Shown: piece by piece, positions 1-64,000 of the stretch | Numbering within the stretch: the stretch's first letter is position 1 | How the letters are laid out: every line of letters begins with the position of its first letter | Assembly (NCBI GenBank): GCA_021323315.1 | Contig: JAJTCQ010000003.1 | Span: forward strand, 1-64,000 | Direction: 5' to 3' | Length of the DNA: 64,000 nucleotides | Source: Gaiellaceae bacterium | GTDB taxonomy: Bacteria; Actinomycetota; Thermoleophilia; Gaiellales; Gaiellaceae | Translations under genes and position numbers: made by a program | The notes under the pieces: generated by a model | Seen by the model: the letters and a program-made list of their open reading frames with translations, nothing else | Database searches by the model: none | What the model was told of the DNA's origin: nothing

Positions 1-471
1 CCGCCGCACGATCTCGCTTCGGTTGCCGATATCGCGGCGCGTACGACCACTCCGATCTGCACCGGCGAGAACCTCTACCGCCTCGACGGCTTCGCCGCGC
101 TCATGGCTCACGGTGGGGTCGACATCCTCGCGCCGGACATCCAGAAGGTCGGCGGGCTCGCGGAGACACGGCGCATCGCGGCACTCGGCGACGTGCACTC
201 GCGCCCGCTCGCGCCACACAACATCGCCGGCCCGATCGGGACGCTCGCTTCCGCGCATGTGTGCGCGTCGATACCGAACTTCCTCGCACTGGAATGGCAC
301 GCGGCATCGGTGCCGTTCTTCGACGAGCTGCTCGTCGGGGGTGGGCCGGTCATCGTGGACGGATACGTCGAGCTGGGGGACGCCCCGGGCATCGGCGCCG
401 ATCTCGACCTCGACGTCGCTCGGCGCTACGCGCGCCCGGGCCAGCCGTTCTTCGGCGAGCCTCCGACCTGA
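1..471 (+). CDS. Mandelate racemase/muconate lactonizing (enolase superfamily) enzyme, 3' part only
   Basis: C-terminal part of an enolase-superfamily acid-sugar dehydratase or cycloisomerase; the gene begins before the window, so only about 156 residues are visible. The reading frame is open from base 1 to the TGA at 469. Visible family hallmarks are GENLY near the edge, the HGGVDILAPDIQKVGG strand with its Asp, PLAPHN carrying the His expected to act as general base, and ALEWH near the end. Members abstract the proton alpha to a carboxylate of a sugar acid with Mg2+. Just downstream on the opposite strand is a lyxose isomerase-like cupin, so a pentose or sugar-acid pathway fits. The exact substrate cannot be told without the N-terminal capping domain. 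Confidence 0.85.
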   Translation, partial: PPHDLASVADIAARTTTPICTGENLYRLDGFAALMAHGGVDILAPDIQKVGGLAETRRIAALGDVHSRPLAPHNIAGPIGTLASAHVCASIPNFLALEWHAASVPFFDELLVGGGPVIVDGYVELGDAPGIGADLDLDVARRYARPGQPFFGEPPT

Positions 472-480
472 GGTATCTGG

Positions 481-1026
481 CTAGCCCTCGATGACGGTCT
501 CCCGGCCGATTCGTCCGTCGGTGAAGACATCGAGGTGGTCGACGCTCGTCGTCGAGAACTCCGAGACGACGGCTCCGTCGTCGCCTGCCTGGAACCAGTG
601 GAGCACGTCCGGGGCGATCGTGTGCTGCTCACCTGGGCGAAGCTCGATCTCGTGCCAGACCGTGAACGCGTCACCACCCGACGCGGGAGGCCGGCACGTG
701 GGCTCCGCCGTCGGCGTCCCCTCGACGTAGAGATAGACGACACCGCGGCGACACCGAAACGTCTCTTCCTTGCCGGGAGACCCGTCGTGCGGGGGATGGC
801 GATGCTCGGGGCACGTCTGGCGCGGAAACAGCACGAGCTCCTTGGCGCAGATGCGCTCCGTGTTCACGTACACGACGATCTGGAGGCCGATCTCGTCGAG
901 CTGCGAGAGACCGAAGTCCGCTACCTCGAGGTTCGCTCGTTCGTCCGGAGTCAGGACGATCCCGGACTCGGTCAGAACCGCCGCAGCACGGTCCCTCGCT
1001 GCACTCAACTCCTCCCGCGTAAGCAC
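481..1026 (-). CDS. D-lyxose ketol-isomerase-like cupin
   Basis: 181-residue single-domain cupin resembling the D-lyxose isomerase family (D-lyxose to D-xylulose, Mn2+-dependent). The metal-binding signature is visible as EHRHPP followed by GKEETFR, with a later His in the APDVLHWF stretch, giving the His-His-Glu-His set expected for this fold. Start is GTG at 1026; a TACGGT -10-like box lies six bases upstream, suggesting a leaderless message. It ends 10 bp after the convergent dehydratase gene. D-xylulose would feed the xylulokinase-like gene at 9.7 kb. Family assignment is from the motif and length; the true sugar is inferred. Confidence 0.72.
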   Translation of the reverse strand: MLTREELSAARDRAAAVLTESGIVLTPDERANLEVADFGLSQLDEIGLQIVVYVNTERICAKELVLFPRQTCPEHRHPPHDGSPGKEETFRCRRGVVYLYVEGTPTAEPTCRPPASGGDAFTVWHEIELRPGEQHTIAPDVLHWFQAGDDGAVVSEFSTTSVDHLDVFTDGRIGRETVIEG

Positions 1027-1032
1027 GCCTAG

Positions 1033-1038
1033 ACCGTA
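1033..1038 (-). promoter_or_regulatory. -10 element of a leaderless promoter for the lyxose isomerase-like gene
   Basis: On the minus strand TACGGT is followed by six bases and then the GTG start at 1026. There is no Shine-Dalgarno sequence, and the spacing places the transcription start on the start codon. It is one of several TANNNT-N6/7-RTG arrangements in this window. Confidence 0.45.
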
Positions 1039-1077
1039 CTTCGACGAGCGCGCGGGCGACAGTACGATTTGCGCCCC

Positions 1078-4000
1078 ATGAGTGCGCCCGCTCTAGCCGG
1101 CCGCCCGTCGTTGCGGATCGGAGGCACGCACTACCCCGTCCTCCTGCCGACGCTGCGCGATCCGCGCCTCCACCTCGCAGGGGTGATCGTGTCGCTGCAG
1201 GTGCTGGGGCAGGTCGCGTTCGACTTTCAGCTGTCCATCGCGCAGATCCTCGTGTCCCTCGCAGTCGCGGGAGTGCTCGAGACGGCCATCGCCTTCCGCA
1301 GCCAGCACGTGCTCATGTGGCCCGCGAGCGCTCTCCTCACGGGGAACGGCGTCGCGTTCGTCCTCCGCGTGCCCGGCACCGAGCACGGCGACTGGTGGAG
1401 CATGAACGGCTGGTGGATCTTCGCGGGCACGTCCGCGGTCGCCCTGCTGTCGAAGTACGTCGTCCGCGTCCGCCGGAACCACGTCTTCAACCCTTCGAAC
1501 TTCGGCCTCGTCCTCTGCTTCCTGCTCCTCGGCGCCGAGCGTGCGGACCCGCTCGCGCTCTGGTGGGGGCCGTTGTCCGCCGCGCTCGTCCTCGCCCTGG
1601 TGCTGATCGTCGCCGGCGGGTTCCTGATCCTGCGGCGGCTGCACCTGGTCGGCGTGGCGGTGGGGTTCTGGCTCGCGTTCGCCGCCGGGATCGGCGTGCT
1701 CGCGGCGAGCGGCCACACCATGACCGCGGCCTGGCACGTCGGGCCGATCGAGGGACTCGAGTTCTGGTGGCTGCTCGTCTCCTCGCCGGAGATCCTCGTC
1801 TTCCTCTTCTTCATGATCACCGACCCGAAGACGATTCCGGCGAGCCCTCGTGGGCGGCGTGCCTACGCCGTCGCCGTGGGGCTGCTGGCGACGCTGCTCA
1901 TCGCGCCGCAGACGACCGAGTTCGCGACGAAGGTGGCGATCCTCGCGGCGCTCTTCGTCGTCTGCGCGGCGCGCGGTGTGATCGAGCTCGTCGGCTCGGA
2001 CCGGCTCGCCCTCATCGGCCGGCGGCCTCGGCGGCGGATCGTCGGAGCGATTGCCCTCGTGAGCGCGGTGGCATATGCCGGCCTCGTCGTGGCCGCAGGC
2101 ATCCCGGCCCGGCCGGACGCCGATCTCCTACGAGCCCAGGGAGCCCCGCTGGCGCTTCCGGAGGTGACCGTCCTCGACTCGCGAGGTGTCGCGGAGATCG
2201 ACGACTCGACCGCCCAGCGGATCGCACGCGACCTCATGACCGACCTGCGCTTCGAGGCGGAGGCGTTGGAGCGCCGTGATCGCACTCGCGCGGCCGACGC
2301 CGCAGCCGGTGAGTGGCTCGCCGTGCTGTGGCGGCAGATCGATTCCGTCGCGACGACCGCGGCCACGTCCGCAGTCGACAGGATCGAGCTGCGGCTCCTT
2401 CCGGGCGACGACCAGGGCCCTCCGACCGTCGTCGCGCGACTCGACGCGACGGACGCCGCGCCGAGAAGGGTCGAGCTTGCGCTCGAGGAGGGCCGCTACC
2501 GCATCGTGCGCTCGCAGGGCGGCACGCCACTCTCACCCGCAGAGGCGTCCGAGATCCGAGGCACGCTCGACGGCACGTCGCTCACGAACGTCGCGCCGGA
2601 GGTCGGCCTGAGCTTCCGGCACGGTGCATTTCGGTTCGGGCCGTCGAACGACACGACGGCGATGATGGGCGGCGGGCTCTGCTGGCTCGACTACGACTCG
2701 GACGGCTGGCTCGACCTCTTCGTCGTCAACTCGTACGTGCCGAGCGACACGCTCGAGTGGGAGGCGCGCGGCGGACTGCCACGCAGCGCGCTCTTCCGCA
2801 ACGAGAGGGGGACGTTCGAAGACGTGAGTGCGAGCGCCGGAGCCGATCTCCCACTACGCGGAAACGGCTGCGTGGCCGCTGACTTCGACCTCGACGGCCA
2901 CACCGATCTCTTCGTCACGAGCGCGGGGTACAACGTGCCGACCGACGGATACGACGCGCTGCTCTGGAACGACGGCCAGGGCTCCTTCACCGAGGGCGCG
3001 CGCGGCGCGGGTATCGACGGAAGCGGCTGGCACTCAGGGGCGGCGGTGGGGGATGTGAACGGGGACGGACGGCCAGATCTGTTCGTCGCCGGCTACACGG
3101 ACCTGAACCTCCGAAACGAGTCGTCGTCTGCCGGGTTTCCGACGAACTACGCCGCGGTGCGAGACGTTCTCTATCTCAACCAGGGCGAGGGCGACGACGG
3201 CCGGCCGACGTTTCGCGAGGTGGGGAAGCTCGCCGGGATCGAGCGCAAGCAGATCGGGCACGGCCTTGGCGCGGTGATGCTCGACTACGACCTCGACGGC
3301 CGTCTCGATCTCTACGTCGCCAACGACGCCGACCCGAACCAGCTGTATCGGAACGTCCCGCACGCGGGAGGGCTCGGATTCCGCCTCGTCGACGTGGCGA
3401 AGCCGGAGGCGGTCGACGACCCGAACGCCGGAATGGGCATCGCCGCCGCCGACTTCAGCCTCGACGGCAAGACCGACCTGTTCGTGACCAACTCCCGCGG
3501 GCAGCTGCACGCGTCCTATCGGAGCCGCCCGCTTGGAGCGGCCCGCCCGTCGTTCGCGGACGCCAGACCGGAGCTCGCCGCGGTGCTCGGCGCGCGCTCG
3601 ACGGGCTGGGGCACCTCCTGGGCGGACCTCGACCTCGACGGGGACCTCGACCTCGTCGTCTCCAACGGCGCGATTCCGGTCGTCCAGCTCGCGAGAGACG
3701 CACAACGCGTCCAGGTGCTCGAGAACGTCGCCGACTCGAGTACGACCGGGCGCTTCGTCCGGGCCGGCGTGTCGGTCGGACTGCAACGGACACCGAGCGT
3801 GAACGGTCGCGGGCTCGCGGCAGCCGATTTCGACAACGACGGGGACGTCGACGTGGCCGTCAACTCCATCGGCGGCAAGTTGATGCTTCTGCGCAACGAC
3901 GGCCGTAAGCGTGGCCACTGGCTCACGATCCGCCTCCGCTCCTTCGCACCGGGCGCCGTCGTCACGGTCGTGCTCGAGAACGGACGCAGGCTCGTGCGGC

Positions 4001-4170
4001 AGGTCCTGGCCGGGAGCAGCTACCTGTCCTCGGAGGACCCTCGCGTCCACTTCGGCCTCGGCAAGGCGACGCGCGTCGAGCAGCTCACCGTCCGCTTTCC
4101 GAGCGGCAAGACCGCCAGCCTCAGGAACGTCGCGCTCGACCGAGTGGTCGACGTCGCGGCACCGCGGTAG
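1078..4170 (+). CDS. RnfD/NqrB-like membrane domain fused to FG-GAP/VCBS propeller and ASPIC/UnbV domain
   Basis: About 1030 residues. Residues roughly 1-340 are polytopic membrane sequence with RnfD/NqrB-type motifs: FNPSNFGL near residue 137 and SPEILVFLFFMITDPKT near 236. Residues about 500-940 hold many calcium-loop FG-GAP/VCBS repeats (DYDSDGWLDLFV, DFDLDGHTDLFV, DVNGDGRPDLFV, DLDLDGDLDLVV, DFDNDGDVDVAV). The last roughly 80 residues form an ASPIC/UnbV domain (HWLTIRLRS through VHFGLG to LTVRFPSGK), giving CRTAC1-like architecture. The propeller is probably extracytoplasmic. I see no SGAT-type flavinylation motif as in true RnfD/NqrB. Start chosen at ATG 1078; an in-frame TTG at 1069 overlaps the -10-like TACGAT at 1063-1068. 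Function unknown; electron transfer is only suggested by the first domain. Confidence 0.85.
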   Translation: MSAPALAGRPSLRIGGTHYPVLLPTLRDPRLHLAGVIVSLQVLGQVAFDFQLSIAQILVSLAVAGVLETAIAFRSQHVLMWPASALLTGNGVAFVLRVPGTEHGDWWSMNGWWIFAGTSAVALLSKYVVRVRRNHVFNPSNFGLVLCFLLLGAERADPLALWWGPLSAALVLALVLIVAGGFLILRRLHLVGVAVGFWLAFAAGIGVLAASGHTMTAAWHVGPIEGLEFWWLLVSSPEILVFLFFMITDPKTIPASPRGRRAYAVAVGLLATLLIAPQTTEFATKVAILAALFVVCAARGVIELVGSDRLALIGRRPRRRIVGAIALVSAVAYAGLVVAAGIPARPDADLLRAQGAPLALPEVTVLDSRGVAEIDDSTAQRIARDLMTDLRFEAEALERRDRTRAADAAAGEWLAVLWRQIDSVATTAATSAVDRIELRLLPGDDQGPPTVVARLDATDAAPRRVELALEEGRYRIVRSQGGTPLSPAEASEIRGTLDGTSLTNVAPEVGLSFRHGAFRFGPSNDTTAMMGGGLCWLDYDSDGWLDLFVVNSYVPSDTLEWEARGGLPRSALFRNERGTFEDVSASAGADLPLRGNGCVAADFDLDGHTDLFVTSAGYNVPTDGYDALLWNDGQGSFTEGARGAGIDGSGWHSGAAVGDVNGDGRPDLFVAGYTDLNLRNESSSAGFPTNYAAVRDVLYLNQGEGDDGRPTFREVGKLAGIERKQIGHGLGAVMLDYDLDGRLDLYVANDADPNQLYRNVPHAGGLGFRLVDVAKPEAVDDPNAGMGIAAADFSLDGKTDLFVTNSRGQLHASYRSRPLGAARPSFADARPELAAVLGARSTGWGTSWADLDLDGDLDLVVSNGAIPVVQLARDAQRVQVLENVADSSTTGRFVRAGVSVGLQRTPSVNGRGLAAADFDNDGDVDVAVNSIGGKLMLLRNDGRKRGHWLTIRLRSFAPGAVVTVVLENGRRLVRQVLAGSSYLSSEDPRVHFGLGKATRVEQLTVRFPSGKTASLRNVALDRVVDVAAPR

Positions 4171-4185
4171 CGAGCTCGGAGTGCC

Positions 4186-5474
4186 TCAGCGCCCCGAGCG
4201 CTCCTGCAACCGGCGGGCTACGGTGTCGAGCGTGACCGCGCCGAGCAAGATGGCGCCCGTGACGATGTAGATCGTCCCCGTCTTGTAGCCGCCGATGTTG
4301 AGGCCGTTCGCGATCGTCGCGATGATCAGCGAGCCGAAGAGGGCCCCCCGCACCTCGCCTCTGCCGCCGAAGAGGCTCACGCCACCGATGACAGCGGCCG
4401 AGATCGAGTCGAGGAGCAGCGTCCCGCCGCCGACGTTCAGGTTCACGGACTGGAGACGGGCCGCGAGAATGAGGCCGCCGACGCCGGCCATGATCCCCGA
4501 GATCATGAAGACCAGGATGCGAACACGCGCCACGTTGATGCCTGCCCGGCGCGCCGCTTCCGCGTTGCCGCCGACCGCATAGACGTGCCGGCCGAAGGTC
4601 GTGCGCTTCGCCAGGAAGGTCAACCCGACGAGGAAAACGAGCATGAGGACTGCCGCCAGCGGCAGACCCAAGGGCTGCGTGCAGACCTCGGCCAGCGGCG
4701 TCCCCTCGGGGCACGCCGCAGGCTTCGTCGCATGCGTGCAGATCGCAACGACGCCGAAGGCCGCGACGGCGACACCGACGAGCTTCGCGAGCGCCGGCAG
4801 CGGTCGGACCTTCAGACCGGCACGTTGCTGGCCGAACAGCCCACTCAACGCGACGAGCGCGTACAGCCCGGTGACCAGCGCGGCGATGATCCAGCTCACC
4901 GTGGCGGAGAAGTAGTACGTCGCCGTCTTGTTGATCCAGTCCTCCTCGATCTGGATCACGCCGCGGACCTGGAGCTCGCGCAGGATCACGCCTTGCCAGA
5001 TGAGTAAGCCGGCCAGCGTGACGACGAACGACGGCACCCCGACCTTGGCCACGACCGTGCCCTGCGCCGCGCCGATGATGGCCACGACCCCGAGTGCCAG
5101 GAGGATGCACAACCAGCCGGGATAGTTCCGACCGTCCGGAAGCTGCAGCGTTGCCGCCGTGAGCGCCGCGATGCCGCTTAGATACCCGATCGACAGGTCG
5201 ATCTCGGCGATCAGGAGGACGAAGACGACTCCGAACGCGATCATCGTCACGCCCGCCATCTGGAGGATGACGTTCACGAAGTTGCCCGCGGTGAAGAAGT
5301 TCGTGGCCGTGAAGCTGAAATAGGTGACGATCAGGACCTCGCCGATGACGACCGGCAGAACGCCGAGGTTGCCCGACTTGACGTTGCCGACCGCCCGCTG
5401 CCAGAGGGTCTGCTGCTCGGTTTCATCCCCTTCGGGGAGGCCTATGCCCGGGGCGACGACGTCTGCTTCCGTGC

Positions 5475-5478
<4 letters not shown>
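4186..5478 (-). CDS. Sugar ABC transporter permease (XylH/RbsC type)
   Basis: 430-residue inner-membrane permease of the BPD_transp_2 (ribose/xylose/galactose) family, forming the channel of the importer encoded upstream on the same strand. Many hydrophobic segments are visible. The family signature lies in the stretches AEIDLSIGYLSGIAALTAA and VYAVGGNAEAARRAGINV, the latter being the ATPase-contact loop, and the C-terminal part includes ISAAVIGGVSLFGGRG. An extracytoplasmic loop with three cysteines (ICTHATKPAAC...VC) is unusual but not diagnostic. The ATG at 5478 overlaps the stop of the ATPase gene by four bases (ATGA), so the two are translationally coupled. Xylose or another pentose is the inferred substrate. 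Confidence 0.88.
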
Positions 5479-6260
<782 letters not shown>

Positions 6261-6281
6261 TGTGGTCTGGATGAGAGAGTC

Positions 6282-6310
6282 GGTGGAGGTGCGGCGAGCG
6301 CACCCCCACC
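6282..6310 (-). terminator. Stem-loop between binding-protein and ATPase genes
   Basis: Twelve-base arms ggtggaggtgcg (6282-6293) and cgcacccccacc (6299-6310) with a five-base loop. Read as minus-strand RNA the single mismatch becomes a G-U pair, so all 12 pairs form. Such hairpins after a binding-protein gene commonly limit read-through or protect the 3' end, giving more binding protein than membrane components. There is no U-run. Confidence 0.6.
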
Positions 6311-6324
6311 ACTCACACTCGTGG

Positions 6325-7401
6325 TTAGTTGCAGAACTTCCTGTACTGCCCGGAGCACACCTGGCTCCGCTTGAGGAAGCCTTCCCGGAAGAGGATCTTG
6401 TAGTTCGCCTTCGTGATCGAGCTCACCGGGATGAGGTAGGCGAGCTGCCTTTTGCCCTTGTTCGGCCGCGTCCCGTTGGACGGGGGCTTCCTGCCTTTGA
6501 ACAGCGCGACCGCAGCAGCGGCAGCCGCGTTCGCCTCGAGGGGCACCCTCTTGTAGACCGTGTTCGTCTGCCAGCCCGAGATGATGTTCTGGACGCCCTG
6601 CACGGTCGCGTCCTGACCGGACAGCGGGATCGGGTCGAGCCCCTTCGCCTTCAGCGTCGCCACGACCGCGCCGGCGATGTTGTCGTTCGCCCCGACGACA
6701 CCGTCGATGTCGTTGTTCGTCTGGACGAGGAACTGCTCGAAGATCGTCTGAGCGTTCTTCGAGTCCCACTCGGGAACGAACCTCGCAGGGCCCTTCGCGA
6801 CCTTCCTGGTCCTGAAGAGCGGGTTCAGGATGTCGTCGTTGCCGCTCTTGAACCAGAACGCGTTCGCATCGGTCGGGCCGCCCCAGAGCTGGGCGAGGAC
6901 GCCGTTCCGGTTGTAGGTGCCCTTCGCCTTCATGCCTGCGATGACGCCACGAGCCTGCAGGCGTCCGACGAGGTTTCCGTCGAACGAGACGTAGACGGAG
7001 CCCGTGCCCCCGACGATCTGGCGGTCGTAGTCGATCGTCTTGCCTCCGACGGCAGTGAACTTCTTCTGGATCGCGATGGACGTACCGGTGTCGAGCGACG
7101 TGATGATGCCTACCCGCGAACCGGCGGAGATGCACTGCTCGGCCTGCGCGAGTTGCTTCTGTGGGTCGTTCAGCGCGTTCACGATCGTTGCCGGCACCTT
7201 CGCCTTCTTGAAGGCGTTGACGAACGCCGGCCTGTCGAACTGCTCCCACCGGACCGAGGACTTCGTGTCCGGCAAGAGGACGCACACCGAGCCTGTCTGA
7301 GTCGTACGCGCGGTCGCGCCACTCGCGACGACGGCGACGGCTACGGCGGCCACGGCGACTCCGACGAGGAGCGCCGAGGACCTCCTGAGACCTGACTTCA
7401 C
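6325..7401 (-). CDS. Sugar ABC transporter substrate-binding protein (XylF-like)
   Basis: 358-residue type-I periplasmic-binding-fold protein with a Sec signal peptide (positively charged MKSGLRRSS, hydrophobic core, cleavage expected near ATA/RTT). Family features are the CISAGSRVGIITSLDTG strand, DYDRQI as in xylose-binding proteins (YDR), and DGVVGANDNIAGAV with SGQDATVQGVQ in the second lobe. It captures sugar outside the membrane for the permease and ATPase encoded next. Start is GTG 7401, decided by a strong AAGGAGGG Shine-Dalgarno five bases upstream. No lipobox Cys is seen at the signal-peptide end. D-xylose is the best guess from the YDR motif and neighbouring xylulokinase; other pentoses or polyols are possible. 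Confidence 0.87.
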   Translation of the reverse strand: MKSGLRRSSALLVGVAVAAVAVAVVASGATARTTQTGSVCVLLPDTKSSVRWEQFDRPAFVNAFKKAKVPATIVNALNDPQKQLAQAEQCISAGSRVGIITSLDTGTSIAIQKKFTAVGGKTIDYDRQIVGGTGSVYVSFDGNLVGRLQARGVIAGMKAKGTYNRNGVLAQLWGGPTDANAFWFKSGNDDILNPLFRTRKVAKGPARFVPEWDSKNAQTIFEQFLVQTNNDIDGVVGANDNIAGAVVATLKAKGLDPIPLSGQDATVQGVQNIISGWQTNTVYKRVPLEANAAAAAAVALFKGRKPPSNGTRPNKGKRQLAYLIPVSSITKANYKILFREGFLKRSQVCSGQYRKFCN

Positions 7402-7436
7402 TGCACCCTCCTTGCTTGGTTAGTGCCTGCGCCTGG

Positions 7437-7442
7437 ACTCTA
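7437..7442 (-). promoter_or_regulatory. -10 element (TAGAGT) upstream of sugar-binding-protein gene
   Basis: On the minus strand, CGTAATAGAGTC lies 35 bases before the GTG start, which has a good ribosome binding site. A near-identical CGTATTAGAGTC sits 33 bases before the gluconolactonase-like gene at 45159, supporting this as a real promoter core. Confidence 0.45.
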
Positions 7443-7517
7443 TTACGGCTCTGGGCTATTTGCGCAAGACCGAAGATCCGCTCACGCGGAATCTCCGGTC
7501 GCGCACAATCCGTGAAG

Positions 7518-7536
7518 GCGGCCGCTTCGCGGCCGC
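7518..7536. terminator. GC hairpin 3' of the Gfo/Idh/MocA gene
   Basis: Arms gcggccgc (7518-7525 and 7529-7536) with loop ttc, eight perfect pairs, just beyond the stop of the minus-strand oxidoreductase gene. A related hairpin with a compensatory change occurs at 13363-13381. Terminator-like, no U-run. Confidence 0.5.
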
Positions 7537-7543
7537 GTCCGGT

Positions 7544-8662
7544 CTACAGACCCTTGTACGTAATCTTCTCGCGGCGGCCGCTCTCGGACGAGCGGAGGAT
7601 CGCGTCGCACACCTCGGCCGCGCGGTAGCCGTCCTCGAAGGTCGCGCCGTGCGGAGCGACGTCCGTGTCGTCCGCGATCGCCGCGAGGAAATGGTGGAGC
7701 TCGTGGACGAAGGTGTCACCCCAGCCGACGATGTGGCCGGGCGGCCACCAGTGCTCCCAGAACGGGTGGCTGGCCTCCGAGACGAGCACGGTCGTGAAGC
7801 CGCGCGTCCGCTCGTCCCCGGAGCGGAACACCTGCAGCTCGTTCAGGCGCTCCATGTCGAACGCGAGCGACCCGTTCGTGCCGTTGATCTCCCACTGGAA
7901 GGCATTGCGACGGCCGAGCGCGAGCCTCGTCGCCTCGAGCGTCCCGACCGCGCCGTTCGCGAAGACGACGGTCGACTCGACGGCGTCGTCCACCTCCCGG
8001 TTCGGGATGAAGGTTTGCACAAAGCCGCCCACCTCGTCGATGTCGCCGACGAGGTAACGCGCGAGGTCGACGACGTGAGCCGCGAGGTCGCCGAGGGCGC
8101 CCGAGCCGGCAGCGCCGCGGTCGAATCGCCACACATCCGCGTCGCTGTCGCCCCAGTCCTGGAGGTAGCGGCCGCGGAAGTGGCGGATCTCGCCGAGCTC
8201 ACCGGCGTCGATCAGCTCGCGCGCGAGCCGGACGGCCGGCACGAAGCGATAGTTGAACGCGCACAGGTGCTTCACGCCGGTCGCCGCGACACGCCGCCAG
8301 ATCTCGTAGCTCTCGTCGGCGTTGCGGCCGAGCGGCTTCTCGCAGACGACGTGCTTCCCCGCCTCGGCGGCGGCGATCGTCGGCTCGGCGTGGAGTGCAT
8401 TCGGGCCGAGGTTGTCGAGCAGCCCGATCGCCGGGTCGGACACGAGGTCGTGCCAGTCCGTCGTCCAACGCTCGAAGCCGTAGCGCGTCGCGGCCTCGGA
8501 CACGGCCGCCTCGTTCCGCCCTGCGATCGCGACGAGCCGCGGCCGGAGCGGCGGCGGCCAGGTCATGTACTCGAGCTTGCGGAACCCGTTCGAATGCGCC
8601 TTGCCCATGAAGGCGTATCCGAGCATCCCCACACCGATCTCGTTGACGTCGCGCGCGCCCAC
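7544..8662 (-). CDS. Gfo/Idh/MocA family NAD(P)-dependent oxidoreductase
   Basis: 372 residues. The N-terminal Rossmann fold starts with GVGMLGYAFMGKAHSNGF. The family signature AGKHVVCEKPLGRN (Glu-Lys-Pro, catalytic Lys) follows, and the second-domain motif GSGALGDLAAHVVDLARYL carries the substrate-side Asp and His. Such enzymes oxidise sugars, inositols or their derivatives at a hydroxyl carbon. It diverges from the XylA-fold gene with only 24 bases between starts. Start is GTG 8662, with TAGTAT as a -10 box 10 bases upstream and no Shine-Dalgarno. A later in-frame GTG/ATG near GVGM is the alternative start. Substrate unknown; the context points to a sugar or cyclitol. Confidence 0.85.
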   Translation of the reverse strand: MGARDVNEIGVGMLGYAFMGKAHSNGFRKLEYMTWPPPLRPRLVAIAGRNEAAVSEAATRYGFERWTTDWHDLVSDPAIGLLDNLGPNALHAEPTIAAAEAGKHVVCEKPLGRNADESYEIWRRVAATGVKHLCAFNYRFVPAVRLARELIDAGELGEIRHFRGRYLQDWGDSDADVWRFDRGAAGSGALGDLAAHVVDLARYLVGDIDEVGGFVQTFIPNREVDDAVESTVVFANGAVGTLEATRLALGRRNAFQWEINGTNGSLAFDMERLNELQVFRSGDERTRGFTTVLVSEASHPFWEHWWPPGHIVGWGDTFVHELHHFLAAIADDTDVAPHGATFEDGYRAAEVCDAILRSSESGRREKITYKGL

Positions 8663-8670
8663 TTCGCGCG

Positions 8671-8680
8671 GGATACTAAG
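8671..8680. promoter_or_regulatory. Overlapping divergent -10 core GGATACTAAG
   Basis: Only 24 bases separate the divergent starts at 8662 (-) and 8687 (+). TAGTAT reads toward the oxidoreductase and GATACT toward the isomerase-like gene, so both -10 hexamers share these bases and both mRNAs would have almost no leader. GGACACTAAG at 30868-30877 sits in the same context between larB and a Mo-hydroxylase gene. Confidence 0.45.
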
Positions 8681-8686
8681 CGGCTC

Positions 8687-9685
8687 GTGAAAACCTCACT
8701 GGGGATATGGGCTCTCGGGTCGATGGTCACCCGCTTCGTCCCGGGCGGCTACCAGCCGCAGTGGGCCGGCGAGACGATGCCCGACCGCGTCGGGCGCGCG
8801 GTCGAGGGGCTCGGTGACCTGATCGACGACTACGAGTTCCACTACCCGCAGGAGCTCTCCGAGGAGAACCTCGACGCCGTGCGCGCCGTTCTCGGCGGCC
8901 ACGGGATCTACGCCGTCGCGACGGGAACGCACCTGACGCCCGCCTACGGGAAGGGCGGGCTCTCGTCGCCTCAGGACGACATCCGCGACGCCGCGCTCGC
9001 CGAAGGGCTCCACGCAGCCGACTTCGCGGCCTCGATCGGCGCGCAGATGATCCTCTGGCCGGGGATCGAGGGCTACAACTATCCGTTCCAGACGCCGTAT
9101 CGCGATTCGTGGGCGCGGTTCGTCGACGCAGTCGGCGAGATCGCGGCCCGGTGCCAGGAGCGCGGGATCATGCTGTTCCTCGAGCACAAGAACTCCGAGC
9201 CGGCGATGAAGATCTTCATGCGCAACGTCGGCATGACGCTGCACGTGATCCACACGCTCCGCGCGCGCGGGATCACGAGCGTGAAGGTCAACATGGACTG
9301 GCAGCACCTCCTCATGAACGGGGAGAGCCTCGCCGAGTACGCGGCGCTGCTCGCGGCCGAGGGGCTGCTCGGCCACCAGCATGCGAACTCCGGCTGGGGC
9401 ACGTTCGACGACGACAACATGGTCGGCGCCACGGCCTTCATGGAGACGCTCGAGCTCGCCGTCGAGCTTCGCCGGGCGAGCTACGGCGAGAACGGCGAGC
9501 GCCTCGGGTTCGACCTGTACCCGTACACGGAGGACGCCGTCGAGGCCGTGAAGCGAAGCGTCCTGCAGTGGCGCTTCATCGATTCGGTGGCGGCGAAGAT
9601 CGACGACGCGGCGCTCCGGGAGGCGCAGCAGCGTAAGGACGCCGTGCGCGCGTACGAGCTGGTGTACGCGGCCCTCGGAGCGTGA
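8687..9685 (+). CDS. XylA-fold TIM-barrel sugar isomerase-like protein
   Basis: 332 residues, start GTG 8687, stop overlapping the kinase start (GTGA). It belongs to the xylose isomerase-like TIM barrels. LFLEHKNSEP (Glu166) matches the IEPKPxEP strand of XylA, and VNMDWQH (Asp204, His207) matches its NIEANH metal motif with Glu changed to Asp. GLLGHQHANSGW replaces the LGSIDANTGD strand, so the XylA metal-binding Asp is His here; FDDDN (241-244) may supply acidic ligands. It therefore looks like a diverged ketol-isomerase or epimerase, intermediate between XylA and L-rhamnose isomerase/tagatose-epimerase types. Coupling to a xylulokinase-like gene suggests it makes the kinase substrate. No classical xylA is in the window. 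Confidence 0.8.
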   Translation: MKTSLGIWALGSMVTRFVPGGYQPQWAGETMPDRVGRAVEGLGDLIDDYEFHYPQELSEENLDAVRAVLGGHGIYAVATGTHLTPAYGKGGLSSPQDDIRDAALAEGLHAADFAASIGAQMILWPGIEGYNYPFQTPYRDSWARFVDAVGEIAARCQERGIMLFLEHKNSEPAMKIFMRNVGMTLHVIHTLRARGITSVKVNMDWQHLLMNGESLAEYAALLAAEGLLGHQHANSGWGTFDDDNMVGATAFMETLELAVELRRASYGENGERLGFDLYPYTEDAVEAVKRSVLQWRFIDSVAAKIDDAALREAQQRKDAVRAYELVYAALGA

Positions 9686-11088
9686 CGGCGCTCGTCGGCC
9701 TCGACGTCGGCACGACCGGCGTCAAGGCGATCGCGATCACGCCGGAGGGCGACGTCGTCGCGTCCGCCGAGGAGCACTACGGCCTGTCGTCGCCGCAGCC
9801 CGGCTGGTCGGAGCAGGACCCCGAGGACTGGTGGCGCGCGAGCCGGGCCGCGCTGGCGCAACTCGGCGGCGACGAGAGCGGCATCGGCCTGTCGGGCCAG
9901 ATGCACGGGCTCGTCTGCCTCGACGAGCGAGGCGACGTCCTCCGCCCCGCGATCCTCTGGAACGACCAGCGGACGGCGGCTGAGTGCGCCGAGATAGAGG
10001 ACCGGCTCGGGCTGGAGCGGCTGATCGCGCTCACGGGCAACCGCGCGCTCACGGGCTTCACGGCTCCGAAGCTCCTGTGGCTACGGCGGCACGAGCCCGA
10101 GGTCTATGCACGCATCCGTCGCATCGTGCTGCCCAAGGACTACGTCCGTCTTCGACGCACGGGCGAATGGGCGATCGACGCCGCCGACGCTTCCGGAACG
10201 CTCCTCTTCGACGTCGCCGGTCGGCGCTGGTCCGACGAGGTGCTGGACGCACTCGAGATTCCTGCAGAGTGGCTTCCGCCCGTGAGCGAGTCCACGAACA
10301 TCGCGGGTGCGGGCGATCAGCAGGCTGCCGCGCTCGGCGTCGGGGTCGTCGCGCCGGGCACGGTCTCGGTCGTGCTCGGGACCTCCGGCGTCGTCCTCGC
10401 CGCGCTGCACGAGTACGCGCACGACGACGCGGCGCGCGTGCACGTGTTCTGTCACGCCGCGCCCGGCTTGTGGGAGGCGATGGGGGTCATGCTGAACGCA
10501 GCCGGTGCTCTGCAGTGGTTCCGTGACGCGCTCGCCCCCGGGACGTCCTTCGACGACCTGACGGCCGAGGCGTCCCGCTGGGAAGCGGGCGCGAGCGGCG
10601 TGTTGTTCCTGCCCTACCTCCAGGGCGAGCGGACCCCCCACGCCGACGCCGACGCGACGGCCTCGTTCACCGGCCTCTCGCTCCGGCACGACCGCGGCGC
10701 GCTCGCGCGCGCGGTCCTCGAGGGAGTCGCCTACGGGTTACGAGATTCGCTCGAGCTCCTGCGCGAGCTGGGTGTCGAGCCACACGCAGGAAGAGTGTCC
10801 GGCGGTGGCGCGCACAGCCGCCTCTGGCTCGAGATCGTGGCGTCCGTACTCGGCATGCCGCTCGAGCGCTGCGTCGCCGACGAAGGGTCGGCGTACGGAG
10901 CAGCGCTCCTCGCCGGGGTGGCGAACGGCACGTTCGCCACGGCCGAGGAGGCCGTGGCGGCGTGTGTCCGAGTCCGCGAGACAGTCGAGCCGAACGCTTC
11001 GTGGGCGGCGCGCTACACAGACGGTTACGCTCGCTACCGGGCGTCGTACCCGGCCATCCGAGGAGTGGAGGGGCAGCATGGGGCTTGA
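9682..11088 (+). CDS. xylB: Xylulokinase-like FGGY sugar kinase
   Basis: 468-residue FGGY-family carbohydrate kinase, expected to phosphorylate D-xylulose or a related ketose at O-5 with ATP. Visible features are the N-terminal phosphate-binding GLDVGTTGVKA, the IGLSGQMHGLV and ILWNDQRT stretches typical of XylB (SGQMHG), the catalytic-Asp region GAGDQQAAALG, and the C-terminal SGGGAHSRLW adenosine motif. GTG start overlaps the preceding stop by four bases; its own end overlaps the SDR gene by 11 bases. The SGQMHG motif supports xylulokinase over glycerol or gluconate kinase. Confidence 0.87.
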   Translation: MTALVGLDVGTTGVKAIAITPEGDVVASAEEHYGLSSPQPGWSEQDPEDWWRASRAALAQLGGDESGIGLSGQMHGLVCLDERGDVLRPAILWNDQRTAAECAEIEDRLGLERLIALTGNRALTGFTAPKLLWLRRHEPEVYARIRRIVLPKDYVRLRRTGEWAIDAADASGTLLFDVAGRRWSDEVLDALEIPAEWLPPVSESTNIAGAGDQQAAALGVGVVAPGTVSVVLGTSGVVLAALHEYAHDDAARVHVFCHAAPGLWEAMGVMLNAAGALQWFRDALAPGTSFDDLTAEASRWEAGASGVLFLPYLQGERTPHADADATASFTGLSLRHDRGALARAVLEGVAYGLRDSLELLRELGVEPHAGRVSGGGAHSRLWLEIVASVLGMPLERCVADEGSAYGAALLAGVANGTFATAEEAVAACVRVRETVEPNASWAARYTDGYARYRASYPAIRGVEGQHGA

Positions 11089-11782
11089 AGGCAAGGTCGC
11101 GTTCGTCACCGGCGCGAGTCGTGGGATCGGGGCCGCGGTCGCCCGCGCCCTGTCGTCCGAGGGCGCCTCGGTCGGCCTCGCGTCGCGCAGCGGAGACGAC
11201 CTCGGGCTCGAGAACGCGCTCGGGCTCCTGTGCGACGTGCGCGACCTGGTCCAGGTCGAGAGTGCAGTCGCACGGACGGTCGAGCGGTTCGGGCGTCTCG
11301 ACGTGTGCGTCGCCAATGCCGGTGTCGGCTCGTACCACGCGCTCGTCGACACGCCCGTCGAGCATCTCGAGGAGATGATCGACGTCAACCTGAAGGGGAC
11401 GATCTACGCTGCGCGCGCGTCCATCCCGCATCTGATCGCGAGCGGCGAGGGAGACCTCGTGACCGTGGCGTCGGAGGCGGGTCGCCGCGGGCTGCCGGGC
11501 GAGGCCGTCTACTGCGCCTCGAAGTTCGGCCAGGTCGGCCTCACCCGCGCGCTCGACCACGAGCTGCGTGAGCACGGCGTCCGCTGCACCAACGTCTGCC
11601 CGGGCGGTGTCGCCACCGACTTCGCGCTCGAGGACGGCTACGGCCGCACACCAGACCTGCTCGAGGGAATGATGAGCGCCGAGGACGTGGCCGAGGTCGT
11701 GCTGTTCTGCATCACGCGCCCGCGGGGACACCGGATCCTCGAGGCGGCGCTGCGGCCGATGACGGAGCCGTCATGGGGATGA
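11078..11782 (+). CDS. Short-chain dehydrogenase/reductase
   Basis: 234-residue classical SDR. The NAD(P) motif TGASRGIG lies near residues 11-18, followed by the NAG strand (CVANAGVG), the catalytic Ser in VTVASEAG, and YCASK with Tyr and Lys. The missing C-terminal extension is normal for the family. Start ATG 11078 is preceded by GGAGGGGCAGC, a good ribosome binding site inside the end of the kinase gene. It is followed by a second Gfo-family gene with a 10-base overlap. It probably oxidises a sugar or polyol in the same pathway; substrate unknown. Confidence 0.87.
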   Translation: MGLEGKVAFVTGASRGIGAAVARALSSEGASVGLASRSGDDLGLENALGLLCDVRDLVQVESAVARTVERFGRLDVCVANAGVGSYHALVDTPVEHLEEMIDVNLKGTIYAARASIPHLIASGEGDLVTVASEAGRRGLPGEAVYCASKFGQVGLTRALDHELREHGVRCTNVCPGGVATDFALEDGYGRTPDLLEGMMSAEDVAEVVLFCITRPRGHRILEAALRPMTEPSWG

Positions 11783-12741
11783 GGCTCGGCATCGTCTCGA
11801 CCGCGGACATCAACCGGAAGGTGATCCCGGGCGCGCACGCCTCGGAGAAGGTCGACCTGATCGCGGTGGCGAGCCGCGAGCAGGCGCGCGCGGAGGAATA
11901 CGCCAGGACGTGGGACATCGAACGAGCCTACGGCTCGTACGAGGCGCTGCTCGAGGACCCGGGCGTCGACGCCGTGTACATCTCGCTCCCGAACACGATG
12001 CACCGCGAGTGGTCGATCAAGTCGGTCGAGGCGGGCAAGCACGTGATCTGCGAGAAGCCGTTCAGCAAGCGGCCCGAGGACGTCGAAGCGGCCTTCGACG
12101 CAGCCGAGGGGGCGGGACGGCTCCTGACGGAAGCGTTCATGTACCGCCACAACCCGCAGACGACGAAGCTCGAGGAGCTCGTCCGCGGCGGCGCCATCGG
12201 CGAGCTGCGCGTCGTGCGCTCCGCGTTCAGCTACTCGCTCTACGACACCGAGAACATCCGTCTACGCACGGACGTCGACGGCGGCAGCCTCATGGACGTC
12301 GGCTGCTACTGCGTCAGCGGGTCGCGTCTGCTCGCGGGAGAGCCCGAGTCGGTGCACGGCCAGGCGTACATCGGACCGTCCGGGACCGACTGGGTGTTCA
12401 CGGGTGCGATGCGCTTTCCCGGCGACGTGCACGCGCTGTTCGATTGCGGCACGTGCCTGCCGGAGCGCGACGAGCTCGAGGTGATCGGCACCGAGGGCTC
12501 GCTCTTCCTCGACGACCCGTGGCACTCCACGGAGCCGGTGATCGAGCTCCGGCGCGACGGCGAGGTCGAGCGGATCGAGCTCGAGCCTGCCGACTCGTAC
12601 CGGCTCGAGCTCGAGAACCTGGCCGACGCGATCGCGGGCGACGCGCCACTCCGCCTCGGGCGCGAGGACGCGCTCGGGCAGGCGCGTACGATCGACGCGC
12701 TGTTCCGCTCCGCCGAGAGCGGAGAATTGACTCCCGTGTGA
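11773..12741 (+). CDS. Gfo/Idh/MocA family oxidoreductase (D-xylose 1-dehydrogenase-like)
   Basis: 322 residues. It has an N-terminal Rossmann motif (RLGIVSTADINRKVIPGA), the Glu-Lys-Pro signature AGKHVICEKPFSKR, and the second-domain sequence GGSLMDVGCYCVSGSRLLAG, a form common in glucose-fructose oxidoreductase and NADP-dependent xylose dehydrogenase relatives. Last gene of the + strand operon isomerase-kinase-SDR-oxidoreductase. The presence of both kinase and dehydrogenase suggests more than one route for the imported sugar. Substrate is inferred from context only. Confidence 0.85.
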   Translation: MGMRLGIVSTADINRKVIPGAHASEKVDLIAVASREQARAEEYARTWDIERAYGSYEALLEDPGVDAVYISLPNTMHREWSIKSVEAGKHVICEKPFSKRPEDVEAAFDAAEGAGRLLTEAFMYRHNPQTTKLEELVRGGAIGELRVVRSAFSYSLYDTENIRLRTDVDGGSLMDVGCYCVSGSRLLAGEPESVHGQAYIGPSGTDWVFTGAMRFPGDVHALFDCGTCLPERDELEVIGTEGSLFLDDPWHSTEPVIELRRDGEVERIELEPADSYRLELENLADAIAGDAPLRLGREDALGQARTIDALFRSAESGELTPV

Positions 12742-12760
12742 CACGGTGCGCTAGAACGCC

Positions 12761-12801
12761 ACGGCCGCCTCGGCATCCATGCGGGTATGCGACGCGGCCG
12801 T
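12761..12801. terminator. Hairpin in convergent gap
   Basis: Arms acggccgc (12761-12768) and gcggccgt (12794-12801) are perfectly complementary and enclose a 25-base loop that can itself pair through gcat/atgc. It lies between the convergent ends of the oxidoreductase and cupredoxin genes, so it may serve as a bidirectional terminator. Confidence 0.4.
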
Positions 12802-12825
12802 CACGGCGCCGCGTCGGACACCGGT

Positions 12826-13239
12826 CTAGCCCGAGACCTCGAAGCTCCCGCTCATCGACCCGGCATGCGGGTCGCAGACGAAGGAGTACGCGCCCTCGTC
12901 CAGGGTGAGCTCCCACGTGTCCGTCCCGGTTCCGCCGATGTCGGTCGACTCGTCGACGCTCCCGCCCGAGAGGTGGAAGTTGTGGATGTCGGACTGGTCG
13001 TCGACCTCGACGGTGTATGTGCCGGCGGCGAGCGTCTCGACGTCGGCGCCGTCCGCGCTCGTGAAGCTGATCTCGAAGCCGGGGCCGACGCTCGCGCTGA
13101 GCGTGCTCCCGACCGCAGCCGTCGTGGCGGTCGTGGTCTCGGAGGTCCCGGCCGCGTCCTCGTCGTCTCTGCCGCAGCCGGCGAGCGCCAGCGCGACGAC
13201 CGCGAGTCCGACGACGAAGCCGATCCACATCCGCCTCAT
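12826..13239 (-). CDS. Cupredoxin (plastocyanin-like) lipoprotein
   Basis: 137 residues with an N-terminal signal ending in the lipobox LALAGC (Cys22), so it is expected to be lipid-anchored outside the membrane. A Thr/Ala linker follows, then a cupredoxin domain with all four copper ligands recognisable: His in HNFHL, then Cys, His and Met in FVCDPHAGSM. It likely shuttles electrons through a type-1 copper site. RBS AAGGAGGAT precedes the ATG at 13239. Its redox partner is not obvious here; convergent with the sugar operon. Confidence 0.85.
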   Translation of the reverse strand: MRRMWIGFVVGLAVVALALAGCGRDDEDAAGTSETTTATTAAVGSTLSASVGPGFEISFTSADGADVETLAAGTYTVEVDDQSDIHNFHLSGGSVDESTDIGGTGTDTWELTLDEGAYSFVCDPHAGSMSGSFEVSG

Positions 13240-13362
13240 GGGATCCTCCTTGGCCGCTTGCTCCCGACGATACGACGGCTGCGCACGATCGGTTCGGCTG
13301 CGTCATACCGCATGACCGGAACTGGCTGACACGCGAGGCCGGGTCGCGCCAGATCCCCAGAG

Positions 13363-13381
13363 GCGGCTGCTCCGCAGCCGC
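13363..13381. terminator. GC hairpin, second copy with covarying pair
   Basis: Arms gcggctgc (13363-13370) and gcagccgc (13374-13381), loop tcc. It matches the hairpin at 7518-7536 with one pair changed from C-G to T-A on both arms, and both are followed by gtc. It lies upstream of the gene at 13418 and well downstream of nothing on the - strand, so the role is unclear. Confidence 0.4.
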
Positions 13382-13404
13382 GTCGCGGCGTTCCCATGAG
13401 CCTC

Positions 13405-13410
13405 TAGAGT
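13405..13410 (+). promoter_or_regulatory. -10 element TAGAGT, leaderless
   Basis: TAGAGT followed by seven bases and the GTG at 13418. The GTG at 13409 overlaps this hexamer, which argues for 13418 as the true start of the following gene. Confidence 0.4.
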
Positions 13411-13417
13411 GCCCGCC

Positions 13418-14047
13418 GTGGACGTGCTCGAGATCGCTCCCGGCCTCTGGCGCTGGTCCTCGTTCCACGAGGAGTGGAAGGAGGACGTCGGCTCCACGTT
13501 CGTCGGGACGGAAGACGGCGTCGTGCTCGTCGACCCGCTCGTCCCCGGCGAGGACACGGCCCGCTTCTGGAAGGCTCTCGACCGCGACGTGAAGCGCGCG
13601 AAAGGCCGCATGCACGTCCTCGTCACCGTGTTCTGGCACACGCGCAGCGCCAAGGAGCTGCGCGAGCGCTACGACGCGCGCATCTGGGCACCCAAGGGCG
13701 GAAAGGCCGCGATCGCCCGCCGCGCCGGCGTGGTCACGGATCCGTTCGCGATCGGCGACGAGCTGCCGGGTGGGATCGAGGCTTGCCGGACGGCGCGGGC
13801 CGCAGAGGTCGTGTACTGGATCCCGGACCACTCCGCGCTCGTGCCCGGCGATGTGCTGATCGCGGACGGGAAGGGCGGCGCGAAGCTGTGCCCGCCGTCC
13901 TGGCTCCCAGAGAAGACGACGCACCGCGACCTCGCGGCGTCACTCCGCCCGCTGCTCGACCTGCCGGTGCGCCGCATCTTGCTCTCGCACGGCAAGCCGG
14001 TGGTGACGGGCGGTGGTCGAGCGCTCGCGCGCGCGCTCGAGGTCTGA
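13418..14047 (+). CDS. Metallo-beta-lactamase-fold-like protein lacking the metal motif
   Basis: About 209 residues. The order of strands (LEIAPGLWRW, TFVGTEDGVVLVDPLVP, HVLVTVFWHTRSAKEL, VYWIPDHSALVPGDVLI, RRILLSHGKPV) follows the metallo-beta-lactamase fold. However, the canonical HxHxDH after the VLVT strand is replaced by FWHTRS, so a di-metal site is unlikely to be intact; His in IPDHSA and SHGKPV remain. It is probably a hydrolase relative with altered or no catalysis. Start taken at GTG 13418 because of the -10 box; GTG 13409 is possible. It is followed after three bases by the lemA-like gene. Confidence 0.65.
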   Translation: MDVLEIAPGLWRWSSFHEEWKEDVGSTFVGTEDGVVLVDPLVPGEDTARFWKALDRDVKRAKGRMHVLVTVFWHTRSAKELRERYDARIWAPKGGKAAIARRAGVVTDPFAIGDELPGGIEACRTARAAEVVYWIPDHSALVPGDVLIADGKGGAKLCPPSWLPEKTTHRDLAASLRPLLDLPVRRILLSHGKPVVTGGGRALARALEV

Positions 14048-14050
14048 CCG

Positions 14051-14611
14051 ATGCTCTGGCTCTGGGTGCTGCTGGGCGTGCTCGCGGTCCTGGTCGTCCT
14101 CGTGGCGGTCGGATACAACCGTCTCGTCCGCCTGCGCAACGAGGCGAACACGGGCTGGGCCAACATCGACGTCCAGCTCCAGCGGCGTACGGACCTGATC
14201 CCGAACCTCGTCGAGGCAGTCCGCGGCTACGCGGCTCACGAGCGGGCCGTGTTCGATGAGGTCACGAGGGCGCGCGCGGCACTCCGGCAAGCGTCGACGC
14301 CGAGCGCGGCGGGTGATGCGAACGACGTCCTCACCGCTGCACTCGGCCGCCTCTTTGCCGTCGCCGAGGCCTACCCGGAGCTCGAGGCGTCCGAGAACTT
14401 CCTCCGGCTGCAGGAGGATCTCACCGACACGGAGGACAAGATCAGCGCGGCGCGGCGCTACTACAACTCGACGGTGATGCACTACAACACCGCCGTCCAG
14501 AGCATCCCGTGGGTGCTGGTCGCGAAGCCGCTCGGCTTCCGCGCGAAGGAGTTCTTCTCGGCGACGGGCGACACCGCCGTGCCACAGGTCTCGCTCGCGC
14601 CGTCATCGTGA
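14051..14611 (+). CDS. lemA: LemA family membrane protein
   Basis: 186 residues with one N-terminal transmembrane helix (MLWLWVLLGVLAVLVVLVAVGY) followed by the LemA helical domain: YNRLVRLRNEANTGWANIDVQ, QRRTDLIPNLVEAVRGY, and RRYYNSTVMHYNTAVQSIP near the end. The soluble part is predicted outside the cytoplasm. Its function is poorly understood in the family, but lemA often precedes an M48 protease, as here where the stop overlaps the protease start (GTGA). ATG start three bases after the preceding stop. Confidence 0.9.
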   Translation: MLWLWVLLGVLAVLVVLVAVGYNRLVRLRNEANTGWANIDVQLQRRTDLIPNLVEAVRGYAAHERAVFDEVTRARAALRQASTPSAAGDANDVLTAALGRLFAVAEAYPELEASENFLRLQEDLTDTEDKISAARRYYNSTVMHYNTAVQSIPWVLVAKPLGFRAKEFFSATGDTAVPQVSLAPSS

Positions 14612-15567
14612 CGCTGCAGCAGCAGATCCGCGCGAACCGGTTTCGCAGCACGATCGTGATCCTCGGGTTCGTGCTCCTCCTGGTGCTTCTCGCCGGGCTG
14701 ATCGGGCTCGTCCTCGATCTGTCGCTCGCGCTCGTGGCGCTGGGTATCGCGGCCATCTACGGGGTCGTCGGGGTCGTGAACTCTCGGCGATTGGTTGCGG
14801 GAATCACGCAGGCCCAGCCGGTCCCGCCCGACGAGCTGCGCGCCCTGCGTCGTCTCGTCGAGAACGTGTCGATCGGCGCGGGCCTTCCCGTGACACCGGA
14901 GCTTCGCGTCGTCGACGACGTGGCGCCGAACGCCTTCGCCGCGGGGCTCCGGCCGAAGTCGAGCTACCTGGGCGTGACGACGGGTCTCCTGCACACGATG
15001 CCCAAGCGCGAGCTGGAGGCAGTGCTCGCTCACGAGGTCTCCCACATCCGGAACCGAGACACCTATCTCATGACGATGGCAACGGTCTTCGCGGGCGTGA
15101 TCGCGCTCATCGGCGACATCGGCTTCCGGTCGATCGCCTACGGCGGACGTCGCAGAGGAGGAGGAGGCGCGCTCGTCGCGCTTCTGGCGATCGTCGGTCT
15201 CGTCCTGGCGCCGTACGCGGCTCTGCTCTTGAGGATGAGCCTCTCGCGCCGGCGCGAGTTCCTGGCGGACGCGGGCGCCGCGGAGATCCTGAGCGATCCC
15301 GAGGCCATGGCGCTCGCGCTCCGACGGCTCGAGCTCGACCCTACGACGGTGCGCTACTCGAATGCCTCGACGGCGCACCTGTGGGTCGAGAGCCCCACCG
15401 AGCGCGTCGATTCGCTGAAGACCGGCGTCATCGAGTTCTCCAGCCTCTTCAACACGCATCCGCCGATGCGCGCGCGAATCGCCGCGCTCGAGGAGGCCGG
15501 GGGCTTCCGGCTCCCCGAGCGCCTCGCGCCGGATGCGCCGTTCGCGGTCGAGCTCGGCCTCGCGTAG
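14608..15567 (+). CDS. M48 family membrane zinc metalloprotease (HtpX-like)
   Basis: 319 residues. Two N-terminal transmembrane helices precede the cytoplasmic-face gluzincin site HEVSH (in VLAHEVSHIRNRDT), and the third ligand Glu lies in RRREFLADAGAAE. Further hydrophobic segments lie between. HtpX-type enzymes cleave misfolded membrane proteins in envelope stress. Start is the GTG at 14608, giving a four-base overlap with lemA; an earlier in-frame start would run through lemA and lacks support. Ends with a conserved THPPMRARIAALE substrate-side motif (HPP). Confidence 0.88.
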   Translation: MTLQQQIRANRFRSTIVILGFVLLLVLLAGLIGLVLDLSLALVALGIAAIYGVVGVVNSRRLVAGITQAQPVPPDELRALRRLVENVSIGAGLPVTPELRVVDDVAPNAFAAGLRPKSSYLGVTTGLLHTMPKRELEAVLAHEVSHIRNRDTYLMTMATVFAGVIALIGDIGFRSIAYGGRRRGGGGALVALLAIVGLVLAPYAALLLRMSLSRRREFLADAGAAEILSDPEAMALALRRLELDPTTVRYSNASTAHLWVESPTERVDSLKTGVIEFSSLFNTHPPMRARIAALEEAGGFRLPERLAPDAPFAVELGLA

Positions 15568-15641
15568 CTCGCGGCCGTTTTCGACACAATCACGAGATTC
15601 GCATTCAACTAACGCCGATTCGGGTCGATAATCCATAAGCC

Positions 15642-18620
15642 GTGAAAGGTCTTCGCATCGGCAGACGCCGTGGGCGCGGAAACGAGCTGCCCGGCTCGCC
15701 CCTGGAGCTCGCCCTGCGCCCGGCGCTCGTCGACGGTCGCTGGCAGATCCCTGATCGGTTCAACTTCACCCGCGACGTCGTCGAGCCGCTCGCGCGCGAT
15801 CCGAAGCGACGCGCACTCACGTTCCTCTCGAGCGAAGGCATCATCGAGCACCGCTCGTTCATGGAGATATCCGAAGGCGCGACCATCTGGGCCGCGGCAC
15901 TCCGCGAGCGGAAGGTCGGCTCCGGTGATCGCGTCATCGTGCTTGCCGGCAGCACCGTCGATTGGCTCGAGGCGGTCCTCGGGACCTGGAAGATGGGTGG
16001 AGTCGTCGTCCCGTGCGCGCCGACGACGACGCCGTCGCAGCTCGAACGGCTCGTATCGTCCACGGACGCCGTCCTCCTCGTCGCCGAGCGCTCGCTCGAG
16101 CAGACGATCGAGCGCATGGACTTCAGCCCAGACGTGCACCTCTTCGACGAAGGTACGAGGCGGAGCACGAAGGACGTCCCGGGGGACGTGCCCTCGCACG
16201 ACTCGGCCTCCCGCGACCTCGCGTTCATCGTCTCCACGAGCGGCGTCGGAGGCTCGCCCAAGGACGTCGCGCACACGCACGGGTCGATCTTCGCCACGCG
16301 CGTCCAGACCGAGCACTGGCTCGACGCCGGCCGCGGCGACGCCGTCTGGTGCACCTCCGAGTCGACCTCGCCGTTGACGATGTGGAACTCGGTGATCGGA
16401 CCGTGGTCGCGCGGTGCCGAGGTCGTCCTGCAGCAGGGCGACTTCGACGCGGACGAACGACTCGACCTGCTGTTCAGGCTCGGCCCCAGCATCCTCTGCC
16501 AGTCACCGGCCGAATACGGGGCGCTCGCCGAGCACCCGAAGCTCGAGCGCTTCCGCTCGCCGCGCCTCCGGCGACTCGTCTCGACCGGCGACTCCCTCGA
16601 CCCCGAGGTCGTCGCGGTCTTCGAGGAGCGCTGGGGCATGTCCATCGCCGAGGGCTATGGCCAAGCGGAGACGAACATCGTCGTCGCGAACCTCGCGGAC
16701 GGCGCCGTGAAGCCCGGCTCCTGCGGCCGCGCCGTCCCAGGTCACCATGTGGCCGTCATCGACGACCAGGGCAACGAGCTTCCTCACGGCATCGAGGGCG
16801 ATCTCGCCGTCCGCGGCCGACCCCCCACGTTGTTCGCCGGCTACTGGGAGCTGCCGGAGGAGACGAAGTCGGCGTTCCTCGGCGACTGGTACCTGACCGG
16901 CGACGTCGCGCAGGTCGACGAGGAGGGGTACTTCACGTATATCGGCCGCGCGGAGGACATCATCTCCTCGAGCGGCAGGACCTTCGGACCGTATGACGTC
17001 GAGCGCGTGCTCGACGGGCACCCGGGTATCACGCGAACGGCCGTCGTCGGCATCCGCGATCTGCAGCGCGGCGGCCACTTCGTCCGAGCGTACGTCGTGC
17101 CCAAGCGGGCGGATGCCGACTCGGAGCAGGGCGAGGCCGAGCTTCGCGAATATGCCGGGGAGACGCTCCCGGCCCAGCAGGTCCCCCGCGAGATCGTCTT
17201 CGTCGAGGAGCTGCCCGTCGTCGGCTGGAAGATCAGCCGCCACGAGCTTCGCGAGCGGCCTCTCGGCGGGCGGCCGTTGTGGGAGACGCCGAGTCCGGAG
17301 CCCGACGAAGCCCCTGCCCCGTCCCCGCCGGTGCTCGACGGCGAGTTCTCGCCGCGCGTCGAGGCGACGGCCGAGCCGGTGCTACCGGTCGCGTTCGTCG
17401 AGGAGCCCGACCCGGTCGTCGCCGAGCCCGTCGCAGAGCCCGTCGAGCAGTTCGTCGAGCCTCGTCTCGAGCCCGTCGTAGAGCAGTTCGTCGAGCCGTA
17501 CGTCGTCGAGTCCGTCATCGAGGAGGTGGCCGAGCCGCTCGTAGAGCCGGAGCCAGCCGTGATCGAGCCTGTCGTCGAGCCGGAGCCAGAGCCCGTGGTC
17601 GAGCCCGAGCGTGTGGTCGAGCCCGAGCCTGTGGCAGAGCCCGAGCCTGCGGTCGAAGCCGAGCCGGTGGTCGCCGAGGCGCCTCCCGTGGTGGTCGAGC
17701 CGGAGCCGGTGGTCGAGCCGGAGCCGGTGGTCGAGCCGGAGCTCGAGCTCGCGCCCGAGCCCGAGCCCGAGCTCGTGGTGGAGACGGAACCGGAGCCGGA
17801 GGTCGAAGCACCGCCGGAGCCGGAGGTCGAAGCACAGCCGGAGCCGGAGTACGTCGAGCTGCCCGAGCCGATCGTCGCCGAGGCGGCTGCGACCGGCCCC
17901 GAGCCCGCACCGGTCGGCGAGCCCGAGCCTGACGAATCGCCGCCGGAGCCTCCCGTGCTCGTCGCATTGCCGGAGCCCGAGGACACGGCGCCCGAGCCGG
18001 AGCCGTCCGAGGAGCCACCGTTCATGGTCGGCGACACTCGCGCGCTCCCCGACTACGTCGTCGACGCGCCGGACGAGGTCCAGCCGGTCGTCCCGGAGGC
18101 CGGGCCCGAGCCCGACCTCTCGGAGCCCCTCCCCGAGTTCGTCGTCGAGCCCACTGCCGACGCCGCGCCCCCGCCGGCGCCGACCCCGGAGCCCGACGAA
18201 GAGGACGAAGACCTCGGGCCGCTTCCCGACTACGTCATCGACCCGTCGAACCCGCGTCCCGCCGTCCCCTCACCGCAAGCTCCGGCTCCTGCACCACGAC
18301 CGGTCATCGAGGCTCGGCTCCAGGACGAGCACGCCGACGAGACGCCCTCACAGGCGGCAGGCCTGTACTTCCCGCCGGTGACCGCGTTCCCGACACTGCC
18401 GACAGACCGCGACGAGGACGAGCCTCGCGAGAGCCGTCGCTCTGCACGCCCACGCCCCGCCGCCGAGCTCGGGAAGTCGAAGACCGAGCCGGCCGAGCCG
18501 GGAGACGAAGCCGCCGAGACCGACTGGATGGCGGGGCTCTCGAACCGCCTGAGCGCGTACAGCCTGTCCGAGGACGAGACGGAACCCGCCGCCGACTCGG
18601 ACGACGACGAGACGAGCTGA
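15642..18620 (+). CDS. AMP-binding (acyl-CoA ligase-like) protein with long Pro/Glu/Val-rich tail
   Basis: 992 residues. Residues about 1-540 are an ANL adenylating domain: YGQAET (339-344), [27 protein letters not shown], and GWKISR with Lys530 at the position of the catalytic C-terminal Lys. The phosphate loop is altered to [11 protein letters not shown] (198-208) instead of TSGTTGxPKG, so ATP binding may be weak or modified. Residues about 550-992 are acidic and rich in Glu, Pro, Val and Ala, with runs of EPEPVVEPE-type repeats and two PDYV(V/I)D-type segments, likely disordered. Start GTG 15642 with GATAAT nine bases upstream. The tail is far longer than anything in ordinary acyl-CoA synthetases; its role is unknown. 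Confidence 0.8.
17289..18020 (+). repeat. Degenerate GAGCCSGAGCC-type repeat coding for Glu-Pro-Val tail
   Basis: Low-complexity DNA inside the AMP-binding gene, made of short units such as gagccggagccggtggtc and gagcccgagcc in imperfect tandem. It encodes the EPEPVVEPE pattern. The reading frame stays open throughout, so it is a coding repeat likely to vary in length between strains. Confidence 0.75.
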
Positions 18621-18632
18621 TCCAGGCCCCGA

Positions 18633-18638
18633 TAGCCT
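18633..18638 (+). promoter_or_regulatory. -10 element TAGCCT, leaderless
   Basis: TAGCCT, then six bases, then ATG 18645. No Shine-Dalgarno sequence is present, so transcription probably starts at the start codon. Confidence 0.45.
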
Positions 18639-18644
18639 GACCGC

Positions 18645-18857
18645 ATGACGGATCAGGCAGCCGTGAGCCTGCTGCGCTGGTTGCAGCGGCAGCTCCGCCA
18701 GCCGACGCCGCAGCGCGAGCACCTCGAGGCCGCCATCGCAAACGACGACCCCGAGGAAGCGCGCCGCCTCGTCGCGCTCGCCCCATTCACGGATGCCCAG
18801 CGTCGGCACGTCGAGGGGCTCATCTCCCGCTGGGAGGAGGGCCGTGTCCGCAGCTGA
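18645..18857 (+). CDS. Small hypothetical protein (70 aa)
   Basis: 70 residues, charged and probably helical: LLRWLQRQLRQP near the start, then EHLEAAIANDDPEEARRLV and FTDAQRRHVEGLISRWEEG. I do not recognise a family. It has a plausible leaderless promoter (TAGCCT six bases before ATG) and its 3' end overlaps the SnoaL-like gene by 14 bases, suggesting coupled translation. Codon use and GC resemble the neighbours, which favours a real gene. Confidence 0.6.
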   Translation: MTDQAAVSLLRWLQRQLRQPTPQREHLEAAIANDDPEEARRLVALAPFTDAQRRHVEGLISRWEEGRVRS

Positions 18858-19236
18858 GAACGCTGCGATCGTCCACCGGATCTTCGATGCGTTCGCCAGG
18901 AAGGAGGGGCTCGCCCTCCGCGGGTTGTTCGCCGAGGACGCCGTCTGGTCGGTTCCCGGGCGCGGCGTGATGGCCGGTCTCTACGCGGGGCGCGAGGCGA
19001 TCTACCGGTTCCTCGTGAAGCTCCCGCAGGAGACGGACGGGACCTACGGCTCCGAGCTCATCGACGTCCTCTCGAGCGACGATCGCGCCGCCGCCCTCTA
19101 CCGCGCTCGCGGGACGCGGCACGGGCGCACGCTCGAGCTCGACCAGGTGCTCCTGTTCCGGATCGAGGACGGGCTCGTCCAGCACGTGCTGGCGCTCCCG
19201 AGCGATCCCGACGCCTTCGAGGTGTTCTGGGCATAG
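18844..19236 (+). CDS. SnoaL/NTF2-like (ketosteroid isomerase-fold) protein
   Basis: 130 residues with the order of elements of SnoaL-like NTF2 domains: a helix AAIVHRIFDAFARKEGLALRG, the FAEDAVWSVPGRG strand, YAGREAIYRFL, then strands with LYRARGTRHGRTLELDQVLLFRIEDGLVQHV. It could be an isomerase, a cyclase-like enzyme or a small-ligand binder; catalytic residues cannot be assigned. Start is taken as GTG 18844, which gives the correct N-terminal helix and a 14-base overlap with the previous gene. Confidence 0.75.
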   Translation: MSAAENAAIVHRIFDAFARKEGLALRGLFAEDAVWSVPGRGVMAGLYAGREAIYRFLVKLPQETDGTYGSELIDVLSSDDRAAALYRARGTRHGRTLELDQVLLFRIEDGLVQHVLALPSDPDAFEVFWA

Positions 19237-19239
19237 GGT
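19234..19239 (+). promoter_or_regulatory. -10 element TAGGGT, leaderless
   Basis: TAGGGT followed by seven bases and GTG 19247. The hexamer overlaps the stop codon of the SnoaL-like gene. Confidence 0.4.
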
Positions 19240-19246
19240 CCGCAGC

Positions 19247-20110
19247 GTGAGCGAATCGCGGTTCGCGGACGGTCTGCGCTATCGGATGGAGATCCCCTCG
19301 GTCGAGGGACCACGCGTGCTCGAGGCGGTGCTCAACGAAGCCGAGCAGCGCTCCGTACCGGTGCGACGCGTCTCGCAGGGAAGCGGCGTGATGATGCTCA
19401 CGGACGCGGAGATCCGCGAACTTGCGGCGCTCGGAGCTGCCGCCCGCGTCGAGGTGTCGCTCTTCCTCGGCCCTAGGGGGGCCTGGGACACCGGAGGCCA
19501 GTCGTTCGCAACCGCGGCGGCGGGCGGCACCGCACGGGGCGAGAGCGGGATCGCCGCGTGCGTGGTGGAGGTCGAGCGGGGCGTCGCACTCGGGATACGC
19601 TCCTTCCTCGTGGCCGACCTCGGCGTGCTCGCCACGCTCGGGCGGATGCGGCGCGACGGGCAGCTCCCGCCGAGCCTCGTCCTGAAGACCTCCGTGCTCC
19701 TGCCCTGCGCGAACCCGGCGTCGGCGAGCGCGCTCGAGGAGCTCGGCGCGAGCACGATCAACGTCTCGACCGACCTCTCGCCGACCGAGCTGGGCGGCCT
19801 GCGCACGGCCTGCTCCGCTCCGCTCGACGTGTACGTGGAGGTGCCGGACGACCAGGGCGGGTTCGTGCGCTTCTACGAGGTGCCGGAGATCATCCGGCTC
19901 GCGGCTCCGGTGTACGTGAAGCTCGGGCTGCGCAATGCGCCGAACATCTACCCGGCCGGGCTTCATCTCGAGGACCTCGCAGTGAAGCTCGGCCGGGAGC
20001 GCGTGCGCCGCGCAGAGCTCGTCCTGCGTCTGCTCGAGCAGCAGGCGCCCGAGCTCGTCGACGGACGCGGCGACGACCGCCCGCCCGACCTCGGGATCCC
20101 GGAGCCGTGA
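19247..20110 (+). CDS. Conserved hypothetical, probable TIM-barrel (U32 peptidase-like)
   Basis: 287 residues. Regular beta-alpha alternation suggests a TIM barrel. Landmarks are FADGLRYRMEIPSVEGPRVLEA, RRVSQGSGVMMLTD, RVEVSLFLGPRGAWDTGGQ, STINVSTDLSPTEL and VYVKLGLRNAPNIYPAG. Similar actinobacterial proteins are, as I recall, sometimes labelled peptidase U32-like, but I cannot see the U32 cysteines and would not claim protease activity. The conserved GAWDTGGQ and LRNAPNIYP stretches probably line the active site. GTG start with a leaderless -10 box. Substrate unknown. Confidence 0.6.
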   Translation: MSESRFADGLRYRMEIPSVEGPRVLEAVLNEAEQRSVPVRRVSQGSGVMMLTDAEIRELAALGAAARVEVSLFLGPRGAWDTGGQSFATAAAGGTARGESGIAACVVEVERGVALGIRSFLVADLGVLATLGRMRRDGQLPPSLVLKTSVLLPCANPASASALEELGASTINVSTDLSPTELGGLRTACSAPLDVYVEVPDDQGGFVRFYEVPEIIRLAAPVYVKLGLRNAPNIYPAGLHLEDLAVKLGRERVRRAELVLRLLEQQAPELVDGRGDDRPPDLGIPEP

Positions 20111-20132
20111 GCGAGCGCCTCGGCATCCTCTG

Positions 20133-20154
20133 AGGGCGAGGCAAGGCTCGCTCT
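20133..20154. repeat. Palindromic GGGCGAGGC element (imperfect hairpin)
   Basis: Arms agggcgag and ctcgctct pair over eight bases with one G-U. The core GGGCGAGGC-AAG resembles the perfect palindrome at 53706-53727. It lies between the convergent ends of the TIM-barrel and PD40 genes and may terminate either transcript. Confidence 0.4.
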
Positions 20155-20157
20155 ACG

Positions 20158-21057
20158 TCAGTCCTCGGCCGGCGGCCGAGGATTCCACGCCGGAGACGAG
20201 TCGTTGCCGTCCCCGGCGGTCAGCTTTTCGACCTCGCCGCCTCCGAGCTCGACCGTGAAGATCGCGCCCGCCTCCTGGTAGGCGATCTTCGAGCCGTCGG
20301 GAGACCACGCGGGCTCGAAGTTGTCGCCGGCGGTCGGGGTCACGCGGCGCAGGCCCTTGCCGTCGAGACCGACCGTGAAGAGCTCGTACGCGTCGTCGCT
20401 CTCCGCGTTCGTCGCGAAGACGATCCGGCTCGAGTCGGGCGACCACGCGGGTGTGAACGCCCGTCCGTCCTGCTTCGTCAGCGGCCTCCGCTCGGAGCCG
20501 TCCGGCCGCATGACCCAGACGTTCTGGATCGCCGTCCCCGGCGTTCTGCGGACGTACGCGATCCACGCGCCGTCCGGCGACCACGACGGGTCCGACTCCT
20601 CGACGAGGACGTCCGAGATCCGCGTCGCCTCGCCGCCGCCTGCAGGCACGAGATAGATCTCGCCGTCGCGGGCGAAGGCGAGCCGCTCACCGGCCGGCTC
20701 CCACGTCGGGTGCGAGTCGTTCTGCGTCGTCGCCGTCACGCTCCGTGTTCGCGACCCGTCGGCGTTCATCACGTAGATGTCCGCCGAGCCGGTGCGTCCG
20801 CTGACGAAGGCGATCCTCGACCCGTCTGCCGACCAGGCCGGCTCGACCTGGAAGAACGGTGACTCCGTGGGTTCGAGCTCGCCGCCCGCGTCCGTGAGAC
20901 GCCGCTCGCCGCTCCCGCTCGCCGCCATGACGAAGACCGCGTAGTCGCCGTCGCGGCTCGAGACGAACGCGAGGTCCGGACTCGACTCCTCGTCGCCGCC
21001 GCATCCCGCGGCGAGCAAGGCACAGGCGAAGGCGAGCGAGGCGACAAGAAGGCGCAC
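20158..21057 (-). CDS. TolB-like PD40 beta-propeller lipoprotein
   Basis: 299 residues. A signal peptide ends in LLAAGC, a lipobox. Then follow about six WD40-like PD40 repeats, recognisable by PAWSADGSRIAFVS, PSWSPDGAWIAYV, PAWSPDSSRIVFAT and PAWSPDGSKIAYQ. It is expected to sit on the outer face of the membrane and to bind another protein or a ligand. It is the last gene after livF, only 12 bases downstream on the same strand, though a link to the transporter is not established. GTG or ATG start at 21057. Confidence 0.8.
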   Translation of the reverse strand: MRLLVASLAFACALLAAGCGGDEESSPDLAFVSSRDGDYAVFVMAASGSGERRLTDAGGELEPTESPFFQVEPAWSADGSRIAFVSGRTGSADIYVMNADGSRTRSVTATTQNDSHPTWEPAGERLAFARDGEIYLVPAGGGEATRISDVLVEESDPSWSPDGAWIAYVRRTPGTAIQNVWVMRPDGSERRPLTKQDGRAFTPAWSPDSSRIVFATNAESDDAYELFTVGLDGKGLRRVTPTAGDNFEPAWSPDGSKIAYQEAGAIFTVELGGGEVEKLTAGDGNDSSPAWNPRPPAED

Positions 21058-21069
21058 GGCCCGCGAAGA

Positions 21070-21828
21070 CTAGTGAGCGAGCGGCTCGACGCCCAGGTAG
21101 CGGCGCTGGAGCTCGGGGTCGTCGGCAAGTGCCGAGGCGGTCGTCTCCGCCGCGATGCCGCCGCCGATCATGACGAGCTGGCGCTCGGCCAGCGCAGTGG
21201 CGACGCCGAGGTTCTGCTCGATGAGGAGGATCGCAAGGCCCTCCTCCTCCAGGTGCTTGAACGTCTCGATGAGCCCCTCGATCACGGCCGGGGCGAGGCC
21301 CTCCGACGGCTCGTCCATGACGAGGATCCTGGGGTTCGTGACGAGCGCCCGGCCGATCGCGAGCATCTGCTGCTCTCCGCCGGAGAGCTCCGCGCCGCCG
21401 TTGCCCTTTCGCTCGGCCAGTCGCGGGAACAGCTCGTAGACGCGCTCGCGCGTCCAGGAGCTCCCGTTCGCCGAAGCCCCACGCGCGGCGATCTTCAGGT
21501 GCTGATCCACCGTCAAGGACGGGAAGAGCCGGCGGCCCTGCGGGACGTAGCCGACGCCCAGGCGCGCGATCCTGTGGGACGGCATCCCCACGAGCTCCTC
21601 GCCATCGAAGCGGATCGAGCCCTCGGCCCGCGGCGGCGAGATCCCGATGATCGCGTTGCAGAGCGTCGTCTTCCCCATTCCGTTCCGGCCGACGATCGCG
21701 ATCGACTCGCGCCCCATCGTGAACGTGACGTCCTCGAGCGCCTGCGCGCTTCCGTAATAGGCACTCAGGCCGGTGACCTCCAGGAGTGCAGCAGCCTGTG
21801 GCTCGGTTGCCGCGGCAGCTTCACTCAT
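21070..21828 (-). CDS. livF: Branched-chain amino acid-type ABC transporter ATP-binding protein (LivF)
   Basis: 252-residue ABC ATPase of the LivF subfamily. Walker A GRNGMGKTT, the LivF-specific VGYVPQGRRLFPSLTV, signature ELSGGEQQMLAIGRAL, Walker B ILVMDEPSEGLAP, switch region LLIEQN. With LivG it forms the ATPase dimer powering the LivH/LivM permease. The ATG lies eight bases inside the end of livG. The substrate of the system may be branched-chain amino acids, amides, urea or carboxylates. Confidence 0.92.
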   Translation of the reverse strand: MSEAAAATEPQAAALLEVTGLSAYYGSAQALEDVTFTMGRESIAIVGRNGMGKTTLCNAIIGISPPRAEGSIRFDGEELVGMPSHRIARLGVGYVPQGRRLFPSLTVDQHLKIAARGASANGSSWTRERVYELFPRLAERKGNGGAELSGGEQQMLAIGRALVTNPRILVMDEPSEGLAPAVIEGLIETFKHLEEEGLAILLIEQNLGVATALAERQLVMIGGGIAAETTASALADDPELQRRYLGVEPLAH

Positions 21829-22606
21829 GCCCGTAGCCGCGTCCGAGGTAGAGGTCGTGCACCGTCTCGTTCGCGCGAATCTCGTCAGGCGTTCCTTCGA
21901 CGATCACCCGACCGTCGTGCATCATCGTCACGCTCTCGGCGACCCGGAGCGCGATGTCCATGTCGTGCTCGATGAGGATCAGCGTGATGTCCCGGTCGAG
22001 CCCGAGCAGGAGTTCGGTGAGGAGCTGGCGCTCTCCACGTGAGAGCCCCGACGCCGGCTCGTCGAGCATGAGGGCCTTCGGCTCGGCGGCGAGCGCCATC
22101 GCGATCGCGACCTGTCGGTGCTCGCCGTGCGACAGGGATCCGACCATCTCACCGAGCTTGTGCGAGATGGCCACGCGTCCTGCGGCCTCCCGGGCACGCT
22201 CGCGGATCTCCCGCTCCTTGCCGGGAACGAGAACCGGGCGCAGCCTCCCGCCCTCGACGCCCACGATCGCGAGGTAGATCGAGTCCTCGACGGTCAGGCC
22301 GTCGAAGAGCCGGGACTGCTGGTACGTGCGGGCGAGCCCCATCTTCGCCCGGTAGCGAGCGGGTTTCTTCGTGACGTCCTCGCCGAAGATCTCGACCGTT
22401 CCGGTCGACGCGGAGAGGTCTCCGCAGATGACGTTGAAGAGCGTCGTCTTCCCGGCCCCGTTCGGGCCGAGGATGGCGCGCCTCTCGCCGTGGACGACGT
22501 CGAGATCCACCTCGTCGACGGCCAGGAGCCCGCCGAAACGCCGGCCGACCCCCCGCAAGCGGAGGGTCGGCTCGGCGTGTTCGACGGCCGGTGCTGCTTC
22601 GGTCAC
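21821..22606 (-). CDS. livG: Branched-chain amino acid-type ABC transporter ATP-binding protein (LivG)
   Basis: 261-residue ABC ATPase of the LivG subfamily: Walker A GPNGAGKTT, LARTYQQSRLFDGLTV Q-loop, signature SLSHGEHRQVAIAMAL (Ser-His-Gly-Glu rather than SGGQ, as often in LivG), Walker B ALMLDEPASGLS, switch LILIEHDMDI. GTG start four bases after the binding-protein stop. Partner of livF directly downstream. Confidence 0.91.
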   Translation of the reverse strand: MTEAAPAVEHAEPTLRLRGVGRRFGGLLAVDEVDLDVVHGERRAILGPNGAGKTTLFNVICGDLSASTGTVEIFGEDVTKKPARYRAKMGLARTYQQSRLFDGLTVEDSIYLAIVGVEGGRLRPVLVPGKEREIRERAREAAGRVAISHKLGEMVGSLSHGEHRQVAIAMALAAEPKALMLDEPASGLSRGERQLLTELLLGLDRDITLILIEHDMDIALRVAESVTMMHDGRVIVEGTPDEIRANETVHDLYLGRGYGHE

Positions 22607-22610
22607 CGAC

Positions 22611-24014
22611 CTACTTGATGACCTGGTTCGTGATGACGCCGTTCTTGACGACCTTGATCTTCCCCTGCCACGGCAGCTTCCGCTTCACGCACGGCGGATA
22701 GTTGCGCCCCGGAGCCGGCTTGTTCGGGCCGAAGTAGCCGCCGAACGTCTGGTCGACGTTCGGGACGTAGCCCACGATCGAGGTCGAGACGGTTCCCTCA
22801 CCCGATGCCCGGGTGATCTGGAGCGGGTACTGGTCCTGGATCGCCTGGCGGCGGCTGTCCAGGCGTAGGACGCCCTTGTTGGCGACCTGGAAGCCGGGCT
22901 TGAGCGACCGCGGCAGCGCCCTCTGCAGGGCGGGGCCGACGGCCCCCTTCGACTTGTTCAGGCCCTGGACCATCGCCCAGGCGGCGTTCCAGTAGTTGTA
23001 GAAGAACCCGTCGTTCACGTTCTGGCCCGTGAACCACCTGCTCGCATTCCGCACGTAGTTGCGGGCCTGCGCGTTCTTCAAGCCACCGGTCTGGAACGTG
23101 CCGAAGCCACCCATGTACGCGCCCACGAGGCGTGGCGCGACGGTGGTGTTGGCACCCAGGAAGTACAGGAAGAGGTTCCCCGAGTGCTGCCTCGCGTTGA
23201 GGGGTCCGTAGGCCTGCTCGAACGCGGTGAGCGCTGCACTCGTGTTCGCTCCTCCGACGAGCCAGAAGTACCCGTCGACCTGGTTCGGGCGTGGGAGCTG
23301 GCGGATGAACGGCGCGTAGTCGCCGCCTGCCGGCGGAGTCCAGACGCGCTTGGTGATCCGGCCGCCGATTCCGCAGAAGTCGGCGATGATGCCTGCGGCC
23401 GAGGTCCACGGGAAGCTGTAGTCGTCACCGATCAGCGCGGCCGTACGCCAGCCGAGCCGCTTGTAGACGATCTCCCCGAGCCCCGCGTTCCACTGGGCGC
23501 CGTCGCCGTGGTAGCGGAAGAGGTTCTTCGGCGCGATCTGCATGGTCGGATCCTGCGATCCGGCCGTGCCGATGATCACGGTCTTCGCCGGGTTCTGCCT
23601 CGCCCACTGGGCGATCGACACCGCTTCGTCGCCCGAGAGCGGACCGAGCATGATGTCGGCCCTGAGCTGCACCATCAGCCGGCGAGTCTCCTTGAGCGCC
23701 AGTGCCGGAGTCTCGTCGCCGCAGCCAATGCCCACGAGGTTCAGCCTCTTGCCGCCGGCCGAGCCGCCAGTCATCCCGGCCGATGGCTTCTTCTTGTTCT
23801 TCGGCTTCGCGCCTGCGTACTGCGAGAGCGCGGCGATGGTGCCCGCCGTGTCCACCTCGTAGCCGAAGGCGAATGCGCCCTTGCAGTCGGTCATGATCGC
23901 GAACCGCACTTCGTTGGCCTGCGCCGGTGTCGCCAGCGCACCCGAGGTACCGATCGTCGCGCCGACTGCCAGCAGCGCCAGCGGAAGCAGGAGCTTCCAC
24001 TTCCCTACTTTCAT
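22611..24014 (-). CDS. Substrate-binding protein of Liv-type ABC importer
   Basis: 467-residue type-I periplasmic binding protein with a Sec signal peptide (MKVGKWKLLLPLALLA... ending near PAQA). The mature part has strands typical of LivJ-like proteins: MLGPLSGDEAVSIAQWA, TVIIGTAGSQDPTM, LFRYHGDGAQWNAGLG, TAALIGDDYSFPW. It is longer than LivJ and has Lys-rich and Gly-rich insertions (KPKNKKKPSAGMTGGSAGG). Start is ATG 24014, fixed by GAAGGAGG five bases upstream; an earlier in-frame start at 24059 has no such site. Located between the permease and ATPase genes. Ligand unknown; not necessarily an amino acid. Confidence 0.85.
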   Translation of the reverse strand: MKVGKWKLLLPLALLAVGATIGTSGALATPAQANEVRFAIMTDCKGAFAFGYEVDTAGTIAALSQYAGAKPKNKKKPSAGMTGGSAGGKRLNLVGIGCGDETPALALKETRRLMVQLRADIMLGPLSGDEAVSIAQWARQNPAKTVIIGTAGSQDPTMQIAPKNLFRYHGDGAQWNAGLGEIVYKRLGWRTAALIGDDYSFPWTSAAGIIADFCGIGGRITKRVWTPPAGGDYAPFIRQLPRPNQVDGYFWLVGGANTSAALTAFEQAYGPLNARQHSGNLFLYFLGANTTVAPRLVGAYMGGFGTFQTGGLKNAQARNYVRNASRWFTGQNVNDGFFYNYWNAAWAMVQGLNKSKGAVGPALQRALPRSLKPGFQVANKGVLRLDSRRQAIQDQYPLQITRASGEGTVSTSIVGYVPNVDQTFGGYFGPNKPAPGRNYPPCVKRKLPWQGKIKVVKNGVITNQVIK

Positions 24015-24101
24015 ATGACCCTCCTTCTCGGTGCCTGCACGATCCATCTGAATCAGCAACGGTGAGCCTACGCCAAGTCGCCTGGCGGTTTCTACCCCAC
24101 G

Positions 24102-25181
24102 TCACGACGACGCAACCGCCGCCGGCTCGCCTCCTTCGGGCTCCGCGTGCGGTGGACCGCCGCGGCGGCGCAGCGCATCCCACATGCGATCCCACAGGCC
24201 CATGAGCCCGTCGGGGGAGACGATCACGATCGCCAGGAAGATGAATCCGATCACGGTGTTGAACGTTCCCCCGATCACCGGGAGGCCCGAGGACGGGATG
24301 CGGTTGGTGATCTCGTTGTTGATCATGAGGAACGCGATCGCGCCGAGCCATGCGCCCTCGATGCGGCGGAGGCCGCCGATGACGGCGATCACGAGCATCT
24401 GAATGGTCGCGTCAAGGCCCATCGTCGTCGGCGAGAGCTGCCCGAACCACCACGCGCTGAGGACACCGGCGAGTGCGGCGATGAACGCGCCGATCCCGAA
24501 GGCGATCGTCCGGTGGAGGGCGACGTTGTACCCGAGCGACGCCATCCTGACCGGCTCGTCGCGGATGCCCTGGAGCGAGACGCCGAACGGTGTTCGCACG
24601 AGGTACCTGACGAGCAGATAGACGAAGACCGCGGTGATCAGCGTGATGTAGTAGAGGCGCTCCCGGTCGGTCACGATGTCCCCGATGAACCCGGGCGTGT
24701 AGGTGTCGACCCCGGCCACGGGCGAGAAGCCGCCGATGAGCGTGACCGACCCCACGAAGAGGAACGCGATGACGGTGTAGGTGAGCGTCAGCATCAGGAA
24801 GTAGATGCCGTAGCTCCGCGACGCGACCGCCCCGAAGACGAGCCCGATCCCGACGGTGAGCAGGATCGCGGCCACGAGCCCGACCGTCGGATCCCAGCCG
24901 AGCAGCAAGCCTTTGGTCTCCCCGCCGGGGACTCGCTGCGTGACCATGTTCGCCAGGGCGTAGCCGGCGATTCCCATCAGGCCGGTCTGCGCGAGCGAGA
25001 TCATTCCGCCATAGGCCGAGAGGAAGATGAGGCTCGCGGCGCCGATGCCGAGGATGAGCGCCTGGGTCAGGATCGAGTTGAGCCAGAACGCGCTGAAGAG
25101 GGTCGGCGCGAGCACGGCGACCACGAGAGCCGCGACTCCGATGACGCGTTCGGTCGCGAGCTTGGTCCTGTCGACCGTCAC
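24102..25181 (-). CDS. livM: Liv-type ABC transporter permease (LivM)
   Basis: 359-residue polytopic membrane protein of the LivM family: ILGIGAASLIFLSAYGGMISLAQTGLMGIAGYA near the N-terminus, RSYGIYFLMLTLTYTVIAF, the coupling-helix segment TPFGVSLQGIRDEPVRMASLGYNV, and IGGLRRIEGAWLGA. GTG start overlaps the livH stop (GTGA). The C-terminal tail is charged and cytoplasmic. The 87-base gap to the binding-protein gene holds that gene's ribosome binding site and possibly a promoter (TAGGCT on the minus strand at 24065-24070). Confidence 0.9.
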   Translation of the reverse strand: MTVDRTKLATERVIGVAALVVAVLAPTLFSAFWLNSILTQALILGIGAASLIFLSAYGGMISLAQTGLMGIAGYALANMVTQRVPGGETKGLLLGWDPTVGLVAAILLTVGIGLVFGAVASRSYGIYFLMLTLTYTVIAFLFVGSVTLIGGFSPVAGVDTYTPGFIGDIVTDRERLYYITLITAVFVYLLVRYLVRTPFGVSLQGIRDEPVRMASLGYNVALHRTIAFGIGAFIAALAGVLSAWWFGQLSPTTMGLDATIQMLVIAVIGGLRRIEGAWLGAIAFLMINNEITNRIPSSGLPVIGGTFNTVIGFIFLAIVIVSPDGLMGLWDRMWDALRRRGGPPHAEPEGGEPAAVASS

Positions 25182-26308
25182 GCCGCTCTCCCGAAGAGGC
25201 CCTGCGGCCGGAAGGCGAGCACGAGGGCCATGAGCGCGAACGTGAGCACCACGGAGTACTGCGTACAGCATTCGTTGCCGGTCGTCGGCAGGTAAGCGAC
25301 CGCGAACGCGAACACGAGCCCGTAGAGCACGGAGCCCACGGCGGCACCTGCGAGCGAGCCCATGCCGCCGATGATCACGACGACGAGCGAGAACAGGAGC
25401 CATTCGCCGTCACGCCCCTGTGCGATCGAGGCCTGGGAGCCGCCGACCGTGGCGCCGAACGCCGCCAGCGCCGAGCCGACGAGGAACGCGAGCGCGAACG
25501 TCGTCTGGATGTTGATCCCGATCGCCGCAGTCATCTGCCGATCGTCGACGCCCGCGCGGATGACCATGCCCGTCTTCGTCTTGTGCAGCCACAGGAAGAG
25601 CGCGAGCCCCACGGCGGCGCCGAGCGCGAGCATTACGAGCCGAGAGAGCGAGTAGGTGACTCCGCCGACGTGCAGGTCGACGAGGCGGTTCGTCCAGCCG
25701 GGCCACGAGATGCTCACGGCGTTCCCGCCGAACTGCTGCGTCCCGGCGGGGACGGTCCGCGGGAAGTGCGCGATGACCTGATCCGCCACGATCACCGAGA
25801 CGGCGATCGTGATGAGCGCCTGCCGCAGGTCCTGCCCCTGGTTCCAGCGCAGCAGCAGCTGTTGCACGGCGAGCCCGAAGACGCCGATGCAGACCATCGC
25901 GACGAGCCACGGAACGACCCACTCGAGCGTGTTCACCTCGGTCGGGTTCAGGCCGAACCCGGACCCCGTCATCCGCTGCTGGATCTCGTACGCGATGTAG
26001 CCGCCGAGGAGGTAGAACGCGCCGTGGGCCATGTTGACGACGCGCATGAGTCCGAAGATGAGCGAGAACCCGCTCGCGACGATGAAGAGGAGCCCGGCGA
26101 ACGTGAGGCCGTCGAGCACCGTGGTCAGGAACGTGCTCGGGTCGTCGAGCGCCGACCCCGTGTTCGTCGTGCGCCAGTTCCCGCCCCCGAACTCGTCCGG
26201 CGGGTCGGCGATGACGAGCACGTAGAGGATCGCGAAGACGACGAGGCCTGCCGCGAGAGCGCGCGGCACGGTCCCCACGACTCCCCACGCGCGGATTCGC
26301 TCGGCCAC
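25178..26308 (-). CDS. livH: Liv-type ABC transporter permease (LivH)
   Basis: About 376 residues, polytopic: GLLFIVASGFSLIFGLMRVVNMAHGAFYLLGGY near the N-terminus is the LivH hallmark, and KTGMVIRAGVDDRQMTAAIGINI is the ATPase coupling loop, followed by VVVIIGGMGSLAGAAVGS. It pairs with LivM to form the channel. The start is uncertain: GTG 26308 is chosen, TTG 26347 and GTG 26278 are alternatives, and none has a clear ribosome binding site. It diverges from the larA-like gene. Confidence 0.85.
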   Translation of the reverse strand: MAERIRAWGVVGTVPRALAAGLVVFAILYVLVIADPPDEFGGGNWRTTNTGSALDDPSTFLTTVLDGLTFAGLLFIVASGFSLIFGLMRVVNMAHGAFYLLGGYIAYEIQQRMTGSGFGLNPTEVNTLEWVVPWLVAMVCIGVFGLAVQQLLLRWNQGQDLRQALITIAVSVIVADQVIAHFPRTVPAGTQQFGGNAVSISWPGWTNRLVDLHVGGVTYSLSRLVMLALGAAVGLALFLWLHKTKTGMVIRAGVDDRQMTAAIGINIQTTFALAFLVGSALAAFGATVGGSQASIAQGRDGEWLLFSLVVVIIGGMGSLAGAAVGSVLYGLVFAFAVAYLPTTGNECCTQYSVVLTFALMALVLAFRPQGLFGRAA

Positions 26309-26361
26309 CGGCTGAGCGAACGTACCAACGTCGCGGGGTGCTTTCAACGCCAACCGCGCGC

Positions 26362-26391
26362 TTGACTCACGGCCCGCTACAGGCTTAGCCT
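26362..26391 (+). promoter_or_regulatory. Promoter of the larA-like gene (TTGACT-N18-TAGCCT)
   Basis: A near-consensus -35 TTGACT (26362-26367), an 18-base spacer and -10 TAGCCT (26386-26391). About 28 bases of leader follow, with the ribosome binding site AGAGGAGGAG at 26407-26416 before ATG 26419. It is one of the best sigma-70-type promoters in the window. Confidence 0.6.
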
Positions 26392-26418
26392 GGCCGTAAG
26401 CTCGCAAGAGGAGGAGAC

Positions 26419-27828
26419 ATGGCGTACAAGGCGGTCGTTCCGTACGAGTCGCTCGACCCACTGACGATCGGCGCGTCGGGAGATGAGGACAAGGTCACTC
26501 GGGACACGCTCGAGCTCGACATCCTGGACGAGAACCTGCTCGCCGCGATCTACCCGGACGAGCCTGCGCCCGTCCCGGACGCCACGGAAACCGCGCGCAC
26601 CGCGCTCGAGTCGCCCGTCTCCGGTCCCCGCTTCTCCGACCTCGTCGCCTCGGCGTCGAAGGTGTGCGTGATCATCGACAACCAGTTCCGGCCGACGCCG
26701 CAGTCGAAGCTCCTCCCGCCCGTCCTCGATGCGATCGAAGCAGCCGGCAGGCCCGCCGTGATCGTGTGCGCGAACGGCAAGGTCTTCCCGATGTCCGAAT
26801 CGGACATCCCGCAGAAGATCGGCGCGGACAACCTCGCCCGCATGGATCGCCTCGGGGTCGAGTTCCATCAGAACGACCCGCGCAACGCGGACAACTATGT
26901 GTACGTCGGAGTCTCGTCACGCGGCACGCCCGTCTGGCTGCACAAGGAGGTCGCCGCCTGCGACATCAAGGTCACGATCGGCCAGGCGCAGTCGAACCAC
27001 TGGGGCGCGGGGGGCGGCGGCAAGCTCATCCTCCCCGGCGTCGTCTCCGACGAAACGATCGAGTCGAACCACTGCGCGTTCGTGCCTTCACCGCAGACGC
27101 ACTACGGCGCATACGCAGGCCCCATGCGCTCTGACATCGACGAGGTCGCGACGATGTGCGGGCTCTCGGCCACGATGAACGTCGTCCTCGACACGCACGG
27201 CCGTGTGATCGAGTGTCTCTTCGGATCGCACCCCGACGCGCACCGCAAGGCGATCGAGCGCTTCAACGAGATCTATGCGTACGAGCACCCCGGCACGCAG
27301 GCCGACATCGCGATCTGCGGCGTCTTCGCGCCTACCGATCACCTCTTCTTCCACACGGGCTGGGGCTGCATGTCGGCGGACTTCGTCGTCAAGGACGGTG
27401 GCACGATCATCTACTGCTCGCCGTCACCCGGGGTCTCGACGGCGATCGGCGACTTCCCCGGCCTCGCGCTCATGGACCTCATGAAGCCGTACATGCCCGC
27501 GACTCCCGAGAACTATCAGGGCGTCCTGAAGGACATCCATGCGCGCGCGATCCAGATGTGGGCCGGTTGCATCTGGGTGCCGATCTACGAGGTGATGACG
27601 CGAAAGCATCTCGCGCTCGTCACACTCGAGGAGAATCTCGAGATGGCGGCCGACATCGGGATCGACGCGACGACCTCGCTCCACGACGCATTCGCGGCGG
27701 CGCTGGAGCGGCACGGGCCGGATGCGAAGGTCATCGTCCTCCCGTACGCGCGCTACCAGCTGCCGGCGAACATGGTGCGCATGGATGCGTCCCCCATGCG
27801 GTACCCGGAGGAGGCGCTCGTCCACTGA
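26419..27828 (+). CDS. LarA-like nickel-pincer-nucleotide enzyme (lactate racemase superfamily, divergent active site)
   Basis: 469 residues of the LarA/DUF2088 superfamily. GGGGKLILPG holds Lys202, aligning with the Lys184 of Lactiplantibacillus LarA that carries the cofactor. His218 in ESNH lies exactly 16 residues later, as the nickel ligand His200 does, and His194 in NHWGAG fits the catalytic His174, with a loop two residues shorter. DNQFRPTP (87-94) matches the substrate-binding Asp/Arg segment. The other catalytic His (108) should lie in an ATGxHR motif, but here the sequence is CANGKVFPM, giving Val122 in that place. So cofactor attachment is preserved while acid/base chemistry differs; it may be an epimerase, dehydratase-like or other hydroxy-acid enzyme. 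Strong promoter and RBS; cofactor genes larE, larC and larB lie downstream on the other strand. Confidence 0.82.
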   Translation: MAYKAVVPYESLDPLTIGASGDEDKVTRDTLELDILDENLLAAIYPDEPAPVPDATETARTALESPVSGPRFSDLVASASKVCVIIDNQFRPTPQSKLLPPVLDAIEAAGRPAVIVCANGKVFPMSESDIPQKIGADNLARMDRLGVEFHQNDPRNADNYVYVGVSSRGTPVWLHKEVAACDIKVTIGQAQSNHWGAGGGGKLILPGVVSDETIESNHCAFVPSPQTHYGAYAGPMRSDIDEVATMCGLSATMNVVLDTHGRVIECLFGSHPDAHRKAIERFNEIYAYEHPGTQADIAICGVFAPTDHLFFHTGWGCMSADFVVKDGGTIIYCSPSPGVSTAIGDFPGLALMDLMKPYMPATPENYQGVLKDIHARAIQMWAGCIWVPIYEVMTRKHLALVTLEENLEMAADIGIDATTSLHDAFAAALERHGPDAKVIVLPYARYQLPANMVRMDASPMRYPEEALVH

Positions 27829-28136
27829 CGCAGCGCGCCGTCCCGGGGCTCGACGCGCGCGGCACGTCCGCAGAAGAACCGGAGTCTCGCGACATCAAAG
27901 GCTCGACGACGATCGTCGAGCTGCTGCGCATGTTCCCGGACGGAGACGCGGCACGGCTGCTCTCCGAGCTCCGCATGCCGTGCGCACACTGCAGCGGCGC
28001 GTTCCACGAACCGCTCACCATGGCCGCGAAGCGTCACCGCCGCGATCCGCGCGCAGTGATCGAGGCCTTCCGTACGCTCGAGCACGGAGGCCCGAGCGAG
28101 TCAGAGACCGAGGCAGCGCGGGCGCGGGTCTCCTAG
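27825..28136 (+). CDS. DUF1858-like redox-disulfide small protein, probable CTG start
   Basis: 103 residues if translation begins at CTG 27825, which overlaps the larA-like stop (CTGA). The region TTIVELLRMFPDGDAARLL, then MPCAHCSGAFHEPLTMAAKRH, matches the DUF1858 / hybrid-cluster-protein-associated redox disulfide fold, with a CxxC pair at its centre. The only ATG in frame (27930) would cut off the first helix of that domain, and there is no GTG or TTG upstream, so CTG (or a non-standard ATC) is the likely start. Cotranscribed with the larA-like gene; its 3' end overlaps the convergent larE stop by three bases. It may keep the enzyme or its sulfur-rich cofactor reduced. That role is inference. 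Confidence 0.68.
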   Translation: MTQRAVPGLDARGTSAEEPESRDIKGSTTIVELLRMFPDGDAARLLSELRMPCAHCSGAFHEPLTMAAKRHRRDPRAVIEAFRTLEHGGPSESETEAARARVS

Positions 28137-28948
28137 CGAGTGACCGCGAGGCGCTTCGTGAACGAGGCGTTCAGCGATCCCGAGCGGAACGGCTCGTCCG
28201 AGATCTCGACCTCGGCGTAGCCCGCCCCGATGACGGCCCTGACGATCGCCTGCCGACCCTCGGACGTGAGAACGTCGAGCTCGGCCCCGTCGAGCTCGAC
28301 ACGCCCGAGCCTGCCGTAGTGACGCACGCGGAGCACGCGGTGGCCGAGCGCCTTCACGGCGAGCTCTGCGCGATCGATCTGTGCGAGCGCGGTCGGATCC
28401 ACGGCAGTTCCGTACGGAATGCGTGAGGCGAGACACGGCGACGCCGGCTTCTCCGCGCTCGGAACGCGCAGACTCCGGGCAAGCCGCCTGACCTCGTCCT
28501 TCCCGACGCCGGCTTCCAGCAGCGGATGAATGACGCCGTGCTCCGCCGCCGCTCGCAGCCCGGGTCTCCAGTCGCCGACGTCGTCCGCATTCGCTCCCGA
28601 CAGGACCGTCGCATAGCCACGACGGCTCGCGAGAGCCGCGAGGCGCTCGTAGAGCTCCGTCTTGCAGTGGTAGCACCGATCGCGATCGTTCGCGCGGTAC
28701 GCCTCGCGCTCCAACTCGGCCGTCGTGATCGTCTCATGCTGGATGCCGATGGCATCAGCAACGTCGCGGGCGCCGTCGAGCTCGCCCGTCGCAAGCGCAG
28801 GCGACACTGCCGTGACCGCGAGCGAGTGCTCCCCGAGCGCTCGCGCGGCGAGCGCGGCGACGAGAGACGAGTCGACGCCTCCCGAGAACGCGACGATGCT
28901 GCTCTCGAGGGAGCGGATCCTGGTCTCGAGCTGCTCGGCTCTGGTCAT
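28133..28948 (-). CDS. larE: LarE, pyridinium dicarboxylate sulfurtransferase (Ni-pincer cofactor synthesis)
   Basis: 271-residue PP-loop ATPase of the LarE family, which activates the biscarboxylated nicotinic acid mononucleotide and inserts sulfur to form the pincer thiocarboxylates. Visible: the PP-loop FSGGVDSSLVA (21-31), RCYHCKTELY with Cys92 and Cys95, SGANADDVGDWRPG, and SPCLASRIPYG with Cys172. Cys172 appears to match the sacrificial Cys176 of the Lactiplantibacillus enzyme; the set of three cysteines would also fit the [4Fe-4S] type described for some LarE proteins. Starts at ATG 28948, four-base overlap with larC. Last gene of the larB-larC-larE operon. Confidence 0.88.
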   Translation of the reverse strand: MTRAEQLETRIRSLESSIVAFSGGVDSSLVAALAARALGEHSLAVTAVSPALATGELDGARDVADAIGIQHETITTAELEREAYRANDRDRCYHCKTELYERLAALASRRGYATVLSGANADDVGDWRPGLRAAAEHGVIHPLLEAGVGKDEVRRLARSLRVPSAEKPASPCLASRIPYGTAVDPTALAQIDRAELAVKALGHRVLRVRHYGRLGRVELDGAELDVLTSEGRQAIVRAVIGAGYAEVEISDEPFRSGSLNASFTKRLAVTR

Positions 28949-30111
28949 GGCGTCTGGGCGCGGGCGAGCGCCTCGGCCCAGATCGACTTTACGGAGGTGC
29001 CCGTGGTCTTGGCAACCGCAGCGCAGTCGTCGTGCTCCGGAGCGAGGTTGACGACGCGGCCGTCGAGGACGCCCACCTTGATCCGGACGGTGCCGCCCGC
29101 CACCACGACGATCCGCTCTTCGCGTTCCAGCTCGTAGCGGTCGAGCTGGGCGACGCGGACGCCGAGCGCGCTCGTCTCCTCGAGCAGGACGCGGGCGATC
29201 TCGCCCTGTGCGTCTGGCCGGGCGAGCACGGAGAGTACGAAGCCCGGCCGCCCCTTCTTCATGTGCGCGGGCACGGTCCACACGTCGAGCGCGCCTGCCT
29301 CGAAGCACCGCTCGGTGACATCCGGGACGAGTTCCGGCGCAAAGTCGTCGAGGTTCGTCTCGAGGAGAGCGACGCGACCCGTCGGTCGCGATGCTTCGGC
29401 GCCGAGGACGACGCGGACGACGTTCGGCCGGTCGGCGAAGTCCTTCGTTCCGGCGCCGTACCCGACTGCCTCGAGCGTGAGCGGAGGCAAGGCTCCCCAC
29501 ACCTCGACGACCGTCGCCGCGATTGCGGCACCCGTCGGGGTGACGAGCTCCGCCTCGGTATCCACCCCGACGAGGGCCGCTCCCGCGAGAAGCCCGAGGG
29601 TCGCCGGGGCAGGCAGCGGGAGCACGCCATGCGTCGCCTTCACGAAGCCCCGCGCGAACGGGAGCGGCGACGACGCCACACGCTCGACGTCGAGCTCGTC
29701 GAGGAGGACGAACGCACCGCATACATCCACGAGCGTGTCGAGCGAGCCGAGCTCGTGGAAATGGACGTCGTCGGAGGGGACGCCGTGGATGCCGCCTTCG
29801 ACTTCCGCGAGCCGCCTGAACGCATCGAGCGAACGGGCGCGTGCACGTTCCGGAAGGTCGGCAGACTCGACCAGGTCACGGACCTCGCCGTACCGACGAT
29901 GCGCATGATCGTCGGCCGCCTCGATCCGCAGGTGCAGCGCTCCGATTCCCTGGCGCTCGACGCGCTCGACGTCGATGTCGACGCCCTCGATGCCGATCGC
30001 CGCCGGAACCCGCCGCAGCGAGTCGAGATCGGCCCCCGCGTCGAGGAGCCCCGCGAGCAGCATGTCGCCGGCGAGGCCACCCACGCAGTCGAGGTAGGCG
30101 ACCCTGCTCAG
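28945..30111 (-). CDS. larC: LarC, nickel insertion protein (Ni-pincer cofactor synthesis)
   Basis: 388-residue DUF111/LarC protein that inserts nickel into the pincer nucleotide using CTP. Hallmarks: AYLDCVGGLAGDMLLAGLLDAG at the start, VHFHELGSLDTLVDV, LVTPTGAAIAA, LLETNLDDFAPEL and HMKKGRPG. In Lactiplantibacillus larC is read as larC1/larC2 through a frameshift; here it is one uninterrupted frame. The N-terminal motif requires initiation at or very near CTG 30111, which overlaps the larB stop as CTGA; no ATG, GTG or TTG lies between it and the motif. Ends with a four-base overlap onto larE. Confidence 0.9.
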   Translation of the reverse strand: MSRVAYLDCVGGLAGDMLLAGLLDAGADLDSLRRVPAAIGIEGVDIDVERVERQGIGALHLRIEAADDHAHRRYGEVRDLVESADLPERARARSLDAFRRLAEVEGGIHGVPSDDVHFHELGSLDTLVDVCGAFVLLDELDVERVASSPLPFARGFVKATHGVLPLPAPATLGLLAGAALVGVDTEAELVTPTGAAIAATVVEVWGALPPLTLEAVGYGAGTKDFADRPNVVRVVLGAEASRPTGRVALLETNLDDFAPELVPDVTERCFEAGALDVWTVPAHMKKGRPGFVLSVLARPDAQGEIARVLLEETSALGVRVAQLDRYELEREERIVVVAGGTVRIKVGVLDGRVVNLAPEHDDCAAVAKTTGTSVKSIWAEALARAQTP

Positions 30112-30866
30112 TCTCGACCTCGCGCGATCCGCGCCGCGATCGTCCCGGCGCCGAGTCCGTCGTCGATGCCGACCACGGCGAGCCCGGCTGCGCACGACGC
30201 GAGCATGGCGTTGAGGGCGGTGGTGCCGCCGTGCGCGGAGCCGTAGCCGACGCTCGTGGGCACCCCGATGACCGCGCCCCGCGCGAGACCTCCCACGAGG
30301 CTCGCAAGCGCCCCGTCCATCCCGGCGACGACGACGACGCAGTCCGCGCGCTCGACATCGGGGAGCGCGGTCGCGAGCCGGTGTACACCAGCGACGCCGA
30401 CGTCCTCGTGGACGACGACGCTCGTCCCGAGGAGCTCCGCGCGAATCTGCACCTCCCGCACGACGGGGCCGTCGGAGGTTCCGGCCGAGACGATCGCGAC
30501 GATCCCGCGCGGCTCGGGCACGCCCCGCGCGACCCAGACGCAGCGCGCGAGAGCATCCTCCTCGGCCTCGGGCGCGACAGCGCGAATCGCCGCCCGCGCG
30601 TCGCCGTCCGCTCGCGTGGCAAGCACGCTGCCGGCTCCACCGTCGAGAAGCGCCGAGAAGATCCGAGCAATCTGCTCGGGCGTCTTCCCTTCGGCGAGAA
30701 CGGCTTCGGGCGCGCCCTGTCGAAGCTCGCGATGGAGGTCGACGCGGGCGAAGCCGAGGTCTCGAAACGGCAGGGCGGAGAGACGCTCGAGCGCGTCGTC
30801 CGGGCTCGTCGTCCCGACGCGGACGTCCTCGAGCAGATCTCGCAGATCGTCGCGAAGCCCTGCCAC
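30108..30866 (-). CDS. larB: LarB, nicotinate adenine dinucleotide carboxylase/hydrolase (Ni-pincer cofactor synthesis)
   Basis: 252 residues. The C-terminal two thirds resemble PurE/AIR carboxylase: IVSAGTSDGPVVREVQIRA, VGVAGVHRLATALPDVERA, VVVVAGMDGALASLVGGL, VIGVPTSVGYGSAHGGTTAL. LarB carboxylates nicotinic acid adenine dinucleotide at C5 and releases AMP, the first step toward the nickel-pincer cofactor. GTG start at 30866, only 19 bases from the divergent Mo-hydroxylase start, so probably a very short or absent leader. First gene of larB-larC-larE. Confidence 0.9.
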   Translation of the reverse strand: MAGLRDDLRDLLEDVRVGTTSPDDALERLSALPFRDLGFARVDLHRELRQGAPEAVLAEGKTPEQIARIFSALLDGGAGSVLATRADGDARAAIRAVAPEAEEDALARCVWVARGVPEPRGIVAIVSAGTSDGPVVREVQIRAELLGTSVVVHEDVGVAGVHRLATALPDVERADCVVVVAGMDGALASLVGGLARGAVIGVPTSVGYGSAHGGTTALNAMLASCAAGLAVVGIDDGLGAGTIAARIARGRD

Positions 30867-30867
30867 A

Positions 30868-30879
30868 GGACACTAAGGT
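30868..30879. promoter_or_regulatory. Divergent -10 region between larB and Mo-hydroxylase operon
   Basis: GGACACTAAG (30868-30877) resembles the GGATACTAAG at 8671-8680, also between divergent starts. On the + strand TAAGGT (30874-30879) stands six bases before GTG 30886. With a 19-base gap, both transcripts must start at or next to their start codons and the two polymerases would exclude each other. Confidence 0.42.
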
Positions 30880-30885
30880 AGTCGC

Positions 30886-33195
30886 GTGGGAGCCAAGGCC
30901 GCCTCGGAGCCGTGGGTCGGCCGCCCTCTCCTCCGCCTCGAGGACGAAGCGCTGCTCCGCGGCGAGGGACGTTTCGTCGACGACCTCGACCCCGTCGCGA
31001 ACGCGCGACACGCCGCCGTGTTGCGCTCGCCCTTTGCCCACGCGAACATCCGGCGGCTCGATCCGACGCCGGCGCTCGACCTCCCGGGGGTCGTCGGGGT
31101 CCTGACCGGCGCCGATGTCGTCGAGCTCTCGAGGCCGTTTCCCGCGGGCATCGACTCGCCGACCCCGCACTACGCGGCGGCACACGAGGTCACGCGCTAC
31201 GTCGGCGAACCGGTCGCGGTCGTCGTCGCGAGGGATCGCTACGTCGCCGAGGATGCGCTCGAGCTGGTGGACGTGCAGTACGAGCCGCTCGAGCCGGTGC
31301 TGGATGCCGAGGTCGCCGTCTCCTCCGAGGCCTGCGCCTCGGATCGCTCGTTCCACTACGGCGACGTCGACTCCGCTCTCGCGCGCGCCGACCTCGTCGT
31401 TCGCGAGCGGTTCCGATCGGCCCGCTGGAGCTGCACACCGGTCGAGTGCTACGGCGTCGTCGCGGACTGGAGCGAGGCCGAGCGCTCGCTGACGGCCTGG
31501 GCGAACTTCCAGGGACCGTTCACGCTCCATTCCGTCGCCGCCGGCGCCCTGGGGCTTCCGGGATCGAAGCTCCGCCTGCTCACGCCGCCGGACTCGGGCG
31601 GCTCCTTTGGGATCAAGTCGGCCGTCTTCGCCTACGTCGTGCTCATGGGGCTCGCGTCGCGGAAGCTCGGAGTACCGGTGCGCTGGATCGAGGATCGGCT
31701 CGAGCACCTCGCCGCCAGCTCGTCCTCCAGCGGGCGCCTCACCCATGTCGAAGCGGGGTTCACGTCGGCAGGCGAGCTCCTCGCACTGCGGTACGACGCG
31801 ATCGAGGACGTCGGCGCATACGTGCGCGCCCCCGAGCCGGCGACGCTCTACCGCATGCACGGCTCCCTCGCGGGCGCGTACCGCGTGCAGAACGTCGCCG
31901 CGCGCAATCGCGTCGTCCTCACGAACACGATGCCGAGCGGCCTCAACCGCGGGTTCGGCGGCCCGCAGCTCTACCTCGCGCTGGAACGGACGATGACGAT
32001 CGCCGCGAACCGGCTCGGGCTCGATCCGGCCGATCTCCGACGCCGAAACCTGATCCGGGCCGCCGACTTCCCGTACCGCACGCCGTCGGGTGCTCTCTAC
32101 GACTCCGGCGACTACGGGAGTTGTCTCGACGACGCACTCACGCTCGCGCAGTACGACGAGCGGCGTGCGGAGGCCGAGGCCGCCCGCGCGGAAGGTCGCC
32201 TCGTGGGCGTCGGAATGGCATGCGTCGTCGAGCCGTCGATCTCGAACATGGGCTACATCACCCTCGCCGAGCCGGGAGAAGAGCGGGGGCTTCCGAAGTC
32301 GGGGAATGCGGAGGGCTGCACCATCGCGATCTCGGCACTCGGCGGTATCACCGTGCACACGGCGACGACCCCCCAAGGGCAAGGACATCGCACGGTGATC
32401 GCGCAGGTCGTCGCCGATCGCCTGGCCGTCGAGCCGAGCGACGTCGATGTGCTGACGGAGGTCGACACGGCGACGTCCCCGTGGACGATCGCATCCGGGA
32501 ACTACTCGTCGCGCTTCTCCGGTGTCGGAGTCGGCGCGGCGGCAGCAGCGGCCGAGCGGCTCTCGGAGAAGATCACCGCGATTCGGGCGCATCTCGGGGA
32601 CGGGAGCGCGTCTCTGCGCCGCATCGCAGGCACCGTGCACTGGAACCCCGAGGCGCTCCCGCCCGGAATGGAGCCGGGGCTCGCGGTGACCGCCTACTAC
32701 GCGGCGCCGAACCTCCTCCCACCAGACGCGGACGACAAGGTCGCGTCCTCGGGTGCGCACGGCTTCGTCGCAGACGTCGCCGTCGTGGAGGTGGATCGCG
32801 ACACGGGCGAAGTCACCGTGCTGGACTACGTCACGGTTCACGATGCGGGGCGCCTGCTGAATCCGCTCCTCGCCGAGGGGCAGGTTCGAGGAGGTCTCGC
32901 GCACGGCGTGGGTGCCGCGCTCTTCGAACGGCACGTCTACGACGAGGACGGGAACCTCCTCACCGGGTCGTTCATGGACTACCTCGCACCCACTGCGCCG
33001 GATCTGCCGGAGCCCCGGATCGCGCATCGTGAGTCACCCTCGCCGTTTCTCCCACTCGGCGCGAAGGGGCTCGGCGAGGGGACGACGATGAGCGTGCCCG
33101 CCGCAATCGCGAACGCGATCGCGGACGCGCTCGGACGCGACGACGTCGAGCCGCCGTTCACGCCCGGCCGCGTGTGGGAGCTGCTTCGGCAGTGA
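30886..33195 (+). CDS. Molybdenum hydroxylase large subunit (xanthine dehydrogenase family, CoxL-like)
   Basis: 769-residue molybdopterin-cytosine-dinucleotide-type large subunit. Motifs: RGEGRFVDDL near the N-terminus, DSGGSFGIK, LNRGFGGPQ in the substrate loop, TTPQGQGHRT with the pterin-contact Gln, and GAKGLGEGTT with the catalytic Glu near the C-terminus. It hydroxylates or oxidises a small organic substrate. It lacks the CO dehydrogenase active-site Cys loop (AYxCSFR), so it is not form-I CODH. GTG start without Shine-Dalgarno. First gene of a five-gene run: large, FAD and 2Fe-2S subunits, CoA ligase, hydratase. Confidence 0.9.
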   Translation: MGAKAASEPWVGRPLLRLEDEALLRGEGRFVDDLDPVANARHAAVLRSPFAHANIRRLDPTPALDLPGVVGVLTGADVVELSRPFPAGIDSPTPHYAAAHEVTRYVGEPVAVVVARDRYVAEDALELVDVQYEPLEPVLDAEVAVSSEACASDRSFHYGDVDSALARADLVVRERFRSARWSCTPVECYGVVADWSEAERSLTAWANFQGPFTLHSVAAGALGLPGSKLRLLTPPDSGGSFGIKSAVFAYVVLMGLASRKLGVPVRWIEDRLEHLAASSSSSGRLTHVEAGFTSAGELLALRYDAIEDVGAYVRAPEPATLYRMHGSLAGAYRVQNVAARNRVVLTNTMPSGLNRGFGGPQLYLALERTMTIAANRLGLDPADLRRRNLIRAADFPYRTPSGALYDSGDYGSCLDDALTLAQYDERRAEAEAARAEGRLVGVGMACVVEPSISNMGYITLAEPGEERGLPKSGNAEGCTIAISALGGITVHTATTPQGQGHRTVIAQVVADRLAVEPSDVDVLTEVDTATSPWTIASGNYSSRFSGVGVGAAAAAAERLSEKITAIRAHLGDGSASLRRIAGTVHWNPEALPPGMEPGLAVTAYYAAPNLLPPDADDKVASSGAHGFVADVAVVEVDRDTGEVTVLDYVTVHDAGRLLNPLLAEGQVRGGLAHGVGAALFERHVYDEDGNLLTGSFMDYLAPTAPDLPEPRIAHRESPSPFLPLGAKGLGEGTTMSVPAAIANAIADALGRDDVEPPFTPGRVWELLRQ

Positions 33196-33986
33196 AGCCC
33201 ACGCAGTTCGACTACGTGAGGCCTGACTCGCTCGACGAGGCGCTGAGCGCACTTGCCGAGACCGACGACGCGAAGGTGCTCGCAGGTGGCCAGAGCCTCG
33301 TCCCGGCTCTCAACATGCGCCTGCTCCGCCCGAGCACCCTGGTGGACATCAATCGTGTGCCCGAGCTCGACAACGTGACGCGCGGGTCGACGAGCTCGCT
33401 CGTGGTCGGCGCGCGCGTCAGGCAGTCGGATCCGAGGCTGAACGCACATCTCGTGCTCGCAGCCGTGCTCCCACACGTCGGGCACACGGTCACGCGGAAC
33501 CGCGGAACGGTCTGCGGCTCGATCGCACATGCCGACACGGCCGCCGAGCTGCCGCTCGCGCTCCTCGCCTGCGACGGCACGGCGGTCGTCGCATCTGCTC
33601 GCGGACGTCGCGAGATCTCCGCCGAGGAGCTCTTCCTCGGCCCGTACACCACGGCGCTCGCGCGGGACGAGCTCCTGGTCGAATCCGTCTGGCCCGAGCT
33701 TCGCGAAGGGGACGGATTCGCCTTCGAGGAGTTCGCGCAGCGTGGCGGCGACTATGCGCTCTGCATGGTTGCCGCCCGTGTGCGCGGGACCGAGCTGCGC
33801 GTCGTCGTCGGTGCGGTTGCGCCCGTGCCGACCGTGCTCACCGTCGACGCGGACAGCCCCGGCGAATCTGCAGTCGCTCAGGTCGAGCCGTGGGGCTCCG
33901 TCCATGGTTCACCGGAGTACTTCCGGCAGCTCGTGCGCGTCCTCGTCGATCGCACGGTCGTGCGGGCGAAGGAGCAAGCAGCGTGA
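33192..33986 (+). CDS. Molybdenum hydroxylase FAD-binding subunit (CoxM-like)
   Basis: 264 residues of the FAD-binding domain of molybdopterin dehydrogenases: KVLAGGQSLVPALNMRLLRP is the first FAD loop, and NRGTVCGSIAHADTAAELP the second, followed by the CO_deh_flav_C-type C-terminus. It passes electrons from the 2Fe-2S subunit to the final acceptor. The GTG start at 33192 overlaps the large-subunit stop (GTGA), and its end overlaps the next gene in the same way. A typical subunit of this family is about 280 residues, so it is complete. Confidence 0.9.
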   Translation: MKPTQFDYVRPDSLDEALSALAETDDAKVLAGGQSLVPALNMRLLRPSTLVDINRVPELDNVTRGSTSSLVVGARVRQSDPRLNAHLVLAAVLPHVGHTVTRNRGTVCGSIAHADTAAELPLALLACDGTAVVASARGRREISAEELFLGPYTTALARDELLVESVWPELREGDGFAFEEFAQRGGDYALCMVAARVRGTELRVVVGAVAPVPTVLTVDADSPGESAVAQVEPWGSVHGSPEYFRQLVRVLVDRTVVRAKEQAA

Positions 33987-34441
33987 TCGCCGTCGACGTC
34001 ATCGTGAACCAGCGGCGCTATCGGGAGGAGGTGGAGCCTCGCCTGCTGCTGTCCGACTTCCTCCGCCACCGCCTTGGCCTGACCGGGACTCACGTCGGCT
34101 GTGAGCACGGCGTGTGTGGTGCCTGCACGGTGCGGCTCGACGGCGCAGCTGTCCGCTCGTGCCTCCTCCTCGCGGCGCAGGTCGACGGATCCGAGATCGT
34201 CACCGTCGAGGGCCTCGCGGGTGGCGGTGCACTGACCCCGCTGCAAGAGGCGTTCCATCGTCATCACGCGCTCCAGTGCGGGTTCTGTACGCCGGGCATC
34301 CTCATCGCGGCGGAGGATCTGCTCGCACGCGACCTCCCGCCGACGCGGGAGCAGATCGTGGACATGCTCTCGGGCCAGCTCTGCCGCTGCACCGGGTACA
34401 CCGCGATCGTCGATGCGATCGCAGAGGTCGCCGGCGCGTGA
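33983..34441 (+). CDS. Molybdenum hydroxylase 2Fe-2S subunit (CoxS-like)
   Basis: 152 residues with two iron-sulfur motifs: plant-ferredoxin-type CEHGVCGAC with a downstream Cys (RSCLL), and the C-terminal CGFC...CRCTGY. Electrons run from the Mo site through both clusters to the FAD subunit. GTG 33983 (GTGA overlap) gives a normal N-terminus; an earlier start would add an unrelated Arg-rich stretch. Its stop overlaps the CoA ligase start. Confidence 0.92.
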   Translation: MIAVDVIVNQRRYREEVEPRLLLSDFLRHRLGLTGTHVGCEHGVCGACTVRLDGAAVRSCLLLAAQVDGSEIVTVEGLAGGGALTPLQEAFHRHHALQCGFCTPGILIAAEDLLARDLPPTREQIVDMLSGQLCRCTGYTAIVDAIAEVAGA

Positions 34442-35832
34442 ACCTCGCGCTCAGCCTGCTCTACGCGGCCGAGCGAGGGCCTGACGCAGCGGCGCTCGTC
34501 GGTGAGAACGTGCGCTTGACCTTCGCGCAGGTGCGTGAGCGTGCAGCGCGCATCGCGGAGGGGCTCGCGTTGCGCGGTGTCGTGCCCGGCGACCGTGTCG
34601 CCTGCGTCCTCGCGAACGAGCCGGAGACGGTCGAGCTCTACTGGGGTTGCCAGTGGCTCGGCGCGGTGTTCGTCCCACTCTCGCATCGCATCTCGGACGC
34701 CGAGCTCGAGTACTGCATCGCGGACTCCGGAGCCGCGGTCGTCGTTCGCCAGCCAGGCGAAGTCGCCGAGCTCGTCGCCGCCGACGAGCATCCGGGCGCA
34801 CTCGACCGCAGCGACCGCGAGGCAGCGATCCAGCTCTACACCTCCGGGACGACCGGAAAGCCGAAGGGCGTGCCGCGCTCACATCGCGCAGAGCGTGCGA
34901 GCGGGGCCTCCCAGGTCGTCCACCACGGCCTCCACCACAGCCACCGAACGCTGGGCGTCATGCCGCTCTACCACACGATGGGCATCCACTCCCTGCTCGC
35001 CGCCTCGCTCGTCGGCGGGTGTTTCATCGCGCAGCCCGCGTGGGATCCCGAGCGGGCGCTGCGGCTCATCGAGCGGGAGCGCGTCGACACCCTGTATCTC
35101 GCGCCCACCCTCTTCTACGACCTCGTCCACCATCCGCGCTTTGTGGACTTCGACACGTCCACCGTCCGTGCCGTCGCCTACGCAGGCGCCCCGATGACGA
35201 GTGCGCTGGTCGAGCGCGTCGGCCAAGCCCTCGACCCCGAGATCTTCGTGAACCACTACGGCTCGACCGAGATCTACACGTTCTCGGTGCAGCGCGCACA
35301 GCGCGCGAAACCCGGGTGCGCCGGTGCTCCGGCGCTGAACGCCCGACTTCGCCTCGACCCGCAGGGCGAGGGCGAGATCCTCTGTCACATGAGCTCCGAC
35401 GAGGCGTTCACGGGCTACTGGAACCGGCCGGATGCCGACGAGAACGCGATTCGCGACGGCTGGTACCACACGGGAGACGTCGGCCGCCTCGACGACGACG
35501 GCGACCTCTGGGTCGTCGGGCGAGTCGACGACATGATCGTCTCGGGTGGCGAGAACATCCACCCGGTCGAGGTCGAGGACGTGCTCGCGCGGGCGCGTGG
35601 GGTCCGCGAGGTCGCGGTGGTCGGCGCACCCGACGACCGCTGGGGCCAGCGCGTCGTCGCCTACGTCGTCACGGACGCTGCCCTGACCGCGGACGAGCTC
35701 GACGCCCACTGCCTCGCCTCCGACACGGTCGCTCGCTTCAAGCGCCCTCGCGAGTACCGCTTCGTCGCAGACCTGCCGAAGAGCGCGTCTGGGAAGATCC
35801 TCCGGCGCATGCTGCGAGACGACGAGACATGA
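34438..35832 (+). CDS. AMP-dependent acyl/aryl-CoA ligase
   Basis: 464-residue ANL-family ligase activating a carboxylic acid to its CoA thioester via an acyl-AMP. Motifs are intact: phosphate loop YTSGTTGKPKGVPRSH, YGSTE, WYHTGDVGRLDDDGDL, GRVDDMIVSGGENIHPVEVE, and PKSASGKILRR with the catalytic Lys. Slightly shorter than many (500-550). Coupled by four-base overlap to the Mo-hydroxylase Fe-S gene and to a hydratase, suggesting that the product of hydroxylation, or its precursor, is handled as a CoA ester. Substrate (aryl or alkyl acid) cannot be told. Confidence 0.88.
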   Translation: MNLALSLLYAAERGPDAAALVGENVRLTFAQVRERAARIAEGLALRGVVPGDRVACVLANEPETVELYWGCQWLGAVFVPLSHRISDAELEYCIADSGAAVVVRQPGEVAELVAADEHPGALDRSDREAAIQLYTSGTTGKPKGVPRSHRAERASGASQVVHHGLHHSHRTLGVMPLYHTMGIHSLLAASLVGGCFIAQPAWDPERALRLIERERVDTLYLAPTLFYDLVHHPRFVDFDTSTVRAVAYAGAPMTSALVERVGQALDPEIFVNHYGSTEIYTFSVQRAQRAKPGCAGAPALNARLRLDPQGEGEILCHMSSDEAFTGYWNRPDADENAIRDGWYHTGDVGRLDDDGDLWVVGRVDDMIVSGGENIHPVEVEDVLARARGVREVAVVGAPDDRWGQRVVAYVVTDAALTADELDAHCLASDTVARFKRPREYRFVADLPKSASGKILRRMLRDDET

Positions 35833-36605
35833 GCGGTTACGACGGATTCCGGGTCGAGCGCGACACCGAGCGGGGCGTGGCGGCGATCACGCTCGACGTC
35901 CCAGGGAAGCTCAACCGCGTGTCGATGAACGCGCGCGACGAGCTCCGCGCCGTGTTCGAAGAGCTCGACCGCGACGAGGCGATCCGCTTCGTCGTGCTGG
36001 CGGGGGCCGGCGGCGCGTTCACGGCGGGCGGAGACATCCCCGGGTTCCTCGAGCGGTCGGCCTGGGCGGTCTCGCGGCTCGCGGACAACGTCGCGGCGCC
36101 CGAGCGCTGCACCAAGCCGGTGATCGCCGCGCTGCAGGGCTACTGCTTCGGCGTGGGTCTCGAGCTCGCGCTCGCATGTGACTTCCGCGTCGCTGCCGAC
36201 GACCTCCAGCTCGCCTTCCCGGAGGTGACGATCGGGATGATCCCGGGCTCGGGCGGGACGCAGCGACTCGCGCGCCTCGTCGGCCTGGGGCGCGCGAAGG
36301 ACATCGTCATGCGCGGCCGGCGCGTCGCTGCGGAGGAATCGCTTGCGCTCGGGCTCGTCACCGAGGTGGTCCCCGCAGAGGAGCTGGAGGCGACCGTGGC
36401 TCGACTCGTCGGCGAGCTGTCACGGCACTCGCCGCTCGCACTCGCGATGGCCAAGCGCGTCCTGAACCAGGCGTACGAGGGGCCGCTCTCGCAAGGGCTG
36501 GTGCTCGAAGGGCTCGCCTACGGAATGCTCCAGCGGACGCACGACTTTCGGGAGGGGGTCGAGTCGTTCGCGGAGAAGCGGAAGCCCGAGTTCCGCGGCG
36601 AGTAG
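35829..36605 (+). CDS. Enoyl-CoA hydratase/isomerase family protein
   Basis: 258-residue crotonase. The oxyanion-hole strands are LAGAGGAFTAGGD and LQGYCFGVGLELALACD; both glutamates of bona fide hydratases are present, one in GLELA and one in FPEVTIG, so hydration of a 2-enoyl-CoA is plausible. ATG 35829 overlaps the ligase stop (ATGA). Final gene of the Mo-hydroxylase/CoA operon; the stop lies one base from the convergent amidase stop. Confidence 0.88.
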   Translation: MSGYDGFRVERDTERGVAAITLDVPGKLNRVSMNARDELRAVFEELDRDEAIRFVVLAGAGGAFTAGGDIPGFLERSAWAVSRLADNVAAPERCTKPVIAALQGYCFGVGLELALACDFRVAADDLQLAFPEVTIGMIPGSGGTQRLARLVGLGRAKDIVMRGRRVAAEESLALGLVTEVVPAEELEATVARLVGELSRHSPLALAMAKRVLNQAYEGPLSQGLVLEGLAYGMLQRTHDFREGVESFAEKRKPEFRGE

Positions 36606-36606
36606 C

Positions 36607-37716
36607 TCAGCCGCGCTCCCAGGCGAGCCCGGCCGCGAGAACGACCTCGTCCTGCCGTGCGACGAGCTGCATGTTCCCGATCGCGAGCCCGGCCCAGCCG
36701 GTGAGATTCGTCCAGCGGAGGAACGACGTGAGCGGAAGGCGGACCTCGAGCTCGTCGGCGTCGTCGGGCGGGAGCTCGATCGCGTAGCAGGGGCTCACGT
36801 AGAGGTCGACGTCGGGCTCGTACCGGCGCCACTCGTCGATGGCGCGATACGCCGCCTCGATCTCGTCGGGCGCTGCGCGCTGCGCGGCGCGGAGCTTCTT
36901 CTGCATCAGCTCGCCGTACTCGTCGGCCCGGCTGGGGAAGGTCGCGGCGTGCGACTGCAACGCTTCGTGCTGGAACTGCGGCCAGGTGTTCGCACTCGGC
37001 TCCGGGATTCGCGCCTCGACCACACGTGCGCCGAGGCTCTCGAGATCGGCGACCCAGCTTTCGGCCGCATCGCTGCGCTCGGTCTCTCGACCGTCGCCGA
37101 TGCCCGGCGGCTGCCGCAGGATTCCGATCGTGAGCCCGGCGAGTCGCGGCGCGGGCGGGGGGCGCCCGGTGAGCACCGACCACATGAGCGTGACGTCCTC
37201 GACGCTCCGCGCCATCGGCCCGACGGTGTCGAGCGTCGGCACGAGCGGGTAGACGCCGTCCGTCGGGATCAGGCCCCACTGCGACTTGAGCCCCACGACC
37301 TCGCAGGCGGCCGATGGCAGGCGGATCGAGCAGCCCGTGTCCGAGCCGAGTGCGAGCTCGCACAGGCCGCCGGCGAGCGCGGCGGCGGAGCCCGACGAGG
37401 AGCCGCCCGTCGTCTTCCCCGGCTGCGCCGGGTTCTGGCACGTGCCGTACCACTCGCTCTGGCCGAGGACGCCCCACGCGAACTCGGGCAGATGCGTCTT
37501 CCCGACGACGACCGCGCCGGCGTCGAGCAGGCGTTGAACAGCGGTCGCGTTGCGGTCCGGGATGTGGTCGGCGTAGAGGCTCGAGCCGTACGTCGTGCGA
37601 ATCCCGGCCGTGTCGAAGAGATCCTTGACCGCGAGCGTCTGCCCCGAGAGCGGGCCAGGCTCAGGCTCCCCCGGCTCGACGCGCGTGATGAAAGCGTTGT
37701 AGGGATCGGTGCTCAT
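36607..37716 (-). CDS. Amidase (amidase signature family)
   Basis: 369 residues of the amidase-signature family with the Ser-cisSer-Lys triad: Lys in LAVKDLFDTAG, Ser in TTGGSSSGSAAALAGG, and the nucleophile in SDTGCSIRLPSA (normally GTDTGGSIR; the Gly-to-Cys change next to the Ser is unusual but should be tolerated). It hydrolyses an amide to acid and ammonia. Shorter than GatA (about 480), as for AtzF- or mandelamide-hydrolase-type forms. Last gene of the seven-gene - strand operon, ATG 37716 overlapping the ridA-like stop. Confidence 0.87.
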   Translation of the reverse strand: MSTDPYNAFITRVEPGEPEPGPLSGQTLAVKDLFDTAGIRTTYGSSLYADHIPDRNATAVQRLLDAGAVVVGKTHLPEFAWGVLGQSEWYGTCQNPAQPGKTTGGSSSGSAAALAGGLCELALGSDTGCSIRLPSAACEVVGLKSQWGLIPTDGVYPLVPTLDTVGPMARSVEDVTLMWSVLTGRPPPAPRLAGLTIGILRQPPGIGDGRETERSDAAESWVADLESLGARVVEARIPEPSANTWPQFQHEALQSHAATFPSRADEYGELMQKKLRAAQRAAPDEIEAAYRAIDEWRRYEPDVDLYVSPCYAIELPPDDADELEVRLPLTSFLRWTNLTGWAGLAIGNMQLVARQDEVVLAAGLAWERG

Positions 37717-38096
37717 GGCACGAGCGCGACGCACTCGATCTCGACCTTCGCGCCGGGTACGGCGAGGCGAGGGACTTCGACCAGCGTCGACGCGGGCCGC
37801 GTGACGCCGAAGACGTCCCGTCGCACCGGGTTGATGAGCGGCCGATCGTCGATGTCGGTCAGGAATACCGTCACCTTCACGACGTCCGCGAACCCGCAGC
37901 CGCCGGCCTCGAGAACGGTGCGCATGTTCTCGAAGACCTGACGCGTCTGCGCGACGACGTCGTCGTCGCCGACGAGCCGTCCCTCGCCATCGACGGCGAC
38001 GATGCCGGAGACGAAGAGGAATCCGCCCGCTCGCACGGCGTCCGTGAAGTGGGAGATCGGCTCGGCGAGCCCGTCGACGCGGAGCTCCTCTCTCAT
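37713..38096 (-). CDS. RidA/YjgF/UK114 family protein
   Basis: 127-residue Rid protein, trimeric in the family. Motifs: AGGFLFVSGIVAVDGEG, QVFENMRTVLEAGG, VVKVTVFLTDIDD and RPASTLVEVPRLAVPGAKVEIECVA. In imine-deaminating RidA the last motif reads PARSxVEV with the essential Arg105; here that residue is Ser103, so 2-aminoacrylate deaminase activity is doubtful and a specialised role in this operon is more likely, as for other Rid subgroups found with amidases and decarboxylases. ATGA overlaps on both sides. Confidence 0.85.
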   Translation of the reverse strand: MREELRVDGLAEPISHFTDAVRAGGFLFVSGIVAVDGEGRLVGDDDVVAQTRQVFENMRTVLEAGGCGFADVVKVTVFLTDIDDRPLINPVRRDVFGVTRPASTLVEVPRLAVPGAKVEIECVALVP

Positions 38097-39736
38097 CGGC
38101 CCTCCCGCAGGTCGCTCAGGCGCACGCGCGGGCTGATGCGCTCCGGGTCGACCGGGAGCTCGAGCAGCGACGGCTTCTCGGACGCGAGCGCGCGCTCGAA
38201 GGCGGCCTCGAAGTCCTCGGTCCGCTCCACGCGCTCGCCATGCGCTCCGTACGCGCGGGCGAGCGCGGGAAAGTCGGGGTTCTCGAGGTCGGTTCCCACG
38301 ACACGCCCCGGAAACTGCCGCTCCTGGTGCATGCGGATCGTCGCGTACATGCCGTTGTTGACGAGGAGCACGACGATGGGCAGGTCGTACTGGACGGCCG
38401 TCGCGAGCTCGGGGGAGCTCATCACGAAGTCGCCGTCACCGGTGAAGCAGACCACCGTGCGGTTTGCATGGACGAGCTGTGCGGCGACGGCGGCAGGGAG
38501 CCCATACCCCATCGACCCCGAGCGCGGACACGCCTGCGTCCCGAACTGCGTGAACTGCGCGAAGCGGTGCGCCCACACCGTGAAGTTGCCGGCGCCGCAG
38601 GTCTGGACGGCGTCGGCGGGCAGGCGTCGCCGGAGGAAGGCCATGATCTCGCCAAGATCGACGTCGCCCTCCATCGGCTCATGCTCCAGAGTCCGCTCGT
38701 AGCCGGCACGCGCGGCAGCCGTCCACGCGCTCCAGCGCGGCTCGATGGGGTCGAGCGAGAGCAGGGCACGCGCTACGTCCGGGAGGGTGGCCGCGATCGC
38801 GAGATCCGGCTGGTACACGCGACCCAGCTCGGCCGGATCGGGGTACACGTGCACGAGCGTCTGGCGCGGATCGGGCGGCTCGAGCAGCGTGTACCGGCGC
38901 GTCGGCACCTCGCCGAGGCGCCCGCCGAAGGCGAGCACGACGTCGGCGTCACGCAACCGTTCCGCGATCGCCTCGTCCATCGCGACGCCGAGCACGCCGA
39001 CGTAGCTCGGCGAGTGGTTGTCGACGAAGTCCTGGCAACGGAACGCACACGCGACGGGGACCTCGTTCGTCTCGCAGAACGCCTGCACGTCACGGCTGGT
39101 CTCCGCCGTCCAGCCGCCCTCGCCCACGACGACGAGCGGTCGCTCGGCGGCGGCCAGCAACTCGCGCAGCCGTTCGAGGTCGTCCGCCTCGGGCTCGACG
39201 GCGGCGCGCTCGACGCGCGCCGCGTCGGCGACCTCCGCCTCCTCGGCGAGCACGTCCTCGGGGAGGGCCAGAACGACCGGCCCGGGCCTGCCCGACAGCG
39301 CGACCGAGATCGCCTCGGCCAGGTGTTCGGGAATCCGGGCCGCCCTGTCGACCTCCCACGCGGCCTTCGCGATCCCGCCGAACACCTGCGCGTAGTCGAG
39401 CTCCTGCCAGGCTTCGCGTCCCCGGAATGCACGCGGCACCTGCCCGACGAGCAGGATCATCGGCGAGGAGTCCTGCTTCGCCGTGTGCACGCCGACCGCG
39501 GCCTGAGTCGCTCCCGGCCCGCGTGTGACCAGACAGATACCCGGCCGCCCCGTGAGCTTCCCGTACGCCTCCGCGGCGTTGGCCGCGCCCTGCTCGTGCC
39601 GGCACGTGATCAGGCGGATCGGCGAGTCGTGGAGCGCGTCGAGCACCGGCAGGTAGCTCTCGCCGGGGAGGCAGAACGCGAGATCGACCTCGTTCACCTC
39701 GAGCTGATCGACGAGAATTCGGCCGCCGGTTCTCAC
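38093..39736 (-). CDS. ThDP-dependent enzyme (acetolactate synthase/decarboxylase-like)
   Basis: 547 residues in the POX/acetolactate synthase family with three domains: the pyrimidine-binding domain with the catalytic Glu in RHEQGAANAAEAYG, a central domain, and the PP-binding motif GDGDFVMSSPELATAVQYD ending in NN (VNNGMY) for Mg2+/ThDP. It probably decarboxylates or carboligates a 2-oxo acid. Not clearly IlvB, since no small subunit is nearby and the FAD-binding features are weak. GTG 39736 overlaps the cupin stop (GTGA). Substrate unknown; amidase and Rid neighbours suggest a nitrogen-containing compound. Confidence 0.85.
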   Translation of the reverse strand: MRTGGRILVDQLEVNEVDLAFCLPGESYLPVLDALHDSPIRLITCRHEQGAANAAEAYGKLTGRPGICLVTRGPGATQAAVGVHTAKQDSSPMILLVGQVPRAFRGREAWQELDYAQVFGGIAKAAWEVDRAARIPEHLAEAISVALSGRPGPVVLALPEDVLAEEAEVADAARVERAAVEPEADDLERLRELLAAAERPLVVVGEGGWTAETSRDVQAFCETNEVPVACAFRCQDFVDNHSPSYVGVLGVAMDEAIAERLRDADVVLAFGGRLGEVPTRRYTLLEPPDPRQTLVHVYPDPAELGRVYQPDLAIAATLPDVARALLSLDPIEPRWSAWTAAARAGYERTLEHEPMEGDVDLGEIMAFLRRRLPADAVQTCGAGNFTVWAHRFAQFTQFGTQACPRSGSMGYGLPAAVAAQLVHANRTVVCFTGDGDFVMSSPELATAVQYDLPIVVLLVNNGMYATIRMHQERQFPGRVVGTDLENPDFPALARAYGAHGERVERTEDFEAAFERALASEKPSLLELPVDPERISPRVRLSDLREGR

Positions 39737-40218
39737 AGCGGCACGTCGAGCAGCACCGTCGCGCGCTGGAGCCGCGGCTTGTCCTCGTCCGCCGGATCGA
39801 CATACCGGATCGTGCGACGGCCGGCCCACTCCGCCGGCAGGATCATGACGCGCACGAACGCGGTCTCCTCGTCCGCCGACGCAGTCGCGAGCACCGGGTC
39901 GTCGGCTCCCTCGTGCCAGGACTCCCCGGCACGGTACGTCCGACGATCGCCGCAGCCGCGGTCGATCGTCAGCTCGCCATGCAGGATCCGGCGGATCCCG
40001 TGGCCGGGGTGAACGTGGCGATACGCGATCCCGCCCGGCGGGAAGTCGACCCGGTCGCAGCGCACGAGGTGTCCCGGCCCAGGCTCGTCGAGCTCCCACA
40101 ACACCGCGTGCGTGTTCACCGTCGCCGCGCCGAAGAACGCCGCGTCGGCGGCGATCTCGTAGACGACGTGCCGTCCCTCCCCGATCTCGATCCCGGCAGG
40201 GTGCTCGGAGAGCCTCAA
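39733..40218 (-). CDS. Cupin-domain protein
   Basis: 161 residues with one cupin barrel: YRHVHPGHGIRRILHGELTID is the first cupin motif with its His ligands, and the later EESWHEG-like stretch (RAGESWHEGADDPVL) fits the second. The start TTG 40218 overlaps the SDR stop as TTGA, and is the only initiation codon that fits the compact operon. It could be an isomerase, a dioxygenase-like enzyme or a ligand-binding protein. The C-terminal part (FVRVMILPAEWAGRRTIRYVDP) forms further strands. Confidence 0.75.
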   Translation of the reverse strand: MRLSEHPAGIEIGEGRHVVYEIAADAAFFGAATVNTHAVLWELDEPGPGHLVRCDRVDFPPGGIAYRHVHPGHGIRRILHGELTIDRGCGDRRTYRAGESWHEGADDPVLATASADEETAFVRVMILPAEWAGRRTIRYVDPADEDKPRLQRATVLLDVPL

Positions 40219-40934
40219 TGGAAGTACTGGCCGCCGTCGATGACCATCGTCTGGCCGGTGATGAAGTCGGCGGCCGGCGTGCAGAGGAAGAGGACCGCGC
40301 CGACGACGTCCTCGGGAACCTGGTCGCGCTGCAGCGTGCGGGACGCGACCGAGACGTCGCGAAGTGCTTCGACGACCTTCGGATTCGACTTCACCCCGTC
40401 CGACATCGTGAACCCCGGTGCGACGCAGTTCACGTGGATCGAGTCCTTCCCGAGCTCCTTGGCAAGAGCACGCGTGAACGCGACGATCGCGCCCTTCGAG
40501 GTCACGTAGTGGAGGAGGAACGGGACGCCGCGGAACGGCGTGCCGGAGGAGATGTTCACGATCTTGCCACCGCCCTGCCCGCGCATCACCGGCACGACCC
40601 CGCGGCAGGTGAGGAACATCGAGGCGACGTTCACGTCCATCACCTGCCGCCACTCCTCGAGCGGGATCTCGGTGAACGCGCGCATCTCGAGCGAGGCGTA
40701 GAGGCCGGCATTGTTCACGAGGACGTCGATGCGGCCGTGCCGCGCGAGCACCTCCTCGACCATCCGCGACACGTCGCCTTCGGAGGAGACGTCGGCGCGG
40801 ATGCCGCTCGCGGGGGGGTTGAGGTCGGCGACGACCACCGTCGCGCCCTCGGCCTCGAGGCCGGACGCGATCGCCGCACCGATCCCCTGCGCGCCGCCCG
40901 TGACGACCGCCACCTTCCCGGCAAGCGCAGTCAT
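40215..40934 (-). CDS. Short-chain dehydrogenase/reductase
   Basis: 239-residue SDR: TGGAQGIGAAIA cofactor motif, DVLVNNAGLY, catalytic Ser in IVNISSGTPF, Tyr and Lys in HYVTSKGAIV, and the C-terminal GQTMVIDGGQYFH typical of FabG-like members. ATG 40934 overlaps the NIPSNAP stop. Probably interconverts an alcohol and ketone between the aldehyde dehydrogenase and ThDP enzyme steps; substrate unknown. Confidence 0.88.
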   Translation of the reverse strand: MTALAGKVAVVTGGAQGIGAAIASGLEAEGATVVVADLNPPASGIRADVSSEGDVSRMVEEVLARHGRIDVLVNNAGLYASLEMRAFTEIPLEEWRQVMDVNVASMFLTCRGVVPVMRGQGGGKIVNISSGTPFRGVPFLLHYVTSKGAIVAFTRALAKELGKDSIHVNCVAPGFTMSDGVKSNPKVVEALRDVSVASRTLQRDQVPEDVVGAVLFLCTPAADFITGQTMVIDGGQYFH

Positions 40935-41245
40935 TGCAACGGCGAGAACGAGGTCGGGACGAGGATCCGGTTCTGCTGCGTGTGGAAGAGCGGCTGCACC
41001 TTCGCGAGGAACGCCTTCCAGCGCGGGTCGGACTGCAGTCGGGCCCGCTTCTCCTCGCGCTCGGCGAAGGAGTCGTAGCGCCACAGCGTCGAGTACGTCG
41101 AGAGAGCGCCGATCTCGGTCGTGAACGCGCCGACGAGGCCGCCCAGCAGCTGCTGCTGGAGCGGTATGCCCTCCTCCTCGTAGAGCCGAAGCACCTCCGG
41201 CAGCTTCCCGGCATACACGTGGTAGTCACGTTGCTCGACGATCAC
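40931..41245 (-). CDS. NIPSNAP family protein
   Basis: 104 residues of the NIPSNAP ferredoxin-like alpha/beta fold: VEQRDYHVYAGKLPEVLRLYEEEG, then GGLVGAFTTEIGALSTYSTLWRYDSFAEREEKRARL, and the terminal KVQPLFHTQQNRIL. Members are often found in catabolic operons but their role is mostly unknown. GTG 41245 overlaps the aldehyde dehydrogenase stop; the stop overlaps the SDR start. Confidence 0.82.
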   Translation of the reverse strand: MIVEQRDYHVYAGKLPEVLRLYEEEGIPLQQQLLGGLVGAFTTEIGALSTYSTLWRYDSFAEREEKRARLQSDPRWKAFLAKVQPLFHTQQNRILVPTSFSPLQ

Positions 41246-42711
41246 GCGATGCCCCCGATGGCCCAGTACTTGAGCTCGAGCCACTCGTCGATTCCGTACG
41301 ACGAGCCCTCGCGGCCCATCCCCGACTGCTTCACGCCGCCGAACGGCGCGACCTCGGTCGAGATGAGCCCTGTGTTGATCCCGAGGATCCCGTACTCGAG
41401 CGCCTCCGCGACGCGGTGCACGCGCCCGAGCCCCTGCGAGTAGAAGTAGGCGGCGAGGCCATATGGCGTGTCGTTCGCGATCCGGACGGCCTCCTCCTCG
41501 GACGAGAAGCGCGCGATACCGGCGACCGGTCCGAACGTCTCCTCGCAGCTCATCGCCATCTCGGCGGTTACGTCCGTGAGCACGGACGGCTGGAAGAACT
41601 GGCCCTCGATGCGCTCGCCGCCCACCACGACCTCCGCACCGTGCTCGACGGCGTCCCCCACGTGTCGCTCGACCTTCTCGACCGCGGGCTCGTCGATGAG
41701 CGGCCCGACCTGCACGCCCTCGCTGAAGCCGTCCGCGACCTTGAGCCCGCGAACCGCTCCGGAGAACGTGGCCAGGAAGTCGTCGTAGATCCCTTTCTGC
41801 ACGAGCATCCGGTTGGCGGAGATGCACGTCTGGCCGGAGTTGCGGAACTTGCACGTGATCGCGCCCGCGACCGCCTCCTCGAGGCTCGCGTCGTCGAAGA
41901 CGATGAACGGCGCGTTGCCGCCGAGCTCGAGCGAGATCCTCTTCAAGCCGGGCGCGCACTGCGCCATCAGCAGCTTCCCGATCTCCGTCGACCCCGTGAA
42001 CCCGAGCTTGCGAACCGCCGCGTTCGAGGTCATCTCGACGCCGATCGAGGGCGCATCCTCGGCCGCGCCGGTCACGACCGAGAAGACACCCGGCGGGACT
42101 CCAGCTTCCTGCGCCAGCGCCGCAATCGCCAGCGCGCAGAGCGGCGTCTGCTCGGCGGGCTTCAGCACCATCGTGCAACCGGCCGCCAGCGCGGGGGCCG
42201 ACTTGCGCGTCGGCATCGCCGCCGGAAAGTTCCAAGGCGTGATGCCGGCCGTCACGCCGACCGCTTCCTTCGTCACGTGGATACGCTTGTCGGACCACGG
42301 CGACGGGATCGTGTCGCCGTAGACCCGCTTCGCCTCCTCCCCGAACCACTCGTAGAACGACGCGGCATAGGCCACCTCGACGCGCGCCTCGGCGAGCGGC
42401 TTTCCTTGCTCGGTGACCATGAGCCGGGCGAGGTCGTCCTCATGCTCGAGCATGAGGTCGGCGAGCCGGCGCAGCACCCGTGCGCGGTCCTTCGCCGTGC
42501 GTGCCTTCCATTCCGGGAGCGCCCCCTCGGCGGCGGCGAGCGCCCGTTGAGTCTCCGCCGCGCCCATCCGCGGCACGTCGGCGACGACCTCGCCGGCCGC
42601 GGGATTCAGCACGGGGAAGGTCTCGCCGGAGTCGGCGTCGACCCACTTCCCGTCGAGGTACGCCTGCCGCTGCAGGAGCGGAAGCTCGACCGCGGTCACG
42701 CGGCCAACCAT
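41242..42711 (-). CDS. Aldehyde dehydrogenase (succinate-semialdehyde dehydrogenase-like)
   Basis: 489 residues, NAD(P)-dependent aldehyde dehydrogenase of the GabD-like group. GITPWNFPAAMPTRKSAPAL, FTGSTEIGKLL for cofactor, the general-base Glu in ISLELGGNAP, and the nucleophile Cys in NSGQTCISANR. C-terminal VAPFGGVKQSGMGREG is typical. First gene of the seven-gene operon; ATG 42711 is only 11 bases from the divergent cupin start, so the leader must be minimal (GTG 42699 is an alternative start). Oxidises an aldehyde, perhaps a semialdehyde, to its acid. Confidence 0.9.
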   Translation of the reverse strand: MVGRVTAVELPLLQRQAYLDGKWVDADSGETFPVLNPAAGEVVADVPRMGAAETQRALAAAEGALPEWKARTAKDRARVLRRLADLMLEHEDDLARLMVTEQGKPLAEARVEVAYAASFYEWFGEEAKRVYGDTIPSPWSDKRIHVTKEAVGVTAGITPWNFPAAMPTRKSAPALAAGCTMVLKPAEQTPLCALAIAALAQEAGVPPGVFSVVTGAAEDAPSIGVEMTSNAAVRKLGFTGSTEIGKLLMAQCAPGLKRISLELGGNAPFIVFDDASLEEAVAGAITCKFRNSGQTCISANRMLVQKGIYDDFLATFSGAVRGLKVADGFSEGVQVGPLIDEPAVEKVERHVGDAVEHGAEVVVGGERIEGQFFQPSVLTDVTAEMAMSCEETFGPVAGIARFSSEEEAVRIANDTPYGLAAYFYSQGLGRVHRVAEALEYGILGINTGLISTEVAPFGGVKQSGMGREGSSYGIDEWLELKYWAIGGIA

Positions 42712-42714
42712 AAT
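42709..42714 (+). promoter_or_regulatory. -10 element CATAAT in a 11-base divergent gap
   Basis: CATAAT lies eight bases before ATG 42723 and overlaps the start codon of the divergent aldehyde dehydrogenase. The + strand transcript would be leaderless. Confidence 0.35.
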
Positions 42715-42722
42715 CGAGTCGG

Positions 42723-43073
42723 ATGGAGCCGCAGTTCGTCCGCCTCGACGCCGTGCGCGCCTTCGAGCTGGCCGCGGGCGTCAGCGGGCGCCCGCTCTTC
42801 GGCGCAGGCGCGATGCTGAACCTCATCCGCTTCGAGCCCGGCGCGACCGTCCCGCTGCACAGCCACCCGCACGAGCAGCTGGGCCTCGTACTCGAGGGGA
42901 TGCAGGCGCTCGTGGTGGCGGGTGTGGTGCACGAGCTCGAGCCCTTCGACGCATACGTCCTGCCGGGCGGCATCGAGCACTCGGCGTACTGCGGCCCCGA
43001 CGGAGCGCTTGTACTCGACGTGTTCGCGCCTGTGCGCGACGACTACCGGGAGCGCTGGGAACAGGCGTCGTGA
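42723..43073 (+). CDS. Small cupin protein
   Basis: 116-residue single cupin. First motif PLHSHPHEQLGLVLEGMQALVV with two His and a Gln/Glu position, second motif PGGIEHSAYCG with the third His. Such small cupins are often metal-dependent isomerases, lyases or sensors. Coupled to the following SRPBCC gene by a four-base overlap (GTGA). Divergent from the aldehyde dehydrogenase operon, so possibly part of the same regulon. Confidence 0.8.
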   Translation: MEPQFVRLDAVRAFELAAGVSGRPLFGAGAMLNLIRFEPGATVPLHSHPHEQLGLVLEGMQALVVAGVVHELEPFDAYVLPGGIEHSAYCGPDGALVLDVFAPVRDDYRERWEQAS

Positions 43074-43513
43074 CCCGCATCGAGAGCTCACACCGATTCG
43101 ACGTTCCGGTCGAACAGGGATTCGCGTTCATCACGAACACGGGGAACTCGCCGAGCTTCTGGCCGGGCTATGTTCGCCTCGAACCAGAGTCGAGCTGGGG
43201 CGCGCCAGGCGACACTGCATGTCTTGTCACGCGAATCCTCGGACGTGAGCGCAAGCTCGTGCTGACGGTGACGGCGTTCGAGCCGAACCGGCTCGTCACG
43301 TACACGAGCACGCAACCCGGCCTTCCCGATGCGCGCCACGAGCGCCACTTCGAGCCCGCCGAAGATGGATTCGCCTACCGGCTGGTCGTCGAATACGAGC
43401 CGCGGAGCGGGATCAGGGGTGTCCTCGACCGAATCCTTCTGCCACGCGGGATCAAACGCGCATTTGCGAACACCTTCGCCGCGCTCGACCGCGAGCTCGG
43501 ACGTCGGACCTAG
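43070..43513 (+). CDS. SRPBCC (START-like) family protein
   Basis: 147 residues with the SRPBCC pattern: RIESSHRFDVPVEQGFAFITN at the start, FWPGYVRLEPESSWGAPGDT, ERKLVLTVTAFEPNRLVTYTS, and a C-terminal helix AFANTFAALDRELG. The fold makes a deep hydrophobic pocket for lipids or polyketide-like ligands. Function unknown. GTG 43070 overlaps the cupin stop. Confidence 0.8.
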   Translation: MTRIESSHRFDVPVEQGFAFITNTGNSPSFWPGYVRLEPESSWGAPGDTACLVTRILGRERKLVLTVTAFEPNRLVTYTSTQPGLPDARHERHFEPAEDGFAYRLVVEYEPRSGIRGVLDRILLPRGIKRAFANTFAALDRELGRRT

Positions 43514-43535
43514 ACCGGCGGCACAGACGGCTCGG

Positions 43536-43553
43536 AGGGCGGCCGTCGGCCGC
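43536..43553. terminator. GC hairpin in convergent gap
   Basis: Around gcggccgtcggccgc between the SRPBCC stop (43513) and isochorismatase-like stop (43581) a six-pair stem gcggcc/ggccgc can form. It may end both converging transcripts. Confidence 0.35.
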
Positions 43554-43580
43554 AGACCACGGCCACCCTCCTCGAGGCTG

Positions 43581-44216
43581 CTACACGCCGGCGGGAACGC
43601 CGGCGAGCGCCACCGTCACCGTCGCACACGTGGTCACGGTCGAGACGTTCTGGAGCGCGTAGTTGATCGAGGCGTTGTGCCAGTCGGCGTTCATCGTCGA
43701 GCAGCCGTCCTCGGGCACGACGATGAAGAAGCCCTTGTCGGCGCCCGTGCGGGACGTGTGCTCGATGGACATGTTCGTCCACGCCCCGGTGACGATGATC
43801 GTGTCCCGGCCAAACCCGGTGAGCAGGTTCTCAAGCCGCGTTCCCTGCCACGCGCTCATCCGCATCTTCTGGACGATGAAGTCGCCTTCCTGGGGCTCGA
43901 GGCCCTCGGCCGGCGCCGCGCCCCACGTGTCGCGCACGAGCGCGTTCCCGTCCTTCACACCCTGGAAGAGCGGCGCGTTCAGCTTCAGGCCCGGTGCTCC
44001 CGGCTCGACGATGTAGTGGACGTGGATCACGGGGATGCCCTTGCTCCGGCACGTCTCCGCGAGCGCCTTCACGTTCTCGACGACGTTCTGCTCCTTCGCG
44101 TGCTCGGGTGCGCCCGAGTCTGCGAAGGCGCCCCCGTCGATCATCACGTCGTTCTGCAGGTCCTGGATGATCAGCACGCAACGATCCGCGTCCAAGGTCA
44201 GTGCTTCGTCGTTCAT
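43581..44216 (-). CDS. Isochorismatase-fold hydrolase with Cys-to-Ser active-site change
   Basis: 211-residue cysteine-hydrolase (isochorismatase) fold: Asp19 in LIIQDLQND and Lys117 in VQKMRMSAW are the expected Asp and Lys of the triad. The nucleophile motif, usually TNVCVEST, is TNMSIEHT here, so Ser150 stands in the Cys place. Family members hydrolyse amides or isochorismate; the Ser variant could be inactive, use a Ser nucleophile, or act like true isochorismatases, some of which lack the Cys. ATG 44216, RBS AAGGAGG just upstream, 10 bases after the gluconolactonase-like stop on the same strand. Confidence 0.82.
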   Translation of the reverse strand: MNDEALTLDADRCVLIIQDLQNDVMIDGGAFADSGAPEHAKEQNVVENVKALAETCRSKGIPVIHVHYIVEPGAPGLKLNAPLFQGVKDGNALVRDTWGAAPAEGLEPQEGDFIVQKMRMSAWQGTRLENLLTGFGRDTIIVTGAWTNMSIEHTSRTGADKGFFIVVPEDGCSTMNADWHNASINYALQNVSTVTTCATVTVALAGVPAGV

Positions 44217-44226
44217 ACGGTCCTCC

Positions 44227-45159
44227 TTAGCCCATGTACGGCTCGCGCCGCGGTCCGACGATCGTCTTGATCGCATAGAGCGAGGTCGAGCTCGGGATGT
44301 AGAGCGTGTGCCAGTCCTCGCCGCCCCAGCTGAGGTTCCCGGTGTTCTCGGGGACGAGGATCGTGCCGAGGTGCTCGCCTGCGGCGGAGATCACCCAGAT
44401 CCCGCCCGGCCCCGTCACCCAGACGTTGCCGCGCTCGTCGCACTTCATCCCGTCGGGGATGCCCTCCTCGATCACGCCGGACCCGATGCCTTCGAAGAAC
44501 ATGCGCCCGTTCGAGATCGACCCGTCGGGCGCGGCGTCGTAGACCTTGATGTACGCCCCCGGCGTGTCGTTGACGTAGAAGAGCGTCTCGTCCGGGTTGA
44601 AGCAGATCCCGTTCGGCATCTCGAACTCGTCGCGGCCGACGATCAGCTCCGGATCACCCCCACCCGGCGCGATGCGGAAGACGCCCTGGAAGCCGAGGCG
44701 CCGCTGTCGCGGCTGCCCGAAGCCTGGCATGCGCCCGTACCACGGATCGGAGAAGTAGATCGCGCCCGACGAGTGGACGCAGACGTCGTTCGGGCTGTTC
44801 AGCTCCTCGCCCTCGAACTCGTTCGCGACGATCTCGCGGGTCCCGTCCGGGCTCTCCTTCACGAGCGTGCTCGTGACGTGCTCGCACACGAGCAGGTTCA
44901 GGTCGGCGTCGTACGTCATCCCGTTGCACTTGTTCGAGAAGTTCCTCACCTCGACGACCGTGCCGTCTGGCGTGTACTTGCGGCGAACGTCGCCCGGCAT
45001 GTCGGAGAAGAGGAGGTACTGCCCCTTCGGGTGCCAGATCGGCCCCTCGGTGAAGGTGAAGCCGGTCGCTACCCGCTCGACCTTCGCCCCCTCCTCGACG
45101 AGCTCATAGATGGCGTCCGACTTCGCCTCGATGCCGAGGCCCGTCTCGGTGCTCGTCAC
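44227..45159 (-). CDS. SMP-30/gluconolactonase/LRE-family protein
   Basis: 310-residue six-bladed propeller lactonase family: the metal-binding Glu in FTFTEGPIWH, Asn/Asp in NSPNDVCVHSSG, and NGICFNPDETLFYVNDTPG with further ligands. Such enzymes hydrolyse sugar lactones made by sugar dehydrogenases, or other lactones, with Ca2+ or Zn2+. GTG 45159 is fixed by AAAGGAGG five bases upstream. It is followed by the isochorismatase-like gene in the same operon. Confidence 0.85.
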   Translation of the reverse strand: MTSTETGLGIEAKSDAIYELVEEGAKVERVATGFTFTEGPIWHPKGQYLLFSDMPGDVRRKYTPDGTVVEVRNFSNKCNGMTYDADLNLLVCEHVTSTLVKESPDGTREIVANEFEGEELNSPNDVCVHSSGAIYFSDPWYGRMPGFGQPRQRRLGFQGVFRIAPGGGDPELIVGRDEFEMPNGICFNPDETLFYVNDTPGAYIKVYDAAPDGSISNGRMFFEGIGSGVIEEGIPDGMKCDERGNVWVTGPGGIWVISAAGEHLGTILVPENTGNLSWGGEDWHTLYIPSSTSLYAIKTIVGPRREPYMG

Positions 45160-45192
45160 CGTGCCTCCTTTCGTGGCGGAATGGTCAGTGCG

Positions 45193-45198
45193 ACTCTA
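45193..45198 (-). promoter_or_regulatory. -10 element (TAGAGT) of the lactonase-like gene
   Basis: Minus-strand CGTATTAGAGTC lies 33 bases before the GTG start, closely matching the element upstream of the sugar-binding-protein gene at 7401, and both are followed by an AAGGAGG ribosome site. Confidence 0.45.
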
Positions 45199-45247
45199 AT
45201 ACGATCGGCCGGCGGCGAGGTAGGTGATCATCTGGGCGGAAGCCGGG

Positions 45248-45955
45248 CTAGCGCATCACGACGCCGCCGTTGACGTCGAACGTCGCCCCGGTGACGTAGC
45301 CCGCCTCGTCGGAGAGGAGGAACGAAACGAGGGCGGCGACCTCCTCCGGCTGCCCCAGGCGCCCGATCGGGATGTCCGCGAGCTTCTCGTTCAGGCGATC
45401 GCGAAGCACCCCCCGCGCCAGCGGCCCGTCGATCGCCGCCGGAGCGACCGCGTTGACCGTGACGCCGTACGGCGCGAGCTCGGTCGCCGCACGCCGGGTC
45501 ACGGCGACGACGCCGGCCTTCGACGCCGCGTAGTGGGCGCCGGATCCGCCGCTCGGCGCGAACGCCGCATCGCTCGCGAGATTCACGATGCGCCCCGATC
45601 CGCGCTCGCGCATGGCCGCCCCGGCCACCCGGCAGCCGAGATACGTGCCGCGGAGATTCGTCGCCAGGACGTCGTCCCACTCGGCGAGGTCGATCTCGAA
45701 GAAGGAGCGGAACTCGGTGCGCGCCGCGTTGTTGACGAGCACGTGGACGTCGTCGAGCTGACCGAGCAGCGCCTCCCACGACTCGAGCTCGCGCACGTCG
45801 TGCTCGAACGCCCTGGCGCCGATCTCGTCGCCGACGCGCTCGATCGCGTCAGCGTCGAGGTCCGTCAGCGCGACGTCGTGGCCGTCGGCGACCAGTCGTC
45901 GTCCGATCGCCTCGCCGATCCCGCGAGCGGCACCCGTCACGATCGCAGTCGCCAC
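45248..45955 (-). CDS. Short-chain dehydrogenase/reductase
   Basis: 235-residue SDR: TGAARGIGEAIG, HVLVNNAA, catalytic Ser in IVNLASDAAF, YAASKAGVVA with Tyr and Lys, and GATFDVNGGVVMR at the C-terminus. GTG 45955 overlaps the MOSC gene stop by one base, placing it at the end of the Mo-maturation operon. Its substrate and any link to molybdenum enzymes are unknown. Confidence 0.87.
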   Translation of the reverse strand: MATAIVTGAARGIGEAIGRRLVADGHDVALTDLDADAIERVGDEIGARAFEHDVRELESWEALLGQLDDVHVLVNNAARTEFRSFFEIDLAEWDDVLATNLRGTYLGCRVAGAAMRERGSGRIVNLASDAAFAPSGGSGAHYAASKAGVVAVTRRAATELAPYGVTVNAVAPAAIDGPLARGVLRDRLNEKLADIPIGRLGQPEEVAALVSFLLSDEAGYVTGATFDVNGGVVMR

Positions 45956-46734
45956 TAGCCCGGCTCGACGGGATCACCCACGGCGACGGTTCCGGGCTCG
46001 ACCACCTCGCACCAGACGCCGAACGGCAGCGGCTCACCCGTCGGGACGTCGGCGCGATACGCCCCGATCACGGCGAGCGTGTCGAGGTCGCGAACACCCG
46101 TGTCCGGATCGCGCGTCGTCACGGAGCAGCGGCCGACGTTGTCGCGCACGAGCACGACGGCACCTCCGACTCGTACGCGAGAGCCGATCCACGTGTCCTC
46201 GACGTGCGGCTCGACGGAGTCGATGCCGATCGTCATTCGGAAGCGGCGCCCGTCGACCGGGTGCATCCCGCCGGCAGCACGTCGGAGCGCCTCGAGCGAC
46301 CCGGTCGAGACGAGCGACGCTCCGGCCGCAGCCCCGCGGTCGTATCCGTCCCCCTCGCGCTCCGTCTGCGCGACGCGCACCGGCCTCCGGAGGAGCTCGG
46401 ACAGCGCCTCGCTCCACGGTCCGTCGACGATGCGGCCCGTGACGGACCGACCGTAGAAGCTGGTCTCGATCCGCTCTTCCGAGGCGCGGACGTCGCCTTC
46501 GACGGTGGAGCCGTCCGGGAAACGAAGGAGCAGGCGCCCGTCGTCGACGACCGGGCGTACCGCCAGAAGCCCGGGCATGCGCTTCGCGTTGACGAGAGCG
46601 CCGGTGTCGTCGACGAGGTAGAAGCGGCGGTCACCCCGAATGCCGGTCGCGTCCAGCCTGATCTCGTCGACCGTGGCGAGCCGCATCGACTTGACGGGCG
46701 TAAAGGACAGCCCGGCGACGCGCGGGATGGCTAT
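45955..46734 (-). CDS. MOSC-domain protein, mARC/YcbX-like
   Basis: About 259 residues with MOSC N-terminal barrel (VAGLSFTPVKSMRLATVDEI, GIRGDRRFYLVDDTGALVNAKRMPGL) and MOSC core ending in VGRCSVTTRDPDTGVRDLDTL. The Cys before TTRDPDTG matches the Mo-ligand Cys of mARC and YcbX, which reduce N-hydroxylated compounds. No ferredoxin domain is attached. The start is unresolved: no ATG, GTG or TTG precedes the first strand. ATA 46734, overlapping the XdhC stop as ATAG, is given; CTG 46710 is the only common alternative and would cut the first strand. Confidence 0.72.
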   Translation of the reverse strand: MAIPRVAGLSFTPVKSMRLATVDEIRLDATGIRGDRRFYLVDDTGALVNAKRMPGLLAVRPVVDDGRLLLRFPDGSTVEGDVRASEERIETSFYGRSVTGRIVDGPWSEALSELLRRPVRVAQTEREGDGYDRGAAAGASLVSTGSLEALRRAAGGMHPVDGRRFRMTIGIDSVEPHVEDTWIGSRVRVGGAVVLVRDNVGRCSVTTRDPDTGVRDLDTLAVIGAYRADVPTGEPLPFGVWCEVVEPGTVAVGDPVEPG

Positions 46735-47480
46735 TCGACCTCGACGTGGATGCGCTTCCTCGCGTCCTTCAGGAATCCGCCTTCGCGCTGGCCGCGCACC
46801 GCGAGGATCTCCGCGAGGATCGAGAGCGCCGTCTCCTCCTGCGTGTCGGCGCCGATATCGAGGCCGCACGGGCCCATGATCCGCTCGAGCGCCGACTCGT
46901 CGACGCCGGCTTCGAGGAGCCGCTCGCGGCGGCGCTCCTGATTGCGCCGCGAGCCGAGTGCGCCGATGTAGAACGCCTCCGTCTCGAGCGCTCCGATCAG
47001 CGCAGGCTCGTCGAACTTGTCGTCGTGCGTGAGCACCACGATCGCGGTCTGGTGATCGGGCTGCACCTGCGCGATCGCCTCGGCGGGCCACTCGACGATG
47101 AGCTCGCCTGCGGACGGGATGCGCTCGGTCGTCGCGAACTTTCCTCGCGCGTCGGCGACGATCGTGTGCCAGCCCAGCAGCCTGGCTCCCCTGCACATCG
47201 CCTCCGCCGTGTCGACGGCGCCGTAGACGAACAGGCGCGGCGGCGGGCCGTACCACTCGGCGAACACCTTCGTGCCGTCGTCGAGCGTCAGCAGCTTGTT
47301 CCGCCCGCGCCGGATCAGCTCGTCGAACTGCGCGACCGCGTCGTCCAGCCCCTCACCGATCGTCTCGCCGGACTCGAGCACGAGCACCTTCGCCCCGACA
47401 GCGCTGCCTTCGACTCCGGTGAAGAGGATCCCGCGCTCCTCGGACTCGCGGAGCTTCGCGAGTCGGTGAATGAGGCTCAC
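46731..47480 (-). CDS. XdhC C-terminal (Rossmann) protein, split XdhC part 2
   Basis: 249 residues. From about residue 80 it is the XdhC Rossmann domain: RLFVYGAVDTAEAMCRGARLLGWHTIVADARGKFATTER, VVLTHDDKFDEPALIGAL, YIGALGSRRNQERRRERL, and GPCGLDIGADTQEETALSILAEI. The first about 80 residues look like a degenerate copy of the XdhC/CoxI N-domain without the SGGCVE motif. XdhC binds sulfurated molybdenum cofactor and delivers it to xanthine dehydrogenase-type enzymes. GTG 47480 overlaps the N-domain gene (GTGA). Confidence 0.87.
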   Translation of the reverse strand: MSLIHRLAKLRESEERGILFTGVEGSAVGAKVLVLESGETIGEGLDDAVAQFDELIRRGRNKLLTLDDGTKVFAEWYGPPPRLFVYGAVDTAEAMCRGARLLGWHTIVADARGKFATTERIPSAGELIVEWPAEAIAQVQPDHQTAIVVLTHDDKFDEPALIGALETEAFYIGALGSRRNQERRRERLLEAGVDESALERIMGPCGLDIGADTQEETALSILAEILAVRGQREGGFLKDARKRIHVEVE

Positions 47481-47788
47481 TCGACCCTCTCGAGGAAGAC
47501 GTCGATCTCGCCGCCGCACGGCAAGCCGACGCTCCACGCAAGATCGTCCTCGATGCCGTACGAGAGCATCTTGGGCGCGCCTGTCTCGAGCACCTCTTGG
47601 GCGTTCTCGAAGACGTCGCTCTCGACGCAGCCGCCGGAGACGGAGCCGCACATCTTCCCCGACTCGGAGATCGCGAGGCTCGCGCCGATCGGACGTGGCG
47701 CCGAGCGCCGCGTGGCGACGACCGTGGCCACGACGACCTTCTCGCCGTCGGCTTTCCAGCTGTCGATCTCGGACAGGATCTCTTTCAC
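47477..47788 (-). CDS. XdhC/CoxI N-terminal domain protein, split XdhC part 1
   Basis: 103 residues equal to the N-terminal domain of XdhC: VATVVATRRSAPRPIGASLAI and the hallmark GSVSGGCVESDVFENA, then GLPCGGEIDVFLE. In most species it is fused to the Rossmann domain in one protein; here it is a separate gene just upstream. ATG at 47788 overlaps the coxE-like stop. A Mo-cofactor chaperone role is inferred from the family. Confidence 0.88.
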   Translation of the reverse strand: MKEILSEIDSWKADGEKVVVATVVATRRSAPRPIGASLAISESGKMCGSVSGGCVESDVFENAQEVLETGAPKMLSYGIEDDLAWSVGLPCGGEIDVFLERVE

Positions 47789-48918
47789 GCTGCGTGCCTC
47801 CTTTCGATGCCGGCCAGCACGGCGCCGAGCTCTTCGAGACTCCGGAGATTATGGCCGGGCAGGAAACGGTCAACGAACGGGAGCGCCGCGCGCATTCCGC
47901 CGGCGAGCGGCTGGTACTCGGGGTTGCCCTTGAGCGGATTGACCCAAACGACGGCGAAGGCCGCGCGGGCGAGCTTGGCCATCTCGCGCCCAACGAGGTC
48001 GGGGTCGTCGCGCTCCCAGCCGTCGGAGACGATCACGACGACCGCGCCACGCGAGAGCGCACGCCTGCCGTAGAGAGCATTGAACTCGGCGAGCGAGGCG
48101 CCGATCCGCGTGCCGCTTCCCCAGTCGACGGCGATCTCGTTCGCACGCGCCAGCGCGGCCTCGGGATCCCGGGTCGCGAGGTCGGGGGTGAGCCGAGTGA
48201 GGCGCGTGCCGAACGCGAACGCCTCGACGCCGGCCCCGGTTCCCACGATTGCGTGCAGGTAGAAGAGGAGCGCACGCGCGTACGCGTCCATCGAGCCGGA
48301 GATGTCGCAGAGCACGACGAGCTTGCGCGGGACGGACTTGCGCGCCTTCCAGGGTTGCTCGATCGGCTCGCCACCCGAGCGGAGCGACTTGCGGCAGAGT
48401 CGGCGAAGGTCGAGGACGTCGCCGCGCGGGTCCGGCGAGCGTCGGCGTGACCTGCGGCGCGGACGGGTGCGAGCGATCGCGGCCATGAGCTTGCGAACAC
48501 GCTCGAACTCCTCGGGCGTCATCTCGGCGAAGTCCTTCTCGCGCAGCAGCTCGTGCCCGGAGGCGCCGAGCTCGTGCGGGGTCGAGGCATCGTCCGCGTC
48601 GTCACCGTCGGCGCCTGCCTGGAGCGTGTCGCCCGTGACGCGGTCGGCCCAGCGCCGCGTCTGCTTCTGCCGAACGAGCGGCGCGACGGGGCCGCGGAGG
48701 AACCACGCGACGAATGCTCGGTCGAAGAGCTCGAGTTCGTCGTGCCGCGAGACGAGCGTCTGACGGAGCGTGAAGTAGACGTCGTCCTGTCGTGTGAGAT
48801 CGACGGTGCCGAGCCCGCGCACGGCGTCGGCGACGCGCCCCGGCCCCACTTCGATCCCCACCTCCCGCAGGACACGTCCGAAGGTGACGACATGCCTGAC
48901 GATGCTGGAGCCTTGCAT
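47785..48918 (-). CDS. coxE: CoxE-like VWA-domain protein
   Basis: About 377 residues. The C-terminal half is a von Willebrand A domain with the MIDAS motif DISGSMDAYARAL, a Thr in WGSGTRIG, and VVIVSDGWERDDPD. The N-terminal half is the CoxE-type helical region, with an Arg-rich linker in between (RTRPRRRSRRRSPDPRG). It works with the MoxR-type ATPase (CoxD) in maturing the active site of CO dehydrogenase-like Mo hydroxylases. ATG 48918 chosen; GTG 48921 is adjacent. Confidence 0.87.
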   Translation of the reverse strand: MQGSSIVRHVVTFGRVLREVGIEVGPGRVADAVRGLGTVDLTRQDDVYFTLRQTLVSRHDELELFDRAFVAWFLRGPVAPLVRQKQTRRWADRVTGDTLQAGADGDDADDASTPHELGASGHELLREKDFAEMTPEEFERVRKLMAAIARTRPRRRSRRRSPDPRGDVLDLRRLCRKSLRSGGEPIEQPWKARKSVPRKLVVLCDISGSMDAYARALLFYLHAIVGTGAGVEAFAFGTRLTRLTPDLATRDPEAALARANEIAVDWGSGTRIGASLAEFNALYGRRALSRGAVVVIVSDGWERDDPDLVGREMAKLARAAFAVVWVNPLKGNPEYQPLAGGMRAALPFVDRFLPGHNLRSLEELGAVLAGIERRHAA

Positions 48919-48953
48919 CACGTTCCGTGACTCTCGGTGTCAGACACCGTCTG

Positions 48954-49832
48954 TCATGAGCCTGCCGTGCGCGCCTCTTCGATGAGGCCGACGAGCGTCT
49001 CGTCGCGCACGGTCTCGATGTCCTCGCGGTACTTCAGGATCGACCCGAGTGTCTGCTGGACGACCTCGGCGTCGATCTCCTCGCGCCCGAGCGCGGCCAG
49101 CGCCTGCGCCCAGTCGATCGTCTCGGCGACGCCGGGTGGCTTGGCGAGATCGAGCGCGCGCAGCCCGCGGACGAACGCCGCGGCCTCGTTCGCGAGGCGC
49201 TCTGGGATCCCGGGGACCCTCAGTCGCACGATCTCCACCTCGCGCTCGATCGACGGGTGGCCGATCCAGTGGAAGAGTGCGCGCCGCTTCAGGGCGTCGT
49301 GCAGCTCGCGGGTGCGGTTCGAGGTGAGGATCACCGCCGGCTTGCGCCGCGCGCGGATGGTGCCGAGCTCGGGGATCGTGATCTGGAAGTCCGAGAGCAC
49401 CTCGAGCAGAAAGGCCTCGAACTCTTCGTCCGCGCGGTCGATCTCGTCGATGAGCAGGACGACAGGAGCATCCGTGTCGATCGCCTCGAGCAGAGGACGT
49501 CGAATGAGGAACTCCGGCCCGAAGAGCTCCTCCTCGGAGACCGTGCCCTCCTGCGCAGCGCGGATGTGGAGGAGCTGCCGCGGGTAGTTCCACTCGTAGA
49601 CGGCGTGCGAGACGTCGAGCCCCTCGTAGCACTGCAGGCGGATCAGGCGCGCGTCCAGCGCCGTCGCGAGCGCCTTCGCCGCCTCCGTCTTCCCAACGCC
49701 TGCCTCGCCTTCCAGCAGCACCGGTTTCTCCAGCGCGAGCGCGAGGAAGAGCGCGGTCGCAAGCCCGCGATCCGGTAGGTAGTCGGCCTCACGGAGCGCG
49801 GTGTCGAGTTCTTCGATCGTCCGAAAGGTCAC
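48954..49832 (-). CDS. coxD: CoxD-like MoxR-family AAA+ ATPase
   Basis: 292-residue MoxR-type ATPase: Walker A EGEAGVGKTEAAKALA, Walker B VVLLIDEIDRADEEFEAFLLE, sensor 1 VILTSNRTRELHDAL, and HWIGHPSIEREVEIVRLRVPG. CoxD partially unfolds or activates the Mo enzyme for insertion of the sulfur ligand in the CODH system; here it likely serves the divergent Mo-hydroxylase. GTG 49832, 88 bases from the divergent FAD-subunit gene. First gene of the maturation operon coxD-coxE-xdhC(N)-xdhC(C)-MOSC-SDR. Confidence 0.9.
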   Translation of the reverse strand: MTFRTIEELDTALREADYLPDRGLATALFLALALEKPVLLEGEAGVGKTEAAKALATALDARLIRLQCYEGLDVSHAVYEWNYPRQLLHIRAAQEGTVSEEELFGPEFLIRRPLLEAIDTDAPVVLLIDEIDRADEEFEAFLLEVLSDFQITIPELGTIRARRKPAVILTSNRTRELHDALKRRALFHWIGHPSIEREVEIVRLRVPGIPERLANEAAAFVRGLRALDLAKPPGVAETIDWAQALAALGREEIDAEVVQQTLGSILKYREDIETVRDETLVGLIEEARTAGS

Positions 49833-49853
49833 GAACGCAGCGTACACAGTGCC

Positions 49854-49883
49854 TTTCACGCCCAGGCACGACCGGACTAGACT
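49854..49883 (+). promoter_or_regulatory. Promoter of the second Mo-hydroxylase operon (TTTCAC-N18-TAGACT)
   Basis: -35-like TTTCAC (49854-49859), 18-base spacer, -10 TAGACT (49878-49883), then a leader with the ribosome site GAGAAGGGTGGG before ATG 49921. It lies in the divergent gap with coxD. Confidence 0.45.
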
Positions 49884-49920
49884 CGGCTCACTGATCTCGC
49901 GACCGAGAAGGGTGGGATGA

Positions 49921-50730
49921 ATGGCTGCAGCGAGCGTGGTGACGGACGCCGCGACCGAGGTCCTCATGCCGGGCTCCGAGGACGAGGCGATCGCGGCGTT
50001 CGGAGACGGCGCGGAGGTCGTCGTCGTCGGCGGAGGGACGATCGTCCTGCCCGACCTGACATATCGGCGACGTCGCGCGCGCAAGGCGCTGATGTTGGGG
50101 GGCGCGGGTCTGGCCGGGATCGAGACGCAGGGCTCCCGCGTCACGATCGGCACGATGACGCCCGTCCAGGAGCTCGTCGACATGCCGGCGCCGCTCGGCC
50201 CGTGCGCGGCGAACGTCGCCGACCTCGAGATCCGCTCACAGGGGACGGTCGGCGGGAACCTGTGCGCACGCGAGGGCTACGAGGCGCCGCGCGGCGACCT
50301 CCAGAGCGCGTTTCTCGCGCTCGGCGCGAGTGCTCGGTCGGCGGCCAACGGGGACGTGACCGAGGAACCGCTCGAGGACTTCCTTCCGAAGCGCCGGGAA
50401 CGGCTTCTTCTCGGCGTCAGTTTCGACGAACCGGCCGCCGGCGCGTTCGCGGGCCTCGACCGTCCGCACACGCACGACTACACGGCTCTCGCGGTGTCGG
50501 GAGCGAAGGGGACAGACGGGACACTCCGCCTCGCCGCGACGGGCACGGGTTCGTGGGGGGTTCGTCTTCCGTCGGCCGAGGCTGCGGCCGAAGATCCCGT
50601 GGCGGCCGGCGAGGCAGCGCTGGAGGACGTCTCGCCGCACGACGACGCCCTTGCCTCGGCCTGGTACCGGACGAAGGTGCTGCCGGTCCTCGTTCGCCGC
50701 GTCCTCGACGAGCTGAAGGAGTCCGCATGA
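49921..50730 (+). CDS. Molybdenum hydroxylase FAD-binding subunit (second system)
   Basis: 269 residues. First FAD loop EVVVVGGGTIVLPDLTYRR, second EIRSQGTVGGNLCAREGYEAPRGD, consistent with the FAD domain of xanthine dehydrogenase-family enzymes although more divergent than the copy at 33.2 kb. Size fits the roughly 33 kDa FAD subunit of nicotinate dehydrogenase. ATG 49921 preferred over an out-of-frame ATG at 49917. Its stop overlaps the 2Fe-2S gene (ATGA). Confidence 0.87.
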   Translation: MAAASVVTDAATEVLMPGSEDEAIAAFGDGAEVVVVGGGTIVLPDLTYRRRRARKALMLGGAGLAGIETQGSRVTIGTMTPVQELVDMPAPLGPCAANVADLEIRSQGTVGGNLCAREGYEAPRGDLQSAFLALGASARSAANGDVTEEPLEDFLPKRRERLLLGVSFDEPAAGAFAGLDRPHTHDYTALAVSGAKGTDGTLRLAATGTGSWGVRLPSAEAAAEDPVAAGEAALEDVSPHDDALASAWYRTKVLPVLVRRVLDELKESA

Positions 50731-51242
50731 ACCTCACGGTCAACGGCATCACGCACGGCGTGGACGGCCGCGAGCTGGCGACGCTCCTCGACGTCCTGCG
50801 CGAGGACATCGGCGTCACGGGCCCGAAGGCAGGCTGCCACCAGGGCGGCTGTGGTGCGTGCACCGTCCTCGTCGACGGGGAGCCACGACGCTCGTGTCTC
50901 CTCCCTGCCGGCTACGCCGACGGCACCGAGATCACGACCGTCGAGGGCCTCGGCACCCCGGAGAAGCTGGCGCCGATCCAGCAGGCGTTCGTCCATCACT
51001 ACGCCGCGCAGTGCGGCTTCTGCACGTCCGGGATGATGCTCGCCGCACATGCGTACATCGACCGCGGCGGCACGGACGACCACGACGCGATCCAGCAGGC
51101 GCTGGGCGGCCACGTCTGCCGTTGCACCGGCTACTCGAAGATCATCGATGCCGTCGCCGCCGCCGCGCGCGGCGACTCCTTCGACCTGACCACGACGGCG
51201 GTCGGGAAGTACACGACGATGGCGACTGGAGGTGGGGAATGA
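50727..51242 (+). CDS. Molybdenum hydroxylase 2Fe-2S subunit (second system)
   Basis: 171 residues: CHQGGCGACTV with RRSCLLPAGY for the first cluster, and CGFCTSGMM...CRCTGYSK for the second. A C-terminal extension of about 20 residues after the last cluster is a bit longer than in CoxS. ATG 50727 and the stop both form ATGA overlaps, tying it to the FAD and large subunits. Confidence 0.92.
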   Translation: MNLTVNGITHGVDGRELATLLDVLREDIGVTGPKAGCHQGGCGACTVLVDGEPRRSCLLPAGYADGTEITTVEGLGTPEKLAPIQQAFVHHYAAQCGFCTSGMMLAAHAYIDRGGTDDHDAIQQALGGHVCRCTGYSKIIDAVAAAARGDSFDLTTTAVGKYTTMATGGGE

Positions 51243-52609
51243 AGGTCGTCGGCGCACGAATCCCCCGTTACGACGGCGTCGCGCACGTCACCGGGCGCAC
51301 GACCTACGTCGACGACGTGAGCGTGCCGGGGACGCTCTGGGCGAAGGCCCTCCGCTCCCCGCACCACCACGCGGGAATTACGACGCTCGACACGTCGAAG
51401 GCCGAGGCCATGCCCGGCGTGCGCGGGGTGATCACCTGGAAGGACGTCCCGCTGCTCGAGTACGGCCATCTCTCGGCGCTCGGCATTCCGGCCGACGAGC
51501 CGCTGCTCGCGAAGGACGAGGTGCGCTATCGCGGCCAACCGATCGCGCTCGTGGCCGCGGAGAGCGAGGAGCTTGCAGCCGAGGCGGTCGATGCGATCGA
51601 GGTCGGCTTCGAGGAGCGACCCGCGCTGTTCGACGTCCGCGAGGCCTTCGACTCGGACGCTCCCAAGGTCCACCAGTGGGGCAACTGGTACCCGCATTTC
51701 GAGGGCGAGATGGACCGCCGCCAGATCCGCAAGGGCGACATCGAGCGGGCCTTCGACGAGGCCGACACCATCGTGCAGGGCGTCTACCGTCCCGCCGCGA
51801 TCGAGCACGCGCCGATCGAGACCCAGGTGTGCCAGGTCGTCCCGGAGGCGAACGGACGGCTGACGATCTACTCCTGCACGCAGGCGCTCTACTTCTCGCT
51901 CGGCGTCGTCGCCGCGCACCTGCAGGTGCCGCTGAACAGGCTGAAGATCGTCGGAGGGACGACCGGCGGCGGCTTCGGCGGGAAGGTCGACACCGCCACC
52001 GAAACGATGGCCTGCCTCCTCGTCCTGAAGGCAAACCGTCCGGTGAAGTGGCGCTGGACGCGGGAGGAGGAATTTCTCTGCTCGTCGACGCGAGCGCCGT
52101 GGCACATGGAGCTCGCCACCGCGATGACGAAGGACGGCTGGATCCTCGGCCAGAAGATGCTCACGCTGCACGACGCCGGCGCCTACGCGCGGTTCTCGCC
52201 CTACGGCCTGACCAAGCACTCCTTCCACCACACGGGCGCGTACTCGATCCCCAACCTCCACTTCGACGGCTACGTCGTGTTCACGAACCGCACGCCGACG
52301 ACGGCAATGCGGGGCTTCGGCGTGACGTCGGTCTCGTTCGCAGTCGAGACGCACCTGAGTCGCGTCGCGAAGGAGCTCGGCCTCGACCCGATCGAGATCC
52401 GCATGCGCAACGCGAACCGCATCGGCGACACGTCGCCGAACGGCGTCGCGTACACGGATCCCTCGACCATCGACACGCTCCAGGCGATCGCCGACGCGAT
52501 CGGCCACGAGCTGCCGGCGGACTACCGCACGATGACGAACGAGCCCCGGGCCGGCGAGCTGCTCCCCGAGCACCTCGTCGCCCAAGTCGGATCGACGGAG
52601 GGTCACTGA
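51239..52609 (+). CDS. Molybdenum hydroxylase, split large subunit, N-terminal half
   Basis: 456 residues corresponding to the first half of a CoxL/XdhB-type large subunit: YDGVAHVTGRTTYVDDV, LAKDEVRYRGQPIALVAAES, EHAPIETQ, TTGGGFGGKVDTATE, TRTPTTAMRGFG-like substrate loop (FTNRTPTTAMRGFGV) and LDPIEIRMRNA. The frame ends at 52609 in TGATG, where the second half starts, so the split is a clean gene boundary. Size is close to the large Mo subunit (NdhL, about 50 kDa) of nicotinate dehydrogenase. Confidence 0.9.
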   Translation: MKVVGARIPRYDGVAHVTGRTTYVDDVSVPGTLWAKALRSPHHHAGITTLDTSKAEAMPGVRGVITWKDVPLLEYGHLSALGIPADEPLLAKDEVRYRGQPIALVAAESEELAAEAVDAIEVGFEERPALFDVREAFDSDAPKVHQWGNWYPHFEGEMDRRQIRKGDIERAFDEADTIVQGVYRPAAIEHAPIETQVCQVVPEANGRLTIYSCTQALYFSLGVVAAHLQVPLNRLKIVGGTTGGGFGGKVDTATETMACLLVLKANRPVKWRWTREEEFLCSSTRAPWHMELATAMTKDGWILGQKMLTLHDAGAYARFSPYGLTKHSFHHTGAYSIPNLHFDGYVVFTNRTPTTAMRGFGVTSVSFAVETHLSRVAKELGLDPIEIRMRNANRIGDTSPNGVAYTDPSTIDTLQAIADAIGHELPADYRTMTNEPRAGELLPEHLVAQVGSTEGH

Positions 52610-53706
52610 TGGCCAAGCACACGGGCCGCGGGATCGCGGCGATCGAGTACCCGACGGGCATGAATCAGAACGGTGACCCGTCGCAGTGCTGGATCAAGGT
52701 GAAGCCGGACGGGCGCATCGACGTCTTCGCCGGCACCGCCGACATCGGCAACGGCTCGAAGACGATCCAGTCGCAGATCGTGGCCGAGACGATCGGCGTC
52801 CCCTACGACTGGATCACGTACGACAACTCCAACACCGACTCGTCGCCGGTATGCACCGGGACGTTCGCGTCGCGGGCGACGTTCGTCGCCGGGAAGGCCG
52901 CCGAGAAGGCGGCGCTGCAGGTGAAGCAGAAGATCCTGGAAATCGCCGGCAAGGAGCTGGAGATCGACCCCACCGACCTCGAGATCGTCGACGGCGAGGT
53001 CGTCGCGAAGGGCGCGCCGCAGACGAAGCTGTCCGTCGGGGACGTGGCCGCCGCGGCCACGTGGGGTCACGGCGAGCTGATCACGGGCACGGGCGCGCAG
53101 CTCAAGCCGTACGCGGCGATCATCGATCCGGAGACGGGCGAGGTCGACCTTCCGCCCCACTCCGCGATCTCGTACGCGGCGTGCTCGGCCGAGGTCGAGG
53201 TCGACGACGAAACGGGCGAGGTCCGGGTGGTCCGCCTGCAGCAGTGCTACGACGTCGGCCGCGCCATGAACCCGACGCTCGTCGAGGGTCAGATCGAGGG
53301 CGGCGCGATGATGGGCCTCGGGCTCGGCGTCCTCGAGAACTGCTACCCGTACTACCCGTCCGTCGAGCACCGCGGCGGCGCCTTCGGCTCCTACCTCGCC
53401 CCGGGCATGGAGGACATGCCGCAGATCGACACGATCATGATCGAGAACCCGTCCGCCGACGGGCCCTACGGCGCGAAGGGCATCGGCGAGATGGCGAACA
53501 ACCCGCAGCCGCCGGCGATCGCCGCAGCCGTCCACGACGCGATCGGCGTGTGGATCACGGAGCTGCCGATCACGCCCGAGCGAGTTCTCCGCGCGCTCGA
53601 GGCGAAGACGGAGCCGAGGCGCGAGGGGAAGAAGGTCGTCTTCGACGGGGAGCTGTCGGTGAACGCGGTCTCGAAGGGCGGGATCACGTTCGAGGTCCCC
53701 GCGTAG
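52609..53706 (+). CDS. Molybdenum hydroxylase, split large subunit, C-terminal half
   Basis: 365 residues equal to the second half of a CoxL-type protein: GRIDVFAGTADIGNGSKTIQSQIVAE (pterin-binding region; Asn-Gly where others have GQG), SSPVCTGTFASRATFVAG, VRVVRLQQCYDVGRAMNP, and YGAKGIGEMANNPQPPAIA with the catalytic Glu. Size matches the medium Mo subunit (NdhM) of nicotinate dehydrogenase. ATG 52609 shares one base with the preceding stop, so the two halves are translationally coupled and presumably assemble one active site. Confidence 0.9.
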   Translation: MAKHTGRGIAAIEYPTGMNQNGDPSQCWIKVKPDGRIDVFAGTADIGNGSKTIQSQIVAETIGVPYDWITYDNSNTDSSPVCTGTFASRATFVAGKAAEKAALQVKQKILEIAGKELEIDPTDLEIVDGEVVAKGAPQTKLSVGDVAAAATWGHGELITGTGAQLKPYAAIIDPETGEVDLPPHSAISYAACSAEVEVDDETGEVRVVRLQQCYDVGRAMNPTLVEGQIEGGAMMGLGLGVLENCYPYYPSVEHRGGAFGSYLAPGMEDMPQIDTIMIENPSADGPYGAKGIGEMANNPQPPAIAAAVHDAIGVWITELPITPERVLRALEAKTEPRREGKKVVFDGELSVNAVSKGGITFEVPA

Positions 53707-53727
53707 GGGCGAGGCTTGCCTCGCCCC
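53706..53727. repeat. Perfect palindrome hairpin after the Mo-hydroxylase operon
   Basis: ggggcgaggc-tt-gcctcgcccc, ten pairs with a two-base centre, directly after the TAG stop. It is a strong terminator-like hairpin, related to the imperfect one at 20133-20154. The TTG at 53716, a possible start of the next gene, sits in its centre. Confidence 0.6.
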
Positions 53728-54114
53728 CCTTCACCGTTTCGCACCTGGAACGGCGTCGATCGCCACACCCTCTTCCCCGGTGTGGCGATCCATGCCGTCG
53801 GCGGCGAGCAGGTGATGATCTGCAACGTGAAGTACGAGGCGGGGACGCGGGTGGCGCGCCATTCGCATCCGAGCGCCGAGCAAGTCATGTGGATCGTCGA
53901 GGGCGACGTGACGATGACCGTCGGTGACGAGACGAAGACGCTCGGCGCCGGCGACGTCGTCGTCGTGAACCGCGGAGTCGAGCACGAGCTCTACTCGGAG
54001 GGCGGGATGACCTTCGTCGAGGCGCTTGCGCCGGTCCTCCGCGACCACGTGCCCGATCCCGAGCGCGACCTCGTGCTCGGCGCGCAGGGCGACTCGCTGC
54101 ACGCCGACCACTAG
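53716..54114 (+). CDS. Cupin-domain protein
   Basis: Up to 132 residues; single cupin with ARHSHPSAEQVMWIVEGDVTMTVG (two His and a Glu) and GDVVVVNRGVEHELYSEGG with the third His. The start is doubtful: TTG 53716 lies inside a hairpin, and the next possible one, a GTG in the PGVAIHAV segment, would remove the conserved first strand. It may be expressed only by read-through from the Mo-hydroxylase operon. Function unknown. Confidence 0.7.
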   Translation: MPRPPSPFRTWNGVDRHTLFPGVAIHAVGGEQVMICNVKYEAGTRVARHSHPSAEQVMWIVEGDVTMTVGDETKTLGAGDVVVVNRGVEHELYSEGGMTFVEALAPVLRDHVPDPERDLVLGAQGDSLHADH

Positions 54115-54212
54115 CGCGCCGCGAGGGTCTGCCTCGTCGGCGCAGCAGGGACGCTCGCGTGACCGCTCGGCGGGTGGAGTGCGGTAGGTGTGTCGCCGGG
54201 TGGCCAGGCCGC

Positions 54213-54824
54213 TCAGTCGTCGGGTGTCAGCTCGAAGCGAGCAATGACTCCTCGGTCGCCGCCCTCGGGTACCGGGCGCTCGGGATGGCGTGTCGCCACC
54301 CAGGCAACTCGGCGCTCCGGATAGGCGACGACGTCCGGGAACCGCTTCGTCGAGATGCCGAGCATCCTTACCGGCTCGTCCGTGGGGTTCGAGAACGTGT
54401 GCAGCCCGTCTGGGCCCTCCGGAAAGTAGACGACGTCGCCGGGCGACAGCTCCTCCTCTCCGTCGGGAGTGCGGACGGTCGGCGTCCCACTCAGGACGAA
54501 GAACATCTCCTCGACGCCGTAGTGCATGTGCATGGGACTGTCGGGCGATCGAGGCAAATACTCGATCAGCGACGCCCCGAGCTGGTCGGCCCCGAGCGGA
54601 TGCCCGAACCAGCGGACACGGTTGACGGCGTCGTTCTCCTCATCCCACGGGTCGTCCTGCAGAAAGTTCAGGCGGCGCATCCACTCCTCCGAGTCCGGCG
54701 GGTCAGCATAGAGATGGTGCTGGGTGGTGCGTGCGTGCCAGGAGTGTCGCTCGAGCGTGTGGAGCGGCACCTCGTAGAACTGAACCGCGCTGCGGCTGCC
54801 GGTGCTTTCATGCCCCGCGTTCAC
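54213..54824 (-). CDS. Cupin-domain protein (203 aa)
   Basis: 203 residues with a central cupin: SPMHMHYGVEEMFFVLSGTPTV has the two His and the Glu, and GDVVYFPEGPDGLHTFSN the final His. Flanking N- and C-terminal extensions (HTLERHSWHARTTQHHLY; FPDVVAYPERRVAWVATRHPE) are not familiar. Likely a metal-binding protein of sugar-isomerase or dioxygenase type. Convergent with the cupin gene before it. Confidence 0.72.
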   Translation of the reverse strand: MNAGHESTGSRSAVQFYEVPLHTLERHSWHARTTQHHLYADPPDSEEWMRRLNFLQDDPWDEENDAVNRVRWFGHPLGADQLGASLIEYLPRSPDSPMHMHYGVEEMFFVLSGTPTVRTPDGEEELSPGDVVYFPEGPDGLHTFSNPTDEPVRMLGISTKRFPDVVAYPERRVAWVATRHPERPVPEGGDRGVIARFELTPDD

Positions 54825-55105
54825 GGCCGCTCGGCTTTGCCCACCGTCTCCTCACTGTCGAACGGAGCGTCGGCTGAGGGCTTCCGCCGACCGCGATCGG
54901 CGAGCAACAGGAACTTTACGCCCGAGGCAAACGAGGCGAACGCACCCGAGTCGCTGCTGCCAGAGCGGAGTTCTCGACCCCCGCAGCGCGGCCCACGTTC
55001 CGCGCTTCCTTCGGGTTTCGGTTTCCGGCGCGGGACCCCATGCGGCATGGTGGCGCTGCCAGGGGCGGGCGTGCTGCTGTGAGAGGCTCGCGTGCCCATC
55101 GCGGG
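54825..55105. other. 281-base spacer without a convincing gene
   Basis: Between the cupin start at 54824 and the trmO-like stop at 55106. A 92-codon minus-strand frame (54821-55099) exists, but it is low-complexity, has no ribosome binding site or recognisable fold and covers the expected promoter of the cupin gene. I see no clear RNA gene or repeat. Confidence 0.5.
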
Positions 55106-55504
55106 CTAGAGCACAGGCTTGATGTCGACGACCGGTGTCCCATCGATCGCCTCGAGAGGGCCGACGACGAGCTCGAGGCCCTCGATTCCGAGCACCGTGA
55201 CCTCGTGCAGGCCCAGCGGATTGGGCCGATCCGACGAGCGCGTCGCAAAGACGCCCGTGAGCGGGCGCGTCAGGTCGTCACGCGGATGTACCTGCAGGAC
55301 AGTTCGGTCCGCCTCGTGCAGCCACGTCACGAGAACGAGCCGATCACCCACCCGGATCCCGTGGAGCGCGTCCGCGTAGGCCGGCTCCAGGAGGATCCGG
55401 GCGTCAGGCGCTCCCTCGCGTCCCTGGCGGGGCGCGTCCTCCCGCCGGACGAGAGAAGAGCGAACGACGCCCATCGGCCTCAGCGCGTAGGCGTCGTCCG
55501 CCAC
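55106..55504 (-). CDS. trmO: TrmO-like tRNA (adenine(37)-N6)-methyltransferase (TsaA/YaeB)
   Basis: 132-residue TsaA/TrmO beta-barrel, which adds a methyl group to N6-threonylcarbamoyladenosine at tRNA position 37 using SAM. The signature is ATRSSDRPNPLGLHEV for SAM binding, and DGTPVVDIKPVL at the C-terminus. Short forms of this size, lacking the C-terminal extension of the E. coli enzyme, are common. It lies eight bases after the VOC gene, likely in one operon. Confidence 0.88.
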   Translation of the reverse strand: MADDAYALRPMGVVRSSLVRREDAPRQGREGAPDARILLEPAYADALHGIRVGDRLVLVTWLHEADRTVLQVHPRDDLTRPLTGVFATRSSDRPNPLGLHEVTVLGIEGLELVVGPLEAIDGTPVVDIKPVL

Positions 55505-55512
55505 GGCTCCCG

Positions 55513-55929
55513 CTAGCTCCGCTGCGCCACGCGCATCTGGTTGCCCGAGGGGTCGCGGAAGCCGGCATCGACCCCGTACGGCTGCTCGGTCGGCTCCTGC
55601 TGGAACTCGACACCGCGAGCCTTGAGCTCCTCGTAGGTCGACTGGATGTCGTCGGTGGCGAAGAAGAGCCCGGTCGCGGCGCCCTTCGCGACGAGCGTCT
55701 TGATCGCGTTCTGCGTCTCCTCGTCGAAGACGGGCGGCCCGGGAATGGCCATCAGCGTGATCGCGACGTCAGGTTGACCCGGCACGCCGACCGTCAGCCA
55801 GCGGAAGTTGTCGAACTCGGGGACGGTGACGTCCTCCCGAAGCTCGAGCCCGAGCTTCTCGGTGTAGAAGGCGAGCGCCTCCTCCTGGTCGTGCACCCAG
55901 ACCTGCGTGGTGGTGAGCTGCTTCAACAT
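55513..55929 (-). CDS. VOC-family (glyoxalase-like) protein
   Basis: 138 residues: VWVHDQEEALAFYTEKLGLELREDV is the first VOC unit, LFFATDDIQSTYEELKARGVEF and GFRDPSGNQMRVAQRS the second. Proteins of this type bind a metal and small substrate or antibiotic. ATG 55929 with GAAGGAGA upstream. Downstream of an AraC-type regulator gene, a frequent pairing. Confidence 0.85.
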   Translation of the reverse strand: MLKQLTTTQVWVHDQEEALAFYTEKLGLELREDVTVPEFDNFRWLTVGVPGQPDVAITLMAIPGPPVFDEETQNAIKTLVAKGAATGLFFATDDIQSTYEELKARGVEFQQEPTEQPYGVDAGFRDPSGNQMRVAQRS

Positions 55930-55947
55930 GGGGTCTCCTTCGTCGGA

Positions 55948-56397
55948 TTAGTCGGAGGCCACGCTAGCCAGGCTCCTGTCCCCTGTCTTCTCCAAACGTG
56001 CTGTTTCGGGGCGTGCCTGAGCCATCAGGACGCAGGTCGGGACGTACACGCGGGTGAGTGCCGGCGGGTGAGCCGCGCGGTACTGCGTCGGGGTCATGCC
56101 GAACATGCGACCGAAGCTCGTCGTGAACGAGCCGACGCTCCGGAGCCCCACGGTGAAGCAGATTTCGGCGACCGGGCGGTCGGTGTTCCGCAGAAGCGCG
56201 GCGGCACGTTCGAGCCTGCGCATCTGCAGGTACTGGTGCGGCGACTGGCCGAACTCGCGACGGAACTCGCGGCTGAAGTGCGCGGGCGAGAGCTTCGCCG
56301 CGCGGGCGAGGGCCGTGACGTCGAGCGGGTCTCGATAGCGCGCGTCGACGAGATCCTTCGCGCGCAGGAGATGGCGAGCGGGATGCGGCGCGACCAC
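55948..56397 (-). CDS. AraC-family transcriptional regulator
   Basis: 149 residues beginning directly with the two-helix-turn-helix AraC DNA-binding domain: LDVTALARAAKLSPAHFSREFRREFG for the first, and VAEICFTVGLRSVGSFTTSFGRMFGMTPTQYRA for the second. No N-terminal effector domain; a C-terminal tail of about 45 residues follows. It probably regulates the VOC gene 18 bases downstream. Confidence 0.87.
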   Translation of the reverse strand: MVAPHPARHLLRAKDLVDARYRDPLDVTALARAAKLSPAHFSREFRREFGQSPHQYLQMRRLERAAALLRNTDRPVAEICFTVGLRSVGSFTTSFGRMFGMTPTQYRAAHPPALTRVYVPTCVLMAQARPETARLEKTGDRSLASVASD

Positions 56398-56433
56398 GCG
56401 CCCGAGTATGGGCGAGGCCGCGAGGCCGAAGGG

Positions 56434-56868
56434 TCAGCCCGCGGTGATGTAGTCGTTCAGGAACTGGATCTCGAAGGACTGCAGCTTCGACTTGAACTTG
56501 ACGAGGTCACCGATCGAGACGAGCCCGACGACCTCGCCTTCGTCGACGACGGGGACGTGCCGGATCCGGCGGTCGGTCATCATCGCCATGCACTCGTCGA
56601 CGCTCGTCTCGAGCGTGGCGACGACGAGCGGGGAGGACATGATCTCCCTGACCGGCGCCTCCTCGGTACGGCTCTCGAGTGTGACGCGGCGGAGATAGTC
56701 GCGCTCGGTGACGATCCCTGCGACCTCGCCCCGCTCGGTGACGAGGAGTGATCCGACATTGTTCTCGACCATCAGCTGCACGGCTTCGAACACCGACGAA
56801 TCCCCGTCGATCTCGAGAACGTCTCCACCCTTCTCCTCGAGGATCTCGGCCAGCCTGTTCACGGTCAT
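56434..56868 (-). CDS. CBS-domain pair protein
   Basis: 144 residues made of two CBS motifs: SVFEAVQLMVENNVGSLLVTE with GEVAGIVTERDYLRRV, and SVDECMAMMTDRRIRHVPVVD with GEVVGLVSIGDLVKF. Such stand-alone Bateman modules sense adenine nucleotides and regulate partner proteins. ATG 56868, in a divergent gap with the next gene. No partner is evident. Confidence 0.9.
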   Translation of the reverse strand: MTVNRLAEILEEKGGDVLEIDGDSSVFEAVQLMVENNVGSLLVTERGEVAGIVTERDYLRRVTLESRTEEAPVREIMSSPLVVATLETSVDECMAMMTDRRIRHVPVVDEGEVVGLVSIGDLVKFKSKLQSFEIQFLNDYITAG

Positions 56869-56945
56869 CGCTTACCCCCGATTCGATCCGATCACACCTG
56901 GACAAGCGCAGCGGACCTGTCGAGGATAACGCGCGACGGAGCCGC

Positions 56946-56951
56946 TAGGGT
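56946..56951 (+). promoter_or_regulatory. -10 element TAGGGT, leaderless
   Basis: TAGGGT, six bases, then GTG 56958, without a Shine-Dalgarno sequence. Confidence 0.45.
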
Positions 56952-56957
56952 CATGCC

Positions 56958-57335
56958 GTGGCAAATCTGAACGCCATCGGGATCGTCGCCGCCGATCCGG
57001 CTCGCTCGATCTCGTTCTACCGCCTCCTCGGCGTCGACTTCCCCGAGGACGGGGAGGGCCACATCGAAGTGACGCTTCCGAACGGCGTGCGCTTCATGCT
57101 CGACGCGGAGGAGGTCGTGAAGAGCTTCCGTCCTGACTGGACGCGCGAGACGGGGAACCAGCTCGCCCTGGCGTTCGAATGCGCGAGCCCGGCCGAGGTC
57201 GACGAGCTCTACGCGCGGATCGCAGAAGCCGGCTTCGCGGCCGAGAAGGAGCCGTGGGACGCGGGTTGGGGCCAGCGCTATGCACAGCTGCGCGATCCGG
57301 ACGGCGTTCCGGTCGATCTCTTCGCGCCGCTGTAG
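56958..57335 (+). CDS. VOC-family (glyoxalase-like) protein
   Basis: 125 residues: IGIVAADPARSISFYRLLGVDF, GHIEVTLPNGVRFMLD, then the second unit with VDELYARIAEAGFAAEKEP and QRYAQLRDPDGVPVDLFAPL, where Asp/Gly-Val-Pro-Val-Asp is typical of VOC. Monocistronic and probably leaderless. Convergent with the hydrolase-LuxR gene, three bases between stops. Confidence 0.85.
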   Translation: MANLNAIGIVAADPARSISFYRLLGVDFPEDGEGHIEVTLPNGVRFMLDAEEVVKSFRPDWTRETGNQLALAFECASPAEVDELYARIAEAGFAAEKEPWDAGWGQRYAQLRDPDGVPVDLFAPL

Positions 57336-57338
57336 CCG

Positions 57339-58355
57339 CTAGATGTAACCGACGCGCGTCGCGTGCGCGGCAGCCGCGGCACGTGAGGACTGCGTCAGCT
57401 TGCAGAGGATGTTCGCCACGTGCCGGTGCACGGTGTGCTCGCTCAAGACGAGCGACGACGCGATCTCGCGGTTCGAGAGCCCGGCGGCGACGAGGCGCAG
57501 CACCTCCGTCTCGCGTCGCGAGAGGGGCGAGTCGCCGTTCGCCTCCACCGGGACGGCGTCCAGGAACCCTGCCAACGCTCTCTGAAGCTCGCGCTGGCCG
57601 TCGACGTGAGGCAGGTGAGAGTCGCCCCTCAGTGCGATGAAGCGCGCGTTCGGCAACAGTGAGGCGAGCTCGCGGCCGCGACTGATCGGCACGGCGCGAT
57701 CGCCGCGGCGATGGAGGACGAGCGTGGGCATCGTCACCTGCGGGAGGAACGGCCGTGCGTCGCTGAACAGCTCGAGCTCGAGAAACGCCGCCGCGACGTC
57801 GGCGTCCGCGGCGCGGCGCTTGTGGCGGCTGAGGGCGGCGATCTCGTCGCCGCTGGCGTGCGGAAGAATCAGGCCGGCGAGCATCTGTGCGGCGAGCGGC
57901 CAGTTGACGCGAACGAAGTCGACGATCGATCTCCGCGTCACCTCGGGCAGGTCGTCGCGCGACACGTAGCTGCCGAAGAAGACCAGCTTGTCGACTCGCT
58001 CCGGGCTCTGGGCGGCCAGGCTCGCGGTCACGACAGCGGCACACGAGCATGCAAAGATCGTGGCGGGATCGGTGCCGCAGGCAGCCAATACTGCCTCGAG
58101 CACGCTCGTTTCCCGCCGGATCGTCGGCGGCCCGGCAAGGTCACGGTCCGAGAGCCCGGCGCCGAGGCGGTCGTAACGCACGACGAGGTGGTTCTGCCCG
58201 AGCTCCTCGTAGAAGGCTCGAGCGAGCGGATCGTCCCATTCCTCCTCGAGATGCGAGACCCACTTCGCCCCGAAGACGAGCCGCGGCCCTTCACCCACGG
58301 TCGCGTACGCGATGCGGCGACCGTCGAGCTCGCAAAAGCGAATGTCCTGACGCAT
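57339..58355 (-). CDS. Alpha/beta-hydrolase fused to LuxR-type HTH regulator
   Basis: 338 residues. Residues about 1-265 form an alpha/beta hydrolase with the nucleophile elbow FACSCAAV (in place of GxSxG, still with Ser in the centre) and a C-terminal HLPHVDG with the His. Residues about 275-338 are a LuxR/GerE helix-turn-helix: LSRRETEVLRLVAAGLSNREIASSL and SEHTVHRHVANILCKL. A ligand-sensing role for the hydrolase domain is likely, possibly with turnover. Promoter TTGACA-N18-AACACT puts transcription about at ATG 58355. A palindrome lies in its spacer, suggesting auto- or cross-regulation. Confidence 0.87.
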   Translation of the reverse strand: MRQDIRFCELDGRRIAYATVGEGPRLVFGAKWVSHLEEEWDDPLARAFYEELGQNHLVVRYDRLGAGLSDRDLAGPPTIRRETSVLEAVLAACGTDPATIFACSCAAVVTASLAAQSPERVDKLVFFGSYVSRDDLPEVTRRSIVDFVRVNWPLAAQMLAGLILPHASGDEIAALSRHKRRAADADVAAAFLELELFSDARPFLPQVTMPTLVLHRRGDRAVPISRGRELASLLPNARFIALRGDSHLPHVDGQRELQRALAGFLDAVPVEANGDSPLSRRETEVLRLVAAGLSNREIASSLVLSEHTVHRHVANILCKLTQSSRAAAAAHATRVGYI

Positions 58356-58362
58356 CACCCGG

Positions 58363-58392
58363 AGTGTTCCTGGCCCGAACGGGCCATGTCAA
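58363..58392 (-). promoter_or_regulatory. Promoter TTGACA-N18-AACACT with internal palindromic operator
   Basis: On the minus strand a consensus -35 TTGACA (58387-58392) and -10 AACACT (58363-58368) lie 18 bases apart, and the start codon follows seven bases later. The spacer holds tggcccgaacgggcca (58371-58386), seven-base arms around aa. A third copy of tggcccg occurs at 58398-58404. The placement fits a repressor or LuxR-type operator. Confidence 0.55.
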
Positions 58393-58448
58393 CAAGATGG
58401 CCCGTCGCGGGGAAGTTTCGCGCCAGGCCGCGCGTTTACCCTGGTCAC

Positions 58449-58922
58449 ATGCAGTCACGCTACGTCGACGGGCTCACGATTCGAGCATTGCGAGACGGGG
58501 ACACCGAGACGGTCGCCGCGCTGTTCGCGCGTCTCGGCGATCGCTCACGAGAGCGCCGCTTCTGCGGCGCGAAGCCGCGTCTCTCCGACCTCGAGCTCAC
58601 GACGCTCGCACGGGTCGATCGCGGCCGCCACGTCCTCGTCGCGTATGCCGACGGGGACCCCGGGCCGGTCGGGATCGCGCGGCTCGTCCGCGACGGGGAT
58701 TCCGCGGAGATCGCCTTCGCGGTCGCGGACGACTACCAGGGCCGCCGCGTCGGATCCATTCTCGCGAGCGAGCTCGCGGCCGACGCGCGCGCGGCCGGGA
58801 TCGCCCAGCTCACGGCGACGGTGTGCGGCGACAACCCGCGCGTGATCGCGCTCCTCGAGCGGCTCGGCTCGCTCGACATGAGCTGGCAGGGCCGCGAGCG
58901 CGGCATCGTCGTCGGCATCTAG
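58449..58922 (+). CDS. GNAT-family N-acetyltransferase
   Basis: 157 residues. Pattern: LTIRALRDGDTETVAALFARL at the N-terminus, VAYADGDPGPVGIARLV, EIAFAVADDYQGRRVGSILASEL as motif A (acetyl-CoA pyrophosphate loop, QGRRVG), and NPRVIALLERLG motif B. Acetylates an amine of a small molecule or protein; target unknown. Divergent from the hydrolase-LuxR gene, so may share its operator. ATG 58449; TACCCT seven bases upstream is a possible -10. Confidence 0.85.
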   Translation: MQSRYVDGLTIRALRDGDTETVAALFARLGDRSRERRFCGAKPRLSDLELTTLARVDRGRHVLVAYADGDPGPVGIARLVRDGDSAEIAFAVADDYQGRRVGSILASELAADARAAGIAQLTATVCGDNPRVIALLERLGSLDMSWQGRERGIVVGI

Positions 58923-58953
58923 CTCGCGCGGGCCCGAGCGGCCTCACGCTCGA

Positions 58954-58959
58954 TAGGCT
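58954..58959 (+). promoter_or_regulatory. -10 element TAGGCT, leaderless (carD)
   Basis: TAGGCT, six bases, then GTG 58966. No Shine-Dalgarno is present, so the carD message is probably leaderless. Confidence 0.5.
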
Positions 58960-58965
58960 AGGGCC

Positions 58966-59466
58966 GTGAAGCTGGACGTCGGCACCGTGGTCGCGTATCC
59001 ACCGCACGGCGTCGGTCGTGTTTCCGCACGCGAGAAGAAGGTCGTGCTCGGCGTCGAGGAGGAGGTCGTCATCATCGAGCTCGGCAACGACCTCTCCGTG
59101 ACGCTTCCGCTCTCGCGCGCGAGCGAGCTCCTCCGCCCGCCCGCGACCGAGGCCGACCTGAAGAAGGTGCAGAAGACGCTGCGCGAGGACGGCGTGGTCA
59201 GCGACGAGATCTGGTCGAAGCGGCTCGCGCAGGCGCAGGAGAAGCTCCGCAGCGGCGATCCCATCGACCTCGCCGAGATCGTGCGCGACGGCGTCAAGCG
59301 CGAGCAGGGCCGGACCGCGACTGGCACGCCGATCAAGCTCTCGACGAGCGAGCGGGCGCTCCATCTCAAGGCGCGAGAGCTCCTCTCGGGAGAGATCGAG
59401 GTGGCGAGAGGTATCGGACGCGAAGAGGCCGAGGCCTGGATCGATCAGCAGCTCGCGGTGAAGTAG
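58966..59466 (+). CDS. carD: CarD-family RNA polymerase-binding transcription regulator
   Basis: 166 residues. N-terminal Tudor-like RNAP-interacting domain (VGTVVAYPPHGVGRVSAREKK, VIIELGNDLSVTLPLSRA) followed by the basic helical DNA-contacting domain (WSKRLAQAQEKLRSGDPIDLAEIVRD through AEAWIDQQL). CarD/CdnL binds the beta subunit and stabilises open complexes, mainly at rRNA promoters; it is characteristic of Actinomycetota and a few other phyla. It is followed nine bases later by an esterase-like gene. Confidence 0.92.
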   Translation: MKLDVGTVVAYPPHGVGRVSAREKKVVLGVEEEVVIIELGNDLSVTLPLSRASELLRPPATEADLKKVQKTLREDGVVSDEIWSKRLAQAQEKLRSGDPIDLAEIVRDGVKREQGRTATGTPIKLSTSERALHLKARELLSGEIEVARGIGREEAEAWIDQQLAVK

Positions 59467-59475
59467 GTCGAGGAG

Positions 59476-60189
59476 ATGCCGTCGGCACCGATCGTCCTCG
59501 TGCCGGGATTCTGGCTCGGCGCCTGGGCGTGGGACGAGGTCACGGAGGCGCTGCGGGCCGACGGCCACGACGTCAACGCGCTGACGCTGCCAGGCCTCGA
59601 GTCGCCCGACACCGACCGCTCGGGCATCACCATGAAGGACCACGTCGATGCCATCGTGGACGCAGTCGAAGCCGCGGGTGCTCCCGTCGTGCTCGCGGTG
59701 CACAGCGGAACCGGCGCTCCCGGCTACGGCGCGAGCGACCGGGTGCCGGAGAAGATCGCCGCACTGGTGTACGTCGATTCCGGTCCGGCGAAGGGCGCCA
59801 TGGACCCGGACTTCGGCGATGCCGAGAAGCCGATGCCCTCGATCGAGGAGCTCGCAGAGGAGGAGAACCTCGAGGGGTTGACGCAGGAACACCTCGAGAC
59901 GTTCCGCCGGCGCGCGGTTCCGCAGCCGGGCGCGGCTCTACGCGAAGCAGCCGAGCTCACCAACGACGCACGGCTCGACGTGCCGAGCATCGTGATCTGC
60001 ACCGGCTTCCCGTCCGAGCAGGTCAAGGCGGCAGTCGACGAGGGGTATGCCTGGCTCGCCGGCCTGAAGGAGCTGCGCAACGTCACCTGGATCGACCTGC
60101 CGACGAGCCACTGGCCGATGTGGTCGCGCCCCCGCGAGCTCGCCGAACTGATCGGCGACGTCGCGAAGGCGCACGCTCCGAACGACTAG
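59476..60189 (+). CDS. Alpha/beta-hydrolase
   Basis: 237 residues: IVLVPGFWLGAWAWDEV oxyanion-hole strand, nucleophile elbow VLAVHSGTGAPGYG with Ser, acid residue region around VICTGFP, and His in LPTSHWPMWSRP. Esterase EstC-like family. ATG 59476 with GTCGAGGAG upstream. Nine bases after carD; convergent with the helicase gene with a three-base stop overlap. Substrate unknown. Confidence 0.86.
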   Translation: MPSAPIVLVPGFWLGAWAWDEVTEALRADGHDVNALTLPGLESPDTDRSGITMKDHVDAIVDAVEAAGAPVVLAVHSGTGAPGYGASDRVPEKIAALVYVDSGPAKGAMDPDFGDAEKPMPSIEELAEEENLEGLTQEHLETFRRRAVPQPGAALREAAELTNDARLDVPSIVICTGFPSEQVKAAVDEGYAWLAGLKELRNVTWIDLPTSHWPMWSRPRELAELIGDVAKAHAPND

Positions 60190-61376
60190 ATCTTGCGCCG
60201 CGGCGCCGGCGAGCCCCACTTCGAGCGTCCGCGCCGCGAGGAGTACACGCGCCGCGGCGGTGCGACCTGCATCCCGCCGGACGCGAACTGCTCGGTGTGC
60301 CCGGCGAGCCGGGCGACGCGGCTGACGTCCGACTGCTGATCCGGCAGCACGAGCGTGATGCCCACACCGCTTCGTCCAGCGCGGCCGGTCCGCCCCACGC
60401 GGTGGAGGTACCCGGAGTGCTCCGCCGGGGGATCGAAGTTGATGACGTGCGTGATGTCGGCGAGGTCGAGCCCTCGCGCGGCGACGTCGGTCGCGACGAG
60501 CGTCGACGCCTTGCCGCTCTCGAATCGCCGCAGCGCCCGCTCGCGCTGACCCTGGCTGAGGTCACCGTGGAGGGCGACCGCGTCGACCTGGTGGAAGGCG
60601 AGCTTTTTCACGAGCCGGTCTGCACCGCGCTTCGTTCGCACGAACACGAGCGCGAGCCCGCGATCTCCGCGAAGGAGGTCCGCGAGGGTGCCGACCTTGT
60701 CGTCAGGCTTCACGGAGACGAAGCGGTGCTCGACCTCGCCCTGATCCGCCGTCGCGATCGGAGCTGCCTCGCAGCGGACGGGGTTGCTCGTGTATGCCCC
60801 CGCCAGCTCGCCGACCGTCGAGTCGAGCGTGGCCGAGAAGAACATCGTCTGCCTCGCCTTCGGCACATGGCGGACGATGCGGTCGACCTGGGGCTTGAAG
60901 CCCATGTCGAGCATCCGGTCGGCCTCGTCGAGCACGAGGATCTTCACGTGCTCGAGCGCGACGGCCCGGCGCTCGAGCAGATCGTTGAGGCGCCCCGGTG
61001 TGGCAACGAGGACGTGCGCGGTGCGCGCCCGCTTCGCCTGGGCGTGCAGGGGGACGCCGCCGTAGACGGTGGCGACGGTGATTCCGGACGGCGCGATGGC
61101 CGCGATCTCGCCCGCCACCTGCGTGGCGAGCTCGCGGGTCGGGACGAGCACGACTGCTGCCGGCCTCTCGTCCCGCCCGTCGATGCGCTCGACGATGGGA
61201 ATCGCGAAGCTGAGCGTCTTGCCCGAGCCGGTCGGCGCCTTCGCGAGAACGTCGCGGCCGGCGAGCGCGTCGCGGAGGACGCGCTCCTGGATCGGGAACG
61301 GGGTCTGGATGCCGCGCTCGGCGAGCGCGTCGACGATGCGCGCGGGCACGCCAAGACTGGAAAAGGACTGCTGCAT
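60186..61376 (-). CDS. DEAD-box ATP-dependent RNA helicase (RhlE-like)
   Basis: 396 residues with the full set of DEAD-box motifs: Q motif (FSSLGVPARIVDALAERGIQTPFPIQ), I APTGSGKT, Ia PTRELA, Ib TPGRL, II DEAD, III SAT, IV VFVRTKRGA, V ATDVAARGLDL, VI HRVGRTGRAG. A short basic tail (RRVYSSRRGRSKWGSPAPRRKI) likely binds RNA. It remodels rRNA or mRNA structure. ATG 61376 chosen, matching the Q motif; it has a leader of more than 200 bases to the divergent gene. Confidence 0.92.
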   Translation of the reverse strand: MQQSFSSLGVPARIVDALAERGIQTPFPIQERVLRDALAGRDVLAKAPTGSGKTLSFAIPIVERIDGRDERPAAVVLVPTRELATQVAGEIAAIAPSGITVATVYGGVPLHAQAKRARTAHVLVATPGRLNDLLERRAVALEHVKILVLDEADRMLDMGFKPQVDRIVRHVPKARQTMFFSATLDSTVGELAGAYTSNPVRCEAAPIATADQGEVEHRFVSVKPDDKVGTLADLLRGDRGLALVFVRTKRGADRLVKKLAFHQVDAVALHGDLSQGQRERALRRFESGKASTLVATDVAARGLDLADITHVINFDPPAEHSGYLHRVGRTGRAGRSGVGITLVLPDQQSDVSRVARLAGHTEQFASGGMQVAPPRRVYSSRRGRSKWGSPAPRRKI

Positions 61377-61618
61377 TCTCGGTTCTACTCCTCTGGTTAT
61401 TACGTGGTCGAGATCCGTCTGCCTCGACCCGTTGGAGGAACCGAAGAAGTCAAACCTCACAGGACGACGGGTGTCGTCCGTGCCCGTGAGGGTAGCAGCC
61501 ACGCCCACGGGCGGCTCAACGGCCCCGTCCGGCGAGCGCGTACACTGGCCGAACACCGGACGAATACCGACGGCGCCGCCCGCGCCCTCCCTATCCGTTC
61601 ATGGCAGGAGGAGACGCA
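61377..61618. other. 242-base divergent intergenic region
   Basis: Holds the leaders of the helicase (-) and a small conserved gene (+). TACACT at 61541-61546 is a possible -10 for the + gene. Inverted sequence cgtgcccgtgaggg/gcccacgggcgg around 61480-61515 could fold. I see no clear RNA gene; a long helicase leader is common for cold-regulated RNAs but is unproven here. Confidence 0.4.
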
Positions 61619-61921
61619 ATGGCGGCAACGGGAAACGACATGCACGCGACGGCGCAGGACGGCGTCGAGCATCGCGTCGCGCGACGCGATGCGAACCGCC
61701 GTGCATCCGGCGCACGTCCGGAAGCCGACACGCAGAATCTCGTGGAGCTCGGCTGTGAGTGCACGAGGGTGGATTGCGAGCGCCTGGTGAAGGTGCCCCT
61801 CTACGTCTATCGGCGGATGCTCGAGGCCGACCAGTACCTGCTACAGGCCGGGCACCACGCGTTCCCCCAGTACCGGACCATCATCTCCATGGGGCTCATG
61901 AGCATCGAGGAGCGCAGCTGA
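61619..61921 (+). CDS. Small conserved Cys-containing protein
   Basis: 100 residues. The C-terminal half, LVELGCECTRVDCERLVKVPLYVYRRM, is like a short family in Actinomycetota in which a CxC...C pattern is followed by a helix; similar proteins often read CECGxxxCxxxVxLTxxEYE. It may bind a metal. Start ATG 61619 is set by AGGAGGAGA at 61606-61614; ATG 61601 lies upstream of that site and is less likely. Its last 81 bases are antisense to the end of the convergent small gene. Confidence 0.65.
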   Translation: MAATGNDMHATAQDGVEHRVARRDANRRASGARPEADTQNLVELGCECTRVDCERLVKVPLYVYRRMLEADQYLLQAGHHAFPQYRTIISMGLMSIEERS

Positions 61922-62110
61922 GCCTGGCGTAGCCGGGTCGAGGGTCGGGTCCTCACCGCTCTCTTCCCAGATGGGAGGAAGCCCGAGCTCGGCACGGGCC
62001 TTGCGCTCGGCTTTCGCCGCCCGCTTCTTCTCGAGTTTTCGTTCGCGCTTCTCCCTGACTGCGCGCTCGCGAGTGATCTTGGCCATCGTCTGCTGCCGCT
62101 TGGTCGTCAT
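61841..62110 (-). CDS. Small highly charged protein (89 aa)
   Basis: 89 residues: very basic, probably a long helix at first (ITRERAVREKRERKLEKKRAAKAERKARAE, about half Lys/Arg/Glu), then GLPPIWEESGEDPTLDP and an acidic tail. Similar short Lys/Arg-rich proteins are common in Actinomycetota genomes but uncharacterised. ATG 62110 has AAGGAGA upstream. The tail overlaps the end of the convergent gene by 81 bases, so one of the two stops may be misjudged. Confidence 0.6.
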   Translation of the reverse strand: MTTKRQQTMAKITRERAVREKRERKLEKKRAAKAERKARAELGLPPIWEESGEDPTLDPATPGSAALLDAHEPHGDDGPVLGERVVPGL

Positions 62111-62273
62111 CCGGCATCTCCTTCCGTAGCTGACTCGATCGGCGCCGCGGGCGCCGCGGATCTGCCGGCTCGAGCACGTGCGGACGTCGCTCGAGCAAGA
62201 CGGAAAGGGCGAACGGGCTTTCTCACCATAGCCTCTCGCCGCGGACGCCTGGCGTCGCCGAGACCGGGCGGCA

Positions 62274-62279
62274 TACGAT
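62274..62279 (+). promoter_or_regulatory. -10 element TACGAT, leaderless
   Basis: TACGAT, seven bases, then GTG 62287, with no Shine-Dalgarno sequence. Confidence 0.45.
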
Positions 62280-62286
62280 CGGTTGC

Positions 62287-63621
62287 GTGGCGGAAGCCCT
62301 TCCTCCCGCATGGCTCGACGATCTGGGCGAGTTTCTCGCGATCCCGAGCGTGAGCGCCGATCCCGCGCATGCACCCGATGTCGCGCGCGCCGGCGAGTGG
62401 GTGGCGGCGAGAGTCCGGGCCCTCGGTGGCGAGGCCGAGCTGCGCGAGGACGGCCGCTTAGTCGTCGGCGAGATCGCGGGGCCGCCCGGGGCGCCGGTCG
62501 TCCTCGTCTACGGCCACTACGACGTGCAGCCGCCCACGCCGCTCGAGCTGTGGGAGAGCGATCCGTTCGGCGCCGAGGTTCGCGGTGAGTGGCTGTACGC
62601 GCGTGGCGTCGCCGACGACAAGGGCCAGCTCTGGGTGCAGCTGAAGGCGATCGAGGAGCTCCTCTCCGCCGGGCCGACGCCCGTCACCTTCCGGGTCGTG
62701 TGCGACGGGGAGGAGGAGACGGGTGGTGACGCGATCATCCGCTTTCTCACAGCGGACGACGGGCCGGTGGACGCGTGCGTCGTCCTCGACGGCTGGATGA
62801 AGACACGCAACCGGCCCGAGTTCGTCGTCGCGACGCGCGGCCTCGTCGCGCTCGACGTCGAGGTGCGGACCGGAGACCGCGACCTCCACTCCGGCCACTA
62901 CGGCGGCACCGCGCTCAACGCCATCCACGCCCTCGCCGAGGCCCTGACGGCGCTCTTCCCCCTGAACGGCCGACTGCCCGAGCCGCTGCGCGCCGGCGTG
63001 ACGCACCCGAGCGACGACGAGGTCGAAGGCTGGCTCGAGCTGCCGCCCGGCGCGGACGAGCTCGCCCGCGTCGGTGCCGTACCGTTGGACGACCGCGCCG
63101 ACGAGGATTTCTACGAGCGCGTCTTCGTCGAGCCATCGCTCGACGTGACGGGGATCCTCGGCGGGAAGCCGGGCCTGCGGAACACGACGCTCGTGTCGCG
63201 CGCGTCGGCCGGCATCACGATCCGAGTCGCGCCGGGACAGGATCCCGCGGTTCTCGCGACTGCGGCCGAGCAGCTCCTGCGCGATGCCCTGCCGGAGGGC
63301 GCGTCGCTCGAGATCGTGAGCGCGGACCTCACGCCTCCGGCCGTACTCCCGCGTGACACGGAGGTGCTCGCGCTCGCGCAAGATGCTTTCGAGGGAGTGT
63401 TCGGCCGTCGCCCGCTGATCGTCCGGGTCGGGGGGACGCTGCCGATCACGGCCGCGCTCGCCGCGCGCGGGATCCCGACCATAATGGCGGGCCTCGCGCT
63501 GCCCGACAGCCACACCCACTCGCCGAACGAGCGAATGCTCCTCGAGACCTTCCCGCTCGGGGTCGCCGCCGCGCGCGAGACCTACCGAGCGATCGGCGCG
63601 CGGGCCGGCGCGTCCGACTGA
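62287..63621 (+). CDS. M20-family zinc metallopeptidase (dipeptidase/CNDP-like)
   Basis: 444 residues. Metal ligands: His in VYGHYDVQPP, Asp in GVADDKGQ, Glu pair in CDGEEETGG (catalytic base and ligand), Asp in VVLDG and the C-terminal His in LPDSHTHSPNER. The lid domain includes DRDLHSGHYGG. It hydrolyses dipeptides or N-acyl amino acids in the cytoplasm. GTG start, leaderless-type promoter. The end overlaps the convergent VOC gene by 40 bases. Confidence 0.9.
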   Translation: MAEALPPAWLDDLGEFLAIPSVSADPAHAPDVARAGEWVAARVRALGGEAELREDGRLVVGEIAGPPGAPVVLVYGHYDVQPPTPLELWESDPFGAEVRGEWLYARGVADDKGQLWVQLKAIEELLSAGPTPVTFRVVCDGEEETGGDAIIRFLTADDGPVDACVVLDGWMKTRNRPEFVVATRGLVALDVEVRTGDRDLHSGHYGGTALNAIHALAEALTALFPLNGRLPEPLRAGVTHPSDDEVEGWLELPPGADELARVGAVPLDDRADEDFYERVFVEPSLDVTGILGGKPGLRNTTLVSRASAGITIRVAPGQDPAVLATAAEQLLRDALPEGASLEIVSADLTPPAVLPRDTEVLALAQDAFEGVFGRRPLIVRVGGTLPITAALAARGIPTIMAGLALPDSHTHSPNERMLLETFPLGVAAARETYRAIGARAGASD

Positions 63622-64000
63622 TCCTCGCCGGTGTGCTGGAACAGCTCCAGCACGTGCCCGTCGGGATCGTGGAAGAAGACCTGCACGTAGCCGTCGCCGC
63701 GCGGCATCGGGCCGCCTGCGAGCTCGACGCCGTGGTCGGCGAGCCGTGCCGTCGCTGCGCCGAGGTCGTCCACTTCGAAGGCGAGGTGGTGCGTCATGCC
63801 GCGCTCCGCTCCCTTGCCCGGATCCGGTTGGCCCGCGCCCCCCGTGGCGTGCGCGTCCGAGAGCAGGTGCAGCTCCGTGCCGCCGAAGCGGAACCATGCG
63901 CCGTCGAACGCGAAGTTCGACGGCCTCGGCACCTCCTCGAGGCCGAGCGCACCCGTGTAGAAGCGCCGCGAGCGATCGAGATCCGAGACGACCAGCCCGA
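63582..64000 (-). CDS. VOC-family protein, 5' end beyond the window
   Basis: About 139 residues visible, open to the window edge on the minus strand. The first VOC unit LVVSDLDRSRRFYTGALGLEE, then GAWFRFGGTELHLLSD, the second unit MTHHLAFEVDDLGAATARLADHGVEL and YVQVFFHDPDGHVLELFQ with the Glu metal ligand. A fosfomycin-resistance/glyoxalase-like enzyme, substrate unknown. The start codon is not in the window. Confidence 0.85.
   Translation of the reverse strand, partial: GLVVSDLDRSRRFYTGALGLEEVPRPSNFAFDGAWFRFGGTELHLLSDAHATGGAGQPDPGKGAERGMTHHLAFEVDDLGAATARLADHGVELAGGPMPRGDGYVQVFFHDPDGHVLELFQHTGEDQSDAPARAPIAR

Follow-up and report, generated by a model that had tools for sequence, protein, structure and literature searches.

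A tailed acyl-CoA-synthetase-like protein with degenerate catalytic positions and a conserved C-terminal tag in a genus of Gaiellaceae

Organization of the locus and of the encoded protein

Gaiellaceae are known mostly from metagenome-assembled genomes (MAGs), and the window examined here, that is, the whole 64,000-nucleotide stretch of contig JAJTCQ010000003.1 (assembly GCA_021323315.1), comes from a MAG of 1.5 Mb that consists of 48 contigs and is 53% complete. The bacterium is described as a dweller of soil and sediment. On the forward strand, the window encodes a protein in which a head of the ANL superfamily is followed by a long tail, together with neighboring genes that recur in related genomes:

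14051..14611, + strand: LemA-family gene, conserved neighbor (Pfam; ortholog loci)
14581..15567, + strand: M48/HtpX-type metalloprotease gene, conserved neighbor, start approximate (Pfam, ortholog loci)
15604..15632, + strand: promoter-like element, TTCAAC, 17 nt, GATAAT within GGTCGATAA, 9 nt ahead of the GTG
15642-18620, + strand: gene of the tailed ANL protein, GTG start, 992 aa
15792..16847, + strand: AMP-binding domain (PF00501), residues 51-402, Pfam E 1.2e-55
16998..17216, + strand: AMP-binding_C domain (PF13193), residues 453-525, Pfam E 4.7e-12
17283..18617, + strand: acidic Pro/Glu/Val-rich disordered tail, from about residue 548 to 992, about 445 residues
18645..18857, + strand: ORF of 70 aa outside any Pfam family, with conserved copies downstream in several of the orthologous loci

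The protein has the pair of AMP-binding and AMP-binding_C domains that is expected of the ANL superfamily and of MACS (Pfam, with the fold in agreement), and its head is of the medium-chain acyl-CoA-synthetase type. The best NCBIfam models stayed far under their cut-offs (317 vs 850 bits for MbcS). The closest solved structures by sequence are the 4-hydroxybutyrate-CoA ligase of Metallosphaera sedula and human ACSM2A, in agreement with the fold search. AlphaFold2 modeled the head confidently (pLDDT mostly 80-96) and the tail with pLDDT <50 nearly throughout, apart from a single weak helix at residues 961-973. The open reading frame, the Pfam domains and the tail composition thus agree with the preliminary description of this gene, made from the sequence, as an AMP-binding protein with an altered loop and an acidic Pro/Glu/Val tail; that this tail is long, repeat-rich and disordered is likewise borne out by its composition and its low pLDDT. 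The cell-surface location that was also proposed there is unsupported by the sequence, in which neither a signal peptide nor a transmembrane segment was detected (the best 19-residue Kyte-Doolittle window, 1.29, lies within the ANL domain) and which has no sortase-type or hydrophobic C-terminus. A lipid assembly site, named there as another example of a location, is conceivable. Elsewhere in the window, at about 34465-35421, another ANL gene has a fully canonical TSGTTGKPKG loop.

The element GGTCGATAA ahead of the gene resembles the -10 of sigma-28-type promoters. Its core, GG[TC]CGATAA, stands shortly before the start codon in all ten orthologs (see below), with differing sequence around it; that codon is GTG, or TTG in one genome (G003). 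An in-frame stop between element and GTG makes the element non-coding in the window, and from the distance of 9 nt the mRNA may be nearly leaderless. The element may function as a promoter and seems specific to the tailed-ANL gene. It was rejected as the mark of a regulon: the strict form, with its -35-like partner, has four matches in 11 whole genomes, all at the tailed-ANL gene, and the window contains a single match. It should be noted that this pattern catches only 4 of the 10 orthologs, so that a looser regulon may have escaped it.

Distribution and gene neighborhood

In a search of 101 genomes (the source genome and 100 relatives), the tailed protein was found in 10 of the 11 genomes of the genus at 48-68% identity; the eleventh (G008), which is 63% complete, gave no match. 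The orthologs have open frames of 874-1096 aa, and each of the ten carries the tail, so that the preliminary description's proposed refutation, a tail absent from relatives, does not apply. The frame is intact in nine; in the tenth (G001), a fragmented MAG, an apparent frameshift puts the tail end into a different frame. An assembly artefact as the source of the tail is ruled out by its presence in independent MAGs, including one assembled as a single contig (G006). At the level of the family, 18 of 103 genomes match at E 1e-110 or better: the ten orthologs of the genus, five genomes from another genus (g30), and the three genomes G037, G030 and G014. Of g30, at least G039 and G114 are missing from those 18.

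As far as the contigs of the genus reach, the usual gene order is MBL - LemA - HtpX - tailed gene - 70-aa ORF - SnoaL. The 70-aa ORF and SnoaL were undetected downstream in three orthologous loci (G001, G002 and G010), and the usual order was undetected around the homologs of G052, G037 and G030. In the loci in which the 70-aa ORF (18645-18857) was detected behind the tailed gene, it is 73-90% identical. The head evolves faster (48-68% identity) than LemA and HtpX (about 71-84%).

Catalytic positions lost and retained

The positions of the head that bear on catalysis are as follows:

16233..16265, + strand: degenerate P-loop (A3), residues 198-208, TSGVGGSPK in the window
16368..16370, + strand: residue 243 (Ser), at the position of the MACS CoA-gate Trp (alignment of homologs)
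16656..16670, + strand: A5 motif YGQAE, Thr replaced by Ala
17229..17231, + strand: A10 Lys, K530, kept in the window and gone in 3/10 orthologs

In a published survey, which includes mutants, roles are attributed to residues of the P-loop, the Thr-Glu pair of A5, the Lys of A10 and the Trp of MACS enzymes; several of the positions concerned gave impaired mutants (PMC6122825). The P-loop pattern TSG[TS][TS]G.PK is broken in the window protein and complete in none of the ten orthologs, in line with the earlier claim that the loop (residues 198-208) has been replaced relative to TSGTTGxPKG; among the other ANL ORFs of the genus that were examined, 31 of 31 have a canonical TSGTT. Also correct was the claim that the ANL domain keeps its catalytic Lys, as both the A10 Lys K530 and the loop Lys K207 are present in the window copy; the orthologs without the A10 Lys are G006, G007 and G001. 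A point overlooked in the preliminary description is the loss of the A5 Thr (YGxTE), which is gone in 9/10 orthologs, with the adjoining Glu present in 10/10. The CoA-gate Trp (Trp265 of human ACSM2A) is found in none of the ten genus orthologs, which have Ser or Thr in its place, and in 20 of 22 other aligned homologs, a set that includes one protein twice (G042 = x84); the exceptions are G117 and one distant homolog. The A7 Asp and A8 Arg (Asp421 and Arg436) and Glu343 are retained in all ten orthologs.

Across nine phosphate-side positions, each of the ten orthologs has lost between two and five (mean 3.2), mostly in different combinations. None is lost in 32 of the 33 comparison sequences and one in the remaining sequence (G052), one truncated control having been left out of this set (Mann-Whitney p 3e-10, a statistic that ignores relatedness). 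In variability the P-loop stands only moderately above the entire head (44% vs 60% pairwise identity), and it is not the most variable part, as 13% of 11-residue stretches of the head equal or exceed it. The dN/dS of the head is 0.09-0.10 in two close pairs (NG86) and 0.25-0.29 in more distant pairs; that of the spacer is 0.22-0.49. By these sequence-based estimates, the head domain is still under purifying selection.

The acidic tail and its C-terminal tag

Four short elements and a terminal tag are set within the tail:

18045..18061, + strand: LPDYVV repeat 1 (pattern search)
18129..18145, + strand: LPEFVV, repeat 2 (pattern search)
18222..18238, + strand: LPDYVI, repeat 3 (pattern search)
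18360..18392, + strand: semi-conserved tail element (ortholog alignment A3)
18525..18566, + strand: C-terminal tag, residues 962-975, with the weak helix 961-973 at low pLDDT

The spacer ahead of the tag holds diverged tandem repeats and, in the window protein, is composed of 25% Pro and 27% Asp+Glu, with a net charge of -0.23 per residue. A comparison of tail length among strains, suggested in the preliminary description, gave spacers of 314-495 aa in nine orthologs, with Pro at 24-30% and a net charge between -0.09 and -0.23 per residue. In these nine spacers, LP[DE][YF][VI] was observed 23 times vs 0.02 expected after shuffling. As a motif of other proteins it was rejected: the eight outside matches in the 11 genus genomes are single copies in unrelated proteins. 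Conservation within the tail is highest at its end, where PG.E.....WM..LS.RL.AY is invariant in nine orthologs; the terminal segment that had looked conserved in the window sequence thus has a core that is invariant or nearly so among relatives. A reading of the tag as a membrane-binding helix was rejected, as the hydrophobic moments of eight tags are not above those of shuffles (p 0.24-0.77).

Profiles of the tag were run on 101 genomes (A1) and on 103 genomes (A5 and A6); because these profiles contain the orthologs, the scores of the orthologs are high by construction. Match loci were inspected for A1 (8), A5 (16 + 7) and A6 (22, of which about 10 stretches are the match itself). The top non-ortholog match is a glutamate dehydrogenase (E 0.0155 and 0.0048). 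Apart from one protein described below, the other readable matches are internal to other proteins or in wrong frames, and the tag was rejected as a widespread targeting signal. Among the readable matches in family genomes, no further protein carries the tag at its C-terminus, with the exception of one encoded on a contig of G117 (G117:C209; L234/L241, L241:2-859). This 286-aa open fragment has a single-pass transmembrane segment, a Lys/Ala-rich N-terminal part, an A/E/R-rich tail and the mini-motif LIARLRAY, and its ANSDLIARLRAYG begins 24 residues ahead of the stop. It is absent from profile A5, with which it scored E 0.0124 per genome, a level at which about one such match is expected by chance in 103 genomes, and it is included in A6. 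Orthologs of the fragment were sought in 14 genomes and it was found only in its own, with none in the other 13. Its match is suggestive because of its C-terminal place behind a coiled tail.

Tailed homologs of a second genus and the order of events

Homologs from g30 (G116, G118, G115 and G052) share with the window protein the domain family, a long tail and the end motif, and differ from it in a near-canonical active site, another spacer and neighbors other than LemA-HtpX. Their loops read TSGTT or TSGST, GWAK and YGQTE are present, and the loop Lys is replaced by Arg in G052 and G115. The g30 genes are set among genes for an aldehyde dehydrogenase, a cupin and, in some, an SDR (named by eye). 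In G052 (L042:7303-7788) and G117 (L203:778-1242), a DUF2017 gene adjoins the tailed synthetase. The g30 tails are A/E/R-rich in G052, G118 and G117 and Pro/Glu-rich in G116, and where the contig reaches their end, they finish in LIARLRAY, MIARLRAY, LVARLQAY or IVERLRFY. A terminal mini-motif, hhxRLxAY, is therefore common to both genera, its R, L and Y invariant in 14 sequences.

In a tree of these proteins (LG+G4+F), the untailed canonical homologs of G037 and G030 fall outside the tailed set (UFB 76), G117 groups with the genus (95), and the genus forms a clade (100), with low support for the branching among the other g30 members (41 and 64). The G117 protein (L203, G117:C51) has lost AMP-binding_C from an intact frame, with no trace of the domain in other frames; it keeps the tail and tag and has the losses of the Trp and A5 Thr in common with the genus. 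As tail and tag occur on near-canonical enzymes of g30 and are both kept in G117, these sequences show that tail and tag are older than the catalytic decay and have outlasted the catalytic residues. The order read from the sequences would thus run from an enzyme through a tailed enzyme to a tailed pseudoenzyme.

A putative adaptor or scaffold and its alternatives

On balance, the protein is probably a cytoplasmic adaptor or scaffold in which an acidic spacer bearing LPDYVV repeats lies between a pseudoenzyme head and a docking tag at the C-terminus. A synthetase of the MACS type would first have acquired a long C-terminal tail ending in the short docking tag hhxRLxAY; the genus would then have shed the residues for clamping the phosphates of ATP and for gating CoA, with the fold and the adenosine/Mg-side Glu343, Asp421 and Arg436 staying in place. 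The head may have become a folded binding module, with AMP, an adenylate or an acyl compound as ligands that it possibly still holds. The spacer, acidic and of Pro/Glu type, would act as an extended, self-repelling linker that keeps the head at a distance and offers its LPDYVV repeats as contacts, and docking of the tag on a partner would give rise to a multivalent assembly. The anatomy, its conservation, the decay of the catalytic site and the purifying selection on the head are evident from the sequences; from them we infer that activity is lost, that the head binds a ligand, that the tag docks and that the protein acts as a scaffold. The non-enzymatic or scaffolding role suggested in the preliminary description gains from a decay seen in 10/10 orthologs that keep fold, tail and tag, and does so without the surface site attached to it there. 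Several observations count against a scaffold. The adenosine-side residues are kept, as is the A10 Lys in 7/10 orthologs, and the window copy has both lysines, so that some adenylation may persist. The P-loop, too, falls short of being the most variable stretch of the head. Moreover, the tailed protein is represented by only two genera, the tag is short with three invariant residues across both, the single origin of the tail stands at UFB 76, and no partner of the tag was found.

These retained residues (the Mg-binding Glu, the ribose Asp and the Arg in 10/10, the A10 Lys in 7/10), the selection on the head and a structure model that matches ACSM2A would also be expected if the protein were an acyl-CoA or acyl-adenylate synthetase that has stayed active, its ATP loop re-engineered and its substrate pocket new, with a tail that only localizes the enzyme. 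Such an enzyme is considered unlikely here, as the Thr, Ser and Lys of the phosphate clamp were lost in varied combinations without a new consensus, accompanied by losses of the A5 Thr (9/10), the A10 Lys (3/10) and the CoA-gate Trp (10/10), and as published mutants at several such positions are impaired (PMC6122825). The selective retention of adenosine-side over triphosphate-side residues would also fit a nucleotide or acyl-CoA sensor, in which the head would bind AMP or a CoA ester but not turn it over, and ligand-driven closure of its domains would switch assembly through the tail, perhaps in connection with LemA and HtpX, the membrane quality-control genes of the conserved neighborhood. 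However, neighborhood alone is a weak guide, the gene has a conserved upstream element of its own, and the C-terminal domain that would have to move is gone in G117; a sensor therefore appears quite improbable.

A decaying gene, in which the enzyme is relaxed and a low-complexity repeat is free to expand, would explain the variable length of the spacer (314-495 aa) and its diverged tandem repeats. It is hard to reconcile with frames that are open in 9/10 orthologs, a low dN/dS in the head and the conservation of both tag and upstream element, and it is rated very unlikely. Cargo targeting to a microcompartment or encapsulin is suggested by a likeness to encapsulation peptides, which are described as a short terminal helix with a disordered linker (PMC12339742). 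The architecture is alike, and BMC shell genes (PF00936) were detected in 3 of the 15 genomes that carry the tailed protein (G003:C4, G007:C48 and G052:C1). However, no shell match was found in the other 12, including the single-contig G006, and no encapsulin in any of the 15; in addition, the linker of the window protein is very long and its tag is amphipathic at the level of shuffles. Microcompartment targeting as a general function is thus largely refuted, and an encapsulation-peptide role is given next to no credence.

Significance and comparison with known systems

Kinases and proteases offer well-known examples of pseudoenzymes. A literature search that combined pseudoenzyme, acyl-CoA synthetase and AMP-binding returned no paper, and a broader one gave titles on active enzymes. 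The family described here seems to retain intermediates between a working synthetase and a protein dominated by its tail, which would make the role of the tail before the loss of catalysis testable by exchanging parts between the two genera. Should the tag prove to dock on a common partner, an organizing system in Gaiellaceae would become accessible through it.

Among characterized proteins, the head is most like the MACS/ACSM synthetases (human ACSM2A, PDB 3c5e/3gpc; M. sedula ligase 1, PDB 8biq), with which it shares the fold and the order of its two domains (Foldseek E 1.4e-48 with a target-based TM of 0.87; E 2.4e-60 and 9.5e-59 by sequence). Unlike them, the window protein lacks the P-loop Thr pair, the A5 Thr and the CoA-gate Trp and has a tagged tail of about 445 residues. 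The tail, in turn, recalls PopZ, the scaffold of the polar condensate of Caulobacter, in which two interacting ends likewise flank a disordered spacer that is acidic and rich in Pro; the spacer of the window protein is of this kind and close in composition to the published one. The PopZ spacer is described as tuning the material state of the condensate (PMC9512792). The PopZ spacer measures 78 aa vs about 405 in the window protein, no relation in sequence is apparent, the described domains of PopZ include no ANL domain, and the oligomerization helices of PopZ are not seen in the window protein, for which one weak 13-residue helix is predicted. A more far-reaching proposal is offered tentatively: in one genus a dead synthetase may have become the head of a PopZ-like scaffold, with the hhxRLxAY tag as part of a docking system that other proteins share and with relatives that record the order of enzyme, tailed enzyme, tailed enzyme without the C-terminal domain and tailed pseudoenzyme. 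The sharing of the docking system is suggested because the single-pass membrane protein of the related genome ends likewise (ANSDLIARLRAYG). By analogy, the resemblance to PopZ is a likeness in how the two proteins would work, as distinct from membership in a common family.
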